Source of the DNA: Alphaproteobacteria bacterium
GTDB taxonomy: Bacteria > Pseudomonadota > Alphaproteobacteria > Rs-D84
DNA: 64,000 nucleotides
Direction: 5' to 3'
NCBI GenBank assembly: GCA_017503725.1
Contig: JAFVSL010000008.1
Coordinates: 124,001-188,000, forward strand
The position numbers and the translations under genes were made by a program. Below are positions 1-64,000 of this stretch, piece by piece. Numbering within the stretch: position 1 is the first letter of the stretch; the number at the start of each line of letters is the position of its first letter. Under the pieces are notes generated by a model that was not told the DNA's origin, searched no databases, and saw only the letters and a program-made list of their open reading frames with translations.

Positions 1-8
1 ATAAATCT

Positions 9-40
9 TAACGGTCACGATTTTGTGGCCGTTTGTTTTA
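9..40 (+). terminator. Rho-independent terminator of an upstream gene outside the window
   Basis: Arms AACGGTCAC (10-18) and GTGGCCGTT (25-33) form a 9-bp stem with one G-U pair around a 6-nt loop, followed by a T-rich tail. It probably ends a plus-strand gene that lies before base 1. Confidence 0.7.
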
Positions 41-64
41 TATCTTTATTTTTAAGGGATTTTG

Positions 65-73
65 TGGTATAAT
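65..73 (+). promoter_or_regulatory. Extended -10 promoter of the secreted protein gene at 104
   Basis: TGGTATAAT gives a perfect -10 hexamer with the TG extension, and no convincing -35 is seen. The same style (TGNTANAAT) recurs before many genes in this window. Confidence 0.6.
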
Positions 74-103
74 ATCCCTGATATTATTAGAGGGAAATGG
101 ACG

Positions 104-940
104 ATGAGAAATTTGTTTATTATGTTTGCAATTGCATCTGTTGTTGCACCGGCGTGGGGCGCGATGCCGGCGTCATCGCGTGGACGCGCGTCGATGGCAA
201 ATCAGATGGAGGCACGCGCGGTATCCAAGAAATACATCAATAATATGGCGGCAACGAATGTCGTTCCGGCCGATACCACTGTGGTGGAAGAGGCGCCAAC
301 GGTCGTTCCAGATGTTGTTGTAAAGGAAGAAAAAACAAAAGATATGCGTGAACGCGAAAAGGCGGCCTGTATCCAAAATAATATTGGTGTGGGGGCGACT
401 TTTGTTTGGGCGTCCAAGTACAGTAACAGTGCAGACTATAATTCTATGATAGAGGATGTAGAGTTCCCAGAAAACAATGTTTGCTTTGTAAAGGTTGGAT
501 TGAAATCAAACGATTCGCGTATCAATGTTTCAGATGTTCCAACAAAATATTTTGTAATGGGTGAAAATATTACCTGTGGCGAATGGGCAAATGAACAAAC
601 GTTAAAAGATCGTATTTTGGATGCCAAGAAAAAGGGACGTACCTGGGCAACGGTTGGTGGCGCCGTCGGTGGCGCGGGAATTGGTGTTGGTGCAATGGAA
701 TTGTTCGGTAACAAGTTAATTGGCGGCGCGGTTGAGGGACAGGCCGGTATAACAAATGAGACAGAATTGCTGTGTTCCCAGATGAAGGTGTTGCACCAGG
801 AAAAGTCTTCTAAGTATAATGATATTCGTGATTCTTTGACCGAATTAAAGAAGTATTGTGATGATGCGTCCGCGTGGCCAGATGGGGTTGTGTCAGATGA
901 CTGCAAGGAATTTGATTATAATGCCTTGTTGAAATGTTAA
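104..940 (+). CDS. Secreted protein of unknown function with glycine-rich hydrophobic segment
   Basis: I do not recognise this 278-residue protein. Residues 1-20 form a Sec signal peptide ending around AWGA. An acidic/valine-rich low-complexity stretch follows (about 50-80), then a region with Cys89, Cys127 and Cys158, a basic patch and a Gly/Ala-rich hydrophobic segment (about 181-211) that could insert in or contact a membrane, and a C-terminal helical part with more cysteines. The architecture resembles the protein at 3828-5147 (signal peptide, paired cysteines, late Gly-rich segment), suggesting a loose family of exported disulfide-bonded proteins. The ATG at 104 is chosen over one 14 codons upstream because it follows an AGAGGGAAA ribosome binding site and starts exactly at the signal peptide. 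Probably monocistronic, with its own promoter and terminator. Confidence 0.75.
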   Translation: MRNLFIMFAIASVVAPAWGAMPASSRGRASMANQMEARAVSKKYINNMAATNVVPADTTVVEEAPTVVPDVVVKEEKTKDMREREKAACIQNNIGVGATFVWASKYSNSADYNSMIEDVEFPENNVCFVKVGLKSNDSRINVSDVPTKYFVMGENITCGEWANEQTLKDRILDAKKKGRTWATVGGAVGGAGIGVGAMELFGNKLIGGAVEGQAGITNETELLCSQMKVLHQEKSSKYNDIRDSLTELKKYCDDASAWPDGVVSDDCKEFDYNALLKC

Positions 941-971
941 AAAAAAATCCCCGTAATGGGGATTTTATTTT
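941..971 (+). terminator. Rho-independent terminator after the secreted protein gene
   Basis: AATCCCC (946-952) pairs with GGGGATT (958-964) across loop GTAAT, flanked by an A-run and a T-rich tail. Confidence 0.85.
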
Positions 972-1011
972 TGACTTTTATCATTATATATAAATTCGCT
1001 ATGATCATAAT

Positions 1012-2034
1012 ATGAAAGATTTATTTGAAAAATTGCTGATTTTGCGAACGCCAGGTATTGGGCCCGCGCGATATAATGATTTGATTGCGCGATTCGGTTC
1101 TGTGGAACAGGCGGCGGCCAGTTTAATGATGGATGCGTCACATATTGATATGGTGCGGCGTGAAATGGATAATGCCGCAAATCTGGGGATAGAATATATA
1201 TGTGATGATGATGTGAGATATCCAGTGGGATTAAAGGCCATTAAAAACCATCCGCCGGTAATATCGGTGCGTGGCAATGTGGATGCATTGACACGTCCGG
1301 TTGTGTCGATGGTTGGAACGCGGCACGCAACGGCGGCGGGGATGGAATTTATGGCGAATATGTCAATGGCGTTTGCGTCGCGTGGTTTTGTGGTGGCGTC
1401 TGGGATGGCAATGGGCTGTGATACGGCGGCGCATCTTGGCGCGTTGCGTGCATCGGCGGATGCGGTGACGATTGCGGTTCTGGCGGGTGGGGTCGATTAT
1501 ATTTGGCCACTTGAAAACGAATCGCTTTATTACCAAATCTTGGAACGCGGATGTGTGATAAGCGAAATGCCGGTTGGTTTTAAGCCAACGGCCCCAAACT
1601 TTGTTCAGCGCAATCGAATCGTTGCGGGGATGTGTGATACCCTGATTCTGGGCGAAGCGGATATGAAATCTGGCTCTATGACGACGGCGCGATTCGCAAT
1701 TGAATATGGACGGCCGGTATATGCAATTCCGTCACATCCGTCAGATCCGCGGGGGGCGGGGCCTAATTCCTTGATTCGTGCGGGTGTGGCAACACTTTGT
1801 ATGGGGGTGGGGGATTTTTTTGAAAAAGGTAGTGACGCGTCCAAAAAACAAAAAAATGAGAAAAAATTCGATTCGGAAAATAGTCTTATTGATGCGTTGG
1901 GAACAATTCCGGTGTCAGAATCTGTATTGGCAGAGGTTGTCAAAAAATCTGTTTCGGAAATCAAAAGCGAGTTGGTTGTTTTAGAATTGCAAGGAATCGT
2001 GCGAAAAGTTGATGGCGGTTATGTTCGTGCTTAA
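1012..2034 (+). CDS. dprA: DNA processing protein DprA
   Basis: DprA/Smf binds incoming single-stranded DNA and loads RecA during natural transformation. The 340 residues show the usual order: an N-terminal helix-hairpin-helix-like part (GIGPARY, 15-21), the extended Rossmann fold with VGTRHATAAG (101-110), SGMAMGCDTAAH (130-141), LAGGVDYIWP (157-166), the QRNRIVAG DNA-binding motif (199-206) and the GSMTTARFA segment (221-229), and a C-terminal winged helix (about 285-340). The start ATG lies only 6 bases behind a TATGAT box (1000-1005) and has no ribosome binding site, so the mRNA may be leaderless. Competence use is inference: DprA is widespread, and only an orphan pseudopilin (11851) here even hints at uptake machinery. 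Confidence 0.95.
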   Translation: MKDLFEKLLILRTPGIGPARYNDLIARFGSVEQAAASLMMDASHIDMVRREMDNAANLGIEYICDDDVRYPVGLKAIKNHPPVISVRGNVDALTRPVVSMVGTRHATAAGMEFMANMSMAFASRGFVVASGMAMGCDTAAHLGALRASADAVTIAVLAGGVDYIWPLENESLYYQILERGCVISEMPVGFKPTAPNFVQRNRIVAGMCDTLILGEADMKSGSMTTARFAIEYGRPVYAIPSHPSDPRGAGPNSLIRAGVATLCMGVGDFFEKGSDASKKQKNEKKFDSENSLIDALGTIPVSESVLAEVVKKSVSEIKSELVVLELQGIVRKVDGGYVRA

Positions 2035-2439
2035 TAAAAAAATTGTATAGACAGTGTATATACAAAGTGCAGAAAACGGGCAAAAAAACGAATCGTTGTC
2101 AAAAAAATAAATGTTAAAAAAACGTTTTAAAGTGGTTGTAAATTGAAATTAATCTTATAAATTATTTGACGTATCCAAAACGATAGAAATATCACAAAAG
2201 GGTGCGAAACTTTTTCTGAATAATATAAAGAAAAGTTTGGTGCCAAAATATAAAAACGGTACCCGGTTTTTGAAAGGAAGAACCCGGTACAGAAGCGAGA
2301 AGAGTGTAGAAGTTAAGGCAAGTATAAACACTAAATTTTTTCTTTTGTTGGGAAAGATTTAGCGTTTATGTGCGGGTGTCTTTTGCAATCAAAACGCGGG
2401 ATACGGGTGCAACAAAACGGGAAGGAAAGGAGAATAAGA
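2035..2439. other. AT-rich 405-bp region between dprA and dnaA
   Basis: No gene is supported. The first half is very AT-rich. Two ACCCGGT words (2261-2267 and 2282-2288) sit 21 bp apart, two helical turns, inside flanks that are nearly reverse complements of each other; this is a candidate protein-binding site in the dnaA control region. A weak TTGACG box lies near 2167. I searched for TTATCCACA-type DnaA boxes and found none, so I cannot call an origin here. Confidence 0.4.
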
Positions 2440-3726
2440 ATGCAGGCAATGGCGACAAATCAAATGGTAAACGTTGATGTTATCAAGGGGGCTGTTGCCG
2501 AAAAAATTGATGCCGCGGGTTTTACTTCTTGGATTGCGCCGATTGCGTTTGATATTGAAAATGGTGTGTTAAATTGCGGCGTACAGAATCAGTTCTCTTT
2601 TAATTACATCAATGCGGCATATGGAAATGTTTTGCGTAATGTGGCGGAAAACTTTGGTCTGGCGTTAAACGTTTATGTAGCGGGTGCAAAACGTAGCGCT
2701 TCTGTGGCGCCGGTTGCAAATGACAATAATACGCAATCTTTTGCGCCAAGCATTGCGCCAGAGGCAAACAACACCGTTGCATTCGATTCTTTTGTTGCGA
2801 CAGATGACAATGTTTTTGTTCTGTCGGCGTGCAAAAAGATTGCATCGGGTGCGGCATCTTTTTCACCACTGTATATTCACGGGTGCGCTGGTTGCGGAAA
2901 ATCTTTGTTGGCGGGTTGTGTTAAAAATGCATCTGCGGGTCGCGTTATTATGATGAATGGTGGTCAGTTTGTGTCCGACTTTACACGCAGCCTGCATGAT
3001 CGTACCGTTTTTGCATTCAAAGATTATTGCCGTAATTGTGATACTTTTATTCTGGATGATGTACAAAGTTTGGCCGGAAAAAAGGCAACAATGGATGAAT
3101 TCTTGCAGTTGGTTATGGATTTAAAAGCCGCGGGCAAGAATGTTGTTTTAACTGCAAATGCGGCGCCAAATAATTTGACCGGATTCGACAGACGTGCACA
3201 GTCTTTGTTGGCGTCTGGCTTGGTTGCGGATGTTGCGGCACCAAATGCGCACGTTAAATCTGTTTTATTGCGTCGTGCGGGGGTTGCGGCCGATGTTGCA
3301 AACGAATTGGCGAATCGCATTGCAAATGATGGACACTTGGTTGCGGGTGTGGCGACAAAAATCAAAACTTATTCTGAATTGATGGGCACAAGTGTTGATA
3401 TGGATGTTGCATCCCGTTTGTTAGCAGACACATTACAGCGCGCAAAAACACCATTGGCAATGGTTAAAAATATGTGTGAAAAGTTGGGCGTTTCATATGA
3501 TGCGGTGTGTGGCACCGGGCGCAGTCGTAATTTGGTCCTGGCGCGTCAGACAATGATGGCGGTGTTAAAGGGCGCAACAGGTCTGTCTTTGGCGGAAATT
3601 GGAAATTATGTTGGTGGACGTGATCACGCGACGGTTTTGTATGCGGTACGTCAGATTGAAAAACAAAAGGCGAATGATTTATTGTTGGCCGCCCAGATTC
3701 AACAATTGATTAACGAATGTAAATAA
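2440..3726 (+). CDS. dnaA: Chromosomal replication initiator DnaA, divergent
   Basis: DnaA is the AAA+ initiator that binds and opens oriC. The 428-residue protein has domain I (about 9-80), a short low-complexity linker (80-115), an AAA+ core with Walker A GCAGCGKS (148-155) and Walker B FILDD (203-207), and domain IV with the diagnostic GGRDHATV (392-399). The core is unusual. The arginine finger of E. coli DnaA (SRFGWGL) aligns with SLLASGL, putting Leu256 at that place, and the sensor-2 segment VRELEGALNR aligns with GHLVAGVATK, putting His299 there. ATP sensing may therefore differ. The start follows a strong AAGGAGAA site; an in-frame ATG 24 codons upstream lacks one. Domain IV argues against a DnaA-related Hda protein. 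Confidence 0.9.
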   Translation: MQAMATNQMVNVDVIKGAVAEKIDAAGFTSWIAPIAFDIENGVLNCGVQNQFSFNYINAAYGNVLRNVAENFGLALNVYVAGAKRSASVAPVANDNNTQSFAPSIAPEANNTVAFDSFVATDDNVFVLSACKKIASGAASFSPLYIHGCAGCGKSLLAGCVKNASAGRVIMMNGGQFVSDFTRSLHDRTVFAFKDYCRNCDTFILDDVQSLAGKKATMDEFLQLVMDLKAAGKNVVLTANAAPNNLTGFDRRAQSLLASGLVADVAAPNAHVKSVLLRRAGVAADVANELANRIANDGHLVAGVATKIKTYSELMGTSVDMDVASRLLADTLQRAKTPLAMVKNMCEKLGVSYDAVCGTGRSRNLVLARQTMMAVLKGATGLSLAEIGNYVGGRDHATVLYAVRQIEKQKANDLLLAAQIQQLINECK

Positions 3727-3727
3727 A

Positions 3728-3756
3728 AAATCCCGCGGAACGCGGGATTTTTTGTT
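3728..3756 (+). terminator. Rho-independent terminator after dnaA
   Basis: AATCCCGCG (3729-3737) and CGCGGGATT (3741-3749) form a 9-bp stem with a GAA loop, followed by TTTTTTG and then TTTATCTAA, a word also seen after other hairpins here. Confidence 0.9.
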
Positions 3757-3791
3757 TATCTAAGTTTTTGTTTTGTTAGGTGTTGTTTTTA

Positions 3792-3800
3792 TGATAAAAT
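3792..3800 (+). promoter_or_regulatory. Extended -10 promoter of the Cys-rich secreted protein gene
   Basis: TGATAAAAT lies 27 bp before the ATG at 3828, with no clear -35 element. A GGGGGA ribosome binding site precedes the start. Confidence 0.5.
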
Positions 3801-3827
3801 ATATTTGATATTATATGGGGGAATGTA

Positions 3828-5147
3828 ATGAAAAATATAGTGTTTGCTGTGTTTTCTTTGTTTGTGATGATGCCGGCTGTTATGGCGGATTGTAATACGC
3901 CGGTGACAATCAGTTATGTAGGTAATCAAGAACCAGATGATAATGAATTTTTGTACGAATCTGAACGTGAATACTTGTTGGCAAAACAGGGGTATATAAA
4001 TTCTGGAAAAAAGAATTCTGGGGATGGGCACGCGTATGAATGTGATATGGGCAAAAGTGGTGGCTGTGGCAGAACGGATGTTGTACCTATGGCCCCGGGA
4101 CATGTTTTCGAAGGGCAGGTTATCGATAGAGAGGTACAATATCAATGTAAAAACCCAGGTATTGTTGATAACAGATGGGTTGTTGTTGAGGATGGAATCT
4201 GTCACACCAAAGGTTTTGGAGATATTGCAGTTGGGGATTGTGTGCCAGGTGATGGTGGATGCAAAAAATTAACGGATATTGATTGCAGTGGATATAGCAA
4301 GACAGATATTTTGGGGGTTGAGTTTAAAGGGGTGTGTTTCGAAGGACCATTGTTTAAATGTGTTGCAACCAAATGTCGTGGCGGAATGACGGCGGATAAA
4401 GATGGTAAATGTGTAGCCTCTGCGATGCCTGTGGAACCAACGCCACCGACAAAGCCAGAAGTGCCGGTTAAGCCGATAAAACCGGTTGCTGGTAAATGTC
4501 ATCCATCGGTTTGTACGTCTGAACTGTGCAAGGCGTGTTGTGCAAAGCCGAGTACGGAAACGATTTGGACACCCAGTGTTAACAAATGTGTTTGTGTAAA
4601 TGGGGGCGATTTTGTCCAAGAAGGCGGTGCCTGGAACTGTAAGGCGTCAAACAACCAATTGAAATACGAATGTGATTCGCTTTTGATGGCAAAGGTTGCG
4701 TCTTGGAAAACAAAATGTGCAGATTTTGCAGATGTTTTGACAGATATTGCTGCGCTGGAAACTTATTGTGCAAATACCCCGGCCAAGGATACTTTCTTGC
4801 GCCTTTATGATGAATTAAAGGGCGGGGTTGATACGATGTGTGTTGGGAAAAAGGTGCTTTTAATTGGGGAAGCACAGCAAAAAGTTCAAAAAGCAATAGG
4901 GGATTTACGTGCCAGTGTTGCGGATTTAGAGGTCAGCAAGTGGAAGACAGAAGAAGGTAAATTTAATACGGCGCGTCTTGCATCAGATTCTATTGCGGGT
5001 GTTGTGTTGGGTACGGCCGGCGGTTTGATTACCAGCAGCGTTGTAAAGAAACACCAGGTAGAAGATGGCTTTGAAGATTTAAATTGTACAATCGGTGGTC
5101 AGACGGTTGCCGGTTGGGGTGACGAGTTTACAGTTGGTATCCATTAA
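3828..5147 (+). CDS. Secreted cysteine-rich protein of unknown function
   Basis: This 439-residue protein is not recognised. Residues 1-20 are a signal peptide (cleavage probably after VMA, before DC). The mature part carries many cysteines spread over 20-205, a proline/lysine-rich linker (about 203-222, PTPPTKPEVPVKP), a second Cys cluster with SVCTSELCKACC, a helical region (about 275-385), and a late Gly-rich hydrophobic segment (VVLGTAGGLITSSVV) before the C-terminus. The many cysteines together with export suggest a disulfide-stabilised periplasmic or surface protein. The overall plan resembles the protein at 104-940 and, more loosely, the Cys-rich proteins at 37206 and 39170. Confidence 0.75.
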   Translation: MKNIVFAVFSLFVMMPAVMADCNTPVTISYVGNQEPDDNEFLYESEREYLLAKQGYINSGKKNSGDGHAYECDMGKSGGCGRTDVVPMAPGHVFEGQVIDREVQYQCKNPGIVDNRWVVVEDGICHTKGFGDIAVGDCVPGDGGCKKLTDIDCSGYSKTDILGVEFKGVCFEGPLFKCVATKCRGGMTADKDGKCVASAMPVEPTPPTKPEVPVKPIKPVAGKCHPSVCTSELCKACCAKPSTETIWTPSVNKCVCVNGGDFVQEGGAWNCKASNNQLKYECDSLLMAKVASWKTKCADFADVLTDIAALETYCANTPAKDTFLRLYDELKGGVDTMCVGKKVLLIGEAQQKVQKAIGDLRASVADLEVSKWKTEEGKFNTARLASDSIAGVVLGTAGGLITSSVVKKHQVEDGFEDLNCTIGGQTVAGWGDEFTVGIH

Positions 5148-5148
5148 A

Positions 5149-5176
5149 AAATCCCGGCAATGCCGGGATTTTTTAT
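5149..5176. terminator. Bidirectional terminator between convergent genes
   Basis: AATCCCGGCA (5150-5159) is complementary to TGCCGGGATT (5161-5170), with A-run and T-run on either side. It can serve both the plus-strand gene ending at 5147 and parE, which ends at 5195 on the minus strand. Confidence 0.85.
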
Positions 5177-5194
5177 GTCTGTTGGATTGTGTAA

Positions 5195-7174
5195 TTACAC
5201 GAATAAATCCTTTACAAATTGGGCGTGTTCGGTGATGAATTTAAATCTAAATTCAGGCTTTTTACCCATCAGTTCCGAAACAATTGTACGGGTTTTTTCA
5301 GTGTCTTCGACGCCGTCTTCGGTGCGTGGTGGTAAATCCACGCGGATAAGGCGACGTGTCTTGGGCGACATTGTCGTTTCCTTTAACTGGTTCGGCATCA
5401 TTTCACCCAACCCCTTGAATCGAGAGATTTCGATTTTCTTGTTTTTATATTTTGTGGCCTTTAATTGTTCCAGTTCTTCGTCCGTGTCAACGTAAACCGA
5501 TTCGGTTCCACAGGTCAGTTTATACAACGGCGGACAGGACAGATACAAGTGACCACCATAAATCAGTTGTGGCATAAACTGATAGAAAAACGCCATAAGC
5601 AGTGATGCAATATGACTGCCGTCGACGTCGGCATCTGTCATAACGATTATTTTTTCATAGCGTAATTTATCCTCGTTCCAATCTTTGGCGGTGCCGGCAC
5701 CGATGATATCGATTAAATCATTTAATTCTTTGTTATTACCGAATCGTTCATCAGAATTTGATATAACATTTAAAACCTTGCCGCGCAGGGGCATAATAGC
5801 CTGGGTTGCACGATCGCGTGCCTGCTTGGCGGTGCCACCGGCCGATTCCCCCTCTACTATAAATAATTCTGTGCCGGCGACGCCGTGTTTGGAACAGTCC
5901 GCCAATTTCGCCGGCATACGAATGCGTTTTGTCGGGGTTTTGCGGGCAACGTCTTTGACCGCCTTGGTCTTGATACGGGCGTTGGCCAAATTGATTACAA
6001 ATTCCAGTAATGCATTTGCCGTCTTTGGGTCGGATGCCAAAAACATTTCCCATGGATCACGCAATGCATTTTCGGTATAGCGTGCAACCTCTGGATTGGA
6101 TAATTTTTCCTTGGTCTGGCCCAAAAATTGTGGTGTCTTGTAAAACACAGAAACAATTGCGGCAACCGAGTCAAATACGTCTTCGCCGATAATGGTTGCG
6201 GCGGCTTTGTTATTAACCTTTTCACCGTATGACTTTATCCCCTTGGTAATTGCGGATTTAAAGCCGGTTTCGTGGGTGCCACCATCGATTGTTGCAATTG
6301 TATTACAGTAAGACGAGAAAAATCCGTCGTCAGATGCCGCACCATTTTCATCTGTTAAAAATGTCAGTGCCCATTCAACGCGACCCGAATCGTCCGGGAA
6401 ATCGACAGAACCACTAAAAATACGGGGTAAAATGCGTGGTTTTGAATCCGTTTTTTCCGCCAAGAAATCCGCCACACCATTTGGATAAAAGAATGTCGTT
6501 GTGGCGGGGATTCCCATATCCTCGGTCAATAATTCGGGATTACATTGCCAGTCTATTTTTACGCCACGGGACAGGAAAGCCTTGGCCCGGGCCATACGAT
6601 AAATTTTTACCGGCTTGAATGTTGCAGACGTACCAAAAATTTCATCATCAATTGTAAAGCGGATTTTTGTGCCGTGTTTATTGGTTGCGTCGCCACGTGT
6701 CATCGGTGATGTTGTGATTCCGCGGGAAAACGTCTGGTGCCAATTATATCCGTCGCGTGCAATATCAACCACCATTTCAGATGATAAAGCGTTTACAACC
6801 GCCGAACCCACACCGTGCAGACCGCCACTGGTCTTGTAAACATTATTATTAAATTTTCCACCCGAATGCAGTGTGGTTAAGATAACCTCTAATGCCGACT
6901 TGCCGGGGTATTTGGGATGTTCGTCAACCGGGATACCACGACCGTCGTCGGTGATTTCAATTGTCTTGGAATCAATTAAGTTAACCGTAATTTTCTTGGC
7001 AAAGCCGGCGACCGCCTCGTCAATCGAGTTGTCCATAATTTCAATCGGCAGGTGGTGCCACGCCTTTTCGTCGGTGCCACCGATATACATCCCCGGGCGC
7101 AGGCGTACGGGTTCCAGACCCTCCAATACCTGGATGTCTGATGCGTCATATGTGTGTGTATTTTTATCTGTCAT
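5195..7174 (-). CDS. parE: DNA topoisomerase IV subunit B (ParE)
   Basis: ParE is the ATPase and TOPRIM subunit of topoisomerase IV, which decatenates daughter chromosomes together with ParC. The 659 residues contain the GHKL ATPase domain (EIMDNSIDEA near 45-54, DDGRGIP, and the SGGLHGVGSAVVNAL lid), a transducer domain, and a TOPRIM domain with VEGESAGG and MTDADVDG metal-binding motifs. The length (GyrB is usually about 800) and the opening LEGLEPVRLRPGMYIGG match alphaproteobacterial ParE better than GyrB. parC is not in the window. The gene is convergent with its left neighbour and divergent from dnaJ, with which it shares a 131-bp promoter region. Confidence 0.93.
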   Translation of the reverse strand: MTDKNTHTYDASDIQVLEGLEPVRLRPGMYIGGTDEKAWHHLPIEIMDNSIDEAVAGFAKKITVNLIDSKTIEITDDGRGIPVDEHPKYPGKSALEVILTTLHSGGKFNNNVYKTSGGLHGVGSAVVNALSSEMVVDIARDGYNWHQTFSRGITTSPMTRGDATNKHGTKIRFTIDDEIFGTSATFKPVKIYRMARAKAFLSRGVKIDWQCNPELLTEDMGIPATTTFFYPNGVADFLAEKTDSKPRILPRIFSGSVDFPDDSGRVEWALTFLTDENGAASDDGFFSSYCNTIATIDGGTHETGFKSAITKGIKSYGEKVNNKAAATIIGEDVFDSVAAIVSVFYKTPQFLGQTKEKLSNPEVARYTENALRDPWEMFLASDPKTANALLEFVINLANARIKTKAVKDVARKTPTKRIRMPAKLADCSKHGVAGTELFIVEGESAGGTAKQARDRATQAIMPLRGKVLNVISNSDERFGNNKELNDLIDIIGAGTAKDWNEDKLRYEKIIVMTDADVDGSHIASLLMAFFYQFMPQLIYGGHLYLSCPPLYKLTCGTESVYVDTDEELEQLKATKYKNKKIEISRFKGLGEMMPNQLKETTMSPKTRRLIRVDLPPRTEDGVEDTEKTRTIVSELMGKKPEFRFKFITEHAQFVKDLFV

Positions 7175-7305
7175 AATGCCATTATTATTAGAACATTTTT
7201 AAAATTTTGGCAAGCCCAAAGAATTTATACCCATTTTATATTTGGGACTTGATTTTTAAGTAGGTGGGGCTTATATAATCTGTAATGAAATAATAGGCAG
7301 ATAAT

Positions 7306-8427
7306 ATGAATAAAAATCCATACGAAGTTCTTGGGGTGGCACGTGATGCATCGGATGCCGATATTAAAAAGGCGTATCACAAGTTGGTTATGAAATATCA
7401 TCCCGACCGAAATCCTGATAGCAAGGACGCCGAAGAAAAATTCAAGGAAGTCAATAATGCGTTTGATATCTTGAAAGATCCGCAAAAACGTGCGGCATAT
7501 GATCGCTTTGGTGACGCGGCATTTGCCGGTGGTAATGGGGCCGGTGCGGGCTTTGGTGGAAATCCATTTGGTGACGGTGCGTTCCATTTTAATATGGGGG
7601 GCGGTGCCGGTATGGAAGACATCCTGCGCGAGGCTATGCGTGGATTTGGCTTTGGTGATTTTGGTGGTGGTGCGGGTGCGCGCACGTCCCAACGTGCGGG
7701 GCGTGACCTGCTGGACGAGGTGGTAATTGATTTACGTGATGCATACTTTGGTACAACGCACACCGTAAAATTTTCAAGTAATGTAGAATGTGAAAAATGC
7801 CACGGCAATGGTACCGCAGATGGCACGGCGGCGCCCGTGTGCCCAACGTGTGGCGGCGCGGGTGTTGTTCACGCACGCCAGGGGTTCTTTGCGGTTGAAC
7901 GTCCGTGTCCGGACTGTAATGGGTTGGGGCATAAAATTGATAAAAAGTGCAGTGCCTGTGACGGGTTGGGTACGGTACATAAGCAACGCACGTTGGATGT
8001 AAAAATTCCAGCCGGGGTAGAAGATGGAACGCGCCTACGCCTGGCCGGCCAGGGCGAGGCCGGCGCCAACGGCGCGCCGGCAGGTGATTTCTATTTGGAT
8101 GTGCGTGTACGTCCCGATAAACGTTTTACGCGCCAGGGAAATGATTTAGTTATGCGTGTTGATGTGCCGTTTACAACATTGGCCCTGGGCGGGGAAATAG
8201 ATGTCGAGACAATCGATGATAAAAAATTAGCGGTCAAGGTGCCGTCTGGCACCCAGGTCGGTGAAAAACTGCGTGTGCGTGGTCACGGTATGCCGACGCG
8301 TCGCGGTGGATTTGGGGATTTGTACATTGATGTTGCAATCAATATCCCAACAAAGTTAACGGACAAGCAAAAGAAAATATTAAATGAATTTGCGGGAACA
8401 AAATCTGATAAAAAGGGCTGGTTCTGA
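7306..8427 (+). CDS. dnaJ: Chaperone protein DnaJ
   Basis: DnaJ (Hsp40) delivers unfolded clients to DnaK and stimulates its ATPase. All four type-I regions are visible in 373 residues: the J-domain with HPD at 32-34, a Gly/Phe-rich linker (about 66-130), the zinc-binding domain with four CxxCxGxG repeats ([32 protein letters not shown]), and the C-terminal substrate-binding domain. A TATAAT box (7274-7279) lies 26 bp upstream and a weak AGGCAG binding site precedes the ATG. dnaK and grpE are not adjacent, which is a departure from the common grpE-dnaK-dnaJ order. No CIRCE-like repeat was seen. Confidence 0.97.
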
Positions 8428-8430
8428 AAA

Positions 8431-8458
8431 TAAAAATCCCGCCGTGGCGGGATTTTTT
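8431..8458 (+). terminator. Rho-independent terminator after dnaJ
   Basis: AATCCCGCC (8435-8443) pairs with GGCGGGATT (8446-8454), followed by TTTTTG. Confidence 0.85.
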
Positions 8459-8511
8459 GTTGCGGTCGCGCCAGGTTTTGATATATTAACCGAGAGGTAT
8501 AAGGAATAGAT

Positions 8512-8925
8512 ATGAAAGACAAAAAATTTTTTGAAAATGTTGACAGAGATACCCTGTGTTTTTTGATGTTTGTAATGATGTTTTCTGGGATGGCATTGGG
8601 GATTTCAAAGTTGAGTGATGCACGGGAAACAAAAAAACAAGATGTTGTGGCGGATACGAATTTGATTCCGGGTGTTAAAACCGATGGTACATATGTGGAT
8701 GCCCAATTACCGGCACGTACGAATACGGGGGATACGCTTTATATTTTGGGGAACAAGCCAAAAAATGATAGGCGTGTTTATGCAATGCGTCCAAATGGCG
8801 AACCAGCAACGTTTGTGTTTCGTGGGGCAAATCGGGTAACGCCGGGTGATACGGTTGTGGTTGATCTGAAACATAAAATTTTGATGAAAAATATTACAAA
8901 AATGCGTCTTGAAAAACAAAAGTAG
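8512..8925 (+). CDS. Small membrane-anchored protein of unknown function
   Basis: 137 residues. A single hydrophobic segment near the N-terminus (about 15-33, FLMFVMMFSGMALGI) looks like an uncleaved anchor, leaving a basic soluble domain of about 100 residues outside. I recognise no family. It matches in length and layout the minus-strand protein at 9163-9576: anchor, a D-T-[LV]-x-[IV]-L segment, a later G-D-x-[IV]-[IV]-[IV]-D segment, and a Lys-rich helical end. The two may be paralogues. AAGGAATA precedes the ATG. The gene sits 6 bp ahead of a 63-residue membrane protein, so the two are probably co-transcribed. Confidence 0.7.
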   Translation: MKDKKFFENVDRDTLCFLMFVMMFSGMALGISKLSDARETKKQDVVADTNLIPGVKTDGTYVDAQLPARTNTGDTLYILGNKPKNDRRVYAMRPNGEPATFVFRGANRVTPGDTVVVDLKHKILMKNITKMRLEKQK

Positions 8926-8931
8926 GATATT

Positions 8932-9123
8932 ATGAGTAATTGGGAGCGCAAGCGGGACGAAATGCAGCGTAAAATAGAGGTGCGCAGTAATGTTGTTGTC
9001 GCGATTTGTTTGCTGTTGATGGCGGCTACGGTTTTTTCGTGTGTTAAGACCTGTCAAAAAGTTTCTAATAAAAACTTTGAGCAAATGTATCGCCTGAAAC
9101 AAGAAATGCAAAAGCAAAAATAA
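8932..9123 (+). CDS. Very small membrane protein of unknown function
   Basis: 63 residues: a charged N-terminus (about 1-18), one transmembrane segment (about 19-36, VVVAICLLLMAATVFSCV), then a basic tail. It begins 6 bp after the gene at 8512 with a weak AGGAT binding site. The tight spacing and the similar size and topology of three neighbours suggest a small envelope module. The function is unknown. Confidence 0.6.
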   Translation: MSNWERKRDEMQRKIEVRSNVVVAICLLLMAATVFSCVKTCQKVSNKNFEQMYRLKQEMQKQK

Positions 9124-9148
9124 AAAACCGGCAAATGCCGGTTTTTAT
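9122..9148. terminator. Bidirectional terminator between two small-membrane-protein genes
   Basis: AAACCGGCA (9125-9133) and TGCCGGTTT (9136-9144) form a 9-bp stem with loop AA, with A and T runs on the two sides. It separates convergent genes. Confidence 0.8.
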
Positions 9149-9162
9149 GCGTATAGAGCGAT

Positions 9163-9576
9163 TTAGTGCTTTTTCATATATTCTTGTTTTAATTTTTCAG
9201 TGGTCATATTTTTTACAAGTTCGTATTCAGTTCTTGTGTCGCCATTTGGTGCGGTGTGTTTGTGTACATCGATGATAATTTCGTCACCGCGTTCCACAGG
9301 CAGATTTTTTGGGTCACCTATTTTGTATACATAACCGAATTTGTTTGTGGCATATGTAGTGCTGTGGGAGTGTTTAGCGCGTGGTTTGTAATCCAGAACC
9401 AATACAGTATCGCGTTTGGTTTCGGTTTTGGTAGAGTCAATTTTTTCTGTGGGCTGTTTAAACATTGCGTCGCGTTTGTCTTTTGCCTGTTGATCACAAG
9501 ACATTGCCCAGGCCATTGCTGATGTAAGTGCTGTTACCGCAATGAAGGTAAATACGTCGTCGGCTTTGATTTTCAT
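9163..9576 (-). CDS. Small membrane-anchored protein, possible paralogue of the one at 8512
   Basis: 137 residues with an N-terminal hydrophobic segment (about 8-25, VFTFIAVTALTSAMAWAM) followed by Ser-Cys, so it could be an anchor or a lipoprotein-like signal, though no clean lipobox is present. The rest is polar, with RDTVLVLDYKP and a later GDEIIIDVHKH segment placed as in the 8512 protein. Function unknown. AAAGGAAAG precedes the ATG. It faces the two small plus-strand genes, giving a convergent trio. Confidence 0.65.
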   Translation of the reverse strand: MKIKADDVFTFIAVTALTSAMAWAMSCDQQAKDKRDAMFKQPTEKIDSTKTETKRDTVLVLDYKPRAKHSHSTTYATNKFGYVYKIGDPKNLPVERGDEIIIDVHKHTAPNGDTRTEYELVKNMTTEKLKQEYMKKH

Positions 9577-9654
9577 TTAATCTTTCCTTTGTTTATTGTT
9601 TATACTTTTATTGTAAGACAAAAAACATAAATGTCAAGTGTTTGTGGTAAAAAT

Positions 9655-9678
9655 AAATCCGGCTTTTTTGCCGGATTT
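9655..9678 (-). terminator. Rho-independent terminator after pgsA
   Basis: AAATCCGGC (9655-9663) pairs with GCCGGATTT (9670-9678) around a six-T loop. On the minus strand the stem is followed by ATTTTTACC. It lies 20 bp past the pgsA stop. Confidence 0.75.
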
Positions 9679-9697
9679 AATGCGTATAGCAATTTTT

Positions 9698-10330
9698 TTA
9701 TTTGATTTTTTTCAAGTGTCCCAAGAATGTGTGTGTGTACTGGGTTGCGGACCAAAGGCTGGCCACCAATGCCAACCATAAACAAATTACACCACCGTAC
9801 ATCAGGCCAAAGAATGCATAGATTGCAAAGACCTCCATACTGGGGACCAGGACCAATTGTGGCATACATAACCCCAGTAACAGGGCGCACGTTGCAACCA
9901 TTTGCAATGTTGTTTTGATTTTGCCCATTGAAAAGCGTGCCTTTGGTACCGGCATTTCAATTTTCTGGGTGCCCAAGAATTCGCGCAGGCCACTGATATA
10001 CAATTCGCGGGAAATCATCAGGATTACCGGTACGATAATTGTCCAAGACGGAAAGCCCGGAATAAACGCAGGCAGCAAGAACATTAATACAACCGACAGC
10101 ATAATCAGTGTATTCGCAACCAATAATTTGTCGCCGATGTGATCCATTACACCGCCCAGCTTGCTGACGCAGTTATATTTGCGGGCCAGGTATCCATCAA
10201 AGAAATCAGACAGTGATGCCAACACGTACAGAATAAATGTGGTCCAGTACCAGCCTAATAATAACGTCGGTATAATCGCAAATGCTGATGCAATGCGAAA
10301 TGCAGATAAAAAGTTTACAAATTTTTTCAT
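9698..10330 (-). CDS. pgsA: CDP-diacylglycerol-glycerol-3-phosphate 3-phosphatidyltransferase
   Basis: PgsA makes phosphatidylglycerophosphate from CDP-diacylglycerol and glycerol-3-phosphate, the committed step to phosphatidylglycerol and cardiolipin, in the inner membrane. The 210 residues carry the CDP-alcohol phosphatidyltransferase signature D-G-x2-A-R-x8-G-x3-D-x3-D, seen as DGYLARK, then KLGGVMDHIGDK, plus several hydrophobic helices. AAGGAGAA precedes the ATG. It follows uvrC by 41 bp on the same strand; the uvrC-pgsA pairing is also known from E. coli. Confidence 0.93.
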   Translation of the reverse strand: MKKFVNFLSAFRIASAFAIIPTLLLGWYWTTFILYVLASLSDFFDGYLARKYNCVSKLGGVMDHIGDKLLVANTLIMLSVVLMFLLPAFIPGFPSWTIIVPVILMISRELYISGLREFLGTQKIEMPVPKARFSMGKIKTTLQMVATCALLLGLCMPQLVLVPSMEVFAIYAFFGLMYGGVICLWLALVASLWSATQYTHTFLGHLKKIK

Positions 10331-10371
10331 ATAGTTCTCCTTTTTAATTCATTGATATATGAATACGGTAA

Positions 10372-11799
10372 TTATATCACTTCTGAATGGAAATGGGCAT
10401 ATATTTTTTCAGCGGCACTTTGGCCAAGCCCCGGTACACGTTTAAGGGCATTTAAATCCGCATCCACAATCGCGCGAACAGAACCAAAATGTTGTAATAA
10501 TGCGCGCTTGCGCGTGGGACCGATGCCGTCTATTTCGTCCAGGACAGATGCGGTCATTTGCTTGGCTCGTGTTGTGCGGTGGTATGTGATAACAAAACGA
10601 TGCGCCTCGTCCCGGACGGCACGTAGCATTAAAAAAAGCGGACTGTCCTTGGGCAGGTCGCGGAATATAGTGCCATCTGGTAAAATAAAGTGTTCGTCGC
10701 CGTCGCGTACAACGCCCTTGGTTACGCCAAAGACTGGAATCCCATTGGATGCGCGTTGTGCAATGTTCCATTGCGCCGGGCCCCCGTCGACAATTATCAA
10801 GTCTAATTTTGGACCGCGTTCAACAGCGCGACGTACAAATTCAGACATCATTGCAATGTCATTGCCGGCGCGGGATTTATCCTGTAACTTAAAGTGTCGA
10901 TAGCCTGATTTGTCAAAGCCGTCGTGTCCAAATGTTATCATTGCGCCGACCGGCTGTTTGCCAAATAAATGTGAGTTATCAAAAACACCCACGCGTTCAA
11001 TTTTTAATCCCAGCCATTGTTCCAGGTCTGATACGTTTTTGTCCCAGTCTGAAATTGCGCTATACGCATTGTTTTGACGCTTTCCGCGATTTGATGTGTG
11101 GGTTAATGCGATAATTTTATCACGAATAATTGCCGCCGATTCGAATTCGTTTGCGTCGGAAAGTTGCTGCATCTGCGCGGTTAAATCATTTATAATTGGG
11201 CGACTGTCACCGGTTAGTATTTTTCGCGCTATACGCACGCTTTCTGCGTATTTTTGTTTGTCAGGGAAACAGCAGGGGGCGTTGCAACGTCCGATTTGAT
11301 GCAGTAAGCACGGGCGCGCGCGGTTGCGCATAAATGTGTCGGTACAGGTGCGCAGGCCACACACCTTTTGAATGGTTTTTATTGTTTCGTTTAGTGCAGA
11401 TACCGATGGGTATGGACCGTATACGTCGCGACGCTGGGATATTTTGCCACGGAATTTCAATAGACGTGGAAAGTCCCCGGTTGTTAATGCCAACATCGGA
11501 TACATTTTTCCGTCGGTCAGCATTATGTTGTATTTAGGTTTAAGGGTTTTTATTAACTCTTGTTCCCGTATTAGTGCATCTGATTCCGTGGCGACCGTTT
11601 CCCATTCAACGTGCGTGACCAGGGTGCGCATAACCTGTTTATGTAATTCCAGTTTAGAGATATCTACATATTGGTTCAGGCGGTTTGATAAATCGCGTGC
11701 CTTGCCCACATAGAGCAGATTATTTTCCGCATCATACATTTTGTACACGCCGGGGGCGTGTGGGGCGTTTGCAATTAAATCAGAAAATTGAATATTCAT
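10372..11799 (-). CDS. uvrC: Excinuclease ABC subunit C (UvrC), compact form
   Basis: UvrC makes both incisions in nucleotide excision repair. Seen here are the GIY-YIG domain (about 14-90), a Cys cluster (CGLRTCT...CLLHQIGRCNAPCC), the UVR helical hairpin that contacts UvrB (about 205-240), the RNase H-like domain with VFDNSHLFG, LIIVDGG and VRDEAHRF, and two C-terminal helix-hairpin-helix motifs. At 475 residues it is well short of the roughly 600 of E. coli UvrC. The loss lies between UVR and the RNase H domain, where only about 35 residues remain. The catalytic Asp, Asp and His positions of the 5' nuclease look intact. The ATG at 11799 starts the GIY-YIG region; an upstream reading-frame extension is ignored because it runs into the divergent pilin promoter. 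Confidence 0.93.
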   Translation of the reverse strand: MNIQFSDLIANAPHAPGVYKMYDAENNLLYVGKARDLSNRLNQYVDISKLELHKQVMRTLVTHVEWETVATESDALIREQELIKTLKPKYNIMLTDGKMYPMLALTTGDFPRLLKFRGKISQRRDVYGPYPSVSALNETIKTIQKVCGLRTCTDTFMRNRARPCLLHQIGRCNAPCCFPDKQKYAESVRIARKILTGDSRPIINDLTAQMQQLSDANEFESAAIIRDKIIALTHTSNRGKRQNNAYSAISDWDKNVSDLEQWLGLKIERVGVFDNSHLFGKQPVGAMITFGHDGFDKSGYRHFKLQDKSRAGNDIAMMSEFVRRAVERGPKLDLIIVDGGPAQWNIAQRASNGIPVFGVTKGVVRDGDEHFILPDGTIFRDLPKDSPLFLMLRAVRDEAHRFVITYHRTTRAKQMTASVLDEIDGIGPTRKRALLQHFGSVRAIVDADLNALKRVPGLGQSAAEKIYAHFHSEVI

Positions 11800-11807
11800 A
11801 ATCTTTA

Positions 11808-11816
11808 TGATAGAAT
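11808..11816 (+). promoter_or_regulatory. Extended -10 promoter of the pseudopilin gene
   Basis: TGATAGAAT, with an AAATGGAGG ribosome binding site downstream at about 11834-11842. It lies in the 51-bp gap between the divergent uvrC and pilin-like starts. Confidence 0.55.
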
Positions 11817-11850
11817 AATAAAAACTAAATAGCAAATGGAGGCAATACAT

Positions 11851-12315
11851 ATGAAACAAGAATCTGGACGTTCAATGATTGAGATGTTGGGTGTGTTGGC
11901 AATTATGGGTGTTATTACCGTTGGGGCAATTGAAATGATTCAGTTGGCAATGAATACCCAAAAACGTAATACCGTTAACGAAGAAGTTTTGCAAATCGTA
12001 ACCCAGGTGCGCAATATTCACGGGGAATATGACGATTTTTCGAATATAAATAATTCTACAATCTTTAACGCGATTGGGATGTCCGATACAAATCCATATG
12101 GTGGTAAGTACGAAGTTGCCGTTGATCCGTCTAATCCGCGTCAGTTCGTGGTAAGTATCACGGGCCTTAGCAAAAATGAATGTGAAACATTTATAACCAA
12201 GGCTTGGTCTGATTCGATTGGATATAAAATGTCAGACGGTAAAAGCAGTGGCGCATCGGGTTCGTGCACAAACGGAAATGGGCGCAATACGGTTCAGATT
12301 ACGTATGGCGAATAG
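11851..12315 (+). CDS. Orphan type IV pseudopilin-like protein
   Basis: 154 residues. The N-terminus MKQESGRSMIEMLGVLAIMG is a type III (prepilin) signal: a short charged leader, Gly6 as cleavage point, Glu at mature position 5 and a following hydrophobic helix. Such proteins are processed by a PilD-type peptidase and assembled by type IV pilus or type II secretion machinery. The rest is a small globular domain with two cysteines (ECETF, GSCTNG) that could form a C-terminal disulfide loop, as in many minor pilins. No other pilus gene is nearby. The ATG at 11851 follows GGAGG. The next gene (rluC-like) starts 29 bp later and may share the transcript. Confidence 0.75.
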   Translation: MKQESGRSMIEMLGVLAIMGVITVGAIEMIQLAMNTQKRNTVNEEVLQIVTQVRNIHGEYDDFSNINNSTIFNAIGMSDTNPYGGKYEVAVDPSNPRQFVVSITGLSKNECETFITKAWSDSIGYKMSDGKSSGASGSCTNGNGRNTVQITYGE

Positions 12316-12344
12316 GATTTTTGTTAGATGATGCCGGGGGTATA

Positions 12345-13313
12345 ATGGCCGCAGAAATTGTAACTATTTCCAAGACAGATGATGGAACGCGCCTGCAACG
12401 GTGGTTTGTTCGCAATTATCCGTCTATGCCGTTGCGTGAATTTTATAAACTGTGTCGTGGTGGGCAAATTCGTGTTAATTCCAAGCGTGTTCATGGACGT
12501 GAAATTTTAAATGCCGGGGATGCGATTCGCATTCCGCCAACAATCGGGGGATTTGCAACGCGTTTGCAGAAATCTTCGGCGGGGGATAAATTTTCACTGA
12601 CGGACCTGGAAGAATTGCGTCAGTGTATCATTCACAATGATGATGATATTGTCGTCTTTAACAAGCCCGCGGGCTTGGCGGTGCAGGGCGGCAGTGGTAT
12701 CAGAAAATCAATCGATAAAATGGCGGCGGCATTATTTCCGTATGACAAAATATCACTGGTTCATCGATTGGATAAAGAGACCAGCGGTCTGTTGGTTGTT
12801 GCCAAGAATCAGCGTGCGGCGCAGCATTTAAGCGCGCAATTTCAAAACAAAGATGCGCACAAGGAATATTTGGCATTGCTTAATGGTGATGTAAAGCCAA
12901 GTCGTGGTGTAATCGATAACTATATGATAAAGGGCCAGGTTTTTGATACGCCCGAGCGTGTCAACAGTGGCACGGGGCAACGGCCACAGCGTGCGGTTAC
13001 AAATTACCAGGTGTTGGCCAGTGCCGGAAATATTTCGTGGGTTTTATTTTCGCCAAAGACCGGGCGGACGCATCAGTTACGTCTGCACAGTGCATTAACA
13101 CTTGGGGCGCCGATCGTTGGGGACGCATTGTATGGTCGTGATTGTTTGGTTGATCCGGCCCTGGCATCGATATTGGTAACAAATAACTTGTTTTTGTTTG
13201 CGTATAAATTAACATTTCAACATCCGGCAACAGGGCGGATGATGACGTTGCGGGCGTCTGTGCCAGACTTTATGATGCCGGTGATAAAGTTGTTGGAATT
13301 AAAAGTTCCATAA
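12345..13313 (+). CDS. rluC: RluC/RluD-family 23S rRNA pseudouridine synthase
   Basis: These enzymes isomerise specific uridines of 23S rRNA. The 322-residue protein has an N-terminal S4 RNA-binding domain (about 10-65, with the FYKLCRGGQIRVNSKRV segment) and the catalytic domain with HRLDKETSGLL (140-150), in which Asp143 is the nucleophile, followed by GRTHQLRLH. S4 plus this catalytic core at this length fits RluC or RluD; the exact target uridines cannot be told. The start ATG overlaps a TATAATG sequence, and an in-frame start further upstream would overlap the pilin gene. Confidence 0.88.
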   Translation: MAAEIVTISKTDDGTRLQRWFVRNYPSMPLREFYKLCRGGQIRVNSKRVHGREILNAGDAIRIPPTIGGFATRLQKSSAGDKFSLTDLEELRQCIIHNDDDIVVFNKPAGLAVQGGSGIRKSIDKMAAALFPYDKISLVHRLDKETSGLLVVAKNQRAAQHLSAQFQNKDAHKEYLALLNGDVKPSRGVIDNYMIKGQVFDTPERVNSGTGQRPQRAVTNYQVLASAGNISWVLFSPKTGRTHQLRLHSALTLGAPIVGDALYGRDCLVDPALASILVTNNLFLFAYKLTFQHPATGRMMTLRASVPDFMMPVIKLLELKVP

Positions 13314-13331
13314 AGGCGTGTGATAGAATAA

Positions 13332-15410
13332 ATGATTGCAAGACGCAGTGTTCTTTTGCAGATATTTCGCGTGCTGGGGCTGTTCCTGGGGGGGATGGCG
13401 GCCGCGATTGTTATCGCATTGTCGCAAATAGATTTGGATTCGTTGCGTGGAAATGTTGTGTCGGTTCTGCGTGATGCGACGGGATTACCGATTGAGATTG
13501 ATGGTGCCGTTGCGTGGAAATTTTCTTTGCGCCCCCAGGTGGAATTAAATGATGTGCGTATTAAAAATTCAGACTGGGCAACACACGCGGATGCGTTTAC
13601 AGCAAAAAAGATAGATGTGACATTGAATCTGGTGTCTTTGTTCCGTGACAGGCCAACAATTCAAAGGGTTGTTATTTATGATGCGGTAACTTGTATCGAG
13701 AAAAATGCAGATGGTGATTATTCTATATTGCCGACTAAAAAGCCCGTCGCCCAGGAATCTTTGGCGGCGGGGGTGGATGTTGTGCCGGCAAAATACCCGT
13801 TTCGTGAATTTGGTTTGGGTGGGATTGAAATTAAGAATTTAACTGCGCACGTGTTTGATGAAACGTATGATGTTGGCGGGGTCAGTTTGCGGTATATGAA
13901 ACATAAAGATGGGCGTGAATATGCTGGCTGGATAAAGTCTGTTGATGACAAGGTCTTTCCATTTATTGTCAATTTTGCAGAATATAATGCGGAACGTAAA
14001 ATATATCCGATGAAGGTCGCGCTGTCTATGGGTGGGGATGCGTTGATTGCAAATGTTGCCCTGGAAGGGACCAGTAAAACCCCAATAGATTTTATTATCA
14101 AAGGGCAAATTCAAGATGTTGACGAGTTTGGCAAGTTATTTAATTTAAATTTGCAAAATTGGCCGGATGTTATCGTTAATATGGCGGGCGGATTTGACAG
14201 AAAAAAAATAACGTTGCGTAAATCATCAATTGCAATCAATGGTAAAAATATAGATTTGTCTGGGGATTATAATTGGGGCGGGGTGGTGCCGGTTATAAAT
14301 TTGAATATATCTGGTGGGGGTATTGATTTAACGGATTTATTTCCGGGGTTGTATGGGCGTCATTGGATAAAGCCGAAGCGCAAGTTAAATGTCTTTAAGG
14401 ATATTCCGTTGTTCGGTCAATGGTTTGTTAATCGCAAGGTTAATTTAAAAATTGATATGGGACGCCTGGGGGTGTATCGGGATTTTTCTATTGATGATAT
14501 GAGCTTGCGTGTAGAGGTCGCGGATAATGTTGGGCGTATCGATTTAAATTCAAAAATTGCAGATGGCACATTGCGTATTGGTGCAAATATTGATATCGAG
14601 CCCGATGGTAGTATGAATATTGCATTGGGTGGAATTGGCGAGCGTATTTTTGTAGGTGATTTATTAAACCAGTTAGATGCCCCAGATTTAATTTCTGAAT
14701 TGCCAATAAACCTGGAATTGTATGTGCGTGCAAATGGAAAAAATATGTCTGAAATAATGAATACTATTACCGGGCCGGTGCGTATCTATTCGGTTGGTTC
14801 GGGCTATGCGCATTCAGCGTTGGTGGCATATATGTATGGAACAGACTTTTTGACATCGTTGCGTCACAGTATTCAAGATATGTTTAATGAAGAAAAAAAA
14901 TATGACCAGATAAAAATTAAATGTGCCGCACTGAATGTAAAATTGCGCGATGGACAGGTGCATACAGAACAAGGGGTCGCCGTTGAAACAAATGCGATAA
15001 ATGTGCGCTTGGCGGGGGATTTGGATTTGGGGGATGAAAAATTAAAATTGGCACTGACCACGGTGCCGGTGCGTGGGATTAAATTGTCCCTGACGGGCAA
15101 GGTGGTAAATTCTATTGAGATTTCTGGCAGTTTGGCGGAACCTGATATCGCAATCAGTGGTGCGGCCGTTGCCGGCAAGGTTGCGTCCGCCACAGGTATC
15201 GGTTTGTTGTTGGCGCCGTTTACGGGTGGTATTGGCCTGGTCGCGGGGGCGGGTGTTGGTTGGCTGGCGGGGGATTTGCTTGAAAACTGGCTGGCGGATG
15301 GAACACCGTGTGAAACGGCGCTAAAACGTGGTGCGCCCGAATATCGTGATGATGCAGATTGGTTAAATGCGCCAATGGCAGATTTGGTTTTTGATGTTCT
15401 GCATCAGTAA
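13332..15410 (+). CDS. AsmA-family envelope protein
   Basis: AsmA-like proteins are long, inner-membrane-anchored periplasmic beta-rich proteins linked to lipid transport to the outer membrane. The 692 residues show one N-terminal transmembrane helix (about 10-30), the AsmA N-terminal motif region (DATGLPIEIDGAVAW...RPQVELNDVRIKN), long beta-rich repeats, a conserved late AsmA-like domain (NLELYVRANGKNMSEIMNTITGPV), and a hydrophobic Gly-rich segment (about 620-660, GLLLAPFTGGIGLVAGAGVG). It begins 18 bp after the pseudouridine synthase gene behind GATAGAAT. Which AsmA paralogue this is cannot be decided. Confidence 0.85.
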   Translation: MIARRSVLLQIFRVLGLFLGGMAAAIVIALSQIDLDSLRGNVVSVLRDATGLPIEIDGAVAWKFSLRPQVELNDVRIKNSDWATHADAFTAKKIDVTLNLVSLFRDRPTIQRVVIYDAVTCIEKNADGDYSILPTKKPVAQESLAAGVDVVPAKYPFREFGLGGIEIKNLTAHVFDETYDVGGVSLRYMKHKDGREYAGWIKSVDDKVFPFIVNFAEYNAERKIYPMKVALSMGGDALIANVALEGTSKTPIDFIIKGQIQDVDEFGKLFNLNLQNWPDVIVNMAGGFDRKKITLRKSSIAINGKNIDLSGDYNWGGVVPVINLNISGGGIDLTDLFPGLYGRHWIKPKRKLNVFKDIPLFGQWFVNRKVNLKIDMGRLGVYRDFSIDDMSLRVEVADNVGRIDLNSKIADGTLRIGANIDIEPDGSMNIALGGIGERIFVGDLLNQLDAPDLISELPINLELYVRANGKNMSEIMNTITGPVRIYSVGSGYAHSALVAYMYGTDFLTSLRHSIQDMFNEEKKYDQIKIKCAALNVKLRDGQVHTEQGVAVETNAINVRLAGDLDLGDEKLKLALTTVPVRGIKLSLTGKVVNSIEISGSLAEPDIAISGAAVAGKVASATGIGLLLAPFTGGIGLVAGAGVGWLAGDLLENWLADGTPCETALKRGAPEYRDDADWLNAPMADLVFDVLHQ

Positions 15411-15434
15411 TGGGATATTGTGGTGCTTTTACCC

Positions 15435-15464
15435 TTGCACCGAATCGGGGTTTTTTGGTAAACT
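15435..15464 (+). promoter_or_regulatory. Candidate dnaN promoter
   Basis: TTGCAC (15435-15440) and TAAACT (15459-15464, with TGG extension) are 18 bp apart, upstream of a TTAGGAG ribosome binding site and the ATG at 15511. Confidence 0.5.
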
Positions 15465-15510
15465 GGACTCAAAAGAGTGTGGGATACACAGAAAATCTTA
15501 GGAGTATGTA

Positions 15511-16629
15511 ATGGAATTTTCAGTATTTCGTCAGGTTTTGATACGTGCGCTGGGGCATATGCAGTCCATCGTGGAAAAGCGTGCGACATTGCCGATTTTG
15601 ATGAATGTTAAATTAGAGGTTGCAGATGATTTGATTATGTCTGCGACAAATGTGGATTTGGAATTGGTTGAACACGTGGCGGCCGATATTACATTGGGCG
15701 GTAAAATTACCGTGCCGGTTCAGATGCTGTATGATATTGTTCGCAAATTGCCAGATGATGCAGAAATCAATTTCAAGCAATCTGGGGACCAGTTAATTGT
15801 TTCCAGTGGTCGCGCCGTATTTCGTTTGCCAACGTTGCCGGCGGAAAATTTCCCGGCAATGGCGGGCAGTAATTTGACCACAAAGTTCCAAATGACAACC
15901 GGTGATTTGGCACATCTGATTAACCAGACAAAATTTGCAATTCCAACCGATGATGTTCGTTATCATTTGGGGGGGATTTATTTCCATATTTCTGATGACA
16001 GTGGTGAAAAACGTTTGACCGCGGTTGCAACAGATGCCCAGCGTATGGCACTGTGCGCGATGGCGGCCCCAGCGGGAAGTAGCGAAATGCCATCCGTTAT
16101 CTTGCCACGTCGTGTGATTGGCGAATTATCCAAGTTGTTAGAAGACGCCAATGTCGATGATGTTATGGTTGAATTATCGGATACCAAGGCACGCTTTACA
16201 GTTGGCGCCGCAACATTGACCAGCAAATTGGTTGATGCCCAGTATCCAAATTATCGCGTTGTTATTCCAAAGGGGAATGACAAGATTGCAATCCTGGACA
16301 GAAAATCATTTATCAATGCGGTTGACCTGGTTTCAGTTGCCAGTGTGGATAAAACCAAATCTGTTCAGTTGACGTTCAGTATGAATAAATTGGTTGTTAA
16401 CGCGTCCAGTCCGGATGCCGGTACCGCAACCCAGGAATTAGACATCGAATACAATGGTGATGCAACGTTTACCGTAATGTTTAATGTTAAATTCTTGCTG
16501 GATGTGGCGGGCCAGATTGAGGGCGAAAAGTTCCAGATGGAAATGCAAGATCCGTTGTCGCCGACAATATTCAAGTCGACAAATGCGGATACGGATGCGT
16601 TGTATGTCCTGATGCCAATGCGCATGTAA
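15511..16629 (+). CDS. dnaN: DNA polymerase III beta subunit (sliding clamp)
   Basis: The clamp encircles DNA and tethers the replicative polymerase. At 372 residues it has normal length, with the three repeated clamp domains. The opening (EFSVFRQVLIRALGHMQSIVEKRATLPIL), the central FAIPTDDVRYHLGGIYF segment and the C-terminal YVLMPMRM are typical; the last residues form part of the hydrophobic cleft that binds client proteins. It lies about 12 kb from dnaA instead of next to it, and recF and gyrB are not adjacent. A hairpin repeat element follows directly. Confidence 0.97.
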   Translation: MEFSVFRQVLIRALGHMQSIVEKRATLPILMNVKLEVADDLIMSATNVDLELVEHVAADITLGGKITVPVQMLYDIVRKLPDDAEINFKQSGDQLIVSSGRAVFRLPTLPAENFPAMAGSNLTTKFQMTTGDLAHLINQTKFAIPTDDVRYHLGGIYFHISDDSGEKRLTAVATDAQRMALCAMAAPAGSSEMPSVILPRRVIGELSKLLEDANVDDVMVELSDTKARFTVGAATLTSKLVDAQYPNYRVVIPKGNDKIAILDRKSFINAVDLVSVASVDKTKSVQLTFSMNKLVVNASSPDAGTATQELDIEYNGDATFTVMFNVKFLLDVAGQIEGEKFQMEMQDPLSPTIFKSTNADTDALYVLMPMRM

Positions 16630-16653
16630 AAAATATAAAATTAAATCTAATGG

Positions 16654-16750
16654 CATATCTATGAACGGTGCCGTCCCCCTCATGTAACATTTGTACACTA
16701 CGGGGACGGCATTGTTCATATCTATATCATTATCTTTAATTTACTTTCCC
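16654..16750 (+). repeat. Dispersed hairpin repeat, copy A (after dnaN)
   Basis: Direct repeats CATATCTAT (16654-16662 and 16717-16725) flank a 16-bp stem (16663-16678 with 16702-16717, two G-U pairs). The 23-nt loop contains CATGTAACATTTGTACACTAC. On the right follows TATCATTATCTTTAATTT and TTTCCC. Other copies lie near 18045, 23160, 46352 and 50321. It may also terminate dnaN transcription. Confidence 0.75.
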
Positions 16751-16788
16751 GATGCTGGGGGGTGTGTGTTTTTGTTTTTATCTGAAAA

Positions 16789-16816
16789 TTGCAATCGGGA
16801 TTTTTTGTGATAGAAT
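16789..16816 (+). promoter_or_regulatory. Promoter of ppa
   Basis: TTGCAA (16789-16794), 16-bp spacer, TAGAAT (16811-16816) with TG extension. Confidence 0.65.
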
Positions 16817-16842
16817 TCACCCAACGCAAAAAAGGATTTATT

Positions 16843-17385
16843 ATGACACTAGAAAAACTGTCGCCGGGTAAATTGCCACCGAAAAAGATGAACGCAATTA
16901 TCGAAATCCCGGAAAACGGCCACGTAAAATATGAAATTGACAAGGAAACAGGCTTGTTAAAGGTGGACAGAATTTTGCACGCGCCAATGGCGTATCCGGC
17001 GAACTATGGTTATTTTCCAGGGACGTTGGGTGATGATGGCGATCCGTTGGACTGTGTGGTTGTGTGTAATGCGCCATTGCGTCCCGGTGTTTTGATTGAG
17101 GTGCGTCCCATCGGTGCACTGTTGATGGAAGACCAGGCCGGTGGTGATGAAAAAATCATTTGTGTGCCACGCGATAAAATTGATCCATATTACGAAAAAA
17201 CAGAATTTATTGAACAGTTGCCGGGGATTTTGCGTTCTAAAATTGAATACTTTTTCCAGCACTATAAGGATTTGCAACCAAATTCTTGGTCCAAGATTTT
17301 GGGCTGGGCGGATCGCGAGACCGCAGATAAACTGATTATGGAAAGTATTGATAGATACTGGGCGCGTAAACGTGAAATGCAATAA
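16843..17385 (+). CDS. ppa: Inorganic pyrophosphatase (soluble, family I)
   Basis: Hydrolyses pyrophosphate to phosphate in the cytoplasm and so pulls biosynthetic reactions forward. The 180 residues include the family I signature DDGDPLD (64-70), metal-binding acidic residues, and conserved YPANYGYFPGTLG and ERTEFIEQLP-like segments. The start follows AAAGGATT and begins MTLEKLSPGKLPPKK; an in-frame ATG 18 codons upstream would overlap the promoter and is rejected. Confidence 0.95.
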   Translation: MTLEKLSPGKLPPKKMNAIIEIPENGHVKYEIDKETGLLKVDRILHAPMAYPANYGYFPGTLGDDGDPLDCVVVCNAPLRPGVLIEVRPIGALLMEDQAGGDEKIICVPRDKIDPYYEKTEFIEQLPGILRSKIEYFFQHYKDLQPNSWSKILGWADRETADKLIMESIDRYWARKREMQ

Positions 17386-17390
17386 AAAAC

Positions 17391-17418
17391 TTGCGTTGTG
17401 TCGTGATATTTTTATAAT
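17391..17418 (+). promoter_or_regulatory. Promoter of efp
   Basis: TTGCGT (17391-17396), 16-bp spacer and a perfect TATAAT (17413-17418), 31 bp before the start codon. Confidence 0.65.
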
Positions 17419-17449
17419 CAATTCAGAAATTTAACAAGGGGTATAAATT

Positions 17450-18019
17450 ATGGCATCTTATATTGCAAATGATATGCGTGTGGGTTGGGTTATTTCACAC
17501 AATGGTAAACGTTATTCGGTAACATCTATTACCAAGGTTAAACCGGGCAAGGGTGGCGCATTTGTTCAGGCAGACTTGCGCGATATTGATTCTGGGAACA
17601 AGGGCGGTGATCGCTGGCGTGCCGAAGACAAGGTTGAAAAATTGATGGTCGAAGATTTTGACTGTCAGTATTTGTATTCGGATGGCACGGATGCGTTCTT
17701 TATGAATTTGTCTGATTATGAACAGTTTACAATGCCGGTTGATTCATTGGGTGATATGATGAAATTCTTGGCGCCGGAAATGATGGTAAAGGCAAACTTT
17801 GTAGAAGGTCAGCCGGTTTCTATTTCCCTGCCAAAGACGGTTATTGCAACAGTCGAAGAAACAGAACCCGCGTTAAAGGGACAAACTGTGTCGTCCAGTG
17901 GTGGCAAACCAGCAATCTTGGATAACGGTGTTCGTGTTCAGGTTCCGTTGTTCATTGAACAGGGCGAACGTATTGTTGTAAACACAGAAACATTGGAATA
18001 CGTCGAACGCGCAAAATAA
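17450..18019 (+). CDS. efp: Elongation factor P
   Basis: EF-P relieves ribosome stalling at polyproline stretches. The 189 residues show the KOW-like N-domain with KPGKGGAF (31-38), where Lys34 is the tip residue normally beta-lysylated by EpmA/EpmB, followed by two OB-fold domains ending with the VPLFIEQGERIVVNTETLEYVER signature. Modification enzymes are not in the window, so the modification type is unknown, but a lysine tip rules out the rhamnosyl-arginine type. AAGGGGTATAAATT precedes the ATG. Confidence 0.95.
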   Translation: MASYIANDMRVGWVISHNGKRYSVTSITKVKPGKGGAFVQADLRDIDSGNKGGDRWRAEDKVEKLMVEDFDCQYLYSDGTDAFFMNLSDYEQFTMPVDSLGDMMKFLAPEMMVKANFVEGQPVSISLPKTVIATVEETEPALKGQTVSSSGGKPAILDNGVRVQVPLFIEQGERIVVNTETLEYVERAK

Positions 18020-18044
18020 AAAAATTAAATATAATAATTCATCT

Positions 18045-18130
18045 AAAAATGAATCCGATGGCGATGCGTACAGAAGTTACGTGATCCATCGGATTTGTTT
18101 TTATCTAAATCATTATCTTTAATTTTTTAC
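18045..18130. repeat. Dispersed hairpin repeat, copy B, core inverted (between efp and fba)
   Basis: The arms (18045-18061 and 18086-18102) pair over 17 bp, including two wobble pairs. The 24-nt loop matches the loop core of copies A, C and D only when read on the other strand. Left flank ATTCATCTA and right flank ATCTAAATCATTATCTTTAATTTTTTACCC match copies A and C. With A-runs and T-runs outside, it can act as a bidirectional terminator for efp and the convergent fba. Confidence 0.75.
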
Positions 18131-18136
18131 CCGGTG

Positions 18137-19093
18137 CTAGGGGATGAGGGGCAGTTTATTTTCTGAACCCATTATATTTTTAATTTCATCGATGCAAACG
18201 GCGGTCATTTCTTTTACACCGTCCCCCAGATATTCACGCGGATTAAAGTTTGCAGGATTGGTTGCCAAAGATGCGCGTATCGCCGCCGTCATTGCAATGC
18301 GCAGGTCACTGTCTACGTTGATTTTACATATATTCATTTCCGTTGCGCGGCGTAATTGTTGTGGTGCAATGCCACGTGCGTTTGGCATATTGCCACCAAA
18401 TTCATTGATTGTTTGTACCAGGTGCGCTGGGATTTGTGATGCGCCGTGCAGGACCAATGGAAATTCGGGTAATTTTTCGGCAACGCTTTGCAAAATGTCA
18501 AAGCGTAATTCTTCATCATCTGATTTGCGTTTATAGGCGCCGTGACTGGTCCCGATTGCAATGGCCAGGGAATCAATTCCCGTTGCATTTACAAATTTTA
18601 CAACATCGTCGGGGTTGGTATAGTTTGATGTTGCGGATCGGGTGTTTTCATCTTCGATGCCGGACAGGGTTCCCAATTCGGCCTCAACCGAGACGTTGTG
18701 TGCGTGGGCGTATTCAACCACCGATTTTGTAATTTCTATGTTTTGTTCGAATGGCATTTTGCTGGCGTCAATCATAACAGATGAAAATCCCATATCGATT
18801 GCACGAATACATGCGTCGACCGAGCCACCGTGATCCAGGTGCAGGGCGATTTGTTCGTCGGGTCTGATGTTTGCACCACGAATTAACCCCATCAGCATTT
18901 CGCCACCCATATATTTTATCGCGGATTCAGATGCCGCCAATATAACGGGGCTGTGTGTTTGTCGGGCCGCCGATAGAATTGCGTTTAGCGTTTCCATATT
19001 ATAAAAATTAAAAGCCGGTACGGCGTATTTACGCGCAATCGCATCGGTGAACATTTGTTTGGTGTTTATCAAACCAAATTCAGTATATTTCAT
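18137..19093 (-). CDS. fba: Class II fructose-bisphosphate aldolase
   Basis: Cleaves or forms fructose-1,6-bisphosphate in glycolysis and gluconeogenesis with a catalytic zinc. Class II motifs are visible in the 318 residues: the LHLDHGG zinc-binding His region (near 85-91), VEAELGTL, GTSHGAYK and LHGASQIP, which bind metal and phosphates. The length and these motifs fit the IIB subgroup; related tagatose-bisphosphate or ketose-bisphosphate aldolases cannot be fully excluded. AAAGGATT precedes the ATG. The stop codon lies only about 35 bp past repeat copy B. Confidence 0.92.
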   Translation of the reverse strand: MKYTEFGLINTKQMFTDAIARKYAVPAFNFYNMETLNAILSAARQTHSPVILAASESAIKYMGGEMLMGLIRGANIRPDEQIALHLDHGGSVDACIRAIDMGFSSVMIDASKMPFEQNIEITKSVVEYAHAHNVSVEAELGTLSGIEDENTRSATSNYTNPDDVVKFVNATGIDSLAIAIGTSHGAYKRKSDDEELRFDILQSVAEKLPEFPLVLHGASQIPAHLVQTINEFGGNMPNARGIAPQQLRRATEMNICKINVDSDLRIAMTAAIRASLATNPANFNPREYLGDGVKEMTAVCIDEIKNIMGSENKLPLIP

Positions 19094-19223
19094 ATTTGAA
19101 TCCTTTTGCGAATATTATATCACAAATGTTGCAAAAACTTGACTTTTTTGTATCTTTTGCAACAATGAAACTAAATCGGGGGCGCGGGCAGAGGTGTAAA
19201 CAAAATAATAAAGGGTGTTTGGG

Positions 19224-19550
19224 ATGAAAAGAATCTTGATGTCTGTTTTTGCGTTGGCGGTCTTATCTGGGTGTGCGGGATACTATGATTATTATAAAAG
19301 TGGTGTTCGTTATACCCAAGATGGTGAAGATTGCGTATTTTATTCTGTGGAACGTGGTCGTTATTTTAATGATGAAATTCGTTCGCTGGATGCGGATAAA
19401 AAGGTTGTGTACAAGAACACAAAATGTGAAACATTGTATGGCCGTGATATGATGGGCCAGATGCCACGTCACGATCGCAAGATTGTTGTGCCGGCGGCAA
19501 AAAAATCCTGTCCATGCAAGAAGTCTTGCAAGTATGTAAAGGTTAATTAA
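19224..19550 (+). CDS. Small lipoprotein of unknown function
   Basis: 108 residues beginning MKRILMSVFALAVLSGC: a lipoprotein signal peptide with lipobox LSGC, so Cys19 should be lipidated and the protein anchored in the envelope. The mature part is Tyr-rich at the start (GYYDYYKSGVRY), and ends with a basic Cys-rich tail (KKSCPCKKSC). I recognise no family. The ATG at 19224 is preferred to one three codons upstream because it starts the signal peptide. Confidence 0.7.
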   Translation: MKRILMSVFALAVLSGCAGYYDYYKSGVRYTQDGEDCVFYSVERGRYFNDEIRSLDADKKVVYKNTKCETLYGRDMMGQMPRHDRKIVVPAAKKSCPCKKSCKYVKVN

Positions 19551-19577
19551 AAAATCCCCGAGCGGGGATTTTTTTTA
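19549..19577 (+). terminator. Rho-independent terminator after the lipoprotein gene
   Basis: AAAATCCCC (19551-19559), loop GAGC, GGGGATTTT (19564-19572) followed by further Ts. Confidence 0.9.
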
Positions 19578-19614
19578 ATATTATTTGAAACAATATGATT
19601 TTTGTGATAAAATG

Positions 19615-19623
19615 CAGGAAAAG
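19615..19623 (+). promoter_or_regulatory. Extended -10 promoter of the VirB2/TrbC-like gene
   Basis: TGATAAAAT, 16 bp before the start codon, with AATAAGGAG as ribosome binding site in between. Confidence 0.5.
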
Positions 19624-19639
19624 GAATAAGGAGTTTTAT

Positions 19640-20005
19640 ATGAAAAAGCAAATGAAAATGATTGGTTTTGCGGCGTTAAGTGCGCTGTTGGTGGTTGCAA
19701 ACGCGTCTGCTGCAACGGGCCAGTTGACCAAGAATGTTGATTTGTGTGCACTGATTGCAGAATTTCAAGGGATATTTAAATTGTTGCGTACACTGGCGTT
19801 TGTTGGTGCGGGTTTCTTGATTGCAGGTTGGGCGTGGGGATATATCTCTGGCGGTAAAGAAATCAAGGCAATGGATGAGGTAAAGAACAAGGGTGTAAGT
19901 ATGCTGATTGGCTTTATCTTGCTGTTCGGTATTGGCACATTCTTGCAGGTGATAAGCAGTACAACAGGTGCGGATATCTTGGGTTGTGTTACGACCGGTT
20001 GGTAA
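19640..20005 (+). CDS. VirB2/TrbC-like two-helix exported peptide
   Basis: 121 residues: a signal peptide (about 1-24, ending ASA), then two hydrophobic helices (about 50-75 and 90-112) separated by a short charged loop (GGKEIKAMDEVKNKG). This layout matches VirB2/TrbC pilins of type IV secretion systems, which are cleaved and held in the inner membrane before assembly. No other type IV secretion gene is visible nearby, so the assignment rests on topology and loose similarity only. Two cysteines flank the helices (LCALIAEF and ILGCVTTGW). AAGGAG precedes the ATG. Confidence 0.55.
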   Translation: MKKQMKMIGFAALSALLVVANASAATGQLTKNVDLCALIAEFQGIFKLLRTLAFVGAGFLIAGWAWGYISGGKEIKAMDEVKNKGVSMLIGFILLFGIGTFLQVISSTTGADILGCVTTGW

Positions 20006-20021
20006 GGCAAAGTGTTGAAAT

Positions 20022-20050
20022 AAAAATCCCGGCGATGCCGGGATTTTTAT
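20022..20050. terminator. Bidirectional terminator between convergent genes
   Basis: AATCCCGGC (20025-20033), loop GAT, GCCGGGATT (20037-20045), with A-runs left and T-runs right. It overlaps the end of the DinD-like gene (stop at 20047). Confidence 0.85.
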
Positions 20051-20955
20051 TTTGATTGTAAATTTTGTGCGGCGTATGTTTTTATAAATTGTTGTTCTAG
20101 TTTTTTGTATTCGGATTCAATCGATTTGATTGAGGTTTTGTGAATGTCTTTCTCGGGTGGGAATTTGTATTCCGAAATCATCTTGTTTCGTGCAATGCGC
20201 AATTCATTGTGCAGTATCATTGAAAATGATCGGAAGTCGCGTGTATGTGCGTAGTCGAATTTCTTGATTGCGGTGTCGATTGCGCGGCGGCGTGCGTGTA
20301 ATGATATGGCGCCCATATTGTCTGCGATTGGGGTACTGGTGGGCAAACTGTATGCGTTGCGAATATCGTCAATGGTGTATTCGCCAAAAAATGTGCGTGT
20401 GGTTTCGTGATGAAATAATGCGATGTTGGCGTCCAGTTTTTTTAATATACCACTTAGTGTGCGTTCTGATTCGCGTAATTTTTGACGCTGATAAATGCGG
20501 GCAAATCGATATGATGTTTCGTAGATTGTTTTAAAGTCTGTGTCCGGCATCATAAAATATGTGCGCGTAAAAATAAGACCGGGCGCGTTACGGAAAAGAC
20601 AGTAACAGGCATAGCGACTTAATTTTATATCTGTGCCATTTTTTGTAATGGGGTTATATGGTGGGTGTGGACTGTTTATTGTATATTTGTGGTTGTATAG
20701 AATGGCGTGGTTTTTAAATAATTCGAATGGTGAAATTTTTTGTGCTTTTGCAGGTCCTGTGTCAAAGGTCTGGTATACATGTGTGTTCATGTTTTCGGGA
20801 TCGAACATCGGGTGTGAAAATAAATTATAAAGGTCGGTGTAAAGCCAATAGTCGGCATTGTTTATTTCAGTGTCGAACAGGGTGGCGCATTCGGCCATAT
20901 TGTGGCGTGTGCTATTTAATGTTTTAAAAATAAAATCTTTGCTGGGTTGCGCCAT
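20047..20955 (-). CDS. DinD-like DNA-damage-associated protein
   Basis: 302 residues. The segment DIKLSRYACYCLFRNAPG (110-127), followed by a TYF-like element (RTYFMMP), corresponds to the DinD signature (LSRYACYLIVQN...TYFA). Further on, FFGEYTIDDIRNAYSLPTST and IADNMGAISLHARRRAIDTAI parallel DinD's YGGLGAKEIH...ILDHMGSTELAANLFRATQT, and KFPPEKDIHKTSIKSIE parallels NLPTPEESIKQLE. In E. coli DinD is LexA-controlled and can inhibit RecA. The alignment is by eye and weaker in the first 100 residues. It starts 18 bp behind a ribbon-helix-helix protein gene (20974-21198) and is surely co-transcribed with it, which makes a self-regulated stress or toxin-antitoxin-like unit a reasonable but unproven guess. 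Confidence 0.65.
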   Translation of the reverse strand: MAQPSKDFIFKTLNSTRHNMAECATLFDTEINNADYWLYTDLYNLFSHPMFDPENMNTHVYQTFDTGPAKAQKISPFELFKNHAILYNHKYTINSPHPPYNPITKNGTDIKLSRYACYCLFRNAPGLIFTRTYFMMPDTDFKTIYETSYRFARIYQRQKLRESERTLSGILKKLDANIALFHHETTRTFFGEYTIDDIRNAYSLPTSTPIADNMGAISLHARRRAIDTAIKKFDYAHTRDFRSFSMILHNELRIARNKMISEYKFPPEKDIHKTSIKSIESEYKKLEQQFIKTYAAQNLQSK

Positions 20956-20973
20956 AGTATGTTCCCCCTTGTT

Positions 20974-21198
20974 TTATTTTTTATCGTCCAGGTTTGCCAA
21001 CGAGAATAATACCGATGATATCAGTGATTGATATGGAACGTGCTGGGCATCGGCCAGTTCTTTGATTTTATCCAGAATAGGGCGCGGTATGCGCATATTG
21101 ATAACGCAGTCGGATTTATTAAAGGCCTTGTATGCGGCATATTCCCGCAACAGGGATTCGATATTCATTATAAATAATTGCTGCATAACATTTGGCAT
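20974..21198 (-). CDS. Ribbon-helix-helix (CopG/BrnA-type) DNA-binding protein
   Basis: 74 residues from the ATG at 21198, which is 7 bp past AGGAG; a TTG two codons upstream is less likely. An N-terminal helical part (SLLREYAAYKAFNKSD) is followed by a ribbon-helix-helix fold: the VINMRIPRPILDKIKELADAQ strand and helix, then the VPYQSLISSVLFSLAN helix typical of CopG/BrnA antitoxins. Such dimers bind short palindromes at their own promoter. A fitting palindrome lies between the -35 and -10 of this operon. The downstream partner is the DinD-like gene. Confidence 0.75.
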   Translation of the reverse strand: MPNVMQQLFIMNIESLLREYAAYKAFNKSDCVINMRIPRPILDKIKELADAQHVPYQSLISSVLFSLANLDDKK

Positions 21199-21243
21199 AT
21201 GCAAACTCCTATACTTGGTACAATACTGCCGTACTTACAAGGA

Positions 21244-21271
21244 ACTATACCATTGTAAATACAATTGTCAA
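21244..21271 (-). promoter_or_regulatory. Promoter with embedded palindromic operator of the RHH/DinD-like operon
   Basis: On the minus strand TTGACA (21266-21271), 16-bp spacer, TATAGT (21244-21249). The perfect palindrome ATTGTA-AA-TACAAT (21252-21265) fills the spacer, an ideal repressor position. Related TACAAT/TTGTA words recur around it (21229-21280). Confidence 0.75.
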
Positions 21272-21345
21272 TACAAATATATTGGCGGGTATATAGGCGT
21301 TTGTATATGGGTTTGTGATGGCGGATGTGTTGTGTGTATTTGCGT

Positions 21346-21374
21346 TTGATTTTTGGCTTTTGTGCATATAGAAT
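21346..21374 (+). promoter_or_regulatory. Promoter of tolB
   Basis: TTGATT (21346-21351), 17-bp spacer, TAGAAT (21369-21374), upstream of GGAAAGGA and the GTG start at 21403. Confidence 0.6.
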
Positions 21375-21402
21375 TGGCGTATATATTGGAAAGGATTTGA
21401 AC

Positions 21403-22722
21403 GTGTTAAAGAAAATTTTGGGCTTGTTTTTAATTTGCGTGCTTCATATCGTGCCGGCGTATGCAGAATTAAAGGTTGATATTATCGCAGGTGGCGTAAA
21501 GCCGACATCGGTCGCCGTTCAGAAATTTGAATTGTCCGGTGATGTTAATGCCAAAGATGCGGCAATGATGCGCGATGTCGTGGAAAACGATTTAAAGCGT
21601 ACGGGCCTGTTTCGCATTGTTAATCGTAATGCCTTCCCAGAATATGTAAAAATGGGAAAAATGCCAAACTTTAAGTCTTGGGCGGCGATTAAAACCCAGG
21701 TCTTGGTCCAGGCCAAGTTGTTCAAAGAGCCAGATGATATGTATCGTCTGGAATTCTATGTTTGGGATGTTGATGGCACCGAACAGATAGAGGCGCAATC
21801 ACTGGTCGCATCGCGCAAGTCTGCGCGTCGTTTGGCGCATATTATGGCGGATGCTATTTATGAACGCCTGACGGGGGAAATTGGATATTTCGATACCCAA
21901 ATTGTTTTTATTGCAGAGACCGGGCCCGTTCATAATCGTGAAAAACGTATGGCAATAATGGACCAGGATGGTTATGGGTTGCGTTATCTGTCAGACAAGG
22001 ATGATTATGTTATGTCGCCACACTTTTCGCCAAATATGCAATCAATCGTATTTCTGTCTTATTATGATGATGATCCGATGGTTTGGATGTTAAACCTGGA
22101 CACGGGTGAACAAAGACGTCTGGGGCAATTTGATGGTATGACGTATGCGCCGCGCTTTTCACCGGATGGAACACGTGTTGCATTGTCATTGGTAAAGAAG
22201 GGGATTTCCCATATATATGAATATGATATAGAGGCAAAAAAACTGCGCCAGTTAACGTTTGGAAATTCATTGAATACCAGTCCGTCTTATTCGCCGGATG
22301 GTAAAAAACTGGCGTTTAATTCCGATCGGTCGGGACGTCAACAGATTCACGTTTTGGATTTGGAAACGGGGACTGAAAATCGTATTACATATGGGGCGGG
22401 GCGGTATGCAACGCCGGCGTGGTCGCCAGACGGACAATTTATCGCCTTTACCAAGATTGCGGACGACACATTTTATGTCGGTATAATGAATCCACGTGGG
22501 CGTAATGAAAAGATTTTAGCCGGTGGCTGGTTTATGGAGGCCCCGTCTTGGGCGCCGGGCTCACGTCGTTTGGTCTATTATGAAACAGAAAAGGCAATCG
22601 ATGGTATAGAACGCATCAGTCATATTCGCAGTGTGGATATCACGGGCCAAAATGTATACGATATCGAATTGCCAGAGGGGGTTAATGGGGTTGAACCAAC
22701 TTGGTCGCCGAAATTGCCGTAA
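21403..22722 (+). CDS. tolB: Tol-Pal system protein TolB
   Basis: TolB is the periplasmic beta-propeller of the Tol-Pal system, which couples inner membrane energy to outer membrane constriction at division. From the GTG at 21403 (after GGAAAGGA) the protein has 439 residues: a signal peptide ending AYA (about 1-20), the N-terminal alpha/beta domain (GGVKPTSVAVQKFE...DVVENDLKRTGLFR), and the propeller with repeated SPDG motifs (FSPDGTRVALSL, YSPDGKKLAFNSDRSG, WSPDGQFIAFTK). tolQ, tolR, tolA and pal are not in the window, so the usual cluster is split. A nuclease gene follows after 5 bp. Confidence 0.95.
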   Translation: MLKKILGLFLICVLHIVPAYAELKVDIIAGGVKPTSVAVQKFELSGDVNAKDAAMMRDVVENDLKRTGLFRIVNRNAFPEYVKMGKMPNFKSWAAIKTQVLVQAKLFKEPDDMYRLEFYVWDVDGTEQIEAQSLVASRKSARRLAHIMADAIYERLTGEIGYFDTQIVFIAETGPVHNREKRMAIMDQDGYGLRYLSDKDDYVMSPHFSPNMQSIVFLSYYDDDPMVWMLNLDTGEQRRLGQFDGMTYAPRFSPDGTRVALSLVKKGISHIYEYDIEAKKLRQLTFGNSLNTSPSYSPDGKKLAFNSDRSGRQQIHVLDLETGTENRITYGAGRYATPAWSPDGQFIAFTKIADDTFYVGIMNPRGRNEKILAGGWFMEAPSWAPGSRRLVYYETEKAIDGIERISHIRSVDITGQNVYDIELPEGVNGVEPTWSPKLP

Positions 22723-22727
22723 ACGAT

Positions 22728-23138
22728 ATGAAAAAATTATTGTCTTTGATTTTGGGATGTTTGGTTGTTGGGGCGGCGGATGCCGTGCCGGCACGGGTGG
22801 ACTATATATTTGATGGTGATACTTTTTCCGCCCAGGTCGCATTAAGCGATGATGTTGATGTGACGGTGCGTGTGCGCCTAATTAACATAGACACGCCCGA
22901 GATGAACGGTAAATGTCCATATGAAAAGCAAATGGCAAATCGGGCGCGTAATGTTTTGTCGGCCCTGATTCCACGGGGCACGATTGTCGAATTGGATAAT
23001 ATCAAAGATGATAAATATCTGGGGCGAATTAACGCAAATGTTTTCTTGCCAGACGGTCGTGATGTTGGTCTGATTTTGATAGATTCTGGTTTGGGACGAC
23101 CGTATAAGGGCGGAAAACGCCAACCCTGGTGCAAATAA
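22728..23138 (+). CDS. Secreted staphylococcal-nuclease-like protein
   Basis: 136 residues: a signal peptide (about 1-19, ending ADA) and an OB-fold SNase domain. The catalytic set is present: Asp29/Asp31 in FDGDTF, Arg50 in VRVRLIN, Asp55 and Glu58 in NIDTPE, and Arg100 in YLGRINANVF. Calcium-dependent nucleases of this kind hydrolyse DNA and RNA in the periplasm or outside the cell. The gene starts 5 bp behind tolB and is probably translated from the same mRNA. It is followed by hairpin repeat copy C. Confidence 0.85.
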   Translation: MKKLLSLILGCLVVGAADAVPARVDYIFDGDTFSAQVALSDDVDVTVRVRLINIDTPEMNGKCPYEKQMANRARNVLSALIPRGTIVELDNIKDDKYLGRINANVFLPDGRDVGLILIDSGLGRPYKGGKRQPWCK

Positions 23139-23159
23139 ATAAATTATAATAATTCATCT

Positions 23160-23240
23160 AAAAACAAATCGGGAATCTCATGTAGCGACTTGTACACTAC
23201 GATTCCCGATTTCTTTTTATCTAAATCATTCTAATTTATT
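23160..23240 (+). repeat. Dispersed hairpin repeat, copy C (between nuclease gene and plsC)
   Basis: Arms 23160-23177 and 23201-23218 pair over 18 positions with one mismatch. The loop (23178-23200) reads TCATGTAGCGACTTGTACAC plus TAC, the clearest example of the core. The left flank AATTCATCTA matches copy B; the right flank TATCTAAATCATT matches A and B. A and T runs suggest it also terminates both convergent neighbours. Confidence 0.8.
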
Positions 23241-23252
23241 TCTTTTTCTGTG

Positions 23253-23960
23253 TTATACGCTGTGGCGATTTATTGCCTCTGATATTTCATCCAGTGATGC
23301 GTTTGACGGCAATAATGGTTCAAAATATACGTTCGCGGTGCCCGGGTTCATACGACCGTGTTTGGGCCAATAAAGTCCCGCGTCTGTGCCAACCGGCAAG
23401 ATTGGTAACTTTAACTTATATGCCAACAGTAATAATCCGCGCTTTAATGGAATTTTTTCACCGGGTTTGGCACGTGTGCCCTCTGGGAATATAACCAGGG
23501 TATATCCATCCAGTACGCGTTTTTCAACATCTGATGCCAATTTTGCCATATTGGTTTTGCCACGGGCGCGGTTTACCCCCAGCATACCACAGCGCCAAAA
23601 TGCCCATCCATAAATCGGTATCCACAGTAATTGACGCTTCATAATAAAGAAAGAATTTGGAAATACGCGTGATATGACCGCAATTTCCAATATAGACATA
23701 TGTTTGGCGGCAACAATCGATTTCCCGTCCAGGCGTTCATTGCCGTTTGGCATTTGTGGAATGTCTGCATCTTCTGACTTTGGATAGTGTACCTGGTACT
23801 TGATACCGCATATCAACCGCGCCAGGACCAACACACCCGCCGCATCGGTAAATACAAAAAGGCGACTTAATTTTTTTGATGGCAATGCAATTAACAGCAG
23901 TGGCATCCACAACGCAAAATAAATTGGTAATGCGATTTTAAATAATATTGTGCGTATCAT
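23253..23960 (-). CDS. plsC: 1-acyl-sn-glycerol-3-phosphate acyltransferase
   Basis: PlsC acylates lysophosphatidic acid to phosphatidic acid at the inner membrane. The 235 residues have an N-terminal hydrophobic stretch, the catalytic motif as KHMSILE (His87, Glu92; HX4E instead of HX4D, as in many alphaproteobacterial PlsC, which have KHQSAWE), and the substrate motif FPEGTR (158-163), followed by the PILPVGTDAGLYW region. It is last in the ftsE-ftsX-ydcF-plsC operon, 19 bp behind the DUF218 gene, linking phospholipid synthesis to division genes. Confidence 0.92.
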   Translation of the reverse strand: MIRTILFKIALPIYFALWMPLLLIALPSKKLSRLFVFTDAAGVLVLARLICGIKYQVHYPKSEDADIPQMPNGNERLDGKSIVAAKHMSILEIAVISRVFPNSFFIMKRQLLWIPIYGWAFWRCGMLGVNRARGKTNMAKLASDVEKRVLDGYTLVIFPEGTRAKPGEKIPLKRGLLLLAYKLKLPILPVGTDAGLYWPKHGRMNPGTANVYFEPLLPSNASLDEISEAINRHSV

Positions 23961-23979
23961 TTTCTTCCTTTTTCTTTAT

Positions 23980-24492
23980 CTAACTTTCCTTTATCCCGAA
24001 AAGCGTCACGATGTATTTTATATATTCTGTGGTCCATCTTTCAAGTCTTTTTGCGGCGGGCATTCCGGTCAGCATTGCCGGGCACGCGATAATCTTGGTG
24101 TTTGGTAATTCGTGTTTTATCAGGTATTTGGCGCGGTTCATATGTTCTTCGGTGGTGATGATTACGATGCGGTCCAGGCCCGCGTTTGAGACAATCTTCT
24201 TAATCGCGCGTGCATTTTGATACGTTGATTTCGATTCGGATTCAATTTCGGCGCGTCGGTCCAGATTACCAACCGCCGGTGCGCCCGCGCCGATTATATA
24301 AAGGTCTGTGTCGGGATATTTTTGCATCTGGCGAATGGCAAACGGAATGCGGCGTTCGTCACCGGTCAGGACAAAAATACTGTCGTCGGGCAGTATTGTT
24401 CCACAACCGGTTGGTGCCGATACTTTGAATATCATTCCACCCAGGACAAATAACGCCAGAAATAAAAAAGATGGGGTTAAAAATCGCATCAT
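23980..24492 (-). CDS. YdcF-like (DUF218) membrane-anchored protein
   Basis: 170 residues: one N-terminal transmembrane helix (about 6-24), then a DUF218/YdcF domain with FVLTGDERRI, YIIGAGAP and the conserved ESESKSTYQNA segment followed by IVIITTEEHMNRA. Family members are thought to act on envelope precursors; ElyC and SanA are relatives. The chosen ATG overlaps the ftsX stop (ATGA), so translation is probably coupled. A long reading-frame extension upstream lies inside ftsX and is rejected. Its place between ftsX and plsC recurs in alphaproteobacteria. Confidence 0.8.
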   Translation of the reverse strand: MMRFLTPSFLFLALFVLGGMIFKVSAPTGCGTILPDDSIFVLTGDERRIPFAIRQMQKYPDTDLYIIGAGAPAVGNLDRRAEIESESKSTYQNARAIKKIVSNAGLDRIVIITTEEHMNRAKYLIKHELPNTKIIACPAMLTGMPAAKRLERWTTEYIKYIVTLFGIKES

Positions 24493-25328
24493 TCGGCTTT
24501 TAGTATATTTAACGTTGTGCGACGTGTGACAAATATCGCAAATACTACAATCAATATTGGCAATGCCACCAGTGTCCACCAGCCAAAACCAGACAGCCCC
24601 AGCATAGCCATCAATCCCACGCGTGCAGAACGCGCAGCCCACAGTACAAGCATCAATACCGGAACCGCGCCCGCAAATCCGCAAATCGCCGCCAGGGTTG
24701 TTATTTTTGCAACAATAATCTGCATCTGGCGGGCGACAAATGCGTCAGATGCGCCAATCTGGGTCAAGATTTCTAATTCGCGTCGGTGCAACATTGCCGT
24801 GTTGCGGGCAATATACGATATAGATATGCCAATCGCCCCCAGTGTCAGGGCCAAAACCAGCACCGATATACCAATCATTTTCCAGCCCGCCGATGTTGAG
24901 TTCTTTAATGCCGATGCGTGGGTTAAAAATCGTGCGTTTTTATCAATGGCCTTTTGGACTGATGCCATATCTTGGGCCGATTTAAATTCTATTTCCCACA
25001 TTGTCGGCAGATAGTTTTTAAGCGCCGCCCCACCATTTGAAATCCAGGGGCGCATTAAATCCGCCATTTCATCATCACTGATGCGGCGGATGGATTTAGT
25101 TTTATCGCGATTGTCTTCGATAATTTTTGCGGTCGCGTCAATGTTTTTAGTGTTTGTTACCTGAACGGTGGCGGTGTTGTCCCATTGCGCGTTCCAGCGG
25201 ACAACCCCCGTTCCAATAGAAATTGCAATCCCCAGTGCCAATACCGATAAAAACGTCAACAACCCCATAATTGTTGTCATAAACATCGATTGTTCGCGGA
25301 CCAGTGAAAATACAGTTGGCTTTTTCAT
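24489..25328 (-). CDS. ftsX: Cell division ABC transporter permease FtsX
   Basis: FtsX pairs with FtsE at the septum and transmits ATP hydrolysis across the membrane to activate peptidoglycan hydrolases. The 279 residues show four transmembrane helices (about 15-38, 150-172, 200-230, 245-268), with a periplasmic loop between the first and second. The conserved ARRNTA-like segment is seen as SYIARNTAMLHRRELEILTQIGASDAFVARQM. It begins 3 bp after ftsE and overlaps the next gene by 4 bp. The partner hydrolase or activator (EnvC type) is not in the window. Confidence 0.9.
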   Translation of the reverse strand: MKKPTVFSLVREQSMFMTTIMGLLTFLSVLALGIAISIGTGVVRWNAQWDNTATVQVTNTKNIDATAKIIEDNRDKTKSIRRISDDEMADLMRPWISNGGAALKNYLPTMWEIEFKSAQDMASVQKAIDKNARFLTHASALKNSTSAGWKMIGISVLVLALTLGAIGISISYIARNTAMLHRRELEILTQIGASDAFVARQMQIIVAKITTLAAICGFAGAVPVLMLVLWAARSARVGLMAMLGLSGFGWWTLVALPILIVVFAIFVTRRTTLNILKAE

Positions 25329-25331
25329 ATC

Positions 25332-26111
25332 TTAGGCGTTTCCAATATCGTCAAATTGTTTTGATAATTCGTTAAAATAGTTCTGGGGTTTGGGCCCCTT
25401 CCAGATTTTTTTCGATTCGGTTTGTGTGGTCTTTTGTCCGACAAAAGATACACGATGATTTTCAACGTTAATTACCGGAAATTTGTATGTTTCCATTAAC
25501 TTCTTGCTGTGCGTGGCCAGGATAATTGTCGTCCCGAATGTTTTGTTCATCTTTATAAACAGTTCCATCAGGCGGGATGCATTTTCATCGTCCAGATTTC
25601 CGGTCGGTTCGTCCGCCAGTAATATAGATGGCTGAACAATAATAGCGCGGGCGACGGATACGCGTTGCTGTTGGCCGCCGGACAGTGATTTTGGATTTGC
25701 GTCCGCATATTTGCCCAGGCCCACCCAATCCAGAACCTTGGCCACAAGGGGTTTAATCTTGGCCTCTGGCACGCCGCGCACCCGCAGGGGCAGGGCAACA
25801 TTGTCAAAAACCGATAAATGCGACAGCAGGGAATATTCCTGGAATACAATCGCCATTTTTTGACGGATTTTTGTAATCTCGTCACGGGTCATATCGTTTG
25901 TTGCCTTGCCAAATAATTTTACAATACCGCGATGCGGTTTGTGTAATTGATATACAAGGCGCAGTAACGTCGTCTTGCCCGCGCCGGATGCGCCCGACAA
26001 GAAATAGAACGAACCGCCCCCGATATTAAACGACACATCGGTCAGAATATCCGGCGTTCCGTCGTATTTTGCGGCAACGTTTGCAAATGATATAGCGGTA
26101 TTATCTTCCAT
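25332..26111 (-). CDS. ftsE: Cell division ATP-binding protein FtsE
   Basis: The ABC ATPase partner of FtsX. The 259 residues contain Walker A GASGAGKTT (40-48), the Q-loop, the signature LSGGQQQR, Walker B ILLADEPTGNLD and the H-loop TH. The N-terminal FYFLSGASGAGKTTLLRL segment is typical of FtsE. A C-terminal extension of about 35 residues (KKIWKGPKPQNYFNELSKQF...) goes beyond the usual roughly 220 residues and may contact FtsX or FtsZ. First gene of a four-gene operon. Confidence 0.92.
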   Translation of the reverse strand: MEDNTAISFANVAAKYDGTPDILTDVSFNIGGGSFYFLSGASGAGKTTLLRLVYQLHKPHRGIVKLFGKATNDMTRDEITKIRQKMAIVFQEYSLLSHLSVFDNVALPLRVRGVPEAKIKPLVAKVLDWVGLGKYADANPKSLSGGQQQRVSVARAIIVQPSILLADEPTGNLDDENASRLMELFIKMNKTFGTTIILATHSKKLMETYKFPVINVENHRVSFVGQKTTQTESKKIWKGPKPQNYFNELSKQFDDIGNA

Positions 26112-26213
26112 ACGAAACAGATTAGTAAATTTTTTTTATACCGTCAAATGAAATAAAAATTGTGGGACGGATATTTTTTGTGTTTGGAATGTGGGGTGAT
26201 TTTTGATATACTA

Positions 26214-26222
26214 CTAGGAAAA
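26214..26222 (+). promoter_or_regulatory. Extended -10 promoter of the beta-barrel gene
   Basis: TGATATACT, 15 bp before the start, with AAAAGGGAG as ribosome binding site between. Confidence 0.5.
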
Positions 26223-26237
26223 AAGGGAGTATGTTTT

Positions 26238-26975
26238 ATGAAAAAACTAGCATCATTTTGTTTGGCATCGATTATGGCGATGTCTGCGGCGTCTGCGGAA
26301 TCAGACGTTGTTGTTCAGCGTTCACCGGTTGGTCGTCGTGTTATGGTTCGTGAATATCAGCCGTATTCGGTTGAAACGGCCAAGGGTTGGTATATGGGTG
26401 GCCGTTTGGGGCTAAGTTTATTAAATTTTACGGCTTCTAATGATGTTACTGCTGATGGTGTAAAGCTAGAAGGTGTTGTTGACGATTATGATTTTTCGTT
26501 TGAAACAGTGTTTGGAGGTTCTGTATTTGCGGGAACTGATTTTCAAATGTATGATGAATGGTTCCGTGCAGAGGTTGAAGCAGGTTTGATTGGGCGTTTT
26601 GAAAATACAGATGCTGGGACGGAAATCAAATTAACTGTGCCGTATGTAATGGCGAATGGATATTATGATTTTAATAACGGGTTGTATGCTGGTGTTGGGC
26701 TTGGGCTTGCGTTGCCTAAGGCTGAACTGGGTGGATATGATTTAGACGGTGGTGATTCTAAAAAAACGGGTGCGTCGCCAATTATGGGGCTGATGTTTGG
26801 TTGGACATATGATTTGGATGCGCGTATAACGTTGGATTTGCGCTATCGTTTAGCGGGTTTTTGGGGGCCTGAAATCGAACGTACGATGGATGGAGAGCAG
26901 TTTGTAGAGGTGAATACGGACTTTGGGTTTGTGCTGGAAAATTCGTTGTCAATGGGATTGCGTTACAGATTCTAA
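26238..26975 (+). CDS. Outer membrane beta-barrel protein (OmpW/opacity type)
   Basis: 245 residues: a signal peptide (about 1-20, ending ASA), then alternating polar/hydrophobic beta strands with Gly and aromatic residues (GWYMGGRLGLSLLNFT, YAGVGLGLALP, IMGLMFGWTYDLDARITLDLRYR), ending in SMGLRYRF. A terminal Phe is the beta-barrel assembly signal recognised by BamA. The size fits an eight-stranded barrel of the opacity/OmpA-N type. The specific role is unknown. Monocistronic by context: own promoter, and a different promoter follows. Confidence 0.8.
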   Translation: MKKLASFCLASIMAMSAASAESDVVVQRSPVGRRVMVREYQPYSVETAKGWYMGGRLGLSLLNFTASNDVTADGVKLEGVVDDYDFSFETVFGGSVFAGTDFQMYDEWFRAEVEAGLIGRFENTDAGTEIKLTVPYVMANGYYDFNNGLYAGVGLGLALPKAELGGYDLDGGDSKKTGASPIMGLMFGWTYDLDARITLDLRYRLAGFWGPEIERTMDGEQFVEVNTDFGFVLENSLSMGLRYRF

Positions 26976-27009
26976 GAAAAATTTTTTAGGAATTTGTAAA
27001 AAATGGGTA

Positions 27010-27045
27010 TTGACCCCGATTCGCAAAATATGGTATTATAAATAC
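27010..27045 (+). promoter_or_regulatory. Promoter and inverted repeat before the tail-fibre-like cluster
   Basis: TTGACC (27010-27015), 18-bp spacer, TGG-TATTAT (27034-27039). GGTATT-ATA-AATACC (27032-27046) is an inverted repeat over the -10 box, and the leader then repeats a similar unit (ACCAGTAAGAGA and ATCAGTGAGAGA, about 27044-27080). Confidence 0.55.
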
Positions 27046-27085
27046 CAGTAAGAGAGTGGTATCGCAAGTATCAGTGAGAGAAGAT

Positions 27086-28813
27086 ATGAAGACCGAAACA
27101 AAAATTTCAAGTATAGCATTAGTATGCGCGTTGTGCGCGGTTGTGGCGACGCCGGCAATGTCTGCGGCGCCGGTGCGTGCTTTGGGTGGTGCGGGCACGT
27201 TCAGCAGTGCGTCCAGCGCGGCGTCATCCAAGACGTCGGGCGCAACGTCGACACGTGCGGGTTCTTTGCGTGTGTTGCCATCAACGACCAAGGCGACGAC
27301 GTCCACGACCGCCACAACGTCAAAGCCGGAATCAGCGGGTGCGGCGACAACGTCGACACGTGCATTGGCGACGCCACGTTTGTCGTTGGGTAAGTATTTG
27401 GCTGGTAATCGTGTTGTTGCGTCAACGGGTGGTTCAACCGGTGGTGTGACCGATGGTGAATTTGTGGCTAAAGGAGACTGGGGGGATCATCTTTCTGCTT
27501 ATGAAAACTTGGTGCACCGTGTCGAAGGGTTGGCTGATGATGTTAATGCGTTTGAGGGGCGGGTTGATGTCCTGGAAGAAAAGGTTGCGGCGGGTGTTGC
27601 ATCTGATGAAGATGTAAAAACTTTGCGTGAAACGGTGACGGCATTGCAAACAAATGTTAATACGATTGTGACGCAATTGCCGGCCGATGGTGAAGAGGTT
27701 GCGTCTGCGGAATCTGTGACCCAGATAAATACAACTGTGACGAATATCAATACGACGATTGAACAGTTACAGGAACAAATTACCAAGATTGAAGGCGGGG
27801 ACAGCTCTGTTTCGATTTTGGAACTGGAACAAAGTGTCGAAACTTTGCAGGATGATGTTAGTGCGTTAAAATTGGACGTATTGAATGTTCAGGGTGAATT
27901 TGCCAAGTATGTATTGGATACAGAGCTGGAAGAAGCCTTGAAGACTGTTGATGATGAGGCGTTAATTGCGGCGTTGCGCTCAGAATATGAAGCAAAGGTT
28001 GCAGAGCTGGAAAATGATATCACAACATTGACATCGAATTTTACAAATTATTACACAAAGTCAGAAGTTGATAAGGCGATTGCAGACGCGGCGTTTGATC
28101 CGTCTACGATTGATTTGACCGATTATGCCAAGACGGCGGATTTGGAAAAGTTTGCCTTGACGTCGGATTTAGAGGCTGCCGAAATGACTTTGTCGGCATT
28201 GATTGATACCAAGATTGCAACGGGCGATTTTGCGGCGGCAAAAGATTTAGAGGCTTTGAATACCGAATTGTCGGCAATTGTTGCGGCGGGTGTTGTGGAT
28301 AGTGCGACTTTGGCATCGGTTAAGTTGGAATTGTCGAACTTGATTAAAGCAAATTCAGATCAGGATGTTATAACGGCGGCTGCTTTGGATCAGTTAGAAA
28401 AAGCTTTGGATGACGAATATTATACATCGGCCCAGGTTGATGCGTTGTTGGCGCAAAAGGTTGATGTGTCATCGTTGGATGCATTGGATTTGCAGAAGAC
28501 GGATACCGGTGCGTATAAACCGTTGGGTGCCCTGGCGTACGAAAATGAAATTAAAGCAGAACAAATTACCAGTATTAACGCAACATCTATTCAGGGTAAA
28601 ATTACCACCGAACAGATTGACAGCTTAGACGCCAGCAAGATTACAGGCGAAATTACAAACGATCAATTGGCATCTGGGGCGGTTACCGCGGACAAGATTA
28701 CAACCGGTGATGCGGTGCTGGTTGAGGGTGATCTGGCGATGTTGCTATCTGATGGAAAGGGTGGCGTGACCTGGCAATCGGTTGGGGTTGCCACCGGCTC
28801 AGACGGAAAATAA
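27086..28813 (+). CDS. Secreted coiled-coil protein, first of a tail-fibre-like cluster
   Basis: 575 residues: a signal peptide (ending about MSA, 26), a Ser/Thr/Ala/Arg low-complexity region (about 27-120, many SSAAS and TTKATTS words), then a long coiled coil with regular heptads (about 135-450, e.g. LETLRETVTALQTNVNTIVTQL-like stretches), and a C-terminal part with KITTEQIDSLDASKITGEI repeats and AVLVEGDLAMLLSDGKGGVTWQ. The last motif has the same pattern as the ends of the following proteins. The design (exported, trimeric coiled coil, beta-rich tip) suggests a surface fibre or adhesin; no anchor domain was recognised. GAGAGAAG precedes the start. Confidence 0.7.
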   Translation: MKTETKISSIALVCALCAVVATPAMSAAPVRALGGAGTFSSASSAASSKTSGATSTRAGSLRVLPSTTKATTSTTATTSKPESAGAATTSTRALATPRLSLGKYLAGNRVVASTGGSTGGVTDGEFVAKGDWGDHLSAYENLVHRVEGLADDVNAFEGRVDVLEEKVAAGVASDEDVKTLRETVTALQTNVNTIVTQLPADGEEVASAESVTQINTTVTNINTTIEQLQEQITKIEGGDSSVSILELEQSVETLQDDVSALKLDVLNVQGEFAKYVLDTELEEALKTVDDEALIAALRSEYEAKVAELENDITTLTSNFTNYYTKSEVDKAIADAAFDPSTIDLTDYAKTADLEKFALTSDLEAAEMTLSALIDTKIATGDFAAAKDLEALNTELSAIVAAGVVDSATLASVKLELSNLIKANSDQDVITAAALDQLEKALDDEYYTSAQVDALLAQKVDVSSLDALDLQKTDTGAYKPLGALAYENEIKAEQITSINATSIQGKITTEQIDSLDASKITGEITNDQLASGAVTADKITTGDAVLVEGDLAMLLSDGKGGVTWQSVGVATGSDGK

Positions 28814-28885
28814 AAGAGAGAATTGAAAAACAAAAGGCACGGTTGAAAAACCGCATAACAAAACAAAAAAAGAAAGGAAAGAAAA

Positions 28886-29941
28886 ATGAAAGTAAAAAAT
28901 ATTATGTTCGCAGGATTTGCATCTGCAATCTTGTCAGGCGTATGCGGTGCCGCCAGTGCCGCAGATTATAACCTGGTAACCCAGGGTTATGTTACAGAAA
29001 AATTAGCCGACAAGGCAGATGTGGGTGCATCTTATACCAAGACCGAAGCCGATAATTTGTTAGGTGGCAAGGTTTCAACACAAACATATGCTCAGTATTT
29101 GGAAGCACAAGAAGCGACGGATAAAAAACAGACAGAAGATATCGCGTCGAATACTGCAGCTATTAATACACTGAGTGGAGGTGAAGGTGGCGAAGGTGTT
29201 GCTACATTGATGCAAGATATTTCTGCTTTGAAAACAGCTGTTAATGACGAAAATGGTGCTGTTGCACAGAAAATCGCAACCGCGATTGCCACAGAAGAAT
29301 TGCGCGCAGATGGTAAATATCAGGAAAAAGGCGATTATGCTTTGAAATCTGAATTGCCAACAGACTATGTAACCTCTGAAGGCTTGGCTGCAGAAGGTTT
29401 CTTGAAAGCGGAAACTGCTGCAACAACATATCAGCCAAAAGGTGATTATCAGCCAGCGGGTTCTTATGTAACAACACAGGCTTTGACAGAAGCGGGTTAT
29501 GCTACAACGTCTGAAATGAATACTGCTTTGCAGGGTAAACAAGATACAATCACTGATTTGGATACAATCCGTTCGGGTGCTGCATTGGGTGCGACCGCAA
29601 TGCAGTCAATTGGTAATGGTACTGTGACCAAAGCAATGTTGGCAGAGGGTGTTCAAGCTTCTTTGGATGCGGCTGGTACTGCAGTTCAGCCAAGTGCGTT
29701 GAATGACTATGTAACAACAGAAAATTTGAATGCGGCTGGCTATCAGACCGAAGAGCAGGTAGAAGCAGAAATCGCAGGTGCGACAATTCAACAGTCTCAG
29801 GTTTCTGGCTTGGATACTGCATTGGCAGGCAAGTTGGATGATACAATGACCGCGGCGGGTACATATCTGGTAAAACGTGCCGAAAATGGTGATATCAGCT
29901 ATGTGTCGGTTGAAATTGTTGGTGAAACCGAAGCAGAATAA
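28886..29941 (+). CDS. Secreted tail-fibre-like repeat protein (cluster member 2)
   Basis: 351 residues: a signal peptide (about 1-25, ending ASA), then a phage-tail-fibre-like sequence. After the signal comes ADYNLVTQGYVTEKL, a form of the 'x-x-x-YV' head found in the neighbours, then YTKTEADNLLGGKV and several units such as YQPKGDYQPAGSY and GSYVTTQALTEAGYATTSE. DLDTIRSGAALGATAMQS and SALNDYVTTENLNAAGY follow; both are stock phrases of phage tail fibre shafts. The end, GTYLVKRAENGDISYVSVEIV, repeats the cluster's C-terminal pattern. No phage structural gene is near. Clear AAAGGAAAG binding site; co-directional 72 bp behind the previous gene. Confidence 0.75.
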   Translation: MKVKNIMFAGFASAILSGVCGAASAADYNLVTQGYVTEKLADKADVGASYTKTEADNLLGGKVSTQTYAQYLEAQEATDKKQTEDIASNTAAINTLSGGEGGEGVATLMQDISALKTAVNDENGAVAQKIATAIATEELRADGKYQEKGDYALKSELPTDYVTSEGLAAEGFLKAETAATTYQPKGDYQPAGSYVTTQALTEAGYATTSEMNTALQGKQDTITDLDTIRSGAALGATAMQSIGNGTVTKAMLAEGVQASLDAAGTAVQPSALNDYVTTENLNAAGYQTEEQVEAEIAGATIQQSQVSGLDTALAGKLDDTMTAAGTYLVKRAENGDISYVSVEIVGETEAE

Positions 29942-30020
29942 GGTAAAACAAAACGCTTTGAATTGATGCCAAAGCCGTCATAAGCCCAGGCATAAAAAAC
30001 GAAAGAAAAGGAAAGAATAA

Positions 30021-31142
30021 ATGACAGTAAAAAATATTATGTTCTCGGGTGTTATGGCGGCTATCTTGATGGCGGGTGCCAATGCGCACGCGGCGGTTCA
30101 AATCGCCAGCCAAAAGTATGTTGATACCGAAGTTGCAAAAAAAGCAGATGGGGAAGCATTTACAGCCTTGAAAGATGCTGTTGAAAGCACAACAGACGGT
30201 TTGGCAACAAAAGCATCCCAAGCAGATTTAAGTGCTTTATCGAGTGTTGTTGGTAATGCTGATTCAGGGTTGGTCAAAGACGTTGCGGCAAATGCTGAGG
30301 CAATCGCAAATGTTTATACCAAGACCGAGGCGGATAATTTGTTGGCATCTAAGGCGGATGTAAATAATGTTTGGGAAAAAGCAAAATCTTATTCTGCTGA
30401 ACAGGTTGATCAAAAGATTTCTGAAACAATTGCCAGCTTGGAATCAGGTGGTTCAATTGAATTAGGTGGGTATGCTAAAACCCAGGATGTAGAAGATGCT
30501 TTAGCTTTAAAGGCAGACAAAACTGCTGTTGAGGCAATCACAACGTCTTTGTCGACTTATGCAAAAACCACAGATGTAGAATCCAAGGATGCAGCAACAT
30601 TAGAAGCTGCCAAGGGTTATACGGACGAAAAAGTTGGTGCTTTGACAGGTGAAAATGGTGCAATTACTACTTTGGCGGCAAGGGTAACCGCAAATGAAGG
30701 TGCTATCGCCGCAAATGCAACGGAAATCGCCAAAAAAGCAGATAAAACAACCGTTGAAGGGATTCAATCAACAATTAATAGCCTGGGCGATACATATGCA
30801 ACGGATACAGAAGTTGAGGGTATTCGAACAACATTACAGAACAATATCGATGCCAAGGTTGCAACAGAAACTTATAACGCCAAGGTTGGTGAATTAGAAT
30901 CTGCGATTGCGTCAAATAAAACCGCAACGGAAACAAACGCCACAGCAATCCAGAATATCAATGACAGCGATGTTATGAAGTCCGGTATTACAGAGGCAAA
31001 GCGTCTCGAATATGATGATGCGGTTACAGAGTTGGCAAATAAAATCACAATGCCAAAAATTTGCCAGTCAACAAATTGCGTATTGTCTACACTGAATGGT
31101 GTCCCGACGTGGGTTGAAATTACGATTCCAGTTGGTGAATAA
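30021..31142 (+). CDS. Secreted tail-fibre-like repeat protein (cluster member 3)
   Basis: 373 residues: a signal peptide (about 1-24, ending AHA), the head AVQIASQKYVDTEVAKKADG, a YTKTEADNLLASKADV unit almost identical to one in member 2, and alternating coiled-coil stretches with repeated 'ANEGAIAANATEIAKKAD' patterns. INDSDVMKSGIT recurs in member 4 as INDSDVMTSGID. The C-terminus contains CQSTNCVLSTLNGVPTWVEI: a Cys pair followed by a CVL...W element, also found in member 4. Probably a trimeric fibre with a small disulfide-bearing tip. AAAGGAAAG precedes the start. Confidence 0.75.
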   Translation: MTVKNIMFSGVMAAILMAGANAHAAVQIASQKYVDTEVAKKADGEAFTALKDAVESTTDGLATKASQADLSALSSVVGNADSGLVKDVAANAEAIANVYTKTEADNLLASKADVNNVWEKAKSYSAEQVDQKISETIASLESGGSIELGGYAKTQDVEDALALKADKTAVEAITTSLSTYAKTTDVESKDAATLEAAKGYTDEKVGALTGENGAITTLAARVTANEGAIAANATEIAKKADKTTVEGIQSTINSLGDTYATDTEVEGIRTTLQNNIDAKVATETYNAKVGELESAIASNKTATETNATAIQNINDSDVMKSGITEAKRLEYDDAVTELANKITMPKICQSTNCVLSTLNGVPTWVEITIPVGE

Positions 31143-31152
31143 TAAAAATTTT

Positions 31153-31203
31153 GTGTAAAGGGCATTTTTGCTCTTTACACGATTCGTGTAAAAATGATAA
31201 AAT
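31153..31203 (+). promoter_or_regulatory. Overlapping palindromes and extended -10 before cluster member 4
   Basis: GTGTAAAG (31153-31160) pairs with CTTTACAC (31173-31180). The second arm also belongs to a 19-bp palindrome, TTTACACGA-T-TCGTGTAAA (31174-31192). The -10 box TGATAAAAT (31195-31203) follows at once. The two structures exclude one another, and the palindrome covers the -35 position. Confidence 0.6.
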
Positions 31204-31231
31204 AAATTCATAGGAAGGAAAGGATTTTCAA

Positions 31232-32644
31232 ATGAAAAAATTAACAGCTGGGATTTTCACGGTATTGATTGGTCTGTGTGCCGCGAATTCTGCGGATGCG
31301 GCCATTGCGTCAAAGGCCTGGGTTGAACAGGATTTTGCCACAAAAACGGCGTTGAATGCAACAAATGAAGAGGTTGCAAAAAAAGCAAACGCCGCCGATG
31401 TTTATACCAAGAATGATGTTTATACAAAGACTGAATCAGATGGTCGTTTTGATGCCATTAATGCCGCGCAGAATGCATTGACTACGGCGCAAAGCTATAC
31501 AGACGCTCAGCTGAAAACTTTGGCGGATCAGTTCGGTACGTCCGGTGGGGATGGTCAGGAAGGTACTGGTTTGTCTGGTATTGTTGCGGGACATACGCTT
31601 CAGATAGGTACTTTGGAAACCAAAGTTGGTGACAAAGATGTCGCTGTACAGATTAGCGAGGCTTTGTCGGCATATACAACGGAAAAAGATTATTTAAATA
31701 AAACAGAAGCGTCGACGACCTATGCAACGATTGCGAATTTGGGCCTTGCCAATCAGGCGATCGAGGGCTTGGGTGGTCGTTTAACCACCGCCGAGGGTGA
31801 TATTACGGCCCTGGAAAATCGTATGGTGAATAGCCTGGCAGATGGTGTAGATTCAAAGACGGTTGTTCCATCTATTTTTTATGTAGAAAGTGCTATTGCT
31901 AATTCGAACACTTTGACGGGCGCGTCGATTGAAAAAAATGCAGAAGCGATTGCAGCAGAAGAACAGCGTGCAACCGCAGCAGAAGGCGCGATTAATACAA
32001 AGATTGGTGCGGTCGCAGAGGGTAAAGATGTCGTTATGATGATTTCCGAAGGGGATGCGGCAACATTGGCCAGTGCCAAGGGGTATACCGATACAGAACT
32101 TGATAAATTGGAAACATCTTTGTCGGGTACATCAACAAATCTGACGGATTTGACAACCCGTGTAAGTACCGCAGAGGGTAAGATTACAGGTCTGGAAACA
32201 AGTTTAGCCGAGGGTGGTGATACAGCAAATGCGATTAAAGCCAATGCAGATGCTATCCAGGGGATTAACGACAGTGATGTTATGACGTCTGGTATTGATG
32301 CAGAAAAGGTTGCGGCGATTGCGGCAAATACAGCCGAGATAGCCAAGAATGCCAAGGCGATTGCGGACAATGCACAGGCGGCGGCGGATGCGGCGGCGGC
32401 AAATGCGGCGAGCATCGCGACAAATTCAACTAATATCGCAACGAATTCGGCCAATATTGCGGCAAACACCAAGAAGTTTGAAAATTATACTGAAACCAAA
32501 GATTTAAGTATTTTGGCAACAAATAATATTCCAACAGAATGTTCTAATAACACGAACAAGTGTGTTCTGACGTATGGAACGACGGCGACTGGAAATATCG
32601 GATTTGAATGGGAAGTTGTTGAACGTGAAACTGATGGGGAATAA
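31232..32644 (+). CDS. Secreted tail-fibre-like repeat protein (cluster member 4)
   Basis: 470 residues: a signal peptide (about 1-24, ending ADA), the head AAIASKAWVEQDFATKTAL, YTKNDVYTKTESDGRFD, then long helical coiled-coil regions and an Ala/Asn-rich heptad region near the end (AAANAASIATNSTNIATNSA). TAEGDITALENRMVNSLADG plus VVPSIFYVESAIANSN recurs almost word for word in member 5, also at DNA level. The C-terminus has a Cys pair (PTECSNNTNKCVLTYG) and FEWEVVERE, as in member 3. Function unknown; fibre or adhesin by architecture. AGGAAGGAAAGG precedes the ATG. Confidence 0.75.
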   Translation: MKKLTAGIFTVLIGLCAANSADAAIASKAWVEQDFATKTALNATNEEVAKKANAADVYTKNDVYTKTESDGRFDAINAAQNALTTAQSYTDAQLKTLADQFGTSGGDGQEGTGLSGIVAGHTLQIGTLETKVGDKDVAVQISEALSAYTTEKDYLNKTEASTTYATIANLGLANQAIEGLGGRLTTAEGDITALENRMVNSLADGVDSKTVVPSIFYVESAIANSNTLTGASIEKNAEAIAAEEQRATAAEGAINTKIGAVAEGKDVVMMISEGDAATLASAKGYTDTELDKLETSLSGTSTNLTDLTTRVSTAEGKITGLETSLAEGGDTANAIKANADAIQGINDSDVMTSGIDAEKVAAIAANTAEIAKNAKAIADNAQAAADAAAANAASIATNSTNIATNSANIAANTKKFENYTETKDLSILATNNIPTECSNNTNKCVLTYGTTATGNIGFEWEVVERETDGE

Positions 32645-32719
32645 TTTTTAATGTCGGGGTGACGGAATTTGTTGCCCCGATGGATTAAGTTTTTAAACAA
32701 ACAAAAAAGGAAGGAAAAA

Positions 32720-33928
32720 ATGAAAAAAATATTAACAGTATCGTTGGTTGCGATGATGGCTGTCTCGGCAGCGCGCGCAGATATTGCGTCCACCGCATAT
32801 GTTGATGGTGCGGTCGGTGCAGAAGAGAGTTCGCGTGAAGCGGCTATTAACGCGGTTAATACAAAAATTGGTAATGTTGCGACGGGTAAAACTGTTGTAA
32901 CGATGATTTCTGAAGCACAAACTGCGGCAGAGGCAAAAGTTACGGCATTAGAAAATGGCCAGGTTAAAACAAATAAAGAAGCGATTGAGTCGATCAATGC
33001 AGAATTGGGCTCGATGGCGAGCGATGCAACCGTTCAAGGTATTCAGACGGCTTTGACAACGTTGCAGGGTACGGTTACATCAAATAAAACGGCTGCAGAT
33101 AAAACACAAACGGATTTAGATACGGCCGAGGGTAAGATCGCCACGTTAGAGGCAACGGTAGCTGGTCATACAGAAGATATCAATGGTATTAACACCGCAT
33201 TGGAAGGCAAACAGGGAACGATCAGCGATTTGGCCACAATTCGTTCTGGGGCGGCGGCTGGTGCCACGGCGGTTCAAAGTGTTACAACCGGTACAAATAA
33301 TGGTACGATTTTGGTTGATGGCGACAGTGTAGCGGTTAAGGGCTTGGGCTCTGCGGCATATACAGATTCTGGTGCGTATGCGGCAAAGTCTTATGAAGCA
33401 CGTGTTGCCACCGCCGAGAGTGATATTACGGCCTTGGAAAATCGTATGGTGAATAGCATTAATGGTGTTTCGGACCAGGAGGCGGTTGTTCCATCGTATG
33501 CATTTATGGTTGATACAATTAACGATATGCAATCGGATTTGGGGACGGATGTTGGTACTATTCAGGCTACATTGGAAACTTATGGCGACATCGTAACGCA
33601 TAATGCGTCGGAATTTGCAAGCGCCGCCCAAGGGGCCGAAGCGGCATCTGCGGTTCAACAATCAGAAGTAACAACAGGTTCTGCAAATGGTACAATTGCT
33701 GTTCAGGGTAAGGATGTAGCGGTTAAGGGCTTGGGCTCTGCGGCATATACGGCGTCATCAACATATGCAACAGCGGCGCAAGGTACAGCGGCAGATACGG
33801 CAAAGAGGGTTACCGATTTGATTAGCGCGGGTACAACCGGTTCAGATGGTACATATGTTTTGACGGCAACGGTTTCTAATAACACAGTTACTGGTTATAA
33901 ATGGGAACTGATTGATCGTGCCTATTAA
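32720..33928 (+). CDS. Secreted tail-fibre-like repeat protein (cluster member 5)
   Basis: 402 residues from the ATG after AAGGAAGGAAA; an upstream in-frame start is rejected because the signal peptide begins here. Signal peptide about 1-20 (ending ARA), head DIASTAYVDGAVG, coiled coil, then ISDLATIRSGAAAGATAVQS, a classic tail-fibre phrase. VKGLGSAAYT occurs twice, encoded by two 35-bp near-identical stretches (33329-33363, 33716-33750). The C-terminus SDGTYVLTATVSNNTVTGYKWELID keeps the cluster's 'YVLT ... W' ending without the cysteines. Confidence 0.75.
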   Translation: MKKILTVSLVAMMAVSAARADIASTAYVDGAVGAEESSREAAINAVNTKIGNVATGKTVVTMISEAQTAAEAKVTALENGQVKTNKEAIESINAELGSMASDATVQGIQTALTTLQGTVTSNKTAADKTQTDLDTAEGKIATLEATVAGHTEDINGINTALEGKQGTISDLATIRSGAAAGATAVQSVTTGTNNGTILVDGDSVAVKGLGSAAYTDSGAYAAKSYEARVATAESDITALENRMVNSINGVSDQEAVVPSYAFMVDTINDMQSDLGTDVGTIQATLETYGDIVTHNASEFASAAQGAEAASAVQQSEVTTGSANGTIAVQGKDVAVKGLGSAAYTASSTYATAAQGTAADTAKRVTDLISAGTTGSDGTYVLTATVSNNTVTGYKWELIDRAY

Positions 33929-33941
33929 AATAATCCGTGGG

Positions 33942-33962
33942 TGGGTGGTCTAGAACCACCCA
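33942..33962 (+). terminator. Candidate terminator after cluster member 5
   Basis: TGGGTGGT (33942-33949) pairs with ACCACCCA (33955-33962). A T-rich stretch follows only after about 15 bp, so termination may be weak. Confidence 0.4.
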
Positions 33963-34037
33963 TCCGGGATAATGTGTTGTTTTTGGCCGTATTATAAAAA
34001 TTGTAGAAATTTTTACAATAAGTGTCGAAAAATGTCC

Positions 34038-34067
34038 TTGTGTTATGTCTTGTTTTTTAGGTATAAT
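34038..34067 (+). promoter_or_regulatory. Promoter of cluster member 6
   Basis: TTGTGT (34038-34043), 18-bp spacer, TATAAT (34062-34067). The leader carries AGAGAGTGGTAT, also present in the leader of cluster member 1 at about 27051. Confidence 0.55.
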
Positions 34068-34113
34068 GCAAAGACAAAAAGAGAGTGGTATTAAAATCGG
34101 GTGGGGATTTTAA

Positions 34114-36129
34114 ATGTTAAAGCAAAAATTTGTTTTCGCGGTTTCTTTGATTGCAATGGTAACGGTTGGCATTGGTGCGGCACGCGCGGATATTGCGTCC
34201 ACCGTATATGTTCAACAGGGGGTAAATTCCGCCAAGACCGCGGCCAGTGCGGCGCAGACATCGGCAAATAATGCGAATACGGCGGCAGTTAATGCACAGA
34301 CGTCGGCAGACGAAGCGCAAGAGGCGGCAGACGCGGCCCAGGCATCCGCAGATGCGGCGGCAGAATCTGCCGCGGCTGCAAATGCGGCGGTTGCGACGAA
34401 GTTTAGTAAAACTTCGAGTGTGACTAACGCTATTGTTACGACAGATGGCAGTGGGAATGTTGCGCCGGTTGCGATTGTTGATAGTGGGACCGGTACTTAT
34501 GTAACGGATGTGACGGTTTCGGCGGGTAAGGTTACTTTGTCACGTGGAACGCCAGCATCATATTCTTTGCCAACAGCGTCAAGCTCGACATTGGGTGGTG
34601 TAAAAATTGGGGCGAATATCACAAACAGCAATGGAACGATTTCGGTTACGACGACTGATACGCCGACATCGGGGTCTGGTGTGCCTTTGACATCGGGGGG
34701 GGCGTATACGGCGTTGTCCGGTAAGCAGGCGACGTTATCAACGGCGCAATTAAATGCGGCGAATTCCGGTATTACATCGGCCAAGGTGACTACATATGAT
34801 GGATATGCGTCACAGATTAGTGCCAAGGAAGCGTCGGCTAACAAGGTTACATCGATAAGCAGTTCTTCGACAGATGCGCAATATCCAAGTGCGAAAGCGG
34901 TTTATACAGAATTAGCAAAGAAACAAAATACTTTGACAATTGATTCCGCGTTAAGTTCAAGTAGTACAAATCCGGTTCAGAACAAGGTTATAAATACCGC
35001 TTTGTCCGGTAAGCAGGCGACCTTATCAGCGGCGCAATTAAATGCGGCGAATTCCGGTATTACGTCGAACAAGGTATCTGCATATGATGGATATGCAGCC
35101 CAGATTAGCGCCAAGGAAGCGTCTGCGAACAAGGCGAGTTCTGAGGCGGATGTAGAATCGATAGGTGCCGACATTGCGTATCCTACGGTTGCGTTTATGG
35201 AAACATCTATTGCGGATGCTAATACTGATGTTATGACAGAGGTTGCGACGAAGGAAGCGTCGGCTAACAAAGTTACATCGATAAGCAGTTCTTCGACAGA
35301 TGCGCAATATCCAAGTGCGAAAGCGGTTTATACAGAATTGGCAAAGAAACAAAATACTTTGACAATTGATTCCGCGTTAAGTTCGTCCAGTACAAATCCG
35401 GTTCAGAACAAGGTTATAAATACCGCATTGTCTGGCAAGCAGGCGACGTTAACGACAACGAATGTTACAACAACAGGAAGCGGTAATGTTGTGACGGCTG
35501 TAACGGCGGCAAATGGTGTGGTTACGGTGACCAAGGGGTCTTCTTTGCCGACGGTTAACAATGCTACATTAACAATTCAAAGAAATGGAACGGATGTTGG
35601 TACATTTACCGCAAATGCGTCATCGAATCAGACAATAAATATTACGGATAATGATACGATTTATACATTGCCAACAGCGTCATCTACGACCAAGGGTGGT
35701 GTTAAAATTGGTGCGAATGTTAATGTTGCAACGGATGGAACTATCAGTGTTGCTGCCCCAGGTAATGCGACATTGACGATTCAAAGAAATGGAGCGGATG
35801 TTGGTACATTTACCGCAAATGCGTCATCGAATAAGACAATAAATATTACGGATAATGATACGATTTATACATTGCCGGCGGCGACAAGTTCGACATTGGG
35901 TGGTGTAAAAATTGGATCAAATATCACAAACAGCAGTGGAACGATTTCGGTTCCGGCGGCAACATCATCGGCATTAGGTGTTGTGAAGACGGGAACAAAT
36001 ATTTCGAATAGCAGTGGAACGATTTCCGTCGCGACTGGGACGCCAACTACGTTAGGGGTTGTAAAGGTTGGGCAGATCCCATCGGGCAGTGCGACGTCTA
36101 CAAATTATGCAACCATTTGGGTTCAATAA
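34114..36129 (+). CDS. Large secreted tail-fibre-like protein with internal repeats (cluster member 6)
   Basis: 671 residues: a signal peptide (about 1-26, ending ARA), head DIASTVYVQQGVNSAKTAA, an Ala-rich coiled coil (about 40-95) and then beta-type repeats. SSSSTDAQYPSAKAVYTELAKKQNTLTIDSALSSSSTNPVQNKVINTALSGKQATL appears twice (DNA 34825-35023 and 35251-35449), split by an inserted unit. GKQATLS-AQLNAANSGIT occurs twice. A NATLTIQRNG-DVGTFTANASSN unit is duplicated 204 bp apart (35560, 35764). SALG-VVK and LGGVKIG repeats lead to a C-terminal IWVQ. STNPVQNKVI and SSTLGGVKIG are common in phage tail and receptor-binding proteins. The start follows GGTGGGGA. Probably a surface fibre; the ligand is unknown. 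Confidence 0.75.
   Translation: MLKQKFVFAVSLIAMVTVGIGAARADIASTVYVQQGVNSAKTAASAAQTSANNANTAAVNAQTSADEAQEAADAAQASADAAAESAAAANAAVATKFSKTSSVTNAIVTTDGSGNVAPVAIVDSGTGTYVTDVTVSAGKVTLSRGTPASYSLPTASSSTLGGVKIGANITNSNGTISVTTTDTPTSGSGVPLTSGGAYTALSGKQATLSTAQLNAANSGITSAKVTTYDGYASQISAKEASANKVTSISSSSTDAQYPSAKAVYTELAKKQNTLTIDSALSSSSTNPVQNKVINTALSGKQATLSAAQLNAANSGITSNKVSAYDGYAAQISAKEASANKASSEADVESIGADIAYPTVAFMETSIADANTDVMTEVATKEASANKVTSISSSSTDAQYPSAKAVYTELAKKQNTLTIDSALSSSSTNPVQNKVINTALSGKQATLTTTNVTTTGSGNVVTAVTAANGVVTVTKGSSLPTVNNATLTIQRNGTDVGTFTANASSNQTINITDNDTIYTLPTASSTTKGGVKIGANVNVATDGTISVAAPGNATLTIQRNGADVGTFTANASSNKTINITDNDTIYTLPAATSSTLGGVKIGSNITNSSGTISVPAATSSALGVVKTGTNISNSSGTISVATGTPTTLGVVKVGQIPSGSATSTNYATIWVQ
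34825..35449 (+). repeat. Two near-identical 199-bp coding repeats
   Basis: 34825-35023 and 35251-35449 are nearly identical at an offset of 426 bp and encode the STDAQYPSAKAVYTELAKK...STNPVQNKVINTAL unit twice. The few differences (for example AAGTAG against TCCAGT) are mostly silent, indicating recent duplication or gene conversion. Confidence 0.85.
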
Positions 36130-36131
36130 GA

Positions 36132-36162
36132 TGAAAATCCCGCATTATGCGGGATTTTTTAG
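36132..36162 (+). terminator. Rho-independent terminator after cluster member 6
   Basis: AAATCCCGCA (36135-36144), loop TTA, TGCGGGATTT (36148-36157) and further Ts. Confidence 0.9.
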
Positions 36163-36291
36163 TTGTTAGTGATGGCACTATGATGTGTGGCATTTGCCGC
36201 ACACAAACACTATCCACTAGCCACTTGCGGCTCACCACTAAACTTTTATTTATCTTGGGAAATCTATTTCGGGGGATGCTGAAGTATTATA
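36163..36291. other. Structured non-coding stretch
   Basis: No reading frame is supported. GTGTGGC (36185-36191) pairs with GCCGCAC (36196-36202) around loop ATTT. The outer ends GTTAGTG (36165-36171) and CACTAAAC (36236-36243) could close a larger structure. It might be a small RNA, repeat or decayed gene. Confidence 0.3.
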
Positions 36292-36319
36292 TTGACATTA
36301 AATAATATTTGTCTATAAT
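36292..36319 (+). promoter_or_regulatory. Consensus promoter, leaderless transcript
   Basis: TTGACA (36292-36297), 16-bp spacer, TATAAT (36314-36319). Seven bases separate the -10 box from the ATG at 36327, so transcription should begin at or next to the start codon. Confidence 0.8.
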
Positions 36320-36326
36320 TTTGGGT

Positions 36327-37139
36327 ATGAAGTATGATATTGTGCAGGCGCGTTCAGAATATAATTTTACAACCGGTCAACACTGGGGTGCTAATTTTGC
36401 CAAATTTTCGCCGGCCTATGCAAAGACCAACGAAGATATTCGTGAAATTTTCTGGGCACTGCAACCAAAACCGGGACAAAGTGTTCTGACCGTTGCGGGC
36501 AGTGGGGACCAGGCCCTGCATTATGCAATGGCGGGGGCATCACACATTGACACGTTTGATATCACATTCAATGCCAAGATGATGATGGATATTAAAACGG
36601 CCGCAATTCAAAAACTGAATAGGGCGGATTTTACCAAATTTATCAATTCTGTGTCACATACGCGTAATATTGCCGATATGCCAGAATGCGGGCGATTTAT
36701 TGATTCTATGCCGGCCGATACGCGTGATTATATCCAACAAATGCGTGGGGCACACTTAGTGCGCGGTGGTTTCTATACCGAGATGTTGTATAATGATGAA
36801 TATGCAAAATTGCAAAAGATAATCAAGGGGCCGTTCAATTTCATATGGACCGATTTGTCAGATCTGTCACGGCATTTGAAAATGGAATATGACCAGATTT
36901 ATTTGTCTAATATTTTGCAATATCGCGCCCGTCCAGAATATGTGACGCCGTTGGTGTTGGATTTGGCACGATTCTTGAAGCCCGGTGGCATAATGGTGGT
37001 GAATGTTGCGCCGTTCTTTGTTGGCGATGATTTAGAAGTTGTTCAGCATCTGAAACAGCAAGTGACGGCCCAGGGTGTCGGTACGATCAAAATGATTCAT
37101 AATCACTTTTTTGATATGTGTGTGTTGCAAAAAAGATAG
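36327..37139 (+). CDS. DUF3419/BtaA-like SAM-dependent transferase
   Basis: 270 residues. QSVLTVAGSGDQALHYAMAGASHIDTFDI is a SAM-binding Rossmann start with an acidic end to strand 2, and the later YDQIYLSNILQY and LKPGGIMVVNVAPFF segments match a class I methyltransferase core. The pattern fits DUF3419, the family of BtaA, which transfers the 3-amino-3-carboxypropyl group of SAM to diacylglycerol in betaine lipid synthesis. No BtaB-like methyltransferase is adjacent, so betaine lipid synthesis is not shown. The ATG at 36327 lies at the expected transcription start of a consensus promoter; a TTG six codons upstream would lie before it and is rejected. Confidence 0.6.
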   Translation: MKYDIVQARSEYNFTTGQHWGANFAKFSPAYAKTNEDIREIFWALQPKPGQSVLTVAGSGDQALHYAMAGASHIDTFDITFNAKMMMDIKTAAIQKLNRADFTKFINSVSHTRNIADMPECGRFIDSMPADTRDYIQQMRGAHLVRGGFYTEMLYNDEYAKLQKIIKGPFNFIWTDLSDLSRHLKMEYDQIYLSNILQYRARPEYVTPLVLDLARFLKPGGIMVVNVAPFFVGDDLEVVQHLKQQVTAQGVGTIKMIHNHFFDMCVLQKR

Positions 37140-37182
37140 GGTGCAATCCTATTTTTATCTTTTCATTATTTGGAAAATGTGG

Positions 37183-37188
37183 TAAAAT
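37183..37188 (+). promoter_or_regulatory. Extended -10 promoter of the Gln-rich secreted protein gene
   Basis: TGG-TAAAAT, 17 bp before the ATG at 37206. Confidence 0.45.
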
Positions 37189-37205
37189 TGATGGCAAGAG
37201 AGAAT

Positions 37206-39194
37206 ATGAAGCCAATTTATCGCATTTTATTTTATGTAATGTGCTTGCTGCCCGGTATTGCCGGCGCGGCACCGGTTGCAACCACCGCGGGCAGTAATTT
37301 AACCGCTTATAACCCGAATTCTATGGGGGCGATAAATAATAATCAATGGAATTCAATGATGAACAGTCGTTCGGGTACGGATTCGGCGCCGTCGGCTGAT
37401 TTCGGGAACTGTAATGCGTTAATTATGCGCTGTGCACAGCCAAAGTGTGCAACGGGTGGATGTACGTCGATGGATGTTACGGTGCCGATTGTAAATGGGT
37501 GTGTAAATTCTAATAATGCGTGCAAGCAGTATGGAAATGATTTGGTGCAATCAATTGCCGCGCAAATTGTTGCAAATTCTAATGCCAAGGCAAGCCAGGC
37601 CGCACAAAATGCCGCCGCATCCGCCGCCGCCCAGAATAGCCAGCAAATGGCCCAGTTACAGCAGCAGATGAATATGCAAATGCAACAAATGCAGGCCCAG
37701 ATGCAGGCGCAAAATGATGCAACCGTTGCCCAGTTACAGGCCGCATTAGAAGAGCAAAAGCAAATGACCGCCGCCGCCCAACAACAGGTGGCAGATGCGC
37801 AAATCGCCCAAAATGCCCAGGCCGCATCGGGATTGACCGTCGCCCAGGAAGATGCCGCCGCCCGTGGGGTGGATTCTGATTTAATCGTGCGTGAACAGAT
37901 AGCCGGCGAAATTATGTCGAAATTGGAAAATGCGGAAACGGCATTGAAAACATTGCGCGATACGATGCGGGATTCGTTTGAATATGCGGGCTGTGACGAG
38001 CGGGGAAATAATTGCACCGGTCCAAAACGCGTAAAAATGTTCAAGCAGAAGGCAATGGGATTCTTTGACCCGTATAATGATGTGTTGGATGAACTGTATG
38101 ATTCATTGATTACCGCACAGGCCGTTGGGGTTGATATTACCGATATTTATATGATGCTGAACGGGTCGTGCAATGTGTGGGGCGAATATCTGTGTTCAAA
38201 AAATGACTTGGGTACATATGGAAACACAAATGGAAACACAAATTGCGTTAATGGTAAATCAAAGGCGGTTGGCGGTGCCCGTGGTGGTGCCCCGTGTGTT
38301 GATGGACAGGCGATTGGTCCAGAAGATAGTGTGTATTGCACGTTGAATCGTACCCTGGCGGATATGGAAGAAGTTCAGCGTAACTGGCTGGATCCAGAGA
38401 CGGGGGGAAATGATAGCGTTTCTGTGCGTGTGGGGTGTGCGTCCAGTGCGTTGGAAAGTTCGGCATTGTTCCGTAATCGCAAGAAACAGGCATCTATTGA
38501 TATTGAAACGCTGGAAAAAATGATGAGCCAGGATGCGCCAAATGTGATTTCAAAATACAGACGCAATGCTAATGCCGAAGACGATGTGTTTGAACGCTTG
38601 AAATATTGTGCCGTTGGCTCAAATCAGTATTCCAATTTAGAAAAGTGGGTGGCGACGAAAAAATTACCAAACAATGTTTGTGTGTCGTCGACACAGGCCC
38701 TGAGACAGGTTCAAGATGATGGTGTGTTAACGGCGTCTGCGGATCGTATGATTGCACGGGCCGAGGCACAAGAAAACTATGACAAATGTATCGAAAATCA
38801 CGCAGTATGCGAAACCGGTCTTGAAATTACCACAACAAGTTCGGGAACGGTCGGAAGTGGTGATAGTGCGTGTTGTGCGCCGGTCGAGGCGATGATGTGT
38901 GTCGGATATGCGGGTGGGGTGTCTTATCAGAACAAGAAGTGTAATTGCGATTCTGGAAAATACTATTATTCATCTGTAACAAAATGTATGACGGCGGATG
39001 ATTATTGTGCGGCCAAGGAAGCAATGCACAAGACCGATAGTATCGATGGTTCTTGCTATGACAGTTGTTCGGATTATTGTATGTCAAAGGATTCGGGTAG
39101 CGATGGTAGAAATCCGGTCTGTTCGGAAAAGAATAAGTGCGATGCAAAATGGAATAAAGACATAGACAAATGCGAATGTTCGGTGAAAAATTAA
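37206..39194 (+). CDS. Secreted Gln/Ala-rich coiled-coil, Cys-rich protein
   Basis: 662 residues, not recognised. A signal peptide (about 1-20, ending AGA) is followed by an Asn/Ser-rich part, a first Cys cluster (MRCAQPKCATGGCTSMD), and a Gln/Met/Ala-rich coiled coil (about 120-220, full of QMQQMQAQMQ-like heptads). A middle helical domain leads to a C-terminal domain with dozens of cysteines (CNCDSGKYYYSSVTKC, CYDSCSDYCMSKDSG, CDAKWNKDIDKCECS). The ending resembles EGF-like or other disulfide-rich extracellular modules. It overlaps the next secreted protein gene, so the two are likely made together. An in-frame ATG at 37191 lies five codons upstream. Confidence 0.7.
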   Translation: MKPIYRILFYVMCLLPGIAGAAPVATTAGSNLTAYNPNSMGAINNNQWNSMMNSRSGTDSAPSADFGNCNALIMRCAQPKCATGGCTSMDVTVPIVNGCVNSNNACKQYGNDLVQSIAAQIVANSNAKASQAAQNAAASAAAQNSQQMAQLQQQMNMQMQQMQAQMQAQNDATVAQLQAALEEQKQMTAAAQQQVADAQIAQNAQAASGLTVAQEDAAARGVDSDLIVREQIAGEIMSKLENAETALKTLRDTMRDSFEYAGCDERGNNCTGPKRVKMFKQKAMGFFDPYNDVLDELYDSLITAQAVGVDITDIYMMLNGSCNVWGEYLCSKNDLGTYGNTNGNTNCVNGKSKAVGGARGGAPCVDGQAIGPEDSVYCTLNRTLADMEEVQRNWLDPETGGNDSVSVRVGCASSALESSALFRNRKKQASIDIETLEKMMSQDAPNVISKYRRNANAEDDVFERLKYCAVGSNQYSNLEKWVATKKLPNNVCVSSTQALRQVQDDGVLTASADRMIARAEAQENYDKCIENHAVCETGLEITTTSSGTVGSGDSACCAPVEAMMCVGYAGGVSYQNKKCNCDSGKYYYSSVTKCMTADDYCAAKEAMHKTDSIDGSCYDSCSDYCMSKDSGSDGRNPVCSEKNKCDAKWNKDIDKCECSVKN

Positions 39195-39937
39195 ATCTTG
39201 TAAAATTCTTGTCAGGTGTGGCGGTGGCGGCGTTGGTATCAATGCCGGCCGTGGCGGCCGTTACGTGTGATGACGATGATGCCCTTATAAATCCGGCATT
39301 GGCCCTGTGTTCGACGCACGTGTATAATGTCGGCGGGGATAAAAATCTGTCGGATGGTGCGGATCGTGAAATGATGCGTGATGTTGTGGCGCTTAAAACA
39401 ACCGTTATGACCCAGCAAATGTACAAGCAATATGAATACTTGGAATCAATGATTCGTCGGTTTAAAACGCAACTTGAAAAAGCCGTACTGAAAACACGTT
39501 TGCAAACGTCTGGTGCGGGCGACGATTCGTCTGGTGGGGCGTCTGGTTTCAAATCAAACGATCGCAATATATTTATTAACGGGGTTGAAAATTGTAATAA
39601 CAAATTGTTGCCGACGGATGTGTTGAACTGTTTGAACACTAATTTGAATACTATTGCGAATTTGTCTTTTAATGGTAGCGAGGTTACACGTGAGGTCCGC
39701 AAGCAGTTGGCAAATGATTTTGGTGTGTTAAATGCAACACACACTAGTGTGTCTTGTATGCCCACGAATTCGGATGAAGCTACAAAAACAGCTTATGAGA
39801 AGTGTTCTGGTGAGAGTAAGATAAAGAAAAAAACGGATTTTCAGGACTGTTTGGATAAAGCGCGTGCTTGTATAAGAAATAAGATGTATGATTTAAATCT
39901 GAAAGCGCAACAGAATAATAGGTGGCAACAGAATTAA
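39170..39937 (+). CDS. Secreted helical protein of unknown function
   Basis: 255 residues if the ATG at 39170 is used; a second ATG at 39176 is equally possible. Both overlap the end of the previous gene by about 20 bp, indicating translational coupling. The signal peptide (about 10-30, LVKFLSGVAVAALVSMPAVA) is followed by VTCDDDDALINPALALCS, a helical region (DREMMRDVVALKTTVMTQQMYKQYEYLESMIRRFKTQLEKAV), a Ser/Gly linker and a Cys-containing end. Unknown function. Pairing with the Cys-rich coiled-coil protein suggests a complex. Confidence 0.65.
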   Translation: MRMFGEKLNLVKFLSGVAVAALVSMPAVAAVTCDDDDALINPALALCSTHVYNVGGDKNLSDGADREMMRDVVALKTTVMTQQMYKQYEYLESMIRRFKTQLEKAVLKTRLQTSGAGDDSSGGASGFKSNDRNIFINGVENCNNKLLPTDVLNCLNTNLNTIANLSFNGSEVTREVRKQLANDFGVLNATHTSVSCMPTNSDEATKTAYEKCSGESKIKKKTDFQDCLDKARACIRNKMYDLNLKAQQNNRWQQN

Positions 39938-39962
39938 AACCCGGCAATGCCGGGTTTTTTAT
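39934..39962 (+). terminator. Rho-independent terminator
   Basis: AAACCCGGC (39937-39945), loop AAT, then GCCGGGTTT (39949-39957) and Ts. It closes the two-gene secreted protein unit and is followed by TTTATCTAAA. Confidence 0.85.
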
Positions 39963-39977
39963 TTATCTAAACTATGG

Positions 39978-40553
39978 TTAAAATAAACTGATTAAAAATA
40001 TCCCCAGGCCCGCCGCGATTATCGCGCCGAATGTTAATGGCCAGAAATATTTTTTTACAATTGTGTTGGCTTGTTCTTGGAAATAATAAAGCAGGGCGCC
40101 AATTATCGCAAAACGGCCCGTTCTGAATATCGCAGATACGCCCAAGAATAACCACATTGGGTACCCGATAAAGCCCAGCCAGATTGCCAGCAATTTATAT
40201 GGTATTGGTGTTACCGCCGTTAATACAATTATCAATATTCCGTATTTCGTAAACATTGGCTTAATCGCGGTTTCAATCAATTCAGGGTTTGAAAATGTTT
40301 CAATTAACCAAATGCCAACCGAATCGTACAGCCACATACCAATCAAATATGCCAATGCGCCACCAACCAATGACCCCAGTGATGCCGCAATGGTAATGGG
40401 CAGGGCACGCTTTTTTGATGCGACAATGGCGGGGGTCATAAAGACCTCTGGCGGGATAAAAAGAAATATAGATTCACAAATAGTCAGGAAAAATACAATC
40501 CACGAATATGCCGGACTTTCTGATTTCTTTAATATGTGTTCAACAAGTTTCAT
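39978..40553 (-). CDS. YqaA/DedA-family membrane protein
   Basis: 191 residues with about five hydrophobic segments and the DedA/SNARE-associated pattern: an N-terminal ESIFLFIPPEVFMTPAI re-entrant region, SLGSLVGGALAYLIGMWL, then VTPIPYKLLAIWLGF and FRTGRFAIIGALLYYF. The PIPYK and GRF motifs fit the YqaA branch better than DedA itself. DedA proteins are thought to move undecaprenyl phosphate or lipids across the membrane. The ATG at 40553 follows GGGGAT; the longer frame upstream is rejected. The gene is divergent from rbfA. Confidence 0.8.
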   Translation of the reverse strand: MKLVEHILKKSESPAYSWIVFFLTICESIFLFIPPEVFMTPAIVASKKRALPITIAASLGSLVGGALAYLIGMWLYDSVGIWLIETFSNPELIETAIKPMFTKYGILIIVLTAVTPIPYKLLAIWLGFIGYPMWLFLGVSAIFRTGRFAIIGALLYYFQEQANTIVKKYFWPLTFGAIIAAGLGIFLISLF

Positions 40554-40634
40554 TTTGTATCCCCGATGTTTGAAAAATTTGCTTGATTGTAAATTATATT
40601 CTACAATAATCAATTATAACATAAATAAAGATAA

Positions 40635-40988
40635 ATGAATATGGCAAAAAGACAAATTAATTCTAATCGTGGGGAACGCATCGCAAGTAAGGTTCAGACA
40701 CTGGTTGCGGAAATATTGCGCGATAATTATAGTGATGATGCGATTATTTCGGGTGTGTCACTGGTGGGGGCGGTTGCACACGGGGGGCTGCAATTTGTAC
40801 GCCTGTATTACTATTCCCGCAACGAGGACAGGGATGCGGTGCAAAAACGCCTGGATGACGTTACGCGCAGTGTGCGTTTTGAATTGGCCGCGCGTATGAA
40901 TCAGAAATATGTTCCAGATATCCGATTCGAATATGATGATACGTTGGAAAAGGCCGCGCGTATTGATGAGTTGTTGAATAATTTGTAA
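40635..40988 (+). CDS. rbfA: Ribosome-binding factor A
   Basis: RbfA is a KH-like factor for late 30S maturation and cold adaptation. The 117 residues show the family start (RIASKVQTLVAEILRDN), a central VSLVGAVAHGGLQFVRLYYYS segment, and the very typical end VPDIRFEYDDTLEKAARIDELL. A second ATG at 40641 (MAKRQ) is also plausible; neither has a strong ribosome binding site. infB, truB and nusA, the usual neighbours, are absent; here lepA follows. Confidence 0.9.
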   Translation: MNMAKRQINSNRGERIASKVQTLVAEILRDNYSDDAIISGVSLVGAVAHGGLQFVRLYYYSRNEDRDAVQKRLDDVTRSVRFELAARMNQKYVPDIRFEYDDTLEKAARIDELLNNL

Positions 40989-41003
40989 TTTTTGATTTTT
41001 GTA

Positions 41004-41070
41004 AAAAATACACCTTGCGAATGCGGCAATCGTATACTAGTATATGCGCATAAAGCATAGGTGTATTTTT
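41004..41070 (+). promoter_or_regulatory. lepA leader with perfect 12-bp inverted repeat covering the ribosome binding site
   Basis: AAAAATACACCT (41004-41015) is the exact complement of AGGTGTATTTTT (41059-41070), which contains the lepA ribosome binding site AGGTG and ends just before the ATG. Between the arms lie the palindromes TATACTAGTATA (41033-41044) and ATGCGCAT (41044-41051). TATACT (41033-41038) could be a -10 box giving a shorter mRNA without the left arm. Confidence 0.7.
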
Positions 41071-42864
41071 ATGAAGCAATCTAATATCCGGAATTTTTCA
41101 ATTGTTGCACATATCGATCACGGTAAATCGACCCTGTCGGACCGTTTAATTGAATTTACAGGTGGCCTGGAATCGCGCGAGATGAAGGCACAGGTTCTGG
41201 ATTCTATGGATATTGAACGTGAACGTGGTATCACGATCAAGGCCCAGACGGTACGCCTGAATTACAAGGCCAAGGATGGACAGGAATATCAACTGAATTT
41301 AATGGATACGCCGGGACATGTGGACTTTTCTTACGAGGTGTCGCGTTCGTTGGCCGCGTGCGAAGGGGCGTTGGTTCTGGTCGATGCAACCCAGGGGGTC
41401 CAGGCACAAACACTGGCCAATGCGTATTTGGCGCTGGATAATGATTTGGAAATGTTGCCAGTGTTGAACAAGATTGATTTGCCGTCCAGTGATGTTGCCG
41501 CCACGCGTGAACAGATTGCAGATGTTATTGGTCTGGATGCGAATAATGCATTGGCTGTGTCGGGCAAGACCGGTGCCGGGGTCCCAGAATTATTAGAAGA
41601 AATCGTAACGAAGTTACCCGCACCATCTGGTGATGAAAACGCGCCGACACGTGCGTTGCTGGTGGATTCTTGGTACGATTCGTATCTGGGGGTTGTGATT
41701 TTGGTGCGTGTGGTTGATGGTACACTAAACCGTGGGCAAAAGATTAAATTTATGGCAACGGGTGCGGAATACGTGGTTGATAAAATCGGATACTTTACCC
41801 CGAAAATGGTTAATGTTGACACACTGCATACCGGTGAAATTGGATTTATTATCACGGGTATGAAAACAATTCACGATTGCAAGGTTGGGGATACGATAAC
41901 GGATGCGAAAAACATTGGTGCCGAAATGTTGCCGGGGTTCAAGCCGTCTGTGCCGGTGGTGTTTTCATCTTTCTTTCCGGTCGAGGCCGATGATTACCCC
42001 GCGTTTCGTGAAAGTTCCGAAAAGTTAGCGTTAAATGATGCGTCGTTTATGTTCACGGTGGAAAAGTCATCTGCGCTGGGGTTTGGATTGCGGTGCGGAT
42101 TCTTGGGATTGTTGCATATGGAAATTATCAGTGAACGTTTGTCGCGTGAATTTAATTTGAATCTGATTAACACAGTGCCAAGTGTGCTTTACAAAGTATA
42201 TCTGCGTAATGGCGAATGTATCGATTTGGAAAATCCCGCCGATATGCCAGAGGCAACACGCATCGAACGCATAGAAGAACCCTGGGTGCGGGCGACGATT
42301 ATGATGCCTGATAAATATATGGGCGGGATTATGTCGCTGTGCGCGGAACGGCGTGGGGTCCAGGAAAATATTTCTTATGTTGGGAATCGTGCGGTCTTGG
42401 TTTATCAACTGCCGTTGGCGGAAATTGTGTTTGATTTCTATGACCGGGTGAAGTCTTTGTCATCGGGATATGCGTCATTTGACTATGTGGTTCAGGGTTA
42501 TCAGCCATCTGATTTGGTCAAGGTTTCAATCCTGGTGAACGAAGAAAATGTAGAACCGTTATCATTTATGTGTCATCGTTCGTTTGCCGAAAAACGTGGT
42601 CGTCAGATTGTGGAAAAATTAAAAGACCTGATTCCGCGTCATCAATTCAAAATTCCATTACAGGCCGCGATTGATGGCAAGATTATAGCCAGAGAGACAA
42701 TTGCCGCATATCGCAAAGACGTGACGGCAAAATGCTATGGGGGGGATATAACACGTAAACGTAAGCTGCTTGAAAAACAGAAAGAGGGTAAAAAACGTAT
42801 GCGTACATTTGGCAACGTCGAAATCCCACAGTCTGCGTTTATCAATGCGTTAAAAGTATCATAA
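41071..42864 (+). CDS. lepA: Elongation factor 4 (LepA)
   Basis: LepA is a ribosomal GTPase related to EF-G, linked to back-translocation and 30S biogenesis. The 597 residues have the G domain ([10 protein letters not shown]1, RGITIKAQ G2, DTPGHVDF G3, NKIDLP G4), then EF-G-like domains II, III and V, and the LepA-specific C-terminal domain ([37 protein letters not shown], then [10 protein letters not shown]). Normal length. The ATG follows AGGTG, inside a perfect stem. Three small genes follow at 10, 1 and 18 bp and may be co-transcribed. Confidence 0.96.
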
Positions 42865-42874
42865 GGGGTAAAAA

Positions 42875-43159
42875 ATGTGTGTTACAAAAATGAAATTGGG
42901 GCGCGCAAGAAGAAAAATTACAGGACGTTTTCATAATATGGTTTCGTGTCGCGTAAATGGAAAACAGACCCAGTTTTGTATCAAGAAAAATGTCTGGGAT
43001 ACAATGTGGCCATTTTGCAAGGCACGGGAAACAATAGTGTGTCTGCATATTGACGAAGAGCAATGTTCGGTTTTAAATTGCCCACAAAAGGCGGCGCATG
43101 ACAAGTATATGAAATTAAAAAGTAGTTTGCAGGGTATGTCACAGCAAAAGGAAAAATAA
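42875..43159 (+). CDS. Small Cys-containing basic protein of unknown function
   Basis: 94 residues, basic N-terminus (KMKLGRARRKITGRFH) and six cysteines spaced through the rest (SCRVNG, FCIKK, PFCKAR, VCLHIDEEQCSVLNC). No signal peptide, so a cytoplasmic metal-binding role is possible but unproven. AAGGGGTAAAAA precedes the ATG, 10 bp after lepA. The following gene starts 1 bp after its stop and also has clustered cysteines. Confidence 0.6.
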   Translation: MCVTKMKLGRARRKITGRFHNMVSCRVNGKQTQFCIKKNVWDTMWPFCKARETIVCLHIDEEQCSVLNCPQKAAHDKYMKLKSSLQGMSQQKEK

Positions 43160-43160
43160 A

Positions 43161-43571
43161 ATGGATTGGTTTGATTATTATAGGAAGGTGTCGTTGTCCC
43201 AGTTTGCGCGTGCGGCGCACGAGTTGCGCGCATTGCGTGGTCAGTTACGCCAGGCGGAAAATGATTTGGAATATTCGGCCAAATTATTAACAAAAAACTA
43301 TGGCATCGAAGATGATATTAAATATGGGGATGCGTGCCTGAAATTAAAAGAAATTATTGAACCTACGAATCTGCTGGATGAGTCCGCGTGTCGTTTTACC
43401 CTGTCGCGTTGTCAGTTTTTTAAGCCGATTGGGAATGAGGAACTGTGTCCGAATCATATGTGTTCTTGTTGGGCGCATAATAATCGGTATCACCAGGATT
43501 TAAATCAGGTCAAAGAAATAAAACAAAAAATATTAACATTTTGGTCTGATAAATTATCAAAAGTAAAATAA
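43161..43571 (+). CDS. Cys-cluster protein of unknown function
   Basis: 136 residues: an N-terminal helical, probably coiled-coil part (about 10-50, FARAAHELRALRGQLRQAENDLEYS) and a later cluster CRFTLSRC...CPNHMCSCW with a neighbouring His, which could bind zinc or an iron-sulfur cluster. No export signal. It begins 1 bp after the preceding gene, a sign of translational coupling. Not recognised. Confidence 0.6.
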   Translation: MDWFDYYRKVSLSQFARAAHELRALRGQLRQAENDLEYSAKLLTKNYGIEDDIKYGDACLKLKEIIEPTNLLDESACRFTLSRCQFFKPIGNEELCPNHMCSCWAHNNRYHQDLNQVKEIKQKILTFWSDKLSKVK

Positions 43572-43589
43572 AAACCAAAGGGGTCGCCT

Positions 43590-44603
43590 ATGGCGCACCA
43601 GTTCTTTTTTAATTCTTATATTTTGGATAATCTGCCGGCGCCGCGGACCGGTTTTGATGTTGTTCAAGATGTGTCAGAGCCACGTCTGCGGATGTATATT
43701 ACAAGTCGCGGGATAAAAACGTTTTTTGTTCGTAAACGTGTAAACGGTAAAGACAAGCGAATTATAATTGGTAACTATCCAGATGTTGATATCGAAGATG
43801 CGCGCAGCGCGGTGCAGATTGTACTGGATGTCGCTATGCAAAAGCCGGTTACGCGTCGTCGCAAAATTACATTTCAAAAGTTTATGGATTTGTATCTGGA
43901 AAAGTGTGTGCGCCGTGGTGAAGATTCACGGACCAAATTGGAACGTGCAATTAAACGACATTTGTCGGGCTTGTTTGAAAAAAATGTTTCGGAAATATCA
44001 TCTGCGGATATTCAAAATGTAATCGCGAATATTGATGGACAGGCCATTGCCGGGCGTATGCAAGAATTGCTGCAAAGTGTGTTTAAATTTGCACTGGAAA
44101 ACGGATATGTGAAAACCAATCCCGTCGTTGATATTCCGCGTGTTGAACAAAAACGTCGCGTGCGGCCATTGAATCGAAATGGTTTATTGCGGTTGATTTC
44201 GGCAATTGAAAAAATGGATGATTTAAATTTGCGTGCGGCGTTCTTGATGTTGATTTATGGGTTCGCACCAAAATCAAAAATATTTGCAATGCGCTGGGAA
44301 GATTTAGATTTTAACCACGATATGTGGGATGTGCGACCACTGTCAGACAGGGCGATTGTTTTGCTGCAAGATTTACCACAATCCAGTAACTGGGTGTTCC
44401 CAGGGCGTGGGGGATTTCATATTATCGATCCACGTGTTGCGTGGGGACGCGTCGCGCGTGCGGCGGGTATCCCAAATTTAACCATGGATGATGTTTACAA
44501 GTTTTTATTTCGCCAATTGCCATGGGCCCCAGACAGGGCGGATTTTCGCGATAATATGAATGTCTTGTTGGACGAGTTATTGGAATCAGAATGTCAATTA
44601 TAA
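43590..44603 (+). CDS. Degenerate tyrosine-recombinase (integrase)-like protein
   Basis: 337 residues. An Arm-DNA-binding domain of the P4-integrase type comes first (about 18-80, with FFVRKRVNGKDKRIIIGNYPDVDIEDAR), then a SAM-like core-binding domain (about 92-185), and a catalytic-domain start with FLMLIYGFAPKSKIFAMRWEDLDF. Active integrases have an Arg there (TGxRxxE); here AP-K-S takes its place. The box II HxxR and the nucleophilic Tyr are not found in the shortened C-terminus (LTMDDVYKFLFRQLPW...). The protein should bind DNA but not recombine. The intact frame suggests it is kept for another use, perhaps regulation. AAGGGGT precedes the ATG. Confidence 0.7.
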   Translation: MAHQFFFNSYILDNLPAPRTGFDVVQDVSEPRLRMYITSRGIKTFFVRKRVNGKDKRIIIGNYPDVDIEDARSAVQIVLDVAMQKPVTRRRKITFQKFMDLYLEKCVRRGEDSRTKLERAIKRHLSGLFEKNVSEISSADIQNVIANIDGQAIAGRMQELLQSVFKFALENGYVKTNPVVDIPRVEQKRRVRPLNRNGLLRLISAIEKMDDLNLRAAFLMLIYGFAPKSKIFAMRWEDLDFNHDMWDVRPLSDRAIVLLQDLPQSSNWVFPGRGGFHIIDPRVAWGRVARAAGIPNLTMDDVYKFLFRQLPWAPDRADFRDNMNVLLDELLESECQL

Positions 44604-44648
44604 CAACATTGGATTTTTGTCCCATTTGTTATCGTTTGTTATAATTTC

Positions 44649-44677
44649 TTGACATAGGGGGGCTAAAATGATAGTTT
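44649..44677 (+). promoter_or_regulatory. Promoter of acpP
   Basis: TTGACA (44649-44654), 17-bp spacer, TGA-TAGTTT (44672-44677). The leader of about 50 bases contains ACGTCCCCGGTGGGGGCC, able to form a short CCCC/GGGG stem. Confidence 0.55.
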
Positions 44678-44731
44678 TATGTAATGACGTCCCCGGTGGG
44701 GGCCAACAATTCAAATAAAAAAGGAAAAAAA

Positions 44732-44965
44732 ATGTCAGAAACATTTGATAAAGTAAAAAAAATTATTATCGAAAAATTGGGCTGTGACGAAGCAAAGGTC
44801 GTAGAAACTGCATCTTTCGTTAATGACTTGGGCGCAGATTCTTTGGACGTTGTAGAATTCGTTATGGAAGTTGAAAAAGAATTCAACGTTGAAATCCCAG
44901 ACGAAGAAGCAGGTAAATTGCAGACTGTTGGTGATGCTGTTAAATATATCGAAGCACACAAATAA
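44732..44965 (+). CDS. acpP: Acyl carrier protein
   Basis: ACP carries growing acyl chains on phosphopantetheine during fatty acid synthesis. The 77-residue acidic protein has the attachment site [10 protein letters not shown] with Ser37, and the standard four-helix pattern ([49 protein letters not shown]). AAAAAGGAAA precedes the ATG at 44732; an upstream in-frame start is rejected since it lies in the leader. Followed by a terminator and fabF, the common alphaproteobacterial order. Confidence 0.97.
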
Positions 44966-44994
44966 TAAAAACAATATTGGTATTTGTAATGTTT

Positions 44995-45023
44995 TGTCCG
45001 TCACGCTGTGGCGGATTTTTTTA
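44995..45023 (+). terminator. Terminator between acpP and fabF
   Basis: CCGTCAC (44998-45004), loop GCT, GTGGCGG (45008-45014, one G-U pair), then ATTTTTTTATT. It may let ACP be made in excess over FabF. Confidence 0.8.
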
Positions 45024-45095
45024 TTGTATTTTCTGTCCTAATCGGGCATTATTGTGGCATATGTTAGTTAAACCTAGATCAAAGGAAAACCTATT

Positions 45096-46346
45096 ATGAG
45101 AAGAGTTGTTATTACCGGTATGGGAATTGTGTCGCCTGTGGGAACGGGGGTGGATAATGCCTGGCAAAATGTTGTTGCCGGTAAGTCGGGTGTACGTAAA
45201 ATTACTGAATTCGAAGTTGATGATTTGGCATCCCAGATTGCGGGTATCCCAGAACGCGGGGAAGGGGTCGGACAATATAATCCAGATAGCGTTATTGAAC
45301 CACGTGAACAACGCAAGATGGATAAATGTATTCTTTACGGTATGGTTGCCGCGGACGAAGCGATAAAGGATGCGGGCTTGGCTGACTATGCCGGGGACAA
45401 AGAACGCATTGGTGTTTCCATCGGCAGTGGTATTGGCGGATTTGATACCATCTATGAAAACTGTATCGAATTACATACGGGTGGTCCACGTCGCGTCAGT
45501 CCTTTCTTTATCCCAAAGGGGATTATCAATATGACAGCGGGCCACGTTTCAATTAAGTATGGGTTCAAAGGGCCAAACATTTCCGTTGTGACGGCATGTG
45601 CAACCGGTGCCCATTCAATTGGAGAGGCCGCACGTTTAATCAAATACGGTGATGCCGATATTATGATTTGTGGCGGAACTGAAGGTGTGGTCAGCCGAAT
45701 CGCCCTGGCGGGATTTTCGGCAATGCGCGCATTAAGTACACGCAACGATGCGCCAGCGGCCGCATCGCGTCCATGGGATAAAAATCGCGACGGCTTTATT
45801 ATGGCTGAGGGTGCGGGTATTTTGGTTCTGGAAGAATATGAACACGCGGTTGCGCGTGGTGCAAAAATCTATGCAGAGGTGGCCGGGTACGGCCTGTCGG
45901 GTGATGGATATCATATCACAGCGCCCGCCCCAAATGGCGAAGGTGGCAAACGTGCAATGATAGCCGCAATCAAAGATGCGGGACTGACACCGGCGGATGT
46001 TGACTATGTTAACGCGCACGGCACATCGACCGGTTTGGGTGATATTGGTGAATTGGCCGCGGTCCAGGAATTGTTTAATGGTGCAGATGTATGTATGTCA
46101 TCAACCAAGTCTGTGACGGGACACCTTTTGGGGGCCGCCGGTGCGGTAGAGGCAATATTCTGTGCCTGTGCGATTCGTGACGGTATTGTTCCGCCAACAA
46201 TCAATTTGGATGATCCCGAAGATGCGGTTGGTGATTTTAACCTGGTGCCACATACGGCGCAAAAGCGTGATGTAAATGTTGCACTTAGCAATTCGTTTGG
46301 GTTTGGGGGAACAAACGCATCACTCGTCCTTAAAAAAATTAAATAA
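45096..46346 (+). CDS. fabF: 3-oxoacyl-[acyl-carrier-protein] synthase II
   Basis: FabF condenses malonyl-ACP with acyl-ACP to lengthen fatty acids. The 416-residue thiolase-fold protein has the active-site Cys168 in VVTACATGAHSIGEA, catalytic histidines in VNAHGTST and VTGHLLGAAGAVEA, and the C-terminal NSFGFGGTNASLVL. Length and motifs are normal for FabF. GGAAAACCT-type spacing upstream gives only a weak ribosome binding site. Downstream lies hairpin repeat copy D. Confidence 0.96.
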   Translation: MRRVVITGMGIVSPVGTGVDNAWQNVVAGKSGVRKITEFEVDDLASQIAGIPERGEGVGQYNPDSVIEPREQRKMDKCILYGMVAADEAIKDAGLADYAGDKERIGVSIGSGIGGFDTIYENCIELHTGGPRRVSPFFIPKGIINMTAGHVSIKYGFKGPNISVVTACATGAHSIGEAARLIKYGDADIMICGGTEGVVSRIALAGFSAMRALSTRNDAPAAASRPWDKNRDGFIMAEGAGILVLEEYEHAVARGAKIYAEVAGYGLSGDGYHITAPAPNGEGGKRAMIAAIKDAGLTPADVDYVNAHGTSTGLGDIGELAAVQELFNGADVCMSSTKSVTGHLLGAAGAVEAIFCACAIRDGIVPPTINLDDPEDAVGDFNLVPHTAQKRDVNVALSNSFGFGGTNASLVLKKIK

Positions 46347-46351
46347 AACGG

Positions 46352-46448
46352 CATATCTATGCCCAAACCCGCAACCTTATGTAGCGTCTGTACACTACGG
46401 TTGCGGGTTTTATCATATCTATACCATTTTCTTTAATTTTTTTCCCCA
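46352..46448 (+). repeat. Dispersed hairpin repeat, copy D (after fabF)
   Basis: CATATCTAT direct repeats (46352-46360 and 46414-46422) enclose a 12-bp perfect stem (46365-46376 with 46399-46410) and a 22-nt loop with TTATGTAGCGTCTGTACAC plus TAC. On the right CATTTTCTTTAATTTTTTTCCCC follows. The arms share no sequence with copies A-C. Confidence 0.8.
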
Positions 46449-46474
46449 AGTGCTAGGACATAGGGGATTTTTTC

Positions 46475-46981
46475 TTATTTCTTTTTCTGAACAAAGTGTT
46501 TATATAAAAATCGTTGGATTTTTTGCCGTGGCCCTTCGTCAAATGCAAAGAAGTTTTTTGGTATGTCGGGATATCGATATATTTTGATGTACCCCAATTC
46601 TTCACCACGCAGTAATTTTTGACCCACGTCTGGAATTTGGATTGCTTTGATTGGTTTAACTGTTTCTGTGGAAACATATTCGATGACCGTGAAAGATTTA
46701 TTAGGGTGCAGTTCTGTTAATTGAAATGATTCTGGGGGTAATACATAGATTACACCAGATGTGCCACAATATGTCTTTTCAAAAGAACCAGGAAAGGATT
46801 CAACTATTGTTGCGGTATCGTTTTCAATGCAAAAATAATTATTGCCTTTGTTATAAACGGCATATCGCAGGGCGGATGCAAAATTTGGTGTGGCAAAAAC
46901 ATATGGCGTGGACAGATAGCCATCCAGATGCGGTCTGATTTCTGGTAAATTTTGAACCGTGGTTCCGTGATATAATTCCAT
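46475..46981 (-). CDS. Possible ADP-ribosyltransferase-fold protein
   Basis: 168 residues. The opening MELYHGTTVQNLPEIRPH, followed by YVFATPNFASALRYAV, follows the pattern of ADP-ribosyltransferase-like folds (Y-H-G-T near the N-terminus, then a [VF]-[YF]-A-T-x-x-x-x-A-x-x-Y-A element). The rest includes a Cys (TYCGTSGVIYVLPPE) and a Lys-rich C-terminus. No toxin or immunity partner and no signal peptide are visible. The assignment is tentative. The ATG at 46981 sits at the expected transcription start of a consensus promoter; a TTG two codons upstream is less likely. Confidence 0.45.
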   Translation of the reverse strand: MELYHGTTVQNLPEIRPHLDGYLSTPYVFATPNFASALRYAVYNKGNNYFCIENDTATIVESFPGSFEKTYCGTSGVIYVLPPESFQLTELHPNKSFTVIEYVSTETVKPIKAIQIPDVGQKLLRGEELGYIKIYRYPDIPKNFFAFDEGPRQKIQRFLYKHFVQKKK

Positions 46982-46988
46982 AGACAAA

Positions 46989-47016
46989 ATTTTATAACAA
47001 AAAATATTTGTGTCAA
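46989..47016 (-). promoter_or_regulatory. Consensus promoter, probably leaderless
   Basis: Minus strand: TTGACA (47011-47016), 16-bp spacer, TAAAAT (46989-46994). Seven bases separate it from the ATG at 46981. Confidence 0.7.
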
Positions 47017-47049
47017 CTTAAAAATCCCCCAGTTTTTCTGGGGGATTGG

Positions 47050-48837
47050 TTATTTTTCAGTTTCGGTTTTTTCTTCTTCCTTTTTCTCTTCGTCTTTGTT
47101 CAGGCCCAATGTGTCGCGAATTGGTTCGATGACGTTTTCCTTAATCGGCTCAATTACGTTTTCTTTTATCGGTTCAATTACATTTTCTTTGATTGGGTCG
47201 ATAATGGTTGCCTTGGCACTGTCCAGTGTGCGGATAAGGGCGCGACGAATTTTACCACTGATTGTCATTGGCAAAGAATCGACGTATTCAATAACGCGCG
47301 GGCATTTGTAATGTGCAGTGCGCTGTTTGACATAATTGATTAGTTGGCGTGTCAATAAATCAGATTCTGTAAAAGTTTTATTTAAAACAATTGTTGCCTT
47401 AATCGCTTGGCCGCGGGCGGCGTCGGGGATGCCGGTGACGGCAACCTCGCGTACGGCGGGGTGTTCGGTCAGGACACTTTCAACCTCAAACGGGCTGACA
47501 CGATATCCGGCGGATTTAATCAAATCGTCATTACGGCCAACAAACCAAAAATATCCGTCATTGTCCCGGTATGCAACGTCGCCGGTGTGATAATATCCAT
47601 CGCGATATGCCGCGGCGGTTTGTTTTTCGTCGTGATGATAGCCCTGGAACAGGCCAGTGGGGCGTTTATCTTTTAAACAAACACAAATTTCACCAACGCT
47701 GTTGTCTTTTATCGGGTGGCCACGTTCATCCAGTAGTTGGACATCCCAGCCCGCCGCCGGCATTCCCATAGAGCCCGGCTTGGGTTCTATCCACGGATTG
47801 TTAAAAAGCATTACACATGTTTCGGTTTGGCCAAACCCTTCGCGCAGTTTGATGCCCGTTTTTTCCAGAAAGCGTTCATAGACTTCGGGGTTTAGGGCCT
47901 CGCCGGCGATGTCGGCTTTTTTCAACTTTGATAAATCGTATTTAGACATATCGGCGTGAATCATCATCTTGTATGCGGTCGGTGGTGCGCAGAAAGATGT
48001 TATTCCGTGTGTGGAAATTGCCGTCAATAAATCGTGCGCATTAAATACACGTGAAAAATCGTATATGAATACGGTTGCACCCGCCAGCCATTGACCATAC
48101 ATTTTACCCCATGAACATTTTGCCCAACCTGATTCAGATAATGTAAAGTGTATGTCATTATCATCCAGCCGTTGCCAGAACAGGGCGGTGTTAATATGCC
48201 CCAATGGGTATGTAAAATTATGGGCAACCATTTTTGGCATATTGGTTGTGCCACTGGTAAAATAGACAACCATTGTATCGGTGTTTTCATTCTTTATGCG
48301 TGGAAAAGTATCGGGATAATATTCCAATGCACCGGCGATATCGGTTGATGGGATAATTTGAATATTTGTATCATCACCAATCGCAGATTTAATTTCATCC
48401 ATTATTTGTCCGTCATCAAATGCGATGATTGTTTTAACGTCTGCGGTATCAATGCGGTATTTTATATCCTTGGCCTTTAATTGGTTGGTCGATGGAATTG
48501 GAATCGCGCAAATTTTGTGCATTGCCATCATCAGAACCCAATATTCCCAACGACGACGCATAAATAATAAAACGGTGTCATTACGCTTTATCCCGCGATC
48601 GGTTAAAAAATTAGCGACCATATTTGAATAGCGTGATAAATCACTAAATGTAAAAGTTTTTGTCTCGCCACTGTCATCTGTCCAGATTATGGCAACTTTA
48701 TCCGGTGACACTTTTGCAATTTCATCGATAACATCATATGCAAAGTTAAAGTTGTCTGGAACATTTGGCACTGCGTTTTCTTTGTAATCATCATAATTAT
48801 CAAATGTATCTTTGTTCAAAAACCGTAGTGCGAACAT
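47050..48837 (-). CDS. AMP-forming acyl-CoA synthetase, medium-chain type
   Basis: Activates a carboxylic acid with ATP and joins it to CoA. The 595 residues carry ANL-superfamily motifs: VYFTSGTTNMPKMV (P-loop), GFGQTETC (A5), YHTGDVAYRDNDGYFWFVGRNDDLIKSAGYRVSPFEVE (A7-A8) and the catalytic Lys in TISGKIRR (A10). The overall pattern (WAKCSWGKMYGQWLAGA) resembles medium-chain or acetyl-CoA-synthetase-like enzymes; the substrate is unknown. After A10 comes an unusual tail: four 8-residue repeats of the form VIEPIKEN, then a Lys/Glu-rich end. AAAGGAAT precedes the ATG at 48837; an in-frame start 13 codons upstream is rejected. Confidence 0.85.
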   Translation of the reverse strand: MFALRFLNKDTFDNYDDYKENAVPNVPDNFNFAYDVIDEIAKVSPDKVAIIWTDDSGETKTFTFSDLSRYSNMVANFLTDRGIKRNDTVLLFMRRRWEYWVLMMAMHKICAIPIPSTNQLKAKDIKYRIDTADVKTIIAFDDGQIMDEIKSAIGDDTNIQIIPSTDIAGALEYYPDTFPRIKNENTDTMVVYFTSGTTNMPKMVAHNFTYPLGHINTALFWQRLDDNDIHFTLSESGWAKCSWGKMYGQWLAGATVFIYDFSRVFNAHDLLTAISTHGITSFCAPPTAYKMMIHADMSKYDLSKLKKADIAGEALNPEVYERFLEKTGIKLREGFGQTETCVMLFNNPWIEPKPGSMGMPAAGWDVQLLDERGHPIKDNSVGEICVCLKDKRPTGLFQGYHHDEKQTAAAYRDGYYHTGDVAYRDNDGYFWFVGRNDDLIKSAGYRVSPFEVESVLTEHPAVREVAVTGIPDAARGQAIKATIVLNKTFTESDLLTRQLINYVKQRTAHYKCPRVIEYVDSLPMTISGKIRRALIRTLDSAKATIIDPIKENVIEPIKENVIEPIKENVIEPIRDTLGLNKDEEKKEEEKTETEK

Positions 48838-48915
48838 ATTGATTCCTTTTGGTTTGCAAGAATAAATATGGTGCACAGGTGGCGAAAATACAAGTAAAAA
48901 TTCGAAAAAATTAAG

Positions 48916-48944
48916 TTGATTTTTTGTCTTATCCGTTGCATAAT
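48916..48944 (+). promoter_or_regulatory. Promoter of tRNA-Pro
   Basis: TTGATT (48916-48921), 17-bp spacer, CATAAT (48939-48944), 17 bp before the mature tRNA. Confidence 0.6.
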
Positions 48945-48961
48945 CACGGCCGTCGGTTTTA

Positions 48962-49021
<60 letters not shown>

Positions 49022-49038
<17 letters not shown>

Positions 49039-49253
49039 CTAATAAAAAAATGGCCCAACGGGCCGTTTTTTATTAGTGTGGGATTGATGGTCGATATCAC
49101 ACATTGTGCACACAATGTGTGGTTCGAGCCGTAGCGTTAGCGCAGGCGAAAGGGGCCCACCGCCCTGCGGTGGGAATTACAGCCCAGTCACGACACATAT
49201 TTATATGGCCCATTGGGTCGTTTTTTTATTAGTGTGGGGTTGATGGTCGATAT
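49022..49253 (+). repeat. Imperfect duplication of the tRNA-Pro 3' end, with palindromes between
   Basis: 49022-49097 (T-arm side of the tRNA, terminator, and GTGTGGGATTGATGGTCG) recurs at 49183-49253. GGTTCGAGCC (49121-49130) is a second T-loop-like copy, separated from CCCAGTCAC by an insert of about 52 bp. The insert holds a perfect stem, CCCACCG (49156-49162) with CGGTGGG (49168-49174). Before it lies the palindrome CACACATTGTG-CA-CACAATGTGTG (49098-49121). Confidence 0.7.
49050..49072 (+). terminator. Rho-independent terminator after tRNA-Pro
   Basis: GGCCC (49052-49056), loop AAC, GGGCC (49060-49064) and GTTTTTTATT. Confidence 0.8.
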
Positions 49254-49267
49254 TTTATTGTGACCGT

Positions 49268-49295
49268 TTGCAAAATGATTTTTATCTGTCATAAT
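49268..49295 (+). promoter_or_regulatory. Promoter of mltG, probably leaderless
   Basis: TTGCAA (49268-49273), 16-bp spacer, CATAAT (49290-49295), seven bases before the ATG at 49303. Confidence 0.65.
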
Positions 49296-49302
49296 ACGCG
49301 TT

Positions 49303-50310
49303 ATGAGAATGAAAAGATTTTTCCGAAAAAATAAATCAATTGCGATTGTTGCACTGTTTGCGGCGGTGGCGTTCGCGTTGATGTTTTGGCAATTTGGTAT
49401 TCGTTCGACTGTGAATAGTCCCCGTACTTTTATTATAAATCGTGGGGCATCGGTTGGGGCGGTTGCGCGCAGTCTGCATCAGCATAATTTGGTTATATCG
49501 CCAATGACATTTAAAATGGCGGTGCGTATGAACGGCGGGCGGGTGCAAAGCGGTGAATATGATATCCCCCGTGGGATAAGCAGTTGGGGCCTGGCGCGGA
49601 TGTTTGCCGATGGGGATGTTGCCGCAACGACCGTAACCATACCAGAGGGGTTAACCGTTAAACAGATTAAGCAGTTGTTGTTGGGGGCATCTGGCCTAAC
49701 CGGTGGGGTGGAATGTGGTGCGGATAAATCTTTGCCGGTGTGTAATTTGAAAGACGGTGATTTGTTCCCAGACACATATCGGGTGGCGCGTGGAACGTCA
49801 CGTTTGGCGGTTCTGGAATTGATGCGCAAAAAGATGGTTGCGCTGGAGGCGGAAATGGATCGATATATTCGTCGATTGCCAAAACCTTTAAAGACGTGGG
49901 ATGATGTTATTGTGTTGGCGTCAATCGTTCAAAAGGAAACACCACGGGAATCAGAAATGCCAATGGTGGCCAGCGTGTATATAAACCGTTTGAACAAGGG
50001 GATGCGATTACAGGCGGATCCGACGGTTGTATATGCGATAACAAATGGCCTGGGGGATATGCAGGGTGCACCGTTGCTAAAAGCGCACCTGGGGGTGGAC
50101 AGTCCATACAATACTTATAAGAAATCAGGATTGCCGCCGGCGCCGATTGCAAATGTTGGGCGTTCCGCGGTCAGTGCCGTTTTGAAACCCGCTGATACAA
50201 AATATCTGTATTTTGTTGCCGACGGGCAGGGCGGACATAAATTTGCCCGTGATTACGAGACACATAAGAAGAATCACGCGGCCTGGCGCAAGATAAAAAA
50301 TAAAATCTAA
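49303..50310 (+). CDS. mltG: Endolytic murein transglycosylase MltG
   Basis: MltG (YceG) cleaves nascent glycan strands and so sets their length. The 335 residues have a basic N-terminus, one transmembrane helix (about 12-33), a LysM-like subdomain (about 45-115), and the catalytic YceG domain with the catalytic Glu in IVQKETPRESE, MRLQADPTVVYA, and SPYNTYKKSGLPPAPIANVG. Two ATGs lie two codons apart at the start; the first is at the predicted transcription start and there is no ribosome binding site. It is often followed by tmk or holB in other bacteria, but not here. Confidence 0.95.
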   Translation: MRMKRFFRKNKSIAIVALFAAVAFALMFWQFGIRSTVNSPRTFIINRGASVGAVARSLHQHNLVISPMTFKMAVRMNGGRVQSGEYDIPRGISSWGLARMFADGDVAATTVTIPEGLTVKQIKQLLLGASGLTGGVECGADKSLPVCNLKDGDLFPDTYRVARGTSRLAVLELMRKKMVALEAEMDRYIRRLPKPLKTWDDVIVLASIVQKETPRESEMPMVASVYINRLNKGMRLQADPTVVYAITNGLGDMQGAPLLKAHLGVDSPYNTYKKSGLPPAPIANVGRSAVSAVLKPADTKYLYFVADGQGGHKFARDYETHKKNHAAWRKIKNKI

Positions 50311-50315
50311 TGGCG

Positions 50316-50400
50316 TATCTAACGCGGGTTAGCAATGGTTTATGTATGTTTGTGTACGCTACGCCGTTTACTTATGTCATTTGGTGCCAAATTCTTGTTC
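50316..50400 (+). repeat. Degenerate dispersed hairpin repeat, copy E (after mltG)
   Basis: AATCTAATGGCGTATCTA matches the left flank of copy A (AATCTAATGGCATATCTA). TTTATGTATGTTTGTGTACG plus CTACG (50340-50363) matches the loop core. The arms no longer pair well and the right flank is not kept, so this copy looks decayed. Confidence 0.55.
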
Positions 50401-50413
50401 TAGTTCTGTGATA

Positions 50414-50470
50414 GGGGTATTTTTGTGGTGTTTTGTGCCACAGGGTACCCTTTTTTATTTTGTCAAAAAT
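50414..50470 (+). terminator. Candidate terminator upstream of the ribosomal operon
   Basis: GGGTA (50415-50419) with TACCC, and inner TGTGG with CCACA, form a two-part stem; TTTTTTATTTT follows. It separates mltG from the rpsL promoter. Confidence 0.6.
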
Positions 50471-50541
50471 GTGTTTTGCTTAAAGTCCTAAAAATACGGC
50501 GGTTTCAAGCGAAATTCTTATTATTTTTTCCTAGATTTTCC

Positions 50542-50570
50542 TTGACAACACGGGGGTTCGGGGTTATAGT
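50542..50570 (+). promoter_or_regulatory. Strong promoter of the str-S10-spc ribosomal cluster
   Basis: TTGACA (50542-50547), 17-bp spacer, TATAGT (50565-50570). It leaves a leader of about 145 bases before rpsL, with a small CTGC/GCAG hairpin (about 50622-50634); regulation by a leader structure is possible but not shown. Confidence 0.8.
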
Positions 50571-50721
50571 GTGTTCGCTTTTCGTATAGTCGAGAAGAGT
50601 AGAAAAATACAGAAACCGCCTGCTAAGTGCAGATTTATAATCCGGCATAAGTCGTTGAAATAAGTCTGATTAGGTGGCTTTTGTGCAGAGTAAAAACAGG
50701 TAGAAAACAAAGAGATTTTGA

Positions 50722-51093
50722 ATGCCAACAGTAAACCAACTGATTCGGAAACCTCGTAAAAAAGTCGTGGTGAAAAGTACTGCGCCTGATATGATGGAAA
50801 ACCCACAGAAACGTGGTGTTTGCACACGTGTTTATACGACAACTCCGAAAAAACCTAACTCGGCGCAGCGTAAGGTTGCCCGTGTAAAATTGGCCAATGG
50901 CCGCGAAGTAACTGCCTATATCCCAGGCGAAGGTCACAATTTACAAGAACACAGCGTTGTTATGATTCGTGGTGGTCGTGTAAAGGACTTGCCCGGTGTT
51001 AAATATCACATCATTCGTGGTGTCTTGGATACCAAGGGTGTTGAAAGCAGAAAACAGGGGCGTTCTTTGTACGGTGCAAAGACCAAAAAATAA
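50722..51093 (+). CDS. rpsL: 30S ribosomal protein S12
   Basis: 123 residues. S12 sits at the decoding centre. The opening [13 protein letters not shown], the [15 protein letters not shown] loop and the [33 protein letters not shown] segment are universal, and the streptomycin-linked lysines (KPNS and GRVKDLPG contexts) look wild type. First gene of the cluster, after AAAGAGAT. It is followed by a 79-bp gap with two hairpins. Confidence 0.98.
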
Positions 51094-51109
51094 TAACAGT
51101 TAAACCAAA

Positions 51110-51150
51110 CACATACAAAAGAATGTATGTGAGTAATCCGGAAAACGGAT
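51110..51150 (+). other. Two hairpins between rpsL and rpsG
   Basis: CACATAC (51110-51116) with GTATGTG (51125-51131), then ATCCG (51136-51140), GAAAA loop, CGGAT (51146-51150). No T-run, so not a terminator. Confidence 0.65.
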
Positions 51151-51172
51151 GAAGAAATAAAAGGATAAAAAT

Positions 51173-51646
51173 ATGTCAAGACGTAAAGCAGCAGCAAAAC
51201 GCGTTATCTTGCCAGATTCAAAGTATAATAATCTGGTTGTTGCAAAATGTATTAATATGGTTATGTGGGACGGCAAGAAAGAAGTTGCCGAAAACATCGT
51301 TTATGGCGCAATGGAAAGATTGAAGAAAATTGCCAAAGACGGTGATGAATTGGCCGCATTCTTGGAAGTGGTTGACGCGTTAAAGCCATCTGTTGAAGTA
51401 AAAGGTCGCCGCGTTGGTGGTGCAACTTATCAGGTTCCTTGTGAAGTTCGCCCAGCACGTCAGCAGACTTTGTCTTTGCGTTGGTTGGTTATGTTCGCAC
51501 GTAAACGTGGTGAACGTTCTATGGAAGAAAGACTGTTTGGCGAAATGCGTGATGCCTTGGCGGGCCAGGGTGGTGCATTCAAGAAGAAGTTGGATACACA
51601 CAGAATGGCAGAAGCAAACAAGGCGTTTGCGCACTTCCGTTGGTAA
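51173..51646 (+). CDS. rpsG: 30S ribosomal protein S7
   Basis: 157 residues. S7 starts assembly of the 30S head and lines the E site. Typical [20 protein letters not shown] start, [24 protein letters not shown] centre and KAFAHFRW end. AAAGGATAAAA ribosome binding site. Located 27 bp before fusA. Confidence 0.98.
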
Positions 51647-51673
51647 TAAATACAAAGGAAAAGGAAAGATACA

Positions 51674-53755
51674 ATGTCAGTCGGAAAAACCGCACCTTTA
51701 CATATGTACCGCAATATCGGCATTATGGCCCATATTGACGCGGGTAAAACAACAACTTCTGAACGTATCTTGTTCTATACGGGTAAAACATACAAGATTG
51801 GTGAAGTGCACGATGGTGGCGCAACCATGGACTGGATGGCCCAGGAACAGGAACGTGGTATCACAATTACGTCGGCGGCAACAACTTGCTTCTGGCGCGA
51901 TCATCGTATTAACCTGATTGATACACCGGGACACGTAGACTTTACAATGGAAGTAGAACGTTCCTTGCGTGTGTTGGACGGCGCGGTTGCGGTATTTGAA
52001 TCTGTGTCCGGTGTTCAGCCACAGACAGAAACAGTATGGCGTCAGGCTGACCGTTATGCGGTTCCACGTATTTGCTTTATCAATAAAATGGACCGTATTG
52101 GTGGAAACTTCTTCCGCTGTGTTGATATGATTCGTGAACGTTTGGGCGCAAATCCGTTGGTTCTGAATTTCCCAATTGGTGCAGAATCTGATTTCCGTGG
52201 TGTTGTCGACGTTGTTGAAATGCGTGGTATTGTCTGGGAAGATGATATGGGCAAAGAGCCAATTGTCACAGAAATTCCAGAAGAATTGAAAGAAAAAGCC
52301 CAAGAATTACACGAAAAATTGATTGAAGAAGTTGTAACCCTGGACGATGAAATTATGGAAGCGTATATGGAAGGGACAATCCCAGATACGGCGACCATCA
52401 AAAAGTTAATCCGCAAGGGTACAATCGGTCAGAACTTTAACCCAGTATTATGTGGTACGGCATTTAAGAACAAGGGTGTTCAGCCATTGTTGGATGCAAT
52501 CGTAGACTTCTTGCCAAGCCCGTTGGACGTACCGGCGATTAAGGGTACAAAAATGGACGGCGAAACGGCCGACGAACGTAAACCAGACGCCAAAGAACCA
52601 TTCAGTGCGTTGGCGTTTAAGGTTGCAAATGACCCATTCGTTGGAAACCTGATGTTTATCCGTATCTATTCTGGTAAATTGGTATCGGGTTCATATATCT
52701 ATAATTCTAACCGTGACAAACGTGAACGTGTTGGTCGTATGTTGTTGATGCATTCGAATAACCGCGAAGAAATCAAAGAAGCGACCGTCGGGGACATTGT
52801 TACATTGGTTGGTATGAAAGAAACAATTACCGGTGATACACTGTGTGATGAAGCGCATCCAATCCTGTTGGAAAATATTCACGTTCCAGAGCCAGTTATC
52901 AGTATCGCGGTTGAACCAAAGACCAAAGCGGATATTGAAAAAATGTCCCTGGGGCTGCAAGCATTGGCCAAAGAAGACCCATCGTTCCGTGTATCGGTTG
53001 ACGAAGAATCTGGTCAGACGATTTTGGCGGGTGTTGGTGAATTGCACTTGGAAATTTTGGTTGATCGTTTGTTGCGTGAATTCAAGGTTGATGTTAACGT
53101 TGGTGAACCACGTATTGCATACCGTGAAACATTCCGCAAACCGGTTACAGAAGAATATACACACAAGAAACAGTCTGGTGGTTCGGGTCAGTACGCCCAG
53201 GTGAAAATCGAATTTGAACCGTTGGAACCGGGTACTGGATACGAATTCGAAAACAAGATTGTTGGTGGTGCGATTCCAAAAGAATACATCCCAGGTGTGG
53301 AAAAAGGTTTGAAGATAGCACAACAGACAGGTGTTCTGATTGGCTATCCGACGGTAGATTTCAAGGCTACATTGGTAGATGGTAAATATCACGAAGTTGA
53401 CTCTAATGTATTGTGCTTTGAAATTGCGGCGCGTGCGTGCTTCCGCGAAGCGATGAAGAAAGCGGCGCCAAAATTGTTGGAACCGATTATGAAACTTTCG
53501 GTTAATACACCGGAAGAATATGTCGGTGACATCATTGGTGACTTGAACAGTCGTCGTGGACAAATCAACGGTATCGAAACACAATTCGGTAACCAGCAGA
53601 TTTCTGCGTTTGTTCCATTGGCAAACCTGTTCGGATACGTCAAGACATTGCGTTCGTTGTCACAGGGACGTGCAAATCCATATATGGAATTGTCGCACTA
53701 TGACGAAGTACCGCAGAACGTCGCAGATGAAGTAATCAAAAAGCTGACGAAATAA
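51674..53755 (+). CDS. fusA: Elongation factor G
   Basis: EF-G drives translocation with GTP. The 693 residues show the G domain ([50 protein letters not shown]), domains II-V, and the domain IV tip region with [21 protein letters not shown]. Full length, normal architecture. AAAGGAAAG precedes the ATG. The operon order rpsL-rpsG-fusA-tuf is the classic str order. Confidence 0.98.
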
Positions 53756-53807
53756 TAAAAGAAAAAAGAAGTTTTAAACTTAACAAGCAAGCCTAAGGAG
53801 AAAACTA

Positions 53808-54995
53808 ATGGCAAAAGAAAAGTATGTAAGAACCAAACCGCACGTCAATATTGGTACAATTGGTCACGTTGACCACGGTAAAACAACATTGACAGCTGCT
53901 ATTGTTCATTACTTTGGTGTTGGTGCAGACGCACAGAAAGGCGTTACAGAAATTGACAACGCACCAGAAGAAAAAGCACGTGGGATAACAATTAACACAG
54001 CTCACGTTGAATATGAATCAGAAACACGTCACTATGCACACGTTGACTGCCCAGGACACGCGGACTATGTTAAAAACATGATTACTGGTGCCGCTCAGAT
54101 GGACGGTGCAATCTTGGTTGTTGCTGCGACAGACGGTCCAATGCCACAGACACGTGAACACATCTTGTTGGCACGTCAGGTTGGTATTCCAAAAATCGTT
54201 GTGTTCTTGAACAAATGTGACTTGGCAAACGATCCAGAATTGTTGGAATTGGTTGAAATGGAAATCCGTGAATTGTTGTCTAATAACGATTTCGACGGTG
54301 ACAACACACCAATTATCCGTGGTTCTGCAGTATCCGCTGTTGAAGGTAAAAACGACGGTTTGGGTAAAGAATCTATCGAAGCTTTGTTAAAGGCTTGCGA
54401 CGAATACATCCCAATGCCAGAACGTCCAGTTGACAAACCATTCTTGATGCCAATTGAAGACGTATTCTCTATCACAGGTCGTGGTACAGTGGTAACAGGT
54501 CGTGTAGAATCTGGTGTTATCAAAGTTGGTGACGAATGTGAAATCGTTGGTCTGCGTCCAACACAGAAAACAACAGTTACCGGTGTTGAAATGTTCCGCA
54601 AATTGCTGGATCAGGGTGAAGCCGGTGATAACGTAGGTCTGTTGTTGCGTGGTACCAAGAAAGAAGATGTAGAACGTGGCCAGATTATCTGCAAACCAGG
54701 TTCCATCACACCACACACAGAATTCGAAGCTGAAGTTTATATCTTGACGAAAGAAGAAGGTGGCCGTCATACAGCGTTCTTCTCTAACTATCGTCCACAG
54801 TTCTTCTTCAGCACGACAGACGTAACAGGTACAATTACCTTGCCAGCAGACAAAGAAATGGTTCTGCCGGGTGACAATGTTCGTATCAATGTGCAATTGA
54901 TTGCACCAATTGCTATGGACGAAGGTCGTCGCTTTGCTATCCGTGAAGGCGGACGCACAGTTGGCGCAGGTGTTGTATCTAAAATTGTAAAATAA
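53808..54995 (+). CDS. tuf: Elongation factor Tu
   Basis: EF-Tu brings aminoacyl-tRNA to the ribosome. 395 residues with [14 protein letters not shown] (G1), [12 protein letters not shown] (G2), [26 protein letters not shown] (G3), NKCDLA (G4) and the beta-barrel domains. Codon choice is narrower than in neighbouring genes (ACA, GCA, GTT and GAA dominate), as expected for very high expression. AAGGAGAAAAC precedes the ATG. Only this copy is in the window. Confidence 0.98.
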
Positions 54996-55003
54996 TAAAA
55001 TAA

Positions 55004-55048
55004 TGGGTCGGTGTAACTGAATTAAAAGCGTCAGTGATTACCGGCCCA
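55004..55048 (+). other. Hairpin between tuf and rpsJ
   Basis: TGGGTCGGT (55004-55012) pairs with ACCGGCCCA (55040-55048), with an inner ACTGA/TCAGT stem. No T-run; it stands where the str and S10 units join. Confidence 0.7.
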
Positions 55049-55068
55049 GTTAAAGTAAGGAAACAACA

Positions 55069-55380
55069 ATGGTACCAACATCAAAAATTCGTATCAAGTT
55101 GACGGCGTTCGATCACCGTATCTTGATGGAATCCGTAGAAGAAATTGTTAAAACGGCCAAACGCACAGGCGCAGAAGTCGTTGGACCGGTTCGCTTGCCG
55201 ACATTGGTTCAGAAATTTACGGTTAACCGTTCCCCACACGTTGATAAAAAATCACGTGAACAGTTCGAAATCCGCAATCACAAAGCGGTTGTCGATATTG
55301 TTAATCCAACCCCTCAGACAGTAGATGCCTTGATGAAGTTGGATTTGGCATCAGGTGTTGATGTAAAAATTAAATTATAA
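55069..55380 (+). CDS. rpsJ: 30S ribosomal protein S10
   Basis: 103 residues. S10 is part of the 30S head and, as NusE, of antitermination complexes. Typical [29 protein letters not shown] start and the [30 protein letters not shown] segment. AAGGAAACAAC before the ATG. Confidence 0.98.
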
Positions 55381-55390
55381 AAATTAAACC

Positions 55391-55436
55391 GTCAGTGTTG
55401 GTGGGGAATTATTCTGAACCGCACCAACCAACTGAC
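55391..55436 (+). other. Hairpin between rpsJ and rplC
   Basis: GTCAGT+GTTGGTG (55391-55403) pairs with CACCAAC+ACTGAC (55422-55436) apart from a two-base CA bulge. No T-run. Confidence 0.7.
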
Positions 55437-55456
55437 ATAAAAAAAGGCATAAAAAA

Positions 55457-56182
55457 ATGAAACGTAGCGGATTAATTACAACAAAAATTGGAATGACGCG
55501 TCTGTATGATGATGGCGGCGTTGCACACCCAGTGACCGTTTTGTCGGTTGGTGACTGCGCAGTCATTGGAAATCGCACGCAGGATAAAAATGGCTATGTC
55601 GCGAATATCTTGGGTATGCGCGAAGCCAAGGCAAAACACGTTGCAAAACCACAATTGAAGGCGGCTGAAAAAGCAGGGGTAAAACCATATCGCAAAGTGG
55701 TTGAATTCCGTGTAACAGATGACTGTGTTATCCCAGCAGGGACACAATTGTCGGCGTCTCATTTTGTTGCAGGCCAGTTTGTCGACGTTCAAGCGACAAG
55801 CAAAGGTAAAGGCTTCCAGGGTGCTATGAAACGTCATAACTTTGGCGGTAAAGAGGCAACCCACGGTGTATTGAAGGCACATCGTTCAATCGGTTCAACC
55901 GGTATGCGTGAATGGCCAGGTCGCGTTCTGAAAGGTAAAAAGATGCCTGGACAGATGGGTAATGAAACCGTCACTGTTCAGAATCTGAAAGTTTTTGGTG
56001 TTGATGCATCTGAAAACTTGATCTTTGTCGAAGGCGCAGTTCCAGGTTCAAACGGTACATTCGTATTGGTAACCGATGCGGTGAAAAAAGAACACAAAGA
56101 TTTACCAGTTCCGACAGTTGTTGTAAATAATGACACAGAACAAGTAACAGAAACAACCGAAACAGAAACTGTTGCGGAATAA
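55457..56182 (+). CDS. rplC: 50S ribosomal protein L3
   Basis: 241 residues, longer than the usual roughly 210. The core (SGLITTKIGMTRLYDDGG start, VDVQATSKGKGFQGAMKRHNFGG, HRSIGSTGMREWPGRVLKGKKMPG) is standard. The last 30 or so residues (PVPTVVVNNDTEQVTETTETETVAE) are an acidic, Thr/Glu-rich tail that looks disordered and may be lineage-specific. Gln in the MPGQMG context is the site methylated by PrmB in relatives. Confidence 0.97.
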   Translation: MKRSGLITTKIGMTRLYDDGGVAHPVTVLSVGDCAVIGNRTQDKNGYVANILGMREAKAKHVAKPQLKAAEKAGVKPYRKVVEFRVTDDCVIPAGTQLSASHFVAGQFVDVQATSKGKGFQGAMKRHNFGGKEATHGVLKAHRSIGSTGMREWPGRVLKGKKMPGQMGNETVTVQNLKVFGVDASENLIFVEGAVPGSNGTFVLVTDAVKKEHKDLPVPTVVVNNDTEQVTETTETETVAE

Positions 56183-56221
56183 TAAAGAAAAATAAGCGAC
56201 AGAAATAAGTGAGGTAGAAAA

Positions 56222-56842
56222 ATGCAATTAGATATTATTAATTTTGATGGCAAAGTTGTTGGCAAGGCTGAATTGGCCGACAGCATCTTTGGATTGGATC
56301 CACGCGCGGATATTTTGCATCGTGTTGTTACTTGGCAGCGCGCAAAACAACGTGCCGGTACACACGCTGTAAAAACTGTATCTGATGTACAGGGCAGTGG
56401 TAAAAAAGCATTCAAACAGAAGAAAACAGGTAACGCACGTCAGGGTGAAAGATATAATGTTCACATGCGTGGTGGTGGTGTTGTACACGGGCCAGTCGTT
56501 CGTGACCACAGCATTGACCTGCCAAAGAAAATTCGTTCTTTGGGTTTGAAGATGGCATTGTCTTCAAAAATCAAAGATGGTTCTTTGGTTGTTATCGATT
56601 CTGAAAAATTGTCTGCGGCGAAAACAGGTGCTTTTGCGAAACAGTTGAAAAAGCTGGAAATCGTGTCTGCATTGTTTGTTGGTGCGGAACAATTGGATGA
56701 AAACTTCAAGAAATCTGCGGCAAATATCGCAAATATCGACGTATTGCCGACAATGGGCTTGAATGTTTTGGATATTCTGAAACATGAAAAATTGGTTTTG
56801 ACAGCCGATGCAGTCAAGGCAATCGAAGCCCGCTTGGCATAA
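56222..56842 (+). CDS. rplD: 50S ribosomal protein L4
   Basis: 206 residues. L4 lines the exit tunnel and in many bacteria represses its own S10 operon. Typical KQKKTGNARQGERYNVHMRGGGVVHGPVVRDHSIDLPKKIRSLGLKMALSSK segment. GTGAGGTAGAAA precedes the start. Confidence 0.97.
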   Translation: MQLDIINFDGKVVGKAELADSIFGLDPRADILHRVVTWQRAKQRAGTHAVKTVSDVQGSGKKAFKQKKTGNARQGERYNVHMRGGGVVHGPVVRDHSIDLPKKIRSLGLKMALSSKIKDGSLVVIDSEKLSAAKTGAFAKQLKKLEIVSALFVGAEQLDENFKKSAANIANIDVLPTMGLNVLDILKHEKLVLTADAVKAIEARLA

Positions 56843-56877
56843 TAAAATAAGCAACAGATAAATAAAAGGTCAATAAA

Positions 56878-57213
56878 ATGGCAGAGAAAAAAGTAAGTAC
56901 AGAGAAAAAAATCGTTGCGACCGCCGGTATTTATGATATACTGCGTCGTCCGATTATCTCGGAAAAGGCTGCAAAATTGTCTGAAATCAATGGTGTTGCA
57001 TTCGAAGTTGCGCCAAGCGCAACCAAAGAAGATGTTGCACGCGCGGTTCAGGCTATCTATGGTGTAAAACCAATCAAGGTAAACATCGTAGTGACAAAGG
57101 GTAAAGTAAAAACTTTCCGTGGTCGCAGCACAGGTACACAGCGCACTGTTAAAAAGGCATATGTGTCCCTGCCGGCAGATGCAGAATTGAATCTGACGGA
57201 AAATGCACAATAA
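56878..57213 (+). CDS. rplW: 50S ribosomal protein L23
   Basis: 111 residues with a short Lys/Ala-rich N-terminal addition (AEKKVSTEKKIVATAG) before the conserved YDILRRPIISEKAAKL. The FEVAPSATKEDVARAVQAIYGVKPIKVNIVVTKGKVKTFRGRSTG core is normal. L23 forms the docking site for SRP and trigger factor at the tunnel exit. Confidence 0.97.
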   Translation: MAEKKVSTEKKIVATAGIYDILRRPIISEKAAKLSEINGVAFEVAPSATKEDVARAVQAIYGVKPIKVNIVVTKGKVKTFRGRSTGTQRTVKKAYVSLPADAELNLTENAQ

Positions 57214-57225
57214 ATAAAATAAACA

Positions 57226-57268
57226 GCCTTGGCAGAGAACCCAAAACAAAGGGTGTTATTGCCAAGGC
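57226..57268 (+). other. Hairpin between rplW and rplB
   Basis: GCCTTGGCA (57226-57234) is the exact complement of TGCCAAGGC (57260-57268), with an inner ACCC/GGGT stem around AAAACAAA. No T-run. Confidence 0.75.
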
Positions 57269-57289
57269 ATAAAAATGAGGAAAAAGAAA

Positions 57290-58123
<834 letters not shown>

Positions 58124-58142
58124 TAAAAAAACGGAGTAAATG

Positions 58143-58427
58143 ATGTCTCGTTCAGTATGGAAAGGGCCTTATGTTCACCCATCTGTTTTGAAAAAAGCAG
58201 CGGCGGCGAATGAAAAAAATGACCATAAACCAATTAAAACTTGGTCTCGTGGCAGTACAATTGTGCCACCAATGGTTGGATTAACATTTGAAGTACACAA
58301 TGGTAATAAATTTATTCCTGTGTCAATCGTAGAAGATATGATTGGTCACAAGTTGGGTGAATTTGCACCAACACGTACATTCAAAGGCCATGCTGCAAAT
58401 AAAAAGGCCGCAGCAGGCAAGAAATAA
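58143..58427 (+). CDS. rpsS: 30S ribosomal protein S19
   Basis: 94 residues, [18 protein letters not shown] start and [52 protein letters not shown]. Two ATGs in tandem; the second (58143) is chosen because family members begin at that place and the spacing from ACGGAG is better. Confidence 0.97.
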
Positions 58428-58454
58428 TAATTCTGATATCAAAAGGTAACAGTT

Positions 58455-58856
58455 ATGACAACAGCAAGATATGGAATCAAAGATAATCAAGTTCGTGCGT
58501 TCAATAAAATGATCCGCATCAGCCACCAGAAATTAAACCTGGTTTGTGATTTGGTGCGTGGTTTGCCAGTTGACCGTGCAGTTGATGTCTTGAAATTTTC
58601 AAAGAAGCGTGTTGCCGGCGAAGTTTTGAAAACTTTATTGTCAGCCGTCGCAAATGCAGAACACAACAAAAAATTGGCAGCAGATACACTGTTTGTCAAA
58701 GAAATCTGGTGTGGTAAAGCGTTAACGATGAAACGCATTATGCCGGGGCCACGTGGCAGTGCACGTCCAATTCTGAAACCATTTTCAAATTTGACAATCG
58801 TTTTGGAATCAGGTGCGGCGCCATCTAAGAAAACAACAAAAAAAGAAGCAAAATAA
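58455..58856 (+). CDS. rplV: 50S ribosomal protein L22
   Basis: 133 residues. L22 reaches into the exit tunnel through its beta-hairpin. Conserved RISHQKLNLVCDLVRGLPVDRAVDVLKFSKKR start and the MKRIMPGPRGSARPILKPFSNLTIVLE hairpin and end. A Lys-rich tail follows. AAAGGTAAC before the ATG. Confidence 0.97.
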   Translation: MTTARYGIKDNQVRAFNKMIRISHQKLNLVCDLVRGLPVDRAVDVLKFSKKRVAGEVLKTLLSAVANAEHNKKLAADTLFVKEIWCGKALTMKRIMPGPRGSARPILKPFSNLTIVLESGAAPSKKTTKKEAK

Positions 58857-58866
58857 TGTAAGTCGT

Positions 58867-58925
58867 GTGGGGCGGTATGGAATGAAAATTCCTGAATAAA
58901 GCGAAAGCTTCAAGAACGCCCCCAC
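58867..58925 (+). other. Three-way junction RNA structure between rplV and rpsC
   Basis: Outer stem GTGGGGCG (58867-58874) with CGCCCCCAC (58917-58925, one bulge) encloses two hairpins with GAAA tetraloops: GGAAT-GAAA-ATTCC (58879-58892) and AAGC-GAAA-GCTT (58899-58910). No T-run. Confidence 0.75.
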
Positions 58926-58945
58926 AAAATCTAAGGAAAAAAGAA

Positions 58946-59647
58946 ATGGGACAGAAAGTATCACCAATTTCACTGCGCGAATTTATCAACAAGATTACTG
59001 ATTCTCGTTGGATCGCGGGCAAAAAAGATTATGCAAATCTGTTGGCCGAAGATATTAAAATTCGCAAATTTATTGAAAAGAAATTAAAGAAAGCTGGCTT
59101 GGCCAAAGTTGTTATTGAACGCTTTGCCAAAAAGGTAGTTGTAACAATTCATACCTCGCGTCCGGGTATGATTATCGGTAAGAACGGCGCCGATATCGAA
59201 ACACTGCGTAACGATATCAAAAAACTGGTTAAAAATGACCAGGTCGTAGTTAATATCTACGAAGTTCGTCGTCCGGACCTGAATGCGCAATTAGTTGCAC
59301 AAAACATTGCGCAACAAATCGAAGGCCGCGTTTCGTTCAAACGTGCAATGAAAAAAGCAGTTCAGAACGCTCAGAAAGCAGGCGCCCAGGGTATCAAAGT
59401 TATGTGCAGTGGGCGTTTAAATGGTGCAGAAATCGCCCGCAGCGAACAAATCCGCGAGGGTCGTATTCCACTGCATACACTGCGTGCAGATATTGACTAT
59501 GCGTCAATTCAAGCAAAAACAACATATGGTGTTATCGGTGTAAAAGTTTGGATTTACACTGGCGACGTTGTTAACAAAGAAAAGTTGGCATCTGAAATGG
59601 CACGCCCAACAGAATATGCCGGCAGCAGCGAAAGAAAAAAACACTAA
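58946..59647 (+). CDS. rpsC: 30S ribosomal protein S3
   Basis: 233 residues. S3 is at the mRNA entry channel and has helicase activity. [16 protein letters not shown] start, the KH domain with [16 protein letters not shown], and [43 protein letters not shown] before the ATG. Confidence 0.98.
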
Positions 59648-59679
59648 GAACCAATAAATAAATAGTAAGGGATTAAGTC

Positions 59680-60093
59680 ATGTTAATGCCAAATAAAACT
59701 AAATTTCGCAAACAGCACAAAGGCCGTATTCACGGTGTTGCGAAAGGTGGCAGCGAATTAGCATTCGGTTCGTTCGGATTGAAGGCAATGTCACCAGAAC
59801 GTGTAACCGCACGTCAAATCGAAGCAGCGCGTCGCGCAATCACACGTCATATGAGACGTATGGGTAAACTGTGGATTCGTATTTTCCCAGACGTTCCTGT
59901 TACTTCTAAGCCCGCCGAAGTTCGTATGGGTAAAGGTAAAGGTGCGGTTGAATACTGGATCTGCCGTGTTAAACCAGGTCGTATTATGTTTGAACTGGAC
60001 GGTGTAAAACCAGAAGTCGCATACGAAGCATTTGCTTTGGCGGCAGCTAAATTGCCAGTTAAAACAAAAGTCGTTGAACGTAAAGCAAACTAA
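59680..60093 (+). CDS. rplP: 50S ribosomal protein L16
   Basis: 137 residues. Typical [16 protein letters not shown] opening supports the first ATG over the one two codons later. Conserved [44 protein letters not shown]. Ends 22 bp before rpmC. Confidence 0.98.
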
Positions 60094-60115
60094 TTAAACG
60101 CGAAGGTAAGATAAA

Positions 60116-60310
60116 ATGGCAGAAAAGAAAATCGAAAAAGAAGCGTTGACAGTCGAAGCGTTGGAAAGCAAATTGGTTGATTTGAAAAAAGAACAAATGA
60201 ATCAGCGCTTTCAGCACGCCGCCGGTCAGATGCCAAAAACACATGTTATGCGTCAGACCCGTCGTGAAATTGCACGTGTAAAGACAAAATTGAACGCTGC
60301 AAAAAAATAA
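60116..60310 (+). CDS. rpmC: 50S ribosomal protein L29
   Basis: 64 residues, two-helix L29: EALESKLVDLKKEQMNQRFQHAAGQMPKTHVMRQTRREIARVKTKLNA. A short Lys/Glu start precedes it. Followed by an unusually long gap of 160 bp before rpsQ. Confidence 0.96.
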   Translation: MAEKKIEKEALTVEALESKLVDLKKEQMNQRFQHAAGQMPKTHVMRQTRREIARVKTKLNAAKK

Positions 60311-60330
60311 TGACTGATTGCTGATTTTTG

Positions 60331-60358
60331 TTGAGATTTCTAAAAAATTAGGTATCAT
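60331..60358 (+). promoter_or_regulatory. Candidate internal promoter before rpsQ
   Basis: TTGAGA (60331-60336), 16-bp spacer, TATCAT (60353-60358), in the 160-bp gap between rpmC and rpsQ. It would divide the cluster into S10 and spc-like transcripts one gene earlier than in E. coli. Confidence 0.55.
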
Positions 60359-60470
60359 ATGCGGAAGTCAGTTAATAAAACAAGGATTTGGTCCGTGGGT
60401 TTTTGCGGGAAAAATTAAATATAAAACCGCAGAAATCCGGGCAAAATCAAAAAATAGTAAGGGAAAAGTT

Positions 60471-60737
60471 ATGCCAAGACGTATACTGCAAGGAACAGTA
60501 ACAAGTACAGCAAACGACAAAACTGTCGTTGTAGAGGTGGAACGTCGTTTCCGTCATCCGCTGTATGGTAAGTTCGTTAAGCAGAACAAAAAGTACAAAG
60601 CGCACGATGAAAACAACGAATACAAGGTTGGTGAAATCGTCGCAATCGAAGAACATCGCCCAATTTCCAAGACTAAATCTTGGATCGTTAAGGGTCGCGT
60701 TGGTGTATCCAAAGACGAAGCGGTTGATGTTGAATAA
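60471..60737 (+). CDS. rpsQ: 30S ribosomal protein S17
   Basis: 88 residues from the ATG after AGTAAGGGAAAAG. Conserved [34 protein letters not shown] and [14 protein letters not shown]. The frame is open for 51 codons upstream, but that stretch is not S17-like and holds a promoter, so it is read as leader. Confidence 0.96.
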
Positions 60738-60746
60738 GTAAACCTG

Positions 60747-60822
60747 ATGGTTCTTTGAGGTCCCAACGGGATGGATTGGGGACAGTCGGAACCATATAAC
60801 AAAGCGGCGGGGGATTGCCCCG
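60747..60822 (+). other. Two hairpins between rpsQ and rplN
   Basis: ATGGTTC (60747-60753) with GAACCAT (60789-60795), holding an inner GTCCC/GGGAC stem; then CGGGG (60808-60812) with CCCCG (60818-60822). No T-run. Confidence 0.7.
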
Positions 60823-60845
60823 TTCGCAGGACAAGGATGTAAAAA

Positions 60846-61220
60846 ATGATTCAAAACGAAACAGTTATGACAGTGGCCGACAATTCTGGTGCACGTAAAG
60901 CTATGTGCATCAAGGTTTTGGGTGGTTCACATCGTCGTTATGCAACAGTTGGTGATAAAATCGTTGTTGCAATCAAAGAAGCCATTCCACGTGGCAAGGT
61001 TCAAAAAGGTACTGTACAACGTGCAATTATCGTTCGTACCAAGTTCCCAGTAAAACGTCCAGACGGTTCTATTATCCGTTTCGATGACAATGCGGTTGTT
61101 TTGATTAACAAAAACAATTTCGAACCGATTGGTACCCGTATCTTTGGTCCGATTGCCCGTGAAGTTCGTCGTAAATATGACGTTCAGAAAATCGTGTCTT
61201 TGGCACCGGAAGTAATCTAA
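60846..61220 (+). CDS. rplN: 50S ribosomal protein L14
   Basis: 124 residues. [27 protein letters not shown] start and [39 protein letters not shown]14 forms an intersubunit bridge. AAGGATGTAAAA before the ATG. Confidence 0.98.
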
Positions 61221-61241
61221 TAACAGATGGAAGGTCACAAA

Positions 61242-61544
61242 ATGAAAATTAAAAAAGGCGACGAAGTCGTAGTTATTTCGGGAAAATACAAAGGCGTTAA
61301 AGGCAAAGTGCTGGAAGCACGTCCAGTTGAATCCCGCGTTGTAGTAGAAGGTGTCAATCGTCGTAAATGGCACATCAAACCAACACAAGAACAACCAGGT
61401 CATATCATTGACCGCGAAGCACCAATCCACGTTTCAAACGTTGCGTTGGTTGACCCAAAAACTAAGAAGGCGACACGTGTTGGCTTCAAGGTAGAAGGTG
61501 GTAAGAAAGTTCGCGTTGCAAAAAAATCTGGCGCTGAAATATAA
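61242..61544 (+). CDS. rplX: 50S ribosomal protein L24
   Basis: 100 residues from [26 protein letters not shown], the KOW motif. A preceding in-frame ATG (61227) is part of the GGAAGG ribosome binding region. Conserved [34 protein letters not shown]. Confidence 0.97.
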
Positions 61545-61551
61545 AACAATG

Positions 61552-61571
61552 GTTTCCGCTGTTACGGAAAC
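61552..61571 (+). other. Hairpin with CTGTTA loop between rplX and rplE
   Basis: GTTTCCG (61552-61558), loop CTGTTA, CGGAAAC (61565-61571), a perfect 7-bp stem. The same loop caps the hairpin between rplF and rplR. Confidence 0.75.
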
Positions 61572-61593
61572 AGAAAACATTAAGGAATAAAAA

Positions 61594-62139
61594 ATGCAAA
61601 GCAGATTGCGTGAAATTTATGAAAAACAAATTGTGCCTGAATTGGTAAAAGAATTCGGCTATACGAATGCTTTGGCGGTTCCAAAACTGACCAAAATCGT
61701 ATTGAATATGGGTGTTGGCGAAGCCGTATCTGATAAAAAGAAATTAGATGCAGCGGTTGCAGACTTGACCGCGATTGCCGCCCAGAAATCAGTTATCACA
61801 CGTGCAAAAAAATCAATTGCAACATATCGTCTGCGCGAAGGCCAGGCAATTGGTACCAAGGTGACATTACGTGGTAAACGTATGTATGATTTCTTGGACA
61901 AATTAATCACGGTTGCATTGCCACGTGTAAAAGACTTTCGTGGATTGTCAAAATCAAAATTCGATGGTCGTGGTAACTATGCATTCGGTATCAAAGAACA
62001 TTTGATTTTCCCAGAAATTTCTGTTGACAAGATTGATGCTATTCGCGGTATGGATATCGTGATTGCAACAACTGCGAAAACAGACGATGAAGCACGTGCA
62101 TTGCTGACTAAAATCGGCTTGCCATTGGTTTTGAAATAA
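61594..62139 (+). CDS. rplE: 50S ribosomal protein L5
   Basis: 181 residues. L5 binds 5S rRNA and contacts the P-site tRNA. Conserved [71 protein letters not shown], and [27 protein letters not shown] before the ATG. Confidence 0.98.
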
Positions 62140-62156
62140 TAAAAAGGTAAAAAAAG

Positions 62157-62459
62157 ATGGCTAAATTAGCGTTAATAAACAAACAAAAAAGACGTGAAAA
62201 GCTGGTCGCACAGTATGCAAAAAAGCACGATGCGATTAAGGCAAAAATGTCTGTTAATGCAACACCAGACGAACGTATGGAAGCAATGAAAAAGTTGGCA
62301 AAATTGCCACGTAATGCGAACAAAACACGTCTGCGTAATCGTTGCAGCGTAACGGGGCGTTCACGCGGGTTCTCTCGCTTGTTCGGTCTGTGCCGTCAAC
62401 AGTTGCGTACTTTGGCATCCGAAGGGAAATTGCCAGGCGTACGTAAGTCTAGTTGGTAA
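62157..62459 (+). CDS. rpsN: 30S ribosomal protein S14 (zinc-independent form)
   Basis: 100 residues, the long form without the CxxC zinc pairs. [28 protein letters not shown] start and [41 protein letters not shown] end, both typical. Confidence 0.97.
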
Positions 62460-62471
62460 AACAAGAACAAT

Positions 62472-62518
62472 CCAATTGTGGACAATGCAATTGGTTAACG
62501 TAATGTGGGGCAACCCAC
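62472..62518 (+). other. Two hairpins between rpsN and rpsH
   Basis: CCAATTG (62472-62478) with CAATTGG (62488-62494); then GTGGG (62505-62509), GCAA tetraloop, CCCAC (62514-62518), a GNRA-type loop. Confidence 0.7.
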
Positions 62519-62536
62519 AGATACAAGGAGTATAAG

Positions 62537-62935
62537 ATGTCATTATCACACCCAATTGGCGATATGGTGACCCGTATTCGTAATGGTCAGAATGCAGGTA
62601 AAGAATTCGTCACAGTACCAAACAGCAAATTGCGTCAAGCAGTGTTGGCTGTTCTGAAAGAAGAAGGTTTCATCACGGATTTCCGCATTGAACAGATTGA
62701 TGAACACCGCACAAATATTATTGTTGAGTTGAAATACGTTGGTGGCAACGGTGCAATCCAGGAAATTTCTGTTGTATCAAAGCCGGGGCGTCGTGTTTAT
62801 TCAGGCAGTGCAAAAATGCCAAAAGTCTTGAACGGTTTGGGTATCGCAATCGTTTCAACACCAAATGGTGTTATGACTGATCACAAGGCACGCTTGATGA
62901 ACGTTGGCGGTGAAGTATTGTGCAAGGTTATCTAA
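62537..62935 (+). CDS. rpsH: 30S ribosomal protein S8
   Basis: 132 residues. S8 binds 16S helix 21 and in E. coli represses the spc operon. HPIGDMVTRIRNGQNAGKEFVTVPNSKLRQAVLAVLKEEGFI start and SSSTP-type end seen as IAIVSTPNGVMTDHKARLMNVGGEVLCKV. AAGGAGTATAAG before the ATG. Confidence 0.98.
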   Translation: MSLSHPIGDMVTRIRNGQNAGKEFVTVPNSKLRQAVLAVLKEEGFITDFRIEQIDEHRTNIIVELKYVGGNGAIQEISVVSKPGRRVYSGSAKMPKVLNGLGIAIVSTPNGVMTDHKARLMNVGGEVLCKVI

Positions 62936-62953
62936 GAAAGTGAGGATTGAATT

Positions 62954-63505
62954 ATGTCTCGTGCAGGAAAATATCCAGTTAAACTGAAAGATGGCGTTAG
63001 TGTCGCAATGGCGGACAACGCATTGGTCATCAAAGGGCCAAAGGGTGAATTGAAATTAGCCTTGGATACAAAGAATGCAAGCTTGGTTGATATCGCTATC
63101 GAAGAAGGCCAGGTTGTAGTTACACCAAAAGATGCAGAAGAAAAAGCGTCACGCGCAATGTGGGGCACAATGACTCGTAACATTCGCAGTGCTGTTCAGG
63201 GTGTATCCGAAGGTTTTGCAAAACCTATGTATATGAAGGGTGTTGGTTATAAAGCATCGGTTAAGGGTAATCAGTTGGTTTTGGTTGCCGGTTATTCACA
63301 CGATGTTGTTATGGACATCCCGGCGGGCTTGACCGTTGTTATGGGTGATGCACCAACAGAATTTACCGTAATGGGTATTGATAAATGCTTGGTCGGACAA
63401 TTTGCGGATAAAATCCACAAAGTTCGCAAAGCGGACCCATACAAGGGTAAGGGTATCTTCTATAAGGGCGAAAGAATCCGCCGCAAAGAAGGTAAGAAGA
63501 AATAA
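62954..63505 (+). CDS. rplF: 50S ribosomal protein L6
   Basis: 183 residues. SRAGKYPVKLKDGVSVAMADNALVIKGPKGEL start, two tandem L6 folds, and GVGYKASVKGNQLVLVAGYSHDVVMDIPAG plus the end KVRKADPYKGKGIFYKGERIRRKEGKKK. GTGAGGATTGAATT before the ATG. Confidence 0.98.
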   Translation: MSRAGKYPVKLKDGVSVAMADNALVIKGPKGELKLALDTKNASLVDIAIEEGQVVVTPKDAEEKASRAMWGTMTRNIRSAVQGVSEGFAKPMYMKGVGYKASVKGNQLVLVAGYSHDVVMDIPAGLTVVMGDAPTEFTVMGIDKCLVGQFADKIHKVRKADPYKGKGIFYKGERIRRKEGKKK

Positions 63506-63515
63506 TAACTAATTG

Positions 63516-63535
63516 ATTCCCGCTGTTACGGGGAT
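63516..63535 (+). other. Hairpin with CTGTTA loop between rplF and rplR
   Basis: ATTCCCG (63516-63522), loop CTGTTA (63523-63528), CGGGGAT (63529-63535), one G-U pair. Same loop as the rplX-rplE hairpin. Confidence 0.75.
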
Positions 63536-63555
63536 TGGAACAAAGGAAAAAGAAA

Positions 63556-63912
63556 ATGTTGAAACATTTATCTACAGAAGAAAGACGCACACTGGCAAAT
63601 CGCGGTGCGTTGAAAAGAAAAAATCCTGGCAAGATTCGTTTGTCGGTTTTCCGTTCTGGACGTCATATCGAGGTTCAGGCAATTGATGATGTCAAAGGCC
63701 ACACAGTTTGTGCTGCTTCGTCCAAAGAAAAGGGCTTTGCGGGCAAGGGCTGGAATATTGCAGGTGCAGAACTGGTTGGTAAAGCATTAGCAGAACGTAT
63801 TGTTGCTGCGAAAATTGCTGACAACTGTTATTTTGATCGTGGTGGTTATCGTTATCACGGTCGTGTAAAAGCACTGTGCGAAGCAATCCGCGCAGGTGGT
63901 GTAAGAATCTAA
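63556..63912 (+). CDS. rplR: 50S ribosomal protein L18
   Basis: 118 residues from the ATG after AAAGGAAAAAG; an ATG seven codons upstream is rejected as it encodes a Lys-rich non-family start over the binding site. RLSVFRSGRHIEVQAIDDVKGHTVCAASS and FDRGGYRYHGRVKALCEAIRAGGVRI are typical. L18 binds 5S rRNA. Confidence 0.97.
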   Translation: MLKHLSTEERRTLANRGALKRKNPGKIRLSVFRSGRHIEVQAIDDVKGHTVCAASSKEKGFAGKGWNIAGAELVGKALAERIVAAKIADNCYFDRGGYRYHGRVKALCEAIRAGGVRI

Positions 63913-63936
63913 GATCAGGAATAACGGAGTATATAA

Positions 63937-64000
63937 ATGGCACGTTTTGATGATAAAAAATTGCAGACGGATAACTTGGTAGATAAATTGGTTTCTATCA
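63937..64000 (+). CDS. rpsE: 30S ribosomal protein S5, 5' end only
   Basis: The window ends 21 codons into this frame (MARFDDKKLQTDNLVDKLVS). Position after rplR and the AACGGAG ribosome binding site identify it as rpsE; the visible piece resembles the variable S5 N-terminus (family members continue 'KLVxINRVAKVVKGGR'), whose conserved part lies beyond the window. Confidence 0.85.
   Translation, partial: MARFDDKKLQTDNLVDKLVSI

Follow-up and report, generated by a model that had tools for sequence, protein, structure and literature searches.

Analysis of the window, a stretch of 64,000 nucleotides of alphaproteobacterial DNA, showed that its dnaA gene (positions 2440 to 3726, plus strand) encodes a protein of 428 aa in which both ATP-sensing arginines are replaced, the arginine finger by Leu256 and the sensor-2 arginine by His299, together with a change of the R342 equivalent to Lys307. 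ATP sensing by DnaA is regarded as central to the timing of replication in bacteria; the finger arginine reads the ATP of the neighbour, while the sensor-2 arginine reads the protein's own gamma-phosphate and supports hydrolysis. Because both arginines are lost and HdaA was not found in the genomes searched, the family of this bacterium (f1) probably times replication in some other way than by the ATP switch and HdaA. The genome carrying the gene was 1.0 Mb and 98.8% complete, and its named relatives were MAGs of alphaproteobacteria, several of which came from ruminant guts. Its size, class and habitat agree with the order Rs-D84, probably the genus Candidatus Enterousia (PMC12306168). Literature searches found no papers on the DnaA of the order Rs-D84.

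Judged by its sequence, the encoded protein is a DnaA, though a divergent one. The Pfam domains DnaA_N, Bac_DnaA and Bac_DnaA_C (domains I, III and IV) were present in order, and TIGR00362 was the best match, covering the full length with 248.9 bits, a score below the equivalog cut-off of 343.9. The Walker A motif GxxGxGK[ST] (K154), the Walker B residues D206 and D207, and GGRDHATV were intact, as the initial annotation had stated and the alignment confirmed, and the domain IV residues that contact the DnaA box (R399, R407, H434, and T436) were kept. Assignment of the protein to Hda/HdaA was rejected, since it has domain IV and scored 46.7 bits with TIGR03420 against a cut-off of 194.8. The initial annotation had also left room for a second dnaA; none was found in the genome, where the sole other PF00308 match was rejected as an extra DnaA and identified as RuvB. 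Comparison of the window gene with its three nearest relatives gave dN/dS values of 0.065-0.096. Because dN/dS was below 0.1 and Walker A and B, the assembly residues and the DNA-binding domain were all kept, dnaA is not decaying and the protein is under selection. A dprA-like gene was located directly upstream of dnaA (window positions 1012-2034); such a gene also precedes dnaA in further genera of the family (L137-L140).

Residues were mapped by phmmer alignments to solved DnaAs and by MAFFT alignments with E. coli K-12 DnaA, and the two agreed on both substitutions, which the initial annotation had read by eye. The codon of Leu256 (3205 to 3207, plus strand) occupies the position of E. coli Arg285 (arginine finger, box VII), the codon of His299 (3334 to 3336, plus strand) that of Arg334 (sensor 2), and the codon of Arg252 (3193 to 3195, plus strand) that of box VII Arg281, which is retained. 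The family sample comprised 42 DnaAs from four genera. The finger position was Leu or Val in 42/42, the sensor-2 position was His in 42/42, and the R342 equivalent was Lys in 42/42, while the Arg281 equivalent was Arg in 37/42 and His in 5/42. Within the genus both arginines were replaced in 38/38 DnaAs, and across the family in 42/42; the substitutions are therefore not the result of chance or sequencing error. The Walker A Lys was present in 42/42 and the Walker B Asp-Asp in all but one of the 42. The R227 and K243 equivalents were retained in the family DnaAs and, by eye, the L290 equivalent was retained too. In L140 (G080, genus g20), a family member, the second Walker B Asp was Gly. For comparison across the class, 50 other alphaproteobacterial DnaAs were used, 20 of them chosen on purpose as the lowest-scoring ones; R334 was Arg in 50/50 and R285 was Arg in 48/50. 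In a set of 144 sampled alphaproteobacterial genomes, the two family members included had the lowest PF00308 scores of the true DnaAs.

The invariance of His299 and Lys307, the strong purifying selection, and the intact Walker motifs and other assembly residues make neutral erosion in a reduced genome, with no mechanistic meaning, very improbable, even though the genomes are only about 0.9 Mb and many further AAA+ positions have changed as well. The same invariance of His299 (42/42) is tighter than drift would leave and, with the retention of Walker A and B, is what would be expected if the switch had been rewired, with His299 as sensor 2 and a family-specific basic pair, R251/R252 (GFDRR), one helical turn earlier, as the finger, and with ATP still being read. 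Nearly all family members had one or both Arg of the pair, and the His or this neighbouring pair might replace the lost contacts. This rewiring is nevertheless doubtful: R252 is the ordinary box VII Arg281, found in 47/50 other alphaproteobacteria beside a normal finger, HdaA was found in no family genome searched, and the structure model is too weak for placing side chains. The model, generated with AlphaFold2 from 8 alignment rows (mean pLDDT 56, pTM 0.38), was likewise too poor for a fold search; its secondary structure alone, with a helix from residue 298, agreed with the sensor-2 helix.

Hda/HdaA is the RIDA partner that normally switches DnaA off, acting through sensor 2. When 59 genomes from the order were searched with TIGR03420, the 41 family genomes yielded no HdaA, and the only matches in them were DnaA itself, a AAA protein of roughly 430 residues, and RuvB. 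A second search with a home-made profile (A1) over 114 genomes of the order, about 96 of them from f1, found no HdaA in these approximately 96 family genomes save for one borderline match in G108. The match in this congener genome (G108:C2:343428-343604) lay in a 188-aa frame and scored 17.6 bits (E 9.9e-4). Profile searches found HdaA in the sister families f4 (genus g4; with the Hda_lid domain) and f6. Outside the order, HdaA was present in 21/23 sampled alphaproteobacteria, and it is near-universal in the class. The failure to find HdaA in any family genome searched supports the suggestion of the initial annotation that the control of initiation may have changed.

All genomes with HdaA whose DnaA was read retained the sensor-2 Arg, 7/7 in the order and 19/19 of those sampled outside it. 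The sensor-2 Arg was replaced by His in f1, by Lys in G040, by Gly in G047, and by Ala in G052, and HdaA was detected in none of these. It is likely that there were at least three losses in the order, because G047 and G052 share genus g9 with the Arg-keeping G049 and f2 is a separate family; all appear in lineages without detected HdaA, an absence that in the sister genera is drawn from MAGs, some of them incomplete. Both arginines were kept without detected HdaA in G048, G049, and the incomplete G044, and therefore loss of HdaA does not force a change of the arginines. A rough one-sided Fisher test gave 0.019 for either arginine in the order, where the lineages are few and not independent. 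The finger alone was lost in G038. The DnaA of this genome (L059, family f5) had Phe at the finger, EH instead of DD in Walker B, and NCNRTSV replacing GGRDHTTV, and it is apparently the most degenerate DnaA in the order.

According to the literature, intrinsic ATPase and RIDA require R334, and R285 is needed for ATP-dependent oligomerisation and ATPase and not for RIDA (PMC5742627), and Caulobacter DnaA R357A (sensor 2) over-initiates and cannot substitute for the wild type (PMC3193534). In two distant alphaproteobacteria, G178 (Leu) and G187 (His), the finger was lost with sensor 2 and HdaA kept, which matches the dispensability of R285 for RIDA (PMC5742627). That the sensor-2 Arg was lost repeatedly, and only where no HdaA was found, is evolutionary support for the role of sensor 2 in RIDA seen in E. 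coli and Caulobacter. The family f14 alphaproteobacteria G142 and G256 showed an HdaA-like protein of ~230 aa and no convincing DnaA by PF00308.

The 405 bp upstream of dnaA were strongly conserved and contained a paired palindrome, a ACGAATCGTTGTCA element, a promoter-like pair, and a leader hairpin. The paired palindrome TGTATAGACA-G-TGTATATACA (2044 to 2064; consensus TGTMTAKACA-N-TGTMTAKACA) occurred at one location in each of 52/59 congener genomes, and the control gave 0 hits; it was located upstream of dnaA in 37/37 genomes checked, and in G016 it was present as three overlapping units. A lone TGTATATACA was also seen at G000:C8:5245, between two ORFs. The conserved element AAACGAATCGTTGTCAAAAAA (2086 to 2106) includes GAATC (a GANTC site), and its core ACGAATCGTTGTCA (2088-2101) was present exactly once in the window genome. 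The promoter-like GGTTGT-N16-TATAAA (2134 to 2161, plus strand) was, by eye, conserved in congeners. In the leader hairpin (2323 to 2370, plus strand) the arms TATAAACACTAAATTTTTTC / GGAAAGATTTAGCGTTTATG were constant across congeners and the loop was variable (e.g. CATAAACACTAAATTT / AAATTTAGCGTTTATG); a search of Rfam gave no convincing match for the leader. A conserved palindrome with one site per genome, placed at dnaA, looks like a dedicated operator and suggests control of the amount of DnaA. The paired palindrome is thus a candidate dnaA operator, which could also serve some other regulation.

The absence of TTATNCACA boxes from these 405 bp, noted in the initial annotation, was real, but its use there as a sign of a changed system did not hold up. 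In the single-contig congener G067, dnaA was located at 443.5 kb with sampled GC skew negative on both sides, and the cumulative skew minimum of the stretch read was at ~642 kb, at rsmG-parA-parB. With dnaA about 200 kb from the skew minimum, DnaA boxes are not expected beside it, and a different conserved element, the candidate operator, is found upstream. On the same GC skew, the dnaA upstream region was rejected as oriC. A dnaA gene distant from oriC is ordinary in alphaproteobacteria, and alphaproteobacterial origins often have degenerate boxes. No origin-like cluster of TTATNCACA was found in the window or in sampled parts of the congener G003, nor was a cluster found at the G067 skew minimum. 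A box cluster was seen at 699.6 kb in G067, away from the skew minimum, and a DnaA-box pair at C5:28161-28187 was rejected as an oriC candidate because it lies inside a coding frame. The exact oriC was sought and was not pinned down.

The missing clusters in G067 and G003 would fit a DnaA that is no longer the initiator and survives as a DNA-binding regulator, with initiation independent of DnaA. A search with a 7-row DnaA profile found no DnaA in G035 (f2, 97% complete) or G036 (f3, 84%), so that loss of DnaA in these sister families is possible, and the case of G035 points in the same direction. For the window family this explanation is unlikely, since every domain is conserved and dN/dS stays below 0.1, and degenerate boxes are common at alphaproteobacterial origins, while oriC was not located precisely here.

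The explanation that we favour, at somewhat better than an even chance, is that DnaA retains nucleotide binding but has lost the ability to read what is bound, and that initiation is set by the amount of DnaA. The parts for binding nucleotide (Walker A and B), for binding DNA, and for head-to-tail packing (the R227, K243, R281, and L290 equivalents) are kept. With the finger and sensor 2 gone, the ATP/ADP switch would be dismantled, with loss of nucleotide sensing and hydrolysis; with HdaA apparently absent, hydrolysis through RIDA could not take place and would not be required. The amount of DnaA would then determine initiation, via the proposed dedicated operator, which is conserved, and the structured leader at dnaA. 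More tentatively, and at somewhat less than an even chance, this would be a natural lineage that lost the finger and sensor 2 together with, apparently, its RIDA partner, and that times replication by DnaA amount through the operator and leader RNA. A family in which both arginines and HdaA are apparently gone while DnaA is strongly selected makes the need for the ATP switch directly testable.

Compared with known systems, the family DnaA resembles bacterial DnaA of E. coli, Caulobacter, and B. subtilis in its four-domain layout, Walker A and B, GRDHxTV helix-turn-helix signature, and single copy, and in the presence of the R227/K243/R281/L290 equivalents, and differs from it in that both gamma-phosphate arginines (R285 and R334) are replaced family-wide. 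Loss of the sensor-2 arginine is shared with the laboratory mutants R334A (E. coli) and R357A (Caulobacter), which are RIDA-insensitive and over-initiating (PMC3193534); unlike in these mutants, the loss in the family is natural, fixed, and joined with loss of the finger, and HdaA was not found. The DnaAs of G178 and G187 are similar to those of the family in the replacement of the finger (Leu and His, respectively), and differ in retaining sensor 2 and HdaA.
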